Shown here piece by piece: positions 1 through 20,322 of a stretch of 20,322 nt of DNA. The position numbers and the translations under genes are program-made. Source of the stretch: a virus; the IMG/VR virus record IMGVR_UViG_3300046002_003546, positions 1 through 20,322 of that record; one strand, given 5' to 3'. Position 1 is the stretch's first letter; each line of letters begins with the position of its first letter. Under the pieces are notes generated by a model that saw only the letters and a program-made list of their open reading frames with translations, searched no databases and was not told the origin of the DNA.

Positions 1-2
1 GT

Positions 3-1673
3 AATTCAGCCGCAAAGGCTGCAATGGATCAAATTGTAGATTTTGCCTCAACTACACCTTTTCAAGTTGACGAATTAACGGACTCATTTGTAAAATTAGC
101 CAATCGCGGATTTGTTCCAACAATGGAGCAAATGCGTCAAATGGGTGACCTTGCAAGCTCAGTTGGTAAATCATTCGACCAATTAACAGAGGCAATACTT
201 GACGCGCAAACTGGCGAATTTGAGCGTTTAAAAGAGTTTGGAGTTAAAGCATCGGCCCAGGGCGACGTTGTACAATTTACATTTAAAGGAATAACAACCG
301 AGGTTGCCAAATCTGACAAGGCGATACAAGAATATTTATTAAGCCTTGGAAACTTAGAGGGAGTTGCTGGATCAATGGAAGCAATTTCCAAGACTACTGG
401 CGGCGCCATTTCAAACTTAGAGGATAATATTACCCAGCTATTTAAAAACATTGGCGACTCGTCTAGTGGCTTTATTAACTGGTTTGTAAAGGACCTTAAT
501 AACGTGATTTCGTCCCTTAGAAATATGGGAGAAATTGTCGAGTTAATGAATCCATTTAAAACAATTGCAGAGTCAAGCGACGACGCAAGAGAATATATTT
601 TAAGGGTTAACGATTCGACAAATGATTTAACCAGGACAGTTAAAGACGTTGCAACCGAATTTGATTCTTTAAGCGTTTCTACTTTAGAGGCTGGAACGTC
701 TCAAACCAAATTCTTAAACGAAATGATCCGTTTGGGTCATAGCGTTGAGGATTCAAAGGCATTGTTTCAAACTTATGTAAAGCTTAGAAAAGAGCAAGCA
801 ACCTCTGAGCAATTACTAGCAAGCGCAACGGCAACAACAACACAACAAACAAAAATAAATACCGCTGAAGTTGAAAAGCAAGCGGCCGCAAGACAAAAGG
901 CGCACGAGCAAAGAATAAAGCAACTACGCAAAGAATCCGAAGAGTTTTTAAAGAATCAAAACGCAACACTTGAAAAGGTAGGCCAAAGGGATGCGTTTGG
1001 CGGTCAACCAACCGACCAAACGAAACAAATGAGTCCTGAGCGTTTAACAATGATTCAAAACGCATCGGCAAGCATTTTGGCAATGAATAAACAAATTGCT
1101 TTAACAATGCCAGGCATTACGATTCCTGAGGATGCGGTTGCAAGGTTACAAGCATACAATACCGCACAAGCGCAATTGGCTTACGAAACCTCTTTAGTTG
1201 CTCAAAACATGAACGCAGCTTTAATGGTTGGTGATTTATTTGGCCAAGCACTTGGTCAACTTGCCGAGACTGGTAAAATATCTTTCCAAGGCATTTTTGA
1301 TGCACTAAAACAAATGGTTTTAAGATTTGCGGCGGCTATTGCTGCGGCTATAACATTAAACATTTTAACAGGCGGCGCGGTCATGTCGGCTGGTAAAGCG
1401 GCTGGAGCCAAAAGCGGTTTTGGTGCTTTGTTAAAAGGTGGTAAATCGATGGGCATTGGCGGACTTACGCCGTTTGCCGCTGGGGGTATTGTAAGCGGTC
1501 CAACGGCTGCGCTTGTTGGCGAGTATTCAGGTGCAAAAACAAATCCCGAGGTTATTGCACCTTTAAGCAAATTGCAAAACATGATGGGCGGAAATGTTAC
1601 CTTTACAATTAGCGGCGACTCTTTGGTTGGCACGTTGAACAGAGCAAATAAAACAAGAGCAAGAAAATTCTAA
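3..1673 (+). CDS. Tail tape measure protein, C-terminal part (5' end outside window)
   Basis: The reading frame is open to the left edge, so the ATG at 24 is internal and only the last 556 residues are seen. The first part (ASTTPFQVDELTDSFVKLAN followed by a segment on Q-L-T-E-A-I-L-D-A) is typical of the conserved tape-measure domain that precedes the long helical region. A charged coiled-coil-like stretch lies around residues 285-320 (counted from the ATG at 24), an alanine-rich hydrophobic segment (FAAAIAAAITLNIL) near 433-446, and the Gly-rich end with GGIVSGPTAALVGEYSG is a common tape-measure C-terminus. The product sets tail length and is ejected with the DNA. It is followed 3 nt later by the next tail gene. 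Family identity is recognised from pattern; length cannot be judged because the gene is cut. Confidence 0.9.
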   Translation, partial: NSAAKAAMDQIVDFASTTPFQVDELTDSFVKLANRGFVPTMEQMRQMGDLASSVGKSFDQLTEAILDAQTGEFERLKEFGVKASAQGDVVQFTFKGITTEVAKSDKAIQEYLLSLGNLEGVAGSMEAISKTTGGAISNLEDNITQLFKNIGDSSSGFINWFVKDLNNVISSLRNMGEIVELMNPFKTIAESSDDAREYILRVNDSTNDLTRTVKDVATEFDSLSVSTLEAGTSQTKFLNEMIRLGHSVEDSKALFQTYVKLRKEQATSEQLLASATATTTQQTKINTAEVEKQAAARQKAHEQRIKQLRKESEEFLKNQNATLEKVGQRDAFGGQPTDQTKQMSPERLTMIQNASASILAMNKQIALTMPGITIPEDAVARLQAYNTAQAQLAYETSLVAQNMNAALMVGDLFGQALGQLAETGKISFQGIFDALKQMVLRFAAAIAAAITLNILTGGAVMSAGKAAGAKSGFGALLKGGKSMGIGGLTPFAAGGIVSGPTAALVGEYSGAKTNPEVIAPLSKLQNMMGGNVTFTISGDSLVGTLNRANKTRARKF

Positions 1674-1676
1674 ACA

Positions 1677-4600
1677 ATGGCATACGGCTTAAAATACACA
1701 ATTCCATTTAAGGACGTCGACAACTATTCAAACCTAGTTGAAATTTACCAGGACGGTTTTGTTGGCAGCTCAACGGAATTAATTGCAACCGAGCAACCAG
1801 CAACGCACAAATACGAGCGCGAAGACAACGAGGATATTACAACGCCGATAATGTCCACCACGTTTACGATTTCTTTTTACTCAACTGACACGACCGATTT
1901 TAGGAATTTCTTTAGCTATTCAGATCGCGAGTTTTTGGTTGTACATAAATTCGAGGGAAACATTGTATTTAAAGGCTACTTACTCAACGACATTACTGGG
2001 GAGCCATTCCAAGACCCGCCTTACCCAGTTGTCGTAACTGCGACCGATGGATTGGCGCAACTTAAAGAGGTGGATTTGGTTGGACCTAGCGTAGACACAG
2101 AGCTTGGAAGCCTTATTTTTGAGACGCTAAACCGCTTGGATTTAGAGCTAGATATTGAGGTTTGCAATGATCTATATGAGGGTCTAGTAATGGACAATAC
2201 AAAGTCCATATTTGACCAAGCCGAGGGCGAGCAATTACTAGTCCAAGACTTTACTTTTGACGAATTAGCAATAAACGCTTACGATTTCTTGCTGGAAATT
2301 TGTCGCAGTTTTGGATGGATTTTGCTACAAAAAAATGGGCGTTGGTTAATTCAGCGACCAATTGCAAGAAACATTGAGGGGACTATGATTTATGTACATA
2401 GCTATGTCGATGGGTCAGTAATTGAAAGTTACGCAAACACGCCAATTGAATCCGCTGAAGACTGGGTCTTGGAAACAATTGCAAGCGATAATTATCAAGA
2501 CATAGTTTACGGAAACGGTAAGTTTGTTGCGATTACTATGAGTTCTTTTAACTTACGATATTCTACCGATGGAATTAATTGGACTGGAACAACAATTGGC
2601 TCTTTTGGATTAAAAGGCATTACATATGCAAACGGAAAATTTGTTGCCGTTGGCGCTGAATTTTCAGGACTTGATTTAATTACAAATGTTGAAGTTTCAA
2701 CGGATGGAATTAATTGGACGCGTTACACTCCATTTACTAACGGTATTGGTCCAAAAGCAATTACCTATGGGAATGGATTATTTGTTGCGGTTGGCGATAG
2801 CGGGCCAAATCGTGTTATGACCTCACCCGATGGAATTAACTGGACTTTAAGAAGCGTTTTAGGAAATAATGACAATTGGCAATCGGTAGCTTATGGAGGG
2901 GGTTTTTTTGTTGCAATTGCAGATAGCGGTGATAATGTTACAATGTATTCAGCAAATGGAATTACATGGTCTGGACTTGCTCAAAATATTGGATCAAAGA
3001 AAATAATTTATGCTGATAATAAATTTACGACTGGTTTTAGATATTCTTCAGGTCCTTCTAGTGTAACATCTTGGGAAATTCCTACTGGCTTGGATTTTAT
3101 GCCTTATGGTATAACCTACGGAAATGGAATTTTTGTTGCGGTTGGGCAAGATGGAACAGATAGAATTGCAATAAGTAGCGACGCAATTACTTGGGAATTA
3201 GTTACGGCCCCAGCATTAAGCGCTTGGTCTTGCGTTGCTTACGGAGACGAAAAATTTGTTGCTCTTGCAAGTTCGGGAACTAATCGCTTAATGATTAGTT
3301 ATTCCAATGAAGATTTTGGAAGCGAAATAATTGGCGACCAAGACACGGCCAATACAACTTGGATTCCAGTTGGCGGCGACCAGCTTTTGCAATACCAAAG
3401 GCCAATTAAAAAGCTAACGGTTAAACAAGGCGGACTTGGTCAATCAATAATTACAAACGGCGAAAGCTTTAACGAATCCAGTTGGTTTTTAGAGGGACCT
3501 TATAAGCCTTACGATTGGACCATAACGCCTGACCCTGATTCGCCAGTAATTCAAATTTTCCCCAATAACATTCCAGCGCAAAGCGGTTACGACGACGAGC
3601 AAGGAGTTTCGTGGGATATTCGATTTATGGCAAACGGCGAAGAAACAGACGAGCCGATAACGTCAAAGCCAATTTTCTTGGACTTTGCTGGATTAAGTTT
3701 AGATTTAGAGGTTGATATTAATTATTCGACTCTAGCAAGCGGCTTGGCTATTGCTTTAAAGCACGTCGATAGCAGCGGAACAACCAGGTATTTGGGCACA
3801 AGTATTGTTGGCTCTTTAAATCTTTTGGCGTGGGACGAGGCTTATAATACTTTCGTTTTTTATTCAACTAAAGACGACGACACAAGAAAGTTTAAACTGT
3901 CTTCTTTTGTTTTGCCAACGGCTGGATTTTTATCCGTTGAACTAAAGTTTTTTGGCGAGACTGGCAGCGCGGTTGTAACTGCGGCCAAAATAATTCCAAC
4001 GTTTGAAGGTAAGCGAAACCCTAGCGAAGTAACAAAGATTTACGAGACGGCGCGAGCTTATACTAGCTTGCGAGACGATACTTTAAGATTCAGCGATCTA
4101 GCAATTACGGCCTCTAAAAACTGGCTAAAAATAGGCGATTTGCCAGCCATTGTATTTGTCGAAAAATCTTTGGCTGGAACTGCTGGCATTATCCAAGTGC
4201 CAAGTGGTGCGGTTACGCAAGTAAACAGACTTACCGATACTTTAGGGTCTAATACTTTGGACTTTACTGGCGGCGTTGTTAATGGTCAGTATCAACGACA
4301 ATATGTGGCGGCAAGCGGATTTACTATTTCAAGTACTTTTGTTTTGGTAAATAGTTTGTCGGGCAATATTCCAACAGGAATGGCGGTTTTGCCAATTGTT
4401 ACAACTATTTCCAGCCAACAAAGAAATTTAACGGTAACCTTTGACGATTACGATTATACAGGAGAGGCAAACGTTCAAATTCAAGTCTTTTTAAAAGACT
4501 CTAATTCCAACGATTACCAGGTATCAACATTCCTTTTGCAAGTCAACGCAAACGGCTCAATAACCTATTCGCAAACAAACATATCGTTTGAAAACCAAGC

Positions 4601-4868
4601 TTTACTAGGCGGCTATTCACCACGTTTGCGCGATTGTTACGCTCGTAATGTGTTGACTATATACAACGCTTTAAGCTATCGCCTGGAGGGGTCATTTAGA
4701 CGCAAGGGCGACACGTTTGGAAATGGTTATATAGGTACTCAATTAGTATATACTGGATTCTCAACCGTACGTTTGCAAGTAATTGGCTGGGAGTATGACT
4801 TGGCAAGTCGCGTGGCAAGAATTACCTTTGGACAAGTACCGACTGCGTACGTTTACCCAATAAATTGA
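1677..4868 (+). CDS. Large tail protein (distal tail/baseplate type) with inserted seven-repeat beta-propeller
   Basis: A 1063-aa protein directly after the tape measure gene, the position of distal-tail or tail-tip proteins in siphophages. Residues 1-260 and about 550-1063 look like beta-rich tail structure. Between them, residues about 262-547 hold seven repeats of the pattern (A/G)I(T/A)YGNGxFVAVG followed some 20-25 residues later by (Y/T)S(T/P)DGINWT; repeat 5 is degenerate (YADNKFTTGF, then TSWEI). Such repeats are known from phage and environmental proteins predicted to fold as propellers and are plausible glycan- or surface-binding blades. The last 110 residues (from NQALLGGYSPRLRDCYARNV) are rich in aromatic and charged residues. 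No enzymatic motif is seen. The start ATG is 3 nt after the previous stop. Role in host recognition or tail tip assembly is inferred from position and repeats. Confidence 0.8.
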   Translation: MAYGLKYTIPFKDVDNYSNLVEIYQDGFVGSSTELIATEQPATHKYEREDNEDITTPIMSTTFTISFYSTDTTDFRNFFSYSDREFLVVHKFEGNIVFKGYLLNDITGEPFQDPPYPVVVTATDGLAQLKEVDLVGPSVDTELGSLIFETLNRLDLELDIEVCNDLYEGLVMDNTKSIFDQAEGEQLLVQDFTFDELAINAYDFLLEICRSFGWILLQKNGRWLIQRPIARNIEGTMIYVHSYVDGSVIESYANTPIESAEDWVLETIASDNYQDIVYGNGKFVAITMSSFNLRYSTDGINWTGTTIGSFGLKGITYANGKFVAVGAEFSGLDLITNVEVSTDGINWTRYTPFTNGIGPKAITYGNGLFVAVGDSGPNRVMTSPDGINWTLRSVLGNNDNWQSVAYGGGFFVAIADSGDNVTMYSANGITWSGLAQNIGSKKIIYADNKFTTGFRYSSGPSSVTSWEIPTGLDFMPYGITYGNGIFVAVGQDGTDRIAISSDAITWELVTAPALSAWSCVAYGDEKFVALASSGTNRLMISYSNEDFGSEIIGDQDTANTTWIPVGGDQLLQYQRPIKKLTVKQGGLGQSIITNGESFNESSWFLEGPYKPYDWTITPDPDSPVIQIFPNNIPAQSGYDDEQGVSWDIRFMANGEETDEPITSKPIFLDFAGLSLDLEVDINYSTLASGLAIALKHVDSSGTTRYLGTSIVGSLNLLAWDEAYNTFVFYSTKDDDTRKFKLSSFVLPTAGFLSVELKFFGETGSAVVTAAKIIPTFEGKRNPSEVTKIYETARAYTSLRDDTLRFSDLAITASKNWLKIGDLPAIVFVEKSLAGTAGIIQVPSGAVTQVNRLTDTLGSNTLDFTGGVVNGQYQRQYVAASGFTISSTFVLVNSLSGNIPTGMAVLPIVTTISSQQRNLTVTFDDYDYTGEANVQIQVFLKDSNSNDYQVSTFLLQVNANGSITYSQTNISFENQALLGGYSPRLRDCYARNVLTIYNALSYRLEGSFRRKGDTFGNGYIGTQLVYTGFSTVRLQVIGWEYDLASRVARITFGQVPTAYVYPIN
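2460..3317 (+). repeat. Seven tandem propeller-blade repeats within tail gene
   Basis: Seven blades of about 35-45 codons are visible in the protein. At DNA level the motif GATGGAATTAATTGGAC occurs at 2568-2584 and 2703-2719, and with one change (AAC for AAT) at 2829-2845, spacings of 135 and 126 nt, i.e. whole codons. Blades 1-3 are the most alike, blade 5 has lost both the GNG and DGINW signatures. This indicates relatively recent duplication of some blades inside an otherwise ordinary tail gene. Confidence 0.8.
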
Positions 4869-4869
4869 T

Positions 4870-7608
4870 ATGGCAAATAGACGGTTTATAGATTTCCCAA
4901 TTGCGGCAAGTGTTGGCAACAACGATATTGTTTTAATTTGGCAAGATGGTTTAAACAAACAGACAACCAAGGCAACGCTTTTGCAAGGCTCACCTCAAAG
5001 CCTGGCTGGATTAACAGATGTTGACATTTCAGCGCTTACCAATGGTCAGATTTTGCAATACAATTCTACGACTAGCAAATGGGAGAACGTAGATAGGACC
5101 GACATTAATTTGTCAGAGTTGGGCGACGTAACAATTGTGGCGCCAGCAAACGGCCAGGTATTGGTTTACAATTCGTCAACTGGCAAATGGGAAAATTCAA
5201 GCGGCGGTTATGTGCCTTATACTGGAGCCGTTAGCACGGTTAACCTTGGCGCTCAATCTATTCTTGCTGGCTCTTTTGTAAAGGCTGGCGGAACATCTGC
5301 ACAATTCTTGAAGGCTGACGGCTCAGTTGATTCAACGGCTTACGGAACTGGTAGCGTCACCTCGGTTGCGTTAACTATGCCAACGGCGTTTAGCGTTGGT
5401 GGAAGTCCAATAACAACGGCTGGAACTTTGGCCGTTACTGGCGCAGGAACTGTTGGGCAATACATTAGAGGCGATGGCTCTTTGGCTGACTTTCCAGCAA
5501 CTACGGGCGGAGGGTCTTCGGTTAGTTATTATTTAAATGGTTCTGTTTCGCAAGGCACAATTGGTGGCGTAGCTTATAGAGAACTTAACAAAACGCCAAT
5601 ATTTGGCGCTGGAACTGACATAACCATAAGCGCTGACGGATATATTGCCTCATTTATTACAGATGCTGGCGACCCTAATAAACTACTTATTCCAGCTGGA
5701 AACTGGAACTTAGAAACCTATTTTAGTGCTTCAAGTAGTGGTGGCTCACCCTCATTTTATGTTGAGCTTTACAAGTACAATGGCTCGACATTTACTTTAA
5801 TTGCATCAAGTAGCTCAGCGCCTGAATTAATCGCTTTTGGAACAAACCTAAACCCATATTTTAGCACGTTAGCAGTTCCCGAGACAGTCCTAGCTTTAAC
5901 AGATAGGTTGGCGCTTAGATATTATGTGACGCATTCAGGTCGTACAATTACTTTACATACTGAGAATAATCATTTATGCCAAGTTATAACCACGTTTACA
6001 AGTGGCTTGACTGCATTAAACGGACTTACTAGCCAAGTGCAATATTTAACGGTTGGGACTAGCGGAACGGACTTTGCAATTTCTAGCGTAACAGATACTC
6101 ATACGTTTAATTTACCAACGGCAAGCGCGACAAATCGAGGCGCTTTAAGTTCTGCGGATTGGACAACATTTAACAATAAAACTTCCAACCTTGGAACAGT
6201 TACCTCTGTCGGCTTATCCTCAGCGACTAGCGGCGTCACTATTGGCTCAACTCCGATAACAACAAGCGGAACAATTACCTTGGCAATTGCAACGGCCAGC
6301 GGCTCGCAAAATGGCTTGTTATCTAGTACCGATTGGTCAACCTTTAACGGCAAACAAAACGCGCTTACTAACCCAGTCACGGGAACAGGAACAACTAACT
6401 ACTTACCTAAGTTTACAGGCACAAGCACGATTGGGAATTCAATAGTTAATGAAAGTTCAGGTGTTATAAATATTGCTGGTAGATTAAATGTTTTATCTAC
6501 TTATGCAAGTGATTCAGCTACTCAATCAGTTTTAAGAGATAATACTGGAGTTGCATTAAATTTTGGAGGTACTGCAAGCGGATTCAAATGGTTACAAGCT
6601 CAAGATTCAGCTGGTGCTTCTACATATTATCCAATATTGATTAACCCATACGGAGGCAACCTACTTGTTGGCACGACAACGGATGCTGGGTTTAAACTTA
6701 CAGTTGGAACTGGTGGAAAAATAGCTGCTTTTAGGTCTGGAAATGACAGAAGAGGACTATTTTATACAGATGGAGACGGCACTTGGTTAGAAAGTGATAG
6801 TACTGGGAATGACCCTTTATTGTTGAAATCCCCAGGTAGTGGTGGAAGTATTTTATTTTATACATCAACAACTGAAAAAGTCAGAATCACCTCAGGCGGA
6901 AACGTTGGGATTGGCACAGCTAGTCCAAGTGCATATTTAGATATTGTAGCTCCAGCTGGTGTATCAAATCCAACTGTATTAAGAACATATTCAAATCAAC
7001 ACGGATTAGGTTTTAAGTCTGTTATATCAGGTACATATACTACAATTGAAACCAATAATACCTCCTATCCATTAGTGTTTAATCCATCAGGCGGCAACGT
7101 GCTGATTGGAACGACAACGGATTCGGGGTATAGATTTTTTGTTCAAGCTGCAAATGCTAATTGGACATCTATTTATGATAATACTGCAAGCAGTGCTAGT
7201 GGTTTGTTAATTCGTTTAGTTGGAGGAAGCCAGGGTTTCTATTATGGTGCTTATGATGGGGGAGCATATAAATTTTATATAAATGGTTCTGGTGTTGTTC
7301 ATTCAACAAGCACCTCAATAGTTGCAATTTCTGATATTTCATTAAAAACAAATATTAGAGATTTAGACAAAGGATTAAAAGATATTTTACAATTAAAGCC
7401 AAGAAAATTTGATTGGAAAAATGGAGACGGAATAGATAATTTAGGCTTTATCGCTCAAGAAATAGAAAAAGTTTTTCCTGAGTTAGTCTCTGAATTTAAA
7501 TATAACCAATTTGAAACTAAAAAAGCATTAAAAATGGGTGATTTAATACCTTCACTTGTAAAGGCAATTCAAGAATTAAAACAAGAAATAGACACTTTAA
7601 AAAACTAG
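4870..7608 (+). CDS. Tail fibre protein with C-terminal S74 intramolecular chaperone
   Basis: A 912-aa fibre. The N-terminus (MANRRFIDFPIAASVGNNDI) resembles fibre attachment segments of Bacteroidota phages. Two repeats LTDVDISALTNGQILQYNS / LGDVTIVAPANGQVLVYNS lie near residues 45-105, followed by Gly/Ser/Thr-rich repeats (GTVTSVALT..., GTVTSVGLS...), then three GGNxxxGT modules. The last 92 residues form a Peptidase_S74 chaperone: Ser821-Asp822 and Lys826 in SDISLK fit the self-cleavage site, followed by PRKFDWKNGDG and LGFIAQEIEKVFPELV. In this family the chaperone trimerises the fibre and is then cut off before the Ser. The C-terminal third has visibly more A/T-ending codons than the N-terminal half, suggesting exchange. 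Receptor binding is inferred. Confidence 0.92.
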   Translation: MANRRFIDFPIAASVGNNDIVLIWQDGLNKQTTKATLLQGSPQSLAGLTDVDISALTNGQILQYNSTTSKWENVDRTDINLSELGDVTIVAPANGQVLVYNSSTGKWENSSGGYVPYTGAVSTVNLGAQSILAGSFVKAGGTSAQFLKADGSVDSTAYGTGSVTSVALTMPTAFSVGGSPITTAGTLAVTGAGTVGQYIRGDGSLADFPATTGGGSSVSYYLNGSVSQGTIGGVAYRELNKTPIFGAGTDITISADGYIASFITDAGDPNKLLIPAGNWNLETYFSASSSGGSPSFYVELYKYNGSTFTLIASSSSAPELIAFGTNLNPYFSTLAVPETVLALTDRLALRYYVTHSGRTITLHTENNHLCQVITTFTSGLTALNGLTSQVQYLTVGTSGTDFAISSVTDTHTFNLPTASATNRGALSSADWTTFNNKTSNLGTVTSVGLSSATSGVTIGSTPITTSGTITLAIATASGSQNGLLSSTDWSTFNGKQNALTNPVTGTGTTNYLPKFTGTSTIGNSIVNESSGVINIAGRLNVLSTYASDSATQSVLRDNTGVALNFGGTASGFKWLQAQDSAGASTYYPILINPYGGNLLVGTTTDAGFKLTVGTGGKIAAFRSGNDRRGLFYTDGDGTWLESDSTGNDPLLLKSPGSGGSILFYTSTTEKVRITSGGNVGIGTASPSAYLDIVAPAGVSNPTVLRTYSNQHGLGFKSVISGTYTTIETNNTSYPLVFNPSGGNVLIGTTTDSGYRFFVQAANANWTSIYDNTASSASGLLIRLVGGSQGFYYGAYDGGAYKFYINGSGVVHSTSTSIVAISDISLKTNIRDLDKGLKDILQLKPRKFDWKNGDGIDNLGFIAQEIEKVFPELVSEFKYNQFETKKALKMGDLIPSLVKAIQELKQEIDTLKN

Positions 7609-7611
7609 AAA

Positions 7612-7893
7612 ATGAAACCAATCCAACCAATAACAATTTGGAAAAATGGCGAAAGCCAAGAGGCTAATTTATTAAACGCCTACATTGTAAACGACAACTT
7701 AGAATCGTCTTGCTCGTTTTACTATTCTCTAAATGCAAGTGGTGAAGGAACAGAGGCAATGCCTTTGGTAATTGGCCAAACACTTGCCGATGGTAACGTG
7801 ATAATGGATGGAGAAAATTATTTGGCTTGGGACGGCGACAACGATTATGCCTTTACTTATATTGCCGAAAAATTAAACCTTACACTTATATGA
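7612..7893 (+). CDS. Small tail-associated hypothetical protein
   Basis: A 93-aa protein starting 3 nt after the fibre gene. It begins MKPIQPITIWKNGE and ends AEKLNLTLI; small proteins of this type commonly follow fibre genes in Bacteroidota phages, and I recognise the pattern but no function is established. It is acidic, has no membrane segment or signal peptide, and contains W-N-G/Y-Y-aromatic spacing suggestive of a compact beta fold. Its stop overlaps the next start as ATGA (7890-7893), so the two are probably translated together. A fibre chaperone or decoration role is only a guess from position. Confidence 0.7.
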   Translation: MKPIQPITIWKNGESQEANLLNAYIVNDNLESSCSFYYSLNASGEGTEAMPLVIGQTLADGNVIMDGENYLAWDGDNDYAFTYIAEKLNLTLI

Positions 7894-8177
7894 TTGTAAA
7901 CCTAGCAATTGCCTTGCAAGACATTGAAGGCAACAAAATTACAAACGAGAACGGCGAGTTTATGTACTTGTCTAAAATGGTCGGAAACGCTTTGTTTTCA
8001 GCTGAAGAAAAAGACGACCCGATTAGACTTTACGAGATGGCAAAGAAAATTTACTATTCCGAGGGAGACATTGAGCTAAGCAAATCGGACGCCGATTTAG
8101 TAAAGGAAAAGGTCAAGGCCAAAGGCTTTACTGTGCTTGTTTTAGGGCCGCTTTACGAGGCTTTAAAGGAAAAGTAA
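7890..8177 (+). CDS. Small conserved phage protein, possibly tail-related
   Basis: The frame is open from 7827, but the ATG at 7890 forms an ATGA overlap with the previous stop and begins MIVNLAIALQDIEGNKI, the better N-terminus; the product is 95 aa. The first 22 residues form a short beta-like segment, followed by a helical, acidic middle (LYEMAKKIYYSEGDIELSKSD) and a basic end. Proteins of this size and pattern (a first strand, a 'LSKMVGNAL' helix, then a helix pair with a D/E-rich turn) are common in phage structural regions, but I know no function. It is the last gene of the tail operon and is followed by a terminator. Confidence 0.75.
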   Translation: MIVNLAIALQDIEGNKITNENGEFMYLSKMVGNALFSAEEKDDPIRLYEMAKKIYYSEGDIELSKSDADLVKEKVKAKGFTVLVLGPLYEALKEK

Positions 8178-8249
8178 TGCTATTTAGAGAGAACCGTTAG
8201 TTTGCGGATGTTTACAACTATAAAACTAGCAGACGTCATACTCTATTTA

Positions 8250-8275
8250 AAGGGCTAAAATTTAGCCCTTTTTTT
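8250..8275 (+). terminator. Rho-independent terminator after tail operon
   Basis: AAGGGCTAAA at 8250-8259 and TTTAGCCCTT at 8261-8270 are perfect reverse complements (the innermost A/T pairs form the loop), followed by a run of seven T at 8269-8275. It lies 72 nt after the stop of the last tail gene and ends that transcript. Confidence 0.9.
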
Positions 8276-8276
8276 A

Positions 8277-8300
8277 TTGCCTTAAAATGCCTTATTTTTG
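8277..8300 (+). promoter_or_regulatory. Possible promoter of the lysis cassette
   Basis: TATTTTTG at 8293-8300 fits the Bacteroidota -7 element TAnnTTTG and sits between the tail terminator and the first lysis gene (ATG 8323). The nearest upstream TTG (8277-8279) is only 13 nt away, short of the usual 17-23 nt, so the -33 element is weak. Position supports it more than sequence. Confidence 0.45.
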
Positions 8301-8322
8301 ATAAACGATTTAATTAAATGTA

Positions 8323-8532
8323 ATGCACCACGTCCCTCCATTTGAACAAGTTTTAGGCCTCGGAATCATAGGAACGCTTGCCTCGATTATTGACATGAAC
8401 GAATCCCTACGATTTCTAATTTTGGTCTTTATGTTTCTTGGCATAGTTATCAAGACTTGGGAACAAGTAAAGAAAAGCGAGTTTTTCTTGGAGGACATGA
8501 AAGGCATTTGGCGAAAAATATTTAAAAAGTAA
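8323..8532 (+). CDS. Small membrane protein, holin candidate
   Basis: A 69-aa protein with a short hydrophobic segment (VLGLGIIGTLASII, residues 10-23), a polar turn (DMNES), a clear membrane segment (LRFLILVFMFLGIVIKTW, 29-46) and a charged, Lys-rich C-terminus (KGIWRKIFKK). Size, one to two hydrophobic segments, basic tail and first place in a cassette with an endolysin fit a holin. No holin family can be assigned by sequence alone. The stop overlaps the next ATG by one base (TAATG at 8530-8534). Confidence 0.72.
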   Translation: MHHVPPFEQVLGLGIIGTLASIIDMNESLRFLILVFMFLGIVIKTWEQVKKSEFFLEDMKGIWRKIFKK

Positions 8533-8654
8533 TGGCAAAGGCAGTACAAGCAACTAAGCCAAATTCATTTGGCAAGCGAAGGAACGGAAAAGCTAAAAAA
8601 GCCTATTCTAAAAATGAGCAAAAGCCAAAAACATATCGTGGACAAGGACGCTGA
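8532..8654 (+). CDS. 40-aa basic phage protein ending YRGQGR
   Basis: Starts MAKAVQATKPNSFGKRRNGK and ends KPKTYRGQGR; strongly basic (many Lys/Arg, one Glu) with no hydrophobic segment. Short basic proteins with an FGKR...GK...YRGQG layout recur in Bacteroidota phages near structural or lysis genes, which supports a real gene, but the function is unknown; nucleic-acid or membrane-surface binding is a guess. It begins one base inside the previous stop and its 3' end overlaps the next gene by 41 nt in a different frame. Confidence 0.7.
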   Translation: MAKAVQATKPNSFGKRRNGKAKKAYSKNEQKPKTYRGQGR

Positions 8655-8796
8655 AAAATCAAAATACATCCGCCTAGGAATTTGGGCGGTTTTTTTAATT
8701 GTAGTCGGCGCAGTTGCTGCCTACTTTCTACCTGAGCATTCGGTTGGGTCATTCTTTGACCTACTTAAAACTATTGTCACCTCTCTAATCCTATAA
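8614..8796 (+). CDS. Small single-span membrane protein
   Basis: A 60-aa protein read in the frame +1 to the preceding 40-aa gene. The frame is open back to a TTG at 8569, but the ATG at 8614 gives a sensible protein: a charged N-terminus (MSKSQKHIVDKDAEKSKYIR), one membrane helix (LGIWAVFLIVVGAVAAYFL, residues 21-39) and an amphipathic hydrophobic tail (SFFDLLKTIVTSLIL). A second holin, an antiholin or a pinholin-like regulator would fit; this is inference from topology and neighbours. The stop overlaps the next ATG by one base (8796). Confidence 0.65.
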   Translation: MSKSQKHIVDKDAEKSKYIRLGIWAVFLIVVGAVAAYFLPEHSVGSFFDLLKTIVTSLIL

Positions 8797-9677
8797 TGGA
8801 AATCAAAAAAATGTCGAGAAACTTACACCAAATAAGCCTCGGCCAAACAGAGTCCAAAATTGCTTTATTGTCGGACATACATTGGGATAATCCCAAATGC
8901 GACCGAGAAAAATTAAAGCGCCATTTAGATTACTGCAAAGAGCAAGAAATGCCAATATTTATAAACGGTGATTTCTTTTGCATGATGCAAGGTAAATACG
9001 ATCCCAGGCGAAGCAAAAAGGACGTACTGCCTGAGCATAATAAAGCTAATTACATAGACGCAGTAATTGAGGATGCGGTAGAATGGTGGACACCTTACGC
9101 GCATTTAATTACAGTTATCGGCTACGGAAACCACGAGACCGCAATTATAAAAAACTTGGAAACTGATCCATTGCAGCGCTTTGTTGATTTGCTAAATTAT
9201 ACCAACAAGACGAGCGTATATACTGGAGGTTATGGAGGTTGGCTAGTCATTAAAAAGCAATTAGAAACCAACACTTTTATGACAAAAAATTTGAAGTATA
9301 TGCATGGGGCAGGTGGTGGCGCAGTTGTTACCAAGGGCGCTATAAACCTAACTAGAGCGCTGGAATTATACGAAAATATGGACGTATTTGTGATGGGCCA
9401 CATACACGAGAACGCAAGCCGTAACGATGCTCGCGATACAATACAGTACAACCCAGGTAAACACTTTCACGAGTTAGTCCAAAAGCAAATACATTTGGCA
9501 ATTGTTGGATGCTATAAGGAAGAGTATGAGGACGGATTTGGAGGTTGGCACGTTGAACGTGGCGCCCCAGTAAAGCCGACAGGAGGCCGAATTTTGACCT
9601 TAGAAGGTCGTCGAATTAGAGGCAAAAATATTGACACTTGGGAATTATTAGTAGATAGTTGTAAATTTCCTTTATGA
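8796..9677 (+). CDS. Calcineurin-like metallophosphoesterase
   Basis: A 293-aa protein with the full metallophosphoesterase motif set: D27-I-H29 (LSDIHWDN), G58-D59 (INGDFF), G111-N-H-E114 (YGNHETA), H170 (MHGAGGG) and G201-H-I-H204 (MGHIHENA). These residues bind two metal ions and cleave phosphoesters; the substrate here is unknown (nucleic acid or cyclic nucleotide are options). There is no signal peptide, so it is probably cytoplasmic. It sits between the holin-like genes and the endolysin with a TAATG overlap upstream and an ATGA overlap downstream, so it is co-translated with lysis genes. Met6 is a possible alternative start. Confidence 0.9.
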   Translation: MEIKKMSRNLHQISLGQTESKIALLSDIHWDNPKCDREKLKRHLDYCKEQEMPIFINGDFFCMMQGKYDPRRSKKDVLPEHNKANYIDAVIEDAVEWWTPYAHLITVIGYGNHETAIIKNLETDPLQRFVDLLNYTNKTSVYTGGYGGWLVIKKQLETNTFMTKNLKYMHGAGGGAVVTKGAINLTRALELYENMDVFVMGHIHENASRNDARDTIQYNPGKHFHELVQKQIHLAIVGCYKEEYEDGFGGWHVERGAPVKPTGGRILTLEGRRIRGKNIDTWELLVDSCKFPL

Positions 9678-10051
9678 AACTTTCAACAAACTTTAGCCTA
9701 AACGAATTTGCCAGCGCTGACGGTACGGCGCCAACTAATGACGTGCTTAAAAACTTGACCGAGTTAGCTAAAAACTTGGAGGTATTGCGCAAGCATTTGG
9801 GCCAGCCTATTCGCATAACGTCAGGCTTTAGAAGTAGGGAGCACAACAAGAAAATTGGCGGCGCTTTAAATAGTTTTCACGTCCTGGGCATGGCGGCAGA
9901 TATTCAAGTTGCAAAAATGAAACCCGAAGACCTTGCAAAGGCAATAGAGCTATTGATTAAGGATGGCAAAATTAAAGAAGGCGGTTTGGGAATTTACCGA
10001 ACTTGGATTCATTACGACATAAGAGGAACTAAATCACGCTGGAAAATATGA
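9674..10051 (+). CDS. Peptidase M15 family endolysin (L,D- or D-Ala-type carboxypeptidase fold)
   Basis: A 125-aa protein with the M15_3-type pattern: ITSGFRSREHNKKIGG (residues 48-63), then H69-x2-G72-x-A74-x-D76 in SFHVLGMAADI, and WIHYD with H113. H69, D76 and H113 are the expected zinc ligands. Proteins of this family cut peptide cross-links of peptidoglycan and serve as endolysins in many Bacteroidota phages. There is no signal peptide, so release would need the holin. Start is the ATGA overlap with the phosphoesterase gene; the 3' end overlaps the next start in the same way (10048-10051). Confidence 0.92.
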   Translation: MKLSTNFSLNEFASADGTAPTNDVLKNLTELAKNLEVLRKHLGQPIRITSGFRSREHNKKIGGALNSFHVLGMAADIQVAKMKPEDLAKAIELLIKDGKIKEGGLGIYRTWIHYDIRGTKSRWKI

Positions 10052-10269
10052 AAGCAATACTTGAATTTTATTTACCTGAAGAAAATTACGATTTCCAAGC
10101 GGCAATCAACGGCGAAAATTATAAGAGCGCAGTTTGGAACTTTGACCAGCTTTTGCGCTCAGAGATGAAATACAAAGAGTTATCCAGCGAAACTTACCAA
10201 GCTTACGAATGGTGCCGCGAGGAGCTAAGAAAAATATTAGAACAAGACAACCTTTTTATTGAACAATAA
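10048..10269 (+). CDS. Small conserved phage protein of unknown function
   Basis: A 73-aa acidic protein: MKAILEFYLPEENYDFQAAI, then a helical region with WNFDQLLRSEMKYKE and YEWCREELRKILEQ. Short proteins of this layout (an N-terminal beta strand 'FxLPEE', then 'A..G..Y...' and a helical tail) are widespread in phages, always without known function. ATGA overlap with the endolysin gene and a one-base overlap (TAATG) with the next gene show that it is part of the same translation-coupled chain. Confidence 0.75.
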   Translation: MKAILEFYLPEENYDFQAAINGENYKSAVWNFDQLLRSEMKYKELSSETYQAYEWCREELRKILEQDNLFIEQ

Positions 10270-10412
10270 TGCCATTACCGAAGCCAAAACCAGCCGAAAG
10301 CCAAAGCGATTTTGTCGCGCGTTGTGTAACTGACCCAGTAATGGAGCGAGACTTTCCGCGTATGGATCAGCGCCTAGTTGTTTGTTATCTACAATTTAAA
10401 GCCAAAAAATGA
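10269..10412 (+). CDS. 47-aa conserved phage protein (RCVTDPVM motif)
   Basis: The ATG at 10269 opens a 47-aa frame: MPLPKPKPAE, then SDFVARCVTDPVMERDFP and a VVCYLQF end with two Cys (19 and 39). The pattern F-(V/I)-x-R-C-x-x-D-P-x-M-x-x-(E/D)-F-P...Q-R-x-x-V-C belongs to a family of very short phage proteins usually met near head genes; here it sits in the lysis cassette. Two Cys and a Pro/Lys-rich start are the only notable features, and no function is known to me. It starts in the previous stop and ends as ATGA with the next start (10409), which supports expression. Confidence 0.8.
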   Translation: MPLPKPKPAESQSDFVARCVTDPVMERDFPRMDQRLVVCYLQFKAKK

Positions 10413-10957
10413 AACAGTTACTTGACGACGAGCGCATACGAATTGCAATTATTTCGTTTTTAATTGGCGTTTTGCTGGCTTTTGTAATTTTTCCAAGACC
10501 TGAAAGCGAAACCGTTTACAAGTTTGAAACCGTGACAAAAACGGACACTTTAATGCTAGAGGTTAAAGACACAGTTTATGTGCCTAAAATTGGCATAAAA
10601 TCACAAATTATTAGGGATACAATTCTAATCGATTATAAGCCTAAAATAAGCCAGTTTAACGCGTCTTTTCCTTTTGAGTATGGAAGTACCAACGTGAGCG
10701 GTGAAGTCTTGGGAGAGGTGCTAAAAATGACTGCAACAAGCGATTTTAAAATACCAGTCGTAACGAATACAATAACCAACACCGAAACCAAGACAATTGT
10801 CCAAAAACCGAAAGGGATTTACCTAGGCGCTGGCGTTAATTCATTGATTCAGCCTAGCGCGTCGGTTAGCTATTTGGATAACAAGTATATTTTTCAATAT
10901 CAGTTCCAGCCTTTGGAGAAATTACATACAGTAAGTGTAAGTAAAAAGTTATTCTAA
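10409..10957 (+). CDS. Membrane-anchored periplasmic protein, spanin-like candidate
   Basis: A 182-aa protein with a charged start (MKQLLDDERIR), one membrane helix (IAIISFLIGVLLAFVIF, residues 12-28) and a long beta-rich tail. The stretch TVYKFETVTKTDTLMLEVKD with repeated valine/threonine/aspartate resembles the 'DTVYV' linkers of DUF6808-type proteins from Bacteroidota phages. The last 45 residues (GIYLGAGVNSLIQPSAS...) have alternating hydrophobic residues as in a beta-sheet. It closes the lysis cassette, so a bridge from inner membrane to envelope (spanin analogue) is a reasonable inference, but there is no outer-membrane lipoprotein partner on this strand. The two minus-strand genes that follow are convergent with it. 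Confidence 0.7.
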   Translation: MKQLLDDERIRIAIISFLIGVLLAFVIFPRPESETVYKFETVTKTDTLMLEVKDTVYVPKIGIKSQIIRDTILIDYKPKISQFNASFPFEYGSTNVSGEVLGEVLKMTATSDFKIPVVTNTITNTETKTIVQKPKGIYLGAGVNSLIQPSASVSYLDNKYIFQYQFQPLEKLHTVSVSKKLF

Positions 10958-11129
10958 AGGTTTATAAAAGTTCCCAATTTGTAAACTTAGAGGTTTCTAT
11001 TCGGTAAAATTCCGAATTGCTTGTTACCTTTTTACATAAATCCGTAACAAAAATCGACAATATTTGGGACCAATCGTCTCCATTTTGTCGACACTTGCAT
11101 GAATTTTTACTAATTGTGGCAGATTCGCC
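10958..11129. other. Convergent intergenic segment rich in inverted repeats
   Basis: 172 nt between a + and a - gene without an ORF. Three perfect inverted repeats are visible: TTCGG 11000-11004 with CCGAA 11012-11016; TTGTTAC 11021-11027 with GTAACAA 11044-11050; TCGACAA 11054-11060 with TTGTCGA 11085-11091. None is followed by a convincing T-run, so they are not standard terminators. They could be a bidirectional processing or termination zone, an operator cluster or a structured RNA. Confidence 0.6.
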
Positions 11130-11330
11130 CTATTTAGGTTTTACAATATCCTGAAGCTGGCCCCAAATAGATTCTGCTAGGTCTCCCCAATACATATCGC
11201 ATTTTCCTTCCTTAATTGGCGGCTTCATAAAATAGGATTGCATATAATCGCTAGGCTTTGCAGTAAAGCGGTAACAACTTTCTTTGTAGGGACAATTTGT
11301 CCCTGGGCACATGGTGATATCAGGACTCAT
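11130..11330 (-). CDS. Small four-cysteine protein
   Basis: A 66-aa protein on the minus strand with C8-x4-C13-x5-C19 (MCPGTNCPYKESCYRF) and C44 (EGKCDMYWGD), a possible metal-binding cluster, plus many aromatic residues. Short proteins of this exact style (CPxxxCPxKxxCxRxxAKPS..QSYF..PP) occur in Bacteroidota phages but have no known function. It has no signal peptide or membrane helix. It is downstream of, and codirectional with, the lipoprotein-like gene, with a 117-nt gap containing two palindromes, so it may have its own promoter. Confidence 0.75.
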   Translation of the reverse strand: MSPDITMCPGTNCPYKESCYRFTAKPSDYMQSYFMKPPIKEGKCDMYWGDLAESIWGQLQDIVKPK

Positions 11331-11371
11331 TATTGTATGTATTTAGGCGTTTAATTGCACTTTTGTCCGAC

Positions 11372-11390
11372 TTATACGGCTTCCGTATAA
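11372..11390. repeat. Palindrome upstream of the four-cysteine gene
   Basis: TTATACGG (11372-11379) and CCGTATAA (11383-11390) are perfect reverse complements with a 3-nt spacer. It lies 42 nt upstream of the minus-strand start at 11330. No T-run follows on either strand, so an operator is more likely than a terminator. Confidence 0.65.
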
Positions 11391-11435
11391 AAATAGCCGT
11401 TAATGCGTAGTATATCTTACATTATTTACCTTTTT

Positions 11436-11451
11436 GTAAACTCTAGTTTAC
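11436..11451. repeat. Palindrome over the stop of the lipoprotein-like gene
   Basis: GTAAACT (11436-11442) and AGTTTAC (11445-11451) form a perfect inverted repeat with a 2-nt spacer that includes the TAA stop of the minus-strand gene. On the minus strand it is followed by A-rich, not T-rich, sequence, so it is not a classical terminator. Confidence 0.55.
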
Positions 11452-11792
11452 TTTAAAGGCAAATCTTTATCAATAATGCCGTGAGCAATCCAATACCAAC
11501 CAGCGTTGGGGTCATTCTTAAAAGTCTTTTTCTCGTCATAATATTGCTTAAATGATTTGTAAGCGTCGCCAAAAGTGTATTGGCTACTTTTGTATTTAGA
11601 TCGTCCTTTTTTTACTAGCAATCCATCGGCAAACAAAACGTAAAATTCGTTTTCCTCGACCGCCTGGTTAAACTCCAAGTATTGCATCCACCAATCTACT
11701 GGCTTTCGGTTTTCGTCTAGCACCTTAGATGCTATGCCGTAGCCAAACGGATTTATAATTTGGTCCTCATTCATGACGCAAGATAAAAGCAT
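11448..11792 (-). CDS. Lipoprotein-like protein with damaged or non-standard start
   Basis: From the ATG at 11792 the frame gives 114 aa starting MLLSCVMNEDQ, an implausibly short leader before a lipobox-like LLSC. The same frame stays open upstream on the minus strand and reads (I)LIKTHSFVLVLIFMLLSC, a textbook lipoprotein signal peptide, but contains no ATG, GTG or TTG before an upstream stop. Either translation starts at an ATT (11832-11834), or one base has been gained after the out-of-frame ATG at 11859. The mature part is rich in aromatic residues (WWMQYLEF, AGWYWIAHGI) and of unknown family. As an isolated minus-strand gene between lysis and early modules it resembles a moron; superinfection exclusion would be a typical role for such a lipoprotein but is inference. 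Confidence 0.65.
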   Translation of the reverse strand: MLLSCVMNEDQIINPFGYGIASKVLDENRKPVDWWMQYLEFNQAVEENEFYVLFADGLLVKKGRSKYKSSQYTFGDAYKSFKQYYDEKKTFKNDPNAGWYWIAHGIIDKDLPLK

Positions 11793-11848
11793 AAAAATTA
11801 AGACTAAAACAAAAGAATGCGTTTTGATTAAAATATTTTTAGAAATTG

Positions 11849-11879
11849 TTTGGAATCATAGAAATAAATAATAATTTCG
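11849..11879 (+). promoter_or_regulatory. Promoter for early genes starting at 11911
   Basis: TTTG (11849-11852) and TAATTTCG (11872-11879, one mismatch to TAnnTTTG) are 19 nt apart, the spacing expected for Bacteroidota housekeeping promoters. The ATG at 11911 is 32 nt downstream. The 5' part overlaps the leader of the divergent minus-strand gene. Confidence 0.6.
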
Positions 11880-11910
11880 GGTATTCATTCACCTAAACCC
11901 TAACAATTTT

Positions 11911-12177
11911 ATGAATTACGATTCAGAAACACATTACGACAAAGAAGTAAATTTTATTTACGAAGGCCACGAATACGTTTGGCAAGGCGACTACATTGTA
12001 ACCAACTGCGGCGAAGACGAAAGCGAATGGGCGCCAGGATATGGCGAAACAGAAATTCAAATATTGCACACGAATAGCTTGTCTTATTACAACGAGGTTA
12101 CCGACCAAGTAATTGACGTGATCCCAACGCAAAGCATTTTGCTAGAATTAGAAATAGAAATTGAACGCAACCTTTAA
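11911..12177 (+). CDS. Acidic hypothetical protein, first early gene
   Basis: An 88-aa, strongly acidic protein (about a quarter Asp/Glu) starting MNYDSETHYDKEVNFIYEGH with aromatic-rich beta-like segments (YEGHEYVWQGDYIV) and an acidic helix at the end (LLELEIEIERNL). No family is recognised. As the first gene after an early promoter and before ERF, an anti-host or DNA-mimic role is conceivable because of the charge, but nothing in the sequence demonstrates it. Translation starts at an ATG behind an A/C-rich leader without a Shine-Dalgarno site. Confidence 0.7.
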   Translation: MNYDSETHYDKEVNFIYEGHEYVWQGDYIVTNCGEDESEWAPGYGETEIQILHTNSLSYYNEVTDQVIDVIPTQSILLELEIEIERNL

Positions 12178-12190
12178 ACAACAAACACCT

Positions 12191-12745
12191 ATGAAAGAAT
12201 TGATTTTAATCCAAGCGGAGTTAAAGGCTCCAAAAAACCAGTACAACGCCTTTGGCAAATACAAGTATCGGTCCGTCGAGGATATACTTGAGGCGGTCAA
12301 GCCGTTGCTTTTAAAATACGAATGCACGTTAATAATTGAAGACGAGGTTAAAGAGGTTGGCGGCATTGTTTTTATTGAGGCAACCGCCAGCATTCAAAAA
12401 GAAGGCGAGGGCAGAATGGAAGGCAGAGCGGTAACGGCCCAGGCTGGCATCGACATTAACCGCAAAGGAATGGACGTGGCGCAAAGTTTTGGCAGCTCCT
12501 CATCGTATGCTCGAAAGTACGCATTATCAGGGCTCCTATTAATCGACGATAACAAAGACCCTGATTCGACAAACGACCACGGCAAAGCGCCAGCGGTTGT
12601 AAAGCCAAAGCCAACCGACGAGCAATTTGCATTCATAGTTAAATACCTTAACGGTACGGACGCCCAGCAAAAGCAAGCAAAAGAGGCGATAACTAAATAC
12701 GAATTTACACAGGATCAAAAGGACACTTTAGACGGATTAATATAA
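12191..12745 (+). CDS. erf: ERF-family single-strand annealing protein
   Basis: The frame opens at a TTG (12161), but the ATG at 12191 behind the leader AAACACCT gives the classical ERF N-terminus: LIQAELKAPKNQYNAFGKYK then YRSVEDILEAVKPLL. Further ERF features are an AQAGIDINRKGMDVAQSFGS stretch and SSYARKYALSGLLLIDD (residues about 105-121). The 184-aa protein has a short acidic/Lys tail in place of a long linker. ERF proteins anneal complementary strands in phage recombination and often accompany Gp157, SSB and RusA, all of which lie downstream here. The stop overlaps the next start by one base. Confidence 0.93.
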   Translation: MKELILIQAELKAPKNQYNAFGKYKYRSVEDILEAVKPLLLKYECTLIIEDEVKEVGGIVFIEATASIQKEGEGRMEGRAVTAQAGIDINRKGMDVAQSFGSSSSYARKYALSGLLLIDDNKDPDSTNDHGKAPAVVKPKPTDEQFAFIVKYLNGTDAQQKQAKEAITKYEFTQDQKDTLDGLI

Positions 12746-13230
12746 TGGCAAACTTATATGAAATAACAAGGGACGCGCTCGAATTAGCGTCCCTATTGGA
12801 AACCGAAGAGTTAACGCCTGAGTTGGAGCAAATGCTGGTAATTAACCAAGAGCAACTCCAGGCAAAAGCTGGCAACTATGCCAAGGTAATCGCAAACATT
12901 CAAAGCGATAGCGACGCAATCGACCAAGAGATTAAGAGGCTCAAGGCAATGAAGGAAAGCAAGGACCGAGCCATTACAAGGCTTAAGGACGCAGTAAGGG
13001 AGGCAATGCTTGTAAGTGCTATCGATAAGATAGAAAGTCCTTTATTTAAGCTTTCATTGCGCCGTAGCGAGTCGGTCGAGGTTGACATTGTGGAGGCATT
13101 ACCTAGCCAGTTTGTCAATATTAAAAACGTGGTAACCGCTGACAAGGTAGCAATCAAAGAAGCCATTAAACGTGGCGAAAATATTACTGGCGCAAGAATA
13201 ATTGAAAATTTTAACCTTCAAATCAAATGA
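12745..13230 (+). CDS. Siphovirus Gp157-family protein
   Basis: A 161-aa protein with the Gp157 layout: an N-terminal LYEITRDALELASLLE helix, a long coiled-coil (IDQEIKRLKAMKESKDRAIT, residues about 54-73), then LSLRRSESVEV and an end of the type ...KEAIKRGENITGARI. This family is common beside ERF or other recombinases in siphophages and has been linked to phage resistance when expressed in hosts, but its biochemical role is not known. A one-base overlap with erf and an ATGA overlap with the following small gene place it in the early operon. Confidence 0.9.
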   Translation: MANLYEITRDALELASLLETEELTPELEQMLVINQEQLQAKAGNYAKVIANIQSDSDAIDQEIKRLKAMKESKDRAITRLKDAVREAMLVSAIDKIESPLFKLSLRRSESVEVDIVEALPSQFVNIKNVVTADKVAIKEAIKRGENITGARIIENFNLQIK

Positions 13231-13367
13231 GAAACTATCTGTATTTAGGCAAGTTTATCCAACGCCCTGGGGACCTATCGCCCAGGGGCGTGGCCTCCAC
13301 TTATAACGAAGAGAAATTACCTTTTAACGAAACATTCGAAAGATTATGGAACTTGATGAAATCATGA
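13227..13367 (+). CDS. 46-aa hypothetical protein
   Basis: An ATGA overlap with the Gp157 gene opens a 46-aa frame (MRNYLYLGKFIQRPGDLSPR...), ending LWNLMKS. It overlaps the next gene by 22 nt in another frame. The middle encodes RPGDLSPRG from a GC-rich hairpin at about 13262-13291, unusual for this AT-rich genome. No family is recognised; coding status rests on start-stop coupling. Confidence 0.5.
   Translation: MRNYLYLGKFIQRPGDLSPRGVASTYNEEKLPFNETFERLWNLMKS
13262..13291 (+). other. GC-rich hairpin between Gp157 and HTH genes
   Basis: ACGCCCTGGG (13262-13271) pairs with CCCAGGGGCGT (13281-13291) with one bulged G and a 9-nt loop. It lies inside the small 46-aa frame, has no following T-run, and is the most GC-rich stretch of the early region. 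It may control translation or RNA processing between the genes. Confidence 0.5.
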
Positions 13368-13678
13368 TTAAAATTAAAGCGCTTTACCTGGAAGGTTTAA
13401 CGCGCAAGAAAATTGCAAAGCTTGTTGGACTAGATCAGCAAAAAGTAGGGTATTTGCTTTATACTAAAATGAGATTGCACGAGCTTTACCCTCGAAAGTT
13501 GATGGACGAAAACATTTTCCAAATTCTAACGGATCACCAAATAAGCAGAATCTTAACTTTGGCAACTTATGGATATGATTGCCGAGAAATAGCAGAGGAT
13601 CAAAACTTGGAATTTCGCAAGGTTAAAAAGTTGCTAGACGTTGCCGAGGCTAAAAACATGATTGAGAAAAAAGTATAA
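13346..13678 (+). CDS. Putative HTH DNA-binding protein
   Basis: A 110-aa protein with two helix-turn-helix-like segments: LTRKKIAKLVGLDQQKVGYL (residues about 18-37) and YDCREIAEDQNLEFRKVKKL (about 75-94). Each has the A-x3-G/N-turn-recognition-helix rhythm. A small phage regulator or DNA-replication accessory protein would fit. It begins inside the 46-aa frame and is followed by a 57-nt gap. No named family is recognised. Confidence 0.65.
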   Translation: MELDEIMIKIKALYLEGLTRKKIAKLVGLDQQKVGYLLYTKMRLHELYPRKLMDENIFQILTDHQISRILTLATYGYDCREIAEDQNLEFRKVKKLLDVAEAKNMIEKKV

Positions 13679-13735
13679 ATTCTTTTTTATTCCTAAGATT
13701 CTTTTAATATTTGTTAAACATTTAAACAAACACCA

Positions 13736-13837
13736 ATGAAAAAAGCAGTTAAAGTAATCGGAAAAATCATTTACACCGTCCTGGCTTTGTCGCCAATCTT
13801 TGCGCTGGGTTATATGCTCGGCTTAAAACTTTCTTAA
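13736..13837 (+). CDS. 33-aa single-span membrane protein
   Basis: MKKAVKVIGKIIYTVLALSP followed by IFALGYMLGLKLS: a Lys-rich start and one continuous hydrophobic helix. It starts behind AAACAAACACCA, the leader type also seen before erf, which supports translation. Function is unknown; tiny early membrane proteins of phages often act on host membrane functions, but that is inference. Confidence 0.6.
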   Translation: MKKAVKVIGKIIYTVLALSPIFALGYMLGLKLS

Positions 13838-13857
13838 ACACCTAAAACCAAATCCCT

Positions 13858-14157
13858 ATGGAAACGATTAAAATTAAAACCACGCATTTTGTAGAAACCG
13901 AGTTTAATTTACCTAAGTACTTTAAAATTGCTCACCACTACCAAATGATTTTGGACGACAAAAATTACTTGTTTGTCAAGTCTAGGCTAGAAAATACATT
14001 ACTTATTTATCCTGAAATTTCAATTCATCCAATTAGCTATTCGGCTGGGCGATGGTACGACGAAACGATTAAACAGGAATTAATTCCAATTAGCGAGCAA
14101 GAATTTAAGGACGAGTTTACAAAAGCAAGTGTTGAACTATTAAACTATTTGAATTGA
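13858..14157 (+). CDS. Hypothetical early protein
   Basis: A 99-aa protein (METIKIKTTHFVETEFNLPK...), mixed alpha/beta by eye, with aromatic-rich middle (KIAHHYQMILDDKNYLFVKS) and an acidic helical end. No motif or family recognised. It starts 20 nt after the 33-aa membrane gene, behind an A/C-rich leader, and its stop overlaps the next ATG by one base (TGATG, 14155-14159). Confidence 0.7.
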   Translation: METIKIKTTHFVETEFNLPKYFKIAHHYQMILDDKNYLFVKSRLENTLLIYPEISIHPISYSAGRWYDETIKQELIPISEQEFKDEFTKASVELLNYLN

Positions 14158-14366
14158 TGAAAAGCACAGACTCTCAAAACGCGCTGATTAAGGGATGGCT
14201 TTTAAACGGCTATTCAATAACCCAGCTGGAGGCACTTACCCAGTTTGGATGCTTTAGGCTGGCGGCTAGGATTGCTAACCTTAGAGATAAGGGTTTTAAT
14301 GTAGAAACCGACATGGTTACGCTAGAAAATGGAAAACGAGTTGCTCGTTATTTTGTAAAAAAATGA
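14157..14366 (+). CDS. Small helix-turn-helix protein
   Basis: The frame is open from a TTG at 14154, but the ATG at 14157 overlaps the previous stop by one base and gives 69 aa. The sequence NALIKGWLLNGYSITQLEAL then FGCFRLAARIANLRDKGFNV is the layout of a known small winged-helix/HTH domain common in phages (the HTH_39 type), ending with a beta wing (VTLENGKRVARYFVKK). It should bind DNA, probably as a regulator; the target is unknown. The stop overlaps the next gene as ATGA. Confidence 0.8.
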   Translation: MKSTDSQNALIKGWLLNGYSITQLEALTQFGCFRLAARIANLRDKGFNVETDMVTLENGKRVARYFVKK

Positions 14367-14512
14367 GAGGACGCAATTTAACAGAATACGAAAAAGAGTT
14401 AATCTTTAAGGCCTGGCAAGACCGCAAGCAAATTAAAGTCATTGCGCAAGAAATGGGCCTTTCATACGGTTGCATTTATTTTCAACTAAAGAAGCGCTCG
14501 CTAGTTGGTTAA
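14363..14512 (+). CDS. 49-aa HTH-like basic protein
   Basis: An ATGA overlap opens MRGRNLTEYEKELIFKAWQD, then IKVIAQEMGLSYGCIYFQLK, which has HTH spacing (I-A-x-E-M-G-L-S-x-G-x-I-Y), and a basic end. It is likely a minimal DNA-binding protein of the resolvase/HTH-23 kind. The gene ends just upstream of the promoter at 14525. Function unknown. Confidence 0.65.
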   Translation: MRGRNLTEYEKELIFKAWQDRKQIKVIAQEMGLSYGCIYFQLKKRSLVG

Positions 14513-14532
14513 ATCGAAAAGATTTATATTTG
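14505..14532 (+). promoter_or_regulatory. Strong Bacteroidota-type promoter
   Basis: TTG at 14505-14507 and TATATTTG at 14525-14532 (a perfect TAnnTTTG) are 17 nt apart. Transcription would start about 7 nt further, near 14539, exactly where the structured RNA begins. Confidence 0.75.
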
Positions 14533-14540
14533 TGTATTGA

Positions 14541-14630
14541 ATGGAACATTTGAGAGGTCGGAGCCTTAAATGTTTCATAGGTGAAATTCACCCAAGGCCC
14601 ATCGACTCCGACACGATAGGGCCTTTTTTA
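14541..14630 (+). ncRNA. Structured RNA leader or small RNA with kissing loops and terminator
   Basis: Three hairpins follow the promoter. P1: ATGGAACATTT (14541-14551) with AAATGTTTCAT (14568-14578), 11 pairs with one G-U, loop 14552-14567. P2: GGTGA/TCACC (14580-14592). P3: AAGGCCC-ATCG (14594-14604) with CGAT-A-GGGCCTT (14614-14625), then T-run to 14629, a complete terminator. The P1 loop contains GTCGGAG (14557-14563), the exact complement of CTCCGAC (14606-14612) in the P3 loop: a 7-bp kissing interaction. GAGCCTT (14561-14567) also resembles the terminator 3' arm and could pair with AAGGCCC. The next ATG is only 5 nt after the T-run, so the element looks like an attenuator of the replication operon, or a 90-nt small RNA. 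No known family is recognised. Confidence 0.75.
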
Positions 14631-14634
14631 TTTT

Positions 14635-15348
14635 ATGCAAGGGAAAAAATCATTTGTATTGTACACGGACCAAAGAGAAGTCTTTGAAGAGCTTACCGAC
14701 GAGCAAGCTGGCAAGTTAATTAAGCATATTTTTGGCTATGTTAACGACGAAAATCCCGAGACAGACGACAAGTTTATACGCCTGGCTTTTCTACCAATTA
14801 AGACCCAGCTTAAAAGGGACCTAAAGATTTGGGACGAAAAAAAGTACCTACGATCAGAGGCTGGTAAAAAGGGAGGCCTAGCAAAAGCTAGCAATGCTAG
14901 AAATGACCTAGCAAATCCTAGCAATGCTACAAATTCTCTAGCAAACCTAGCTGTTAATGTAAATGGTAATGTTAATGTAAATGATAATGTTAATGTAAAT
15001 GGTAATGTAAATAAACAAATAAGCGCTGGCGCTCTTTTTTCTTTGGAGGATGTCTTTAATGATTTTAAAAAAGAAAAGCCTTTAAAGCGTCCCTACTTTG
15101 AAAGAATGGCAGAGGTACATTCGACGGATTCAGATACCATTGAAAGATTGTTTAAAAAATGGGCGGTTTTAAAAGAGGGCGAAAATATGACAATCGCCAA
15201 AGCCGAAAATAGTTTTAATCTTTACATTGGCAATAATTTAAAAACCAATTACAAGCCAGCGGAAAAGTCAAAAAGCAGAAATGTTTTTGCGGATATGTAC
15301 GACGAATTAATGAGAGAAAAAGAAAAAAATAACCAACCAAACCAATGA
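14635..15348 (+). CDS. DUF6291-like replication protein with internal repeats
   Basis: A 237-aa protein. The N-terminus (SFVLYTDQREVFEELTDEQA...LAFLPIKTQLKRDLKIWDE) and RSEAGKKGGLAKAS match the DUF6291 pattern met in phage replication regions. Residues about 82-124 are low complexity: two LA-x2-SNA-x3 repeats and NVNVNDNVNVNGNVN. The rest (FNDFKKEKPLKRPYFERMAE..., LFKKWAVLKEG, FNLYIGNNLK) is helical and resembles the second half of DnaD-like initiators. A role in origin recognition and helicase loading is inferred from family, repeats and the neighbours. It follows the terminator at 14594-14629 with only 5 nt, so expression probably needs read-through. Confidence 0.75.
   Translation: MQGKKSFVLYTDQREVFEELTDEQAGKLIKHIFGYVNDENPETDDKFIRLAFLPIKTQLKRDLKIWDEKKYLRSEAGKKGGLAKASNARNDLANPSNATNSLANLAVNVNGNVNVNDNVNVNGNVNKQISAGALFSLEDVFNDFKKEKPLKRPYFERMAEVHSTDSDTIERLFKKWAVLKEGENMTIAKAENSFNLYIGNNLKTNYKPAEKSKSRNVFADMYDELMREKEKNNQPNQ
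14878..15006 (+). repeat. Iteron-like repeats inside replication gene, origin candidate
   Basis: Two blocks. Block 1: CTAGCAA at 14878, 14888, 14908, 14918 and 14938 with variants CTAGAAA (14897), CTACAAA (14927) and CTAGCTG (14947), i.e. one unit per about 10 nt and a 30-bp higher repeat (14878-14907, 14908-14937). Block 2: three 18-bp copies of GTTAATGTAAATGGTAAT (14953-14970, 14971-14988 with one change, 14989-15006). An array plus AT-rich repeats inside an initiator gene is the arrangement of lambda-type origins. Confidence 0.7.
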
Positions 15349-15974
15349 AAGAGATAATTTTAAAACATTTACAAAAAATGGAGTTTGTTTGTGGTCTAAA
15401 ACAATTTAAAGATTACAACCAAGACGAAGCAACGGAATTACTTGGATGCCTTTTGGATTTATTTTTAAAATATGGCTGGATGAACGAGGCAAGAGTTGAT
15501 TACATTTTGCAAGCTGGAATGAGGGGCCAATACGGCGATTTTTACCACGTTAACGAAAAGACGGTAAGCGTTTGGATTAATCAATATTATGCGCACCACC
15601 AAAGCCAAATCGTACAGGAGGTGCAAGCTTTAAATAACAAAGAAAAGGAGCCAACAAACGAAGAGATTGCGTACTGGATTGAGGTTGGAAAGCAAACCTT
15701 TCGAGACAATTACCAAGAGGCCAAAGAAACTGGACATTGCAAGCACCTTGCTGACTGGGGAATGTACTGGTTTAATAAGTTTCAAGAGAAAGGAATTTTA
15801 AAACCTTGGGATTTTAACGTGCAAGAAATAGAAAGCGACGTGCGTAAGGAATTGCGGTTGACAACCAGGTACGTTGAAGAGTCGACAGTTGGCGCTAAAA
15901 CCAAGAATAAGATTTGGAAATTGTTTATTTTACAGGCAATTAAGGACGGAAAAAACTTGGATCAGCTAGTATGA
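15345..15974 (+). CDS. Conserved phage protein, possibly replication accessory
   Basis: A 209-aa helical protein with ATGA overlaps on both sides (with the DUF6291-like gene and the C5 methyltransferase). Features: YGWMNEARVDYILQAGMRGQ (residues about 43-62), a region on YAHHQSQIVQEVQALNNKEK, and TGHCKHLADWGMYWFNKFQE. The position just after the initiator-like gene is that of a helicase loader in many phages, but I see no Walker motif, so it is not an AAA+ loader. No family is recognised with certainty. Confidence 0.6.
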   Translation: MKEIILKHLQKMEFVCGLKQFKDYNQDEATELLGCLLDLFLKYGWMNEARVDYILQAGMRGQYGDFYHVNEKTVSVWINQYYAHHQSQIVQEVQALNNKEKEPTNEEIAYWIEVGKQTFRDNYQEAKETGHCKHLADWGMYWFNKFQEKGILKPWDFNVQEIESDVRKELRLTTRYVEESTVGAKTKNKIWKLFILQAIKDGKNLDQLV

Positions 15975-16861
15975 GACATGGCTCTTTGTTTAGCGGAATA
16001 GGAGGTTTTGATTTAGCCTCTGAATGGATGGGATGGGAAAACGTATTCCATTGCGAATGGAATGAATTTGGACAAAAAGTTTTAAAATATTATTGGCCTG
16101 AAGCAATAACTTACAATGATATCACCAAAACAGATTTCTCTATTCACCGAGGAACAATTGACATTCTTACGGGTGGATTCCCATGCCAACCATACTCAAC
16201 CGCTGGAAAGCGACTTGGAAAACAGGACGAGCGCCATTTATGGCCCGAAATGCTTAGAGCAATTAGAGAAATTCAACCGAGCTACGTCGTGGGCGAAAAC
16301 GTTCGCGGCCTTGTTAATTGGAATGGAGGATTGGTTTTCGACGAAGTGCAAGCTGACTTGGAAGCTCAAGGCTACGAAGTCACACCGTTTTTACTTCCTG
16401 CTGCAAGCGTCGGCGCACCACATATTCGACAAAGAATTTGGTTTATTGCCTACAATGATTCCAACTCCAACTTGTATGGATTCAACCAATGCGACTGCAA
16501 CAATGAAGTCAACACAAGTAAAGGAAGGATCAATGCATTCAGTAACATTAACAAGAGCTATGGCAATGGGAATGCTACCAACTCCAATGTCATCGGATTG
16601 CGGAAACAAAGTGACAGGATTGGAAAATCAAGACTCACTAACAAAAAGAGCAAGGGAAATAACTGGCAAAACTTCCCAACTGTCGCCCCAATTTGTGATG
16701 GAGATGATGGGATTTCCGACAGATTGGACGGAATTACCTTTTCTAAATGGAGACAAGAATCAATCAAAGCAGGAGGAAACGCAGTTGTCCCACAGGTAGT
16801 TTATCAAATATTTAAAACAATAAATCAATACAATCAATTAAAAAACCAATTAACATTATGA
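15971..16861 (+). CDS. DNA (cytosine-5) methyltransferase
   Basis: A 296-aa C5 methyltransferase with motif I FSGIGGFDLA (7-16), motif IV GGFPCQPYS with catalytic C72, motif VI GENV (108-111), motif VIII RQRIWF (153-158) and motif X GNAVVPQV (269-276). Between VIII and X lies the target-recognition region, here about residues 162-231: it is Asn/Ser-rich and low complexity (NDSNSNLYGF, NCNNEVN-like, NINKSYGNGNATNSN), unlike a folded domain. The region 49-276 is also read in a second frame by another gene (16116-16799). A solitary phage enzyme protects DNA against host restriction. No restriction endonuclease is nearby. Its stop overlaps the next start as ATGA. Confidence 0.93.
   Translation: MRHGSLFSGIGGFDLASEWMGWENVFHCEWNEFGQKVLKYYWPEAITYNDITKTDFSIHRGTIDILTGGFPCQPYSTAGKRLGKQDERHLWPEMLRAIREIQPSYVVGENVRGLVNWNGGLVFDEVQADLEAQGYEVTPFLLPAASVGAPHIRQRIWFIAYNDSNSNLYGFNQCDCNNEVNTSKGRINAFSNINKSYGNGNATNSNVIGLRKQSDRIGKSRLTNKKSKGNNWQNFPTVAPICDGDDGISDRLDGITFSKWRQESIKAGGNAVVPQVVYQIFKTINQYNQLKNQLTL
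16116..16799 (+). CDS. Embedded gene in +1 frame of the C5 methyltransferase (LPTP/MMGFP-type phage protein)
   Basis: A 227-aa frame wholly inside the methyltransferase gene. It begins MISPKQISLFTEEQLTF and has GPKCLEQLEKF (43-53), WFSTKCKLTWKLKATKS (73-89), LPTPMSSD (154-161) and SQLSPQFVMEMMGFPTDW (187-204). I recognise this as a family of phage proteins found next to or fused with methyltransferases, always with repeated LPTP(T/M)xxD and a 'LNPxFVxxMMGFPxxW' signature, so the frame is not a shadow. The methyltransferase frame is low complexity exactly where this frame has its conserved middle. Function is unknown; a methylation cofactor or specificity subunit is an attractive inference. 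Confidence 0.75.
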   Translation: MISPKQISLFTEEQLTFLRVDSHANHTQPLESDLENRTSAIYGPKCLEQLEKFNRATSWAKTFAALLIGMEDWFSTKCKLTWKLKATKSHRFYFLLQASAHHIFDKEFGLLPTMIPTPTCMDSTNATATMKSTQVKEGSMHSVTLTRAMAMGMLPTPMSSDCGNKVTGLENQDSLTKRAREITGKTSQLSPQFVMEMMGFPTDWTELPFLNGDKNQSKQEETQLSHR

Positions 16862-17130
16862 GCAAGATTTACGGCGGAAACGCAAAGATTATTCAAACCA
16901 AGTTTGGCGAAATGACAAAGATTAGCCAAAGCCGTAGCGACTTAGAAAAGCTATTGGCATACTTAAACGCAAACGATTCAGAATGGGTAAACTTGGTATT
17001 AAAGGAAAAGCAAGAAAAGGTTGAAGGCAAGCCGACGCATTACTTGGAGGTAGACGATTGGAAGCCAGTACAAGTATCAAACAAGTCGACAGAGAAACGC
17101 ATTGTCGAAAACGATAACTTACCTTTCTAA
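16858..17130 (+). CDS. SSB-like small protein with acidic tail
   Basis: A 90-aa protein beginning MSKIYGGNAKIIQTKFGEMT and ending RIVENDNLPF. Similar short proteins in Bacteroidota phages have a beta-rich core with a conserved LEVDDWKP strand and an acidic C-terminus with a final Pro-Phe, like the tail by which bacterial SSB recruits partners. Single-strand DNA binding is therefore likely but not proven; it would complete the ERF-Gp157-RusA set. It begins in the methyltransferase stop (ATGA) and is followed directly by a small membrane gene. Confidence 0.6.
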   Translation: MSKIYGGNAKIIQTKFGEMTKISQSRSDLEKLLAYLNANDSEWVNLVLKEKQEKVEGKPTHYLEVDDWKPVQVSNKSTEKRIVENDNLPF

Positions 17131-17280
17131 ATGAAAAAAAATGATTTGTACGCAATCTTTGCGGCGCTGGTAGGCATTGCCTTACTGGCGTTGCTAAAGG
17201 TTTCTAGCTTGCTGCTTTTTGTAGTGGCCTTGGCTTTGTGGACCTTGGCTTGGTCTTGGATTTATAGCAAATGTAAATGA
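17131..17280 (+). CDS. 49-aa membrane protein with two hydrophobic segments
   Basis: MKKNDLYAIFAALVGIALLA then LLKVSSLLLFVVALALWTLA, ending WSWIYSKCK: two membrane helices with a short KVSS turn and Lys ends. Start directly follows the SSB-like stop and the 3' end overlaps rusA as ATGA, so it belongs to the operon. Nothing is known of its function. Confidence 0.65.
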   Translation: MKKNDLYAIFAALVGIALLALLKVSSLLLFVVALALWTLAWSWIYSKCK

Positions 17281-17618
17281 TACAATTTAAGCTAAACGAG
17301 AAACCACTAAGCGTTAACGAAGCCTGGCAAGGCAAGCGCTTTAAGACCGAAGCATATAAGCATTACGAGCGCACGATTTCATTTATGTTGCCAAAAGCCG
17401 AAATTGACCCTAAAGAAATGTTGAGGATTGAGTTTTTTTTCGGCTTTAGCAACAAGGCCAGCGATCTAGACAATCCAGTTAAGTTGCTTATTGATATTGC
17501 GCAAAAGAAATACGGCTTTAACGACAAAAACGTATTTGAATTAAATGTTCGCAAATGCCTGGTTAAAAAAGGGGAGGAGTTTATACATATGGGCATTTAT
17601 AAATTGGTGCCGTTTTAA
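17277..17618 (+). CDS. rusA: RusA-like Holliday junction resolvase
   Basis: A 113-aa protein with the RusA signature around FSNKASDLDNPVKLLIDIAQ (57-76): D63, D65 and D83 match the three catalytic Asp of RusA (two separated by one residue, the third about 18 further), and K69 the conserved Lys. RusA is a dimer that cuts four-way junctions with magnesium; in phages it trims recombination and packaging intermediates. It lies after SSB-like and before the PP-loop gene, which starts immediately after its stop. Confidence 0.9.
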   Translation: MIQFKLNEKPLSVNEAWQGKRFKTEAYKHYERTISFMLPKAEIDPKEMLRIEFFFGFSNKASDLDNPVKLLIDIAQKKYGFNDKNVFELNVRKCLVKKGEEFIHMGIYKLVPF

Positions 17619-18422
17619 ATGAAAACAATAAATAGTTTAAGCGGAGGCAAAACCTCGTCCTATTTGGCGGTTCATTATCCAGCAGATTACGAAATTTTTG
17701 CATTGGTTCAAATTGAGGATATCAATTGCAAGCCTAAAGATTTGAGCCTTGTAAAATATGCCTCGGAAAAGCTAGGAAAGGATTTTATTGCAACGGCAGA
17801 AAGCGACCTTACTTTGTACGCAATGCGAGACTTGGAGCAATTGATTGGTAAAGAAATAATTTGGGTTGCTGGCAAAAGCTTTGACGCATTAAACAAAAAG
17901 AAAAAAGCAATCCCAAACCAACAATTTAGATTTTGTACGACAGAAATGAAAATGCGACCAATATTTGATTGGTGGTATAAAAACATTGGCGAAAAGGTTA
18001 AAATGGGAGTTGGCTTTAGATATGACGAAAAGGAAAGGGCCGAAAGATTTAGCACAAGTTTTAACGGAATTGTAGGCGAAAAAAACAACCGTAACCAATG
18101 GCAAGAAATAGATTGGAGAGAAGGCTATTTTCCATTAATAGAAAACAAAACAACTCATTACCCTATTTATCAATGGGCACAACAAAGCGGCATTAATTTT
18201 CCAGCGGATAGCAATTGTGTTGGATGCTTTTGGAAGCCAGTACAACAACTTAGAAAAAATTGGGACACAGAGCCAGCCAAAATGCAATGGTTTTCAGATC
18301 AAGAAAAGAATGCAACTTGGAAAAAGGAAATGAGTTACGAGCAAGTTAAAACAATTGGATTGCAACAAGATTTTAACTTTGGAACTGGAAGCGGTTGCCA
18401 AGCTGGATTTTGTACGGATTAA
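17619..18422 (+). CDS. PAPS-reductase-like PP-loop protein
   Basis: A 267-aa protein with the PP-loop LSGGKTSS (7-14) for ATP, the motif RFCTTEMKMRPI (104-115) typical of PAPS-reductase-family phage proteins, and Cys pairs C200-x2-C203 (NCVGCFW) and C260-x4-C265 (GCQAGFCTD) that could hold a metal or Fe-S cluster. Family members activate a sulfur or acyl acceptor with ATP; the phage versions are annotated as phosphoadenosine phosphosulfate reductase but true reduction of PAPS is unproven. Because it lies in an operon with a DNA methyltransferase, nucleic-acid thiolation or another base modification is a fair hypothesis. No further modification gene is visible. Confidence 0.85.
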   Translation: MKTINSLSGGKTSSYLAVHYPADYEIFALVQIEDINCKPKDLSLVKYASEKLGKDFIATAESDLTLYAMRDLEQLIGKEIIWVAGKSFDALNKKKKAIPNQQFRFCTTEMKMRPIFDWWYKNIGEKVKMGVGFRYDEKERAERFSTSFNGIVGEKNNRNQWQEIDWREGYFPLIENKTTHYPIYQWAQQSGINFPADSNCVGCFWKPVQQLRKNWDTEPAKMQWFSDQEKNATWKKEMSYEQVKTIGLQQDFNFGTGSGCQAGFCTD

Positions 18423-18442
18423 ACAAAAATCTTGTTTTTAAC

Positions 18443-18470
18443 TTGTAATATTATCGGAATCTTATATTTG
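18443..18470 (+). promoter_or_regulatory. Promoter of the XRE regulator, with possible operator
   Basis: TTG (18443-18445) and TATATTTG (18463-18470) are 17 nt apart, a good Bacteroidota promoter. The palindrome TAATATTA (18446-18453) lies between the two elements and could be an operator for the HTH protein encoded just downstream. Confidence 0.7.
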
Positions 18471-18486
18471 CCTAAAGAATAAGCAA

Positions 18487-18690
18487 ATGAGCATTTACGA
18501 AGGATTGTTTATAAGAAAAGCGCGCAAAGCCGCTGGTTATACCCAGGAGCAATTGGCCGAAAAAATCGGATTGTCCTTGGCACCAATTAACCAGGTCGAA
18601 AACGGATGGGAGTCTATAAGTTTAAACAGATTAAGGCAAATTTGCGAGGCAATTGGTTTGGAGGTTGTAATTAGACGAAAAGATGGCTAA
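18487..18690 (+). CDS. XRE-family HTH transcriptional regulator
   Basis: A 67-aa Cro/C1-type HTH: FIRKARKAAGYTQEQLAEKI then GLSLAPINQVENG, LNRLRQICEAIGLEV. The helix 2-turn-helix 3 (QEQLAEKIGLSLAPINQVEN) is complete, so it should bind an operator, probably its own promoter. There is no C-terminal cleavage domain as in LexA or CI, and no partner integrase or Cro is seen, so it is more likely an early-gene or toxin-antitoxin-like regulator than a lysogeny repressor, but this is not decisive. It overlaps the next gene by 8 nt. Confidence 0.88.
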   Translation: MSIYEGLFIRKARKAAGYTQEQLAEKIGLSLAPINQVENGWESISLNRLRQICEAIGLEVVIRRKDG

Positions 18691-18934
18691 AGGTTACCCG
18701 ATTTCTAAGCCTGATTATTCGCTGGAAATTCGTTATCGACTAAGGGACGGAAAATGGTCCCCTTGGTCAAACAAAGGAAAGGGAAAGTTTGAGAGCATGG
18801 AGATAGTACAAAGGCAAATTAGAACGCTGGCAGCATCTTACCAAGGCCGAGAAAAAGAGGTTCGCTTTGAATGGAACGGAAAGCTTTGCAGTTTTACAGG
18901 CGAGCCAACTGGCCAAACAATTATATTAATGTAG
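18683..18934 (+). CDS. Hypothetical protein cotranscribed with the XRE regulator
   Basis: An 83-aa basic protein (MAKGYPISKPDYSLEIRYRL...): beta-rich with WSPWSNKGKGKF and a C-terminal strand (GKLCSFTGEPTGQTII). No family is recognised. Starts 8 nt before the XRE stop, in another frame, and is followed by a terminator. A basic protein made with an HTH regulator could be a cofactor, but it does not resemble HigB/RelE toxins. Confidence 0.6.
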   Translation: MAKGYPISKPDYSLEIRYRLRDGKWSPWSNKGKGKFESMEIVQRQIRTLAASYQGREKEVRFEWNGKLCSFTGEPTGQTIILM

Positions 18935-18956
18935 TTATTTTGGGTTTGTTGATGTT

Positions 18957-18988
18957 AAAAGGCTTGGGTTATGCTCAAGCTTTTTTTT
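18957..18988 (+). terminator. Rho-independent terminator after regulator operon
   Basis: AAAAGGCTTG (18957-18966) pairs with CAAGCTTTTT (18976-18985; one G-U) around a 9-nt loop and is followed by T to 18988. An 11-A run (18997-19007) lies just after it, before the next start. Confidence 0.85.
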
Positions 18989-19013
18989 CTAACTTTAAAA
19001 AAAAAAATTAAAT

Positions 19014-19574
19014 ATGAAAATAAACGATTTAGGATTTTGGGAGACAACGGACGCAACTGGTCACATTCACGATCTAAGCATTGCAGCCGCTTTGTCAAAT
19101 TATTTAGCAGAAAAACAAGCCAAGACAGTTGTCGACTTTGGTTGTGGTATGGGGGACTATGCAAAAGCTTTTAAAGCTGACGGCTATAAGGTGGAGGCAT
19201 ACGACGGAAACCCAAATACCGAAACGCTAAGCAATGGAATTGGCAAGGTGTTAGACCTATCTAAGCCGTTTTATTTGCGAAAAATGTTTGACGTTGTTTT
19301 GTCGCTCGAAGTCGGCGAGCATATTCCAGCGGAATTTGAGCAACAATTTATTGACAACATTTGCAAGCACGCCAAAAAGCATTTGGTTATTAGCTGGGCA
19401 ATTGAGGGCCAAGGTGGAAGCGGACACGTTAATTGCAAGAATAACAACTACATTATTGGCCAAATTGAGGATCGCGGCTTTAAATTTAATTTTAACGATA
19501 GCGAAAAAATTAGAAAGGCGGCTACAAATGCGTCTTGGTTTGGCTACACAATTATGGTTTTTGATAGGGTCTAA
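19014..19574 (+). CDS. Class I SAM-dependent methyltransferase
   Basis: A 186-aa protein with motif I VVDFGCGMGDY (39-49), motif II VEAYDGNP and post-motif DVVLSLEVGEHIP, the standard Rossmann-type SAM site. N-terminus FWETTDATGHIHDLSIAAAL and C-terminus (SWFGYTIMVFDRV) are typical of stand-alone phage methyltransferases of unknown substrate; small-molecule, DNA-base or lipid acceptors are possible. It has no target-recognition domain. Translation starts behind an A-rich leader after the upstream terminator. Its stop codon lies inside its own terminator. Confidence 0.85.
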   Translation: MKINDLGFWETTDATGHIHDLSIAAALSNYLAEKQAKTVVDFGCGMGDYAKAFKADGYKVEAYDGNPNTETLSNGIGKVLDLSKPFYLRKMFDVVLSLEVGEHIPAEFEQQFIDNICKHAKKHLVISWAIEGQGGSGHVNCKNNNYIIGQIEDRGFKFNFNDSEKIRKAATNASWFGYTIMVFDRV

Positions 19575-19594
19575 TTTAGGTTAGACTTTTTTTT
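19569..19594 (+). terminator. Rho-independent terminator after methyltransferase
   Basis: GTCTAA (19569-19574, containing the TAA stop) pairs with TTAGAC (19581-19586), loop of 6 nt, followed by eight T (19587-19594). Separates early genes from packaging genes. Confidence 0.85.
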
Positions 19595-19604
19595 ACCTTT
19601 ACTG

Positions 19605-19619
19605 AATAAACAGTTTATT
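19605..19619. repeat. Perfect palindrome before the small terminase gene
   Basis: AATAAAC (19605-19611) A GTTTATT (19613-19619), a perfect 7-bp inverted repeat with one central base, ending 4 nt before the ATG at 19624. Possible operator or translational control site; also near TACCTTTA (19594-19601), one base off a -7 element. Confidence 0.55.
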
Positions 19620-19623
19620 TCAC

Positions 19624-19881
19624 ATGGGACAAAATGGAGGCGCAAGGCCAGGAGCTGGCAGACCGCCAAAGGCTGACGAAATTAAGCTAATTGAACAAAT
19701 GGACGCGGTTGCCGTCCCAGCTAAGATATGGGCGGCCCTATTGGATCGCTGCGAGAATGGAGACACCCAGGCAATTAAGACCTGGCTTAATTATCGCTTT
19801 GGTATGCCACGCCAGCAAATCGATGTTACTACTTTAGGCGAAAAGGTAACACCACCAATTGAGTGGCTTAAATCCAAGTAA
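19624..19881 (+). CDS. Small terminase subunit
   Basis: An 85-aa protein starting MGQNGGARPGAGRPPKADEI, the N-terminus of small terminases in Bacteroidota phages, then KLIEQMDAVAVPAKIWAALL and RFGMPRQQIDV, the standard short form of this family. It is shorter than classical TerS, as usual for this group. It binds the pac or cos site and hands DNA to TerL. A one-base overlap with the large terminase start (TAATG, 19879-19883) shows coupling. The palindrome ahead of the gene may be regulatory. Confidence 0.85.
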   Translation: MGQNGGARPGAGRPPKADEIKLIEQMDAVAVPAKIWAALLDRCENGDTQAIKTWLNYRFGMPRQQIDVTTLGEKVTPPIEWLKSK

Positions 19882-20322
19882 TGGAATCAATCAAGTTACT
19901 AGACAAATACCAACCTTTATTTTTAGAGGACCCAAAAACGCGTTATTTCCTTATTACTGGCGGCCGTGGATCAGGGAAATCGTGGACTTTGTCGATGTTT
20001 CTTTTAAACCTGACTTATGAAGAGGGCCACGTTATTTTATTTACACGTTGGACCTTAACCTCGGCGTTTATTTCGATTATTCCTGAGTTTATCGATAAGA
20101 TTGAGTTAATGAATAAGGCCGACGATTTCGAAATAACACAGTCCGAAATCATAAACAAGGCGACAGAATCAAAGATTTTATTTCGTGGAATTAAGACCAG
20201 CCAAGGCACGGCAACTGCTAACCTTAAATCAATTGCTGGGGTTACTACTTTTATTCTCGACGAATCTGAAGAGTTAATGGATGAGGATGTTTTCGACCGC
20301 ATCGACCTATCGATTAGGGTCT
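19881..20322 (+). CDS. terL: Large terminase subunit, N-terminal part (cut by window end)
   Basis: Reads MESIKLLDKYQPLFLEDPKT, then RYFLITGGRGSGKSWTLSMF with Walker A GGRGSGKS (27-34) and Walker B TFILDESEE (D127, E128), plus the conserved ILFTRWTLTSAF stretch of Terminase_3-type ATPases. It packages DNA with its N-terminal ATPase; the nuclease domain lies beyond the window. Only 147 residues are seen because the frame runs off the end. Confidence 0.9.
   Translation, partial: MESIKLLDKYQPLFLEDPKTRYFLITGGRGSGKSWTLSMFLLNLTYEEGHVILFTRWTLTSAFISIIPEFIDKIELMNKADDFEITQSEIINKATESKILFRGIKTSQGTATANLKSIAGVTTFILDESEELMDEDVFDRIDLSIRV

Follow-up and report, generated by a model that had tools for sequence, protein, structure and literature searches.

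Predicted kissing-terminator RNAs with covarying loops ahead of early and replication genes in Bacteroidota phages

RNA attenuators are a known kind of control element, and several described systems share features with the phage leader reported here. In pT181-like attenuators, a 5' hairpin and an intrinsic terminator are located in the leader of a replication gene, the region of the first hairpin contacts the terminator within the same molecule, and the loop specificity can be changed, resulting in orthogonal versions (PMC4878617). In satellite P4, RNA-RNA pairing between the CI RNA and seqA-seqC takes place within the leader of the replication operon and is tied to termination (PMC4825925). 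In the IncI-complex and ColE1 RNAI systems, a short loop-loop kissing interaction diversifies, sets specificity groups and controls the replication initiator (PMC10724649). The put RNA of phage HK022, an early leader with two stem-loops just past the promoter, suppresses terminators through the zinc-binding domain of the RNA polymerase beta' subunit (PMC9378689). In Gifsy-1, one prophage promoter gives rise to both the short, terminated IsrK RNA and a read-through mRNA (PMC4825925).

The window, meaning the whole stretch of DNA analysed here, is a virus record of 20,322 bases with phage genes mostly on the + strand. A stretch of 120 bases separates the DUF6291 gene from an HTH-like ORF of 49 codons (14363-14512) and is made up of a promoter, which overlaps the stop codon of this ORF, two hairpins and a terminator (Table 1). 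An earlier, sequence-only reading had described the same promoter, 11-bp hairpin, second hairpin and terminator, and their coordinates and content proved right when read from the sequence and folded. The ATG at 14635 does begin 5 nt after the end of the T-run at 14629, as it had stated. The predicted RNA has a fold energy of -35.1 kcal/mol (z = -5.0), a stability equalled by none of 200 shuffles, and its loops 1 and 3 are exact complements over 7 nt.

Table 1. Features of the leader and of the adjoining gene in the window.
Feature	Position	Strand	Basis
Bacteroidota-type promoter: TTG (14505-14507) and TATATTTG (14525-14532)	14505-14532	+	Sequence; motif kept in homologues
Hairpin P1, 11 bp: 14541-14551 paired with 14568-14578	14541-14578	+	Fold; compensatory changes in homologues
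Kissing loop 1, GUCGGAG	14557-14563	+	Exact complement of loop 3; covariation
Small hairpin P2 / linker, poorly conserved	14580-14592	+	Fold
Intrinsic terminator: hairpin 14594-14625, T-run 14624-14629	14594-14629	+	Fold; outer stem pairs covary
Kissing loop 3 (terminator loop), CUCCGAC	14606-14612	+	Sequence and covariation with loop 1
DUF6291 protein gene, probable replication protein	14635-15348	+	Pfam PF19808; ATG 5 nt past T-run
Iteron-like direct repeats in the DUF6291 gene: two 30-nt copies; three copies, 18-nt spacing	14877-15017	+	Repeat search

The search for relatives of the DUF6291 protein yielded 79 loci, and a second scan brought further elements. The three-hairpin element is located immediately upstream of the ATG in about 66 of the 79 loci, and the TAnnTTTG/TTCG motif is retained upstream of nearly all homologous leaders. 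The exact complementarity of loop 1 and the terminator loop, claimed from the window (7 of 7 pairs), extends to all 85 related leaders (47 unique), in which the seven loop pairs are 100% Watson-Crick. Pairs 1, 2, 6 and 7 are invariant (GU...AG); pairs 3, 4 and 5 occur in three, two and four forms, respectively, and are compensated every time. In comparison, permuting the partners among leaders gave a mean pairing of 79% and a maximum of 84% (1000 permutations), and sliding the register reduced it to 12-41%. In alignment A3, changes on both sides were counted in 63 cells against 19.9 +/- 3.3 after shuffling (0 of 500 shuffles as high); this count takes in P1 and the outer terminator stem, and is conservative because three rows are one column out of register. 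The geometry is kept as well, with 47-51 nt from loop to loop and 10-19 nt from the start of the T-run to the ATG in the window group. The sequence-only reading had staked itself on compensatory loop changes in homologous leaders, and these leaders do covary. What evolution keeps is the complementarity and not the loop sequence.

Distant relatives retain the layout in unrelated sequence: a promoter, a hairpin and a terminator whose loops are complementary, and then the start codon of a phage gene. About 20 further different loop pairs occur in distant phages, with the purine and pyrimidine strands swapped in some. The pair is AGGAGAGA/UCUCUCCU in L110, GGUCGAA/UUCGACC in L081 and L128, AGUCGA/UCGACU in L126, CGUCUAAC/GUUAGACG in L129, GCUCUCAC/GUGAGAGC in L133 and UAGUGG/CCACUA in L132. 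The phage isolate phi19:3 carries CUCUCACAA/UUGUGAGAG, with the purine and pyrimidine strands exchanged. No counterpart of P2 was seen in several distant lineages. In the P1 loops of L129 and L133, the kissing strand comes right after the 5' arm, and AUUAUA stands before the 3' arm; a similar A-rich linker is found in L081, L126 and L136, and this linker is possibly a secondary conserved feature of the P1 loop.

The scanner used for these elements requires a TAnnTTYR promoter, a hairpin loop in which 7 nt or more can pair with the loop of a terminator hairpin further downstream, and a T-run. In the fetched loci and the window (~1.0 Mb), it returned 102 matches on the gene strand and one on the opposite strand, compared with none in dinucleotide shuffles (~3.1 Mb, all shuffles pooled). 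The L067:707 and L046 minus-strand matches are likely false. Genome contigs of Sphingobacterium, Mesonia and Flavobacteriaceae, 400 kb of host chromosome in total, gave no match. Across whole records, each of eight relatives of the window has exactly one copy, as do 11b, Harreka_1, phi10:1, phi19:1, Freya_8 and Gundel_1. Two copies with different loops are present in the L129 record, a Vicingaceae contig, phi19:3, phi13:2 and tooticki6-1. Of the phages with a copy, phi10:1, 11b, Harreka_1, tooticki6-1, Freya_8 and Gundel_1 are isolates, like phi19:3. The match in Bacteroides phage B40-8 is probable but has no good promoter, and Nekkels_1 has a complementary pair (GUCUAAC/GUUAGAC) but does not pass the strict scan. 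No matches were found in phiST, phi12:3, RAP44, FCL-2, 6H, B124-14, P2559S and P12024S, in the scanned parts of Colly_1, crAss001 and elemoA, or in lambda and the scanned part of HK022, where the Bacteroidota promoter rule restricts the scan. The scanner requires this promoter, and its matches speak for genomes with that promoter type. The window group consists of metagenomic virus contigs; the promoter type and all element-bearing isolates point to Bacteroidota hosts for it.

The position of these stem-loops, right after the promoter in phage early leaders, recalls put and nut elements, in which a folded RNA would attach to RNA polymerase, by itself or jointly with a phage protein, and make it resistant to terminators. 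There are two put RNAs per genome (PMC9378689), and likewise two elements in some of the phages analysed here. However, put RNAs share sequence, whereas the kissing-terminator RNAs share architecture only, and the last hairpin here is, unlike in put, a terminator with an immediate T-run. A function of this type is thus considered very unlikely. The put-like antiterminator and the ligand sensor had both been candidates in the sequence-only reading, and both have become less likely, as there is almost no cross-lineage sequence conservation outside the base-paired architecture.

In the confirmed copies, a start codon on the same strand lies closely 3' of the element, about 10-50 nt from the start of the T-run outside the window group. 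The gene that follows most often encodes a replication protein, at times behind one or two small ORFs. The replication protein of L128 and L123 has another N-terminal domain in place of the usual one, with the C-terminal domain and the leader RNA retained, which is domain swapping at the rep locus. Other downstream genes encode a methylase (L081), a product that matches no Pfam family (L129), an HNH endonuclease (tooticki6-1), YopX (phi19:3) and a Rha antirepressor (B40-8). None of the Rfam 15 covariance models scored above its curated threshold in the window and 124 kb of other copy-bearing phage DNA, in line with the earlier statement that no known riboswitch class matches. Purine riboswitches combine loop-loop contacts with a terminator, and a ligand-sensing riboswitch in which the loop-loop contact closes the binding pocket could in principle look similar. 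This reading is highly improbable, as it would have to account for the missing Rfam match, for the lack of an unpaired core conserved across lineages, and for downstream genes (replication, methylase, HNH, YopX and Rha antirepressor) with no common metabolite.

The DUF6291 gene of the window matches Pfam PF19808 (E = 1.5e-24; 86.4 bits against a gathering cut-off of 27.2). Relatives in elemoA and Harreka are annotated as "replication protein", and the neighbour genes are primase/helicase or similar, with the elemoA relative adjoining primase/helicase. The annotation of the relatives, the neighbour genes and the iteron-like repeats suggest that the DUF6291 protein is probably a replication protein. 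The repeat units in the coding sequence (CTAGCAAA..., TGTTAATGTAAATGG..., 18-nt spacing) might represent a replication origin located within the rep gene itself, comparable to that in lambda O. The predicted fold is of modest confidence (pLDDT 62) and resembles mainly other DUF6291 proteins; at this confidence, the model is weakly similar to DnaD/replisome-organiser proteins. Concerning a plasmid link, no DUF6291 relatives were found in PLSDB.

Some further observations were made around these loci. Proteins of similar kind and about 70 aa (e.g. MAKYDLKF...STAIKFAKTLRTEINKIK, PHROG 33177, unknown function) are encoded between the element and the replication gene in Bacteroidota phages that differ in other respects (L127, L130, L113:580-789, L114:580-792 and L136:800-1018). 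The gut phage record W11 (MT835491.1) has two DUF6291 domains (7459-7695 and 49178-49411), one of them in a short ORF, and the kissing-terminator element was not found in the parts of W11 scanned. In the window, an ORF of 227 aa (16116-16799, +) lies out of frame within the cytosine methylase gene (15971-16861, +) and matches PHROG 1008, "DNA methyltransferase" (E 1.3e-17). Frames like it are present in 79 phage records, among them those of Paenibacillus and Lacticaseibacillus phages, and together with the methylase gene this ORF looks like a real overlapping gene pair.

With moderate confidence, we read the element as a leader that acts in cis, its kissing interaction setting termination upstream of early and replication genes in Bacteroidota phages. 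RNA polymerase would start at the TAnnTTTG promoter and make hairpin P1, after which the emerging terminator loop would pair with the P1 loop in a kissing helix of 6-9 bp, effectively a pseudoknot. This helix is expected to form before the 3' arm of the terminator is transcribed. The contact would then fix how frequently transcription stops at the terminator, and the output would be split between a terminated RNA of ~90 nt and a read-through mRNA for the replication gene. As transcription reaches the terminator loop earlier than the 3' arm, the kiss could form first and either raise or lower termination. A kiss that stabilises the terminator and the RNA is favoured, because both hairpins are intact when kissed and no alternative pairing is conserved. 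We infer from the sequences the production of the RNA, the action of the kiss on termination, its sign (stabilising favoured) and the size of its effect on read-through.

The constant spacing, the differing loops per phage, the lack of a second copy or covarying target, and the lack of an antisense promoter point to pairing within one molecule. Copies in the same phage differ in their loops, and the window-group records have no second copy or target, so that the partner of each loop would be its own. A trans target within the same phage was looked for in nine records. The 7-mers of a phage's own loops show no enrichment in the rest of its record, with 0.2 sense and 0.7 complement occurrences per record compared with 1.0 and 0.5, respectively, for the loops of other types. 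An antisense countertranscript was rejected, as an antisense promoter of the TAnnTTTG type was found in 6 of 63 elements against 8.1 expected, which is not above chance. A classical antiterminator was rejected too: in prefix folds, on average 32% of the 15-nt 5' arm of the terminator pairs upstream, at least half of it in only 15 of 64 unique elements, and this pairing is not conserved. The hairpins are intact in the kissed form and no terminator-breaking pairing is conserved; the element is therefore not a classical strand-exchange attenuator. This also bears on the proposal that GAGCCTT in loop 1 imitates GGGCCTT in the terminator 3' arm. The mimicry is missing from other lineages and loop types, being private to part of one lineage, and it falls away, while the attenuator-like leader with a covarying kissing loop, ahead of a probable replication gene, stands.

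The covariation itself would look no different if the element were a stable small RNA standing on its own, next to a gene that adjoins it only by chance. Such an RNA, acting in trans in the host as a decoy or regulator, with the downstream gene expressed independently, would suit an element that has its own promoter and a full terminator. Its compact fold joins both ends, and by kissing the 3' terminator the 5' hairpin would close the molecule and shield it against nucleases. This is an unlikely explanation, given that no unpaired sequence for meeting a host target is conserved across lineages, that no covarying target exists in the phage genome, and that the elements have a same-strand gene directly 3', which a free RNA gene does not need. 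The cis reading is supported by the fact that the element adjoins mostly replication genes, even where the N-terminal domain of the replication protein has been swapped. On the other hand, the short linker may put strain on a single molecule in which P1, the kiss and the terminator stack coaxially.

Among the near relatives, six discrete loop types can be distinguished. On a tree built from the first 246 bases of the rep gene, the distribution of these types over 68 rows requires 29 changes or more (mean after shuffling, 41). Between L014/L015 and L018, the upstream gene is 99% identical and the downstream gene 100% identical over its first 246 bases, but the RNAs between these flanks are only 73% identical, so that a cassette of ~120 bp with promoter and RNA differs. 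Identity is lowest locally at the RNA, falling between the promoter and the ATG, and similar cassette-like differences were seen for L025/L034, L018/L024 and others. Elements of the same type average 81% identity even where their genes are below 75%. Because the RNA differs between near-identical flanks and same-type elements stay alike despite diverged genes, the promoter and RNA are seen to move or change as a discrete allele.

Ordinary recombination combined with a relaxed sequence constraint may be enough to explain this exchange. The same pattern is expected, by analogy with plasmid incompatibility (PMC10724649), under diversifying selection on loop type, and a trans-acting specificity RNA is therefore kept in consideration. 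A purely structural cis role has no need of repeatedly exchanged discrete loop alleles, which is a hint of specificity in trans. The terminated RNA carries both loops, and two molecules of the same type could form a double kiss. Once released, it would hit nascent leaders of the same loop type on other genome copies or co-infecting phages, limiting expression of the replication gene and controlling copy number or superinfection, as plasmid antisense RNAs and the CI RNA of satellite P4 do. Besides the repeated switches on the rep-gene tree and the exchanged cassette, it counts for this model that one loop nucleotide can decide plasmid incompatibility (PMC10724649) and that P4 turns its CI RNA on its own replication leader (PMC4825925). 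However, the intramolecular partner is always present at a higher local concentration, the copies inside one phage carry different loops, the antisense promoter is not above chance, and phages could have exchanged the alleles by ordinary recombination at a conserved boundary. We regard trans action as unlikely, and just as unlikely is the idea that the loops act as specificity alleles in a self/non-self or copy-number system made of RNA only. In such a system, the terminated leader RNA would double-kiss nascent leaders of its own type on other phage genomes and silence the replication genes there, and phages would escape by cassette swap.

The cis-acting leader adds a candidate RNA switch before replication genes in phages whose gene control is little studied. 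The structured RNA class is absent from Rfam and from the literature searched, and it recurs across Bacteroidota phages, probably including one gut phage. The cultured phages that bear the element make it testable. The cassette-like exchange of covarying loops provides a natural set of orthogonal terminators, and makes it testable whether phages, like plasmids, use RNA loops to tell self from non-self. If the specificity-allele reading were true, phage populations would be split into RNA-defined immunity groups.

A search of openly accessible literature gave no description of such a kissing-terminator RNA, and within this literature the class is without earlier description. With the put RNA of HK022, the element shares only architecture: put RNAs have sequence in common and act against terminators further downstream (PMC9378689), whereas the element here ends in its own terminator, its distant copies have no shared sequence and no Rfam match was obtained in the sources scanned. 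For IsrK of Gifsy-1, loop-terminator kissing is not described, and the short RNA acts in trans on the read-through mRNA (PMC4825925). In the IncI-complex and ColE1 RNAI systems, the kissing partners are an opposite-strand antisense RNA and its target (PMC10724649), and here both loops are on the same transcript. By working principle, the nearest systems appear to be the pT181-like attenuators (PMC4878617) and the P4 CI leader system (PMC4825925). A leader hairpin and an intrinsic terminator before a replication gene are present, as in pT181. However, pT181 employs an antiterminator, which pairs with the terminator stem, as well as an antisense countertranscript (PMC4878617), whereas in the element here the contact is with the terminator loop; stem-displacing pairing is not conserved and an antisense promoter was not found. 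Because no conserved antiterminator exclusive with the terminator was found across the 64 unique elements (the mimicry in the window not being conserved), and no countertranscript promoter of the TAnnTTTG type above chance in 63 elements, it is not a member of the pT181 type. As in P4, the RNA is complementary to sites in its own replication-operon leader (loop 1 and loop 3). CI-type immunity RNA acts in trans, terminating replication transcripts and conferring immunity. The CI RNA arises by processing of a longer leader and has two separate pairing sites (PMC4825925), whereas the partners here are the loops of neighbouring hairpins in one RNA of ~90 nt, the second of which is the terminator itself.
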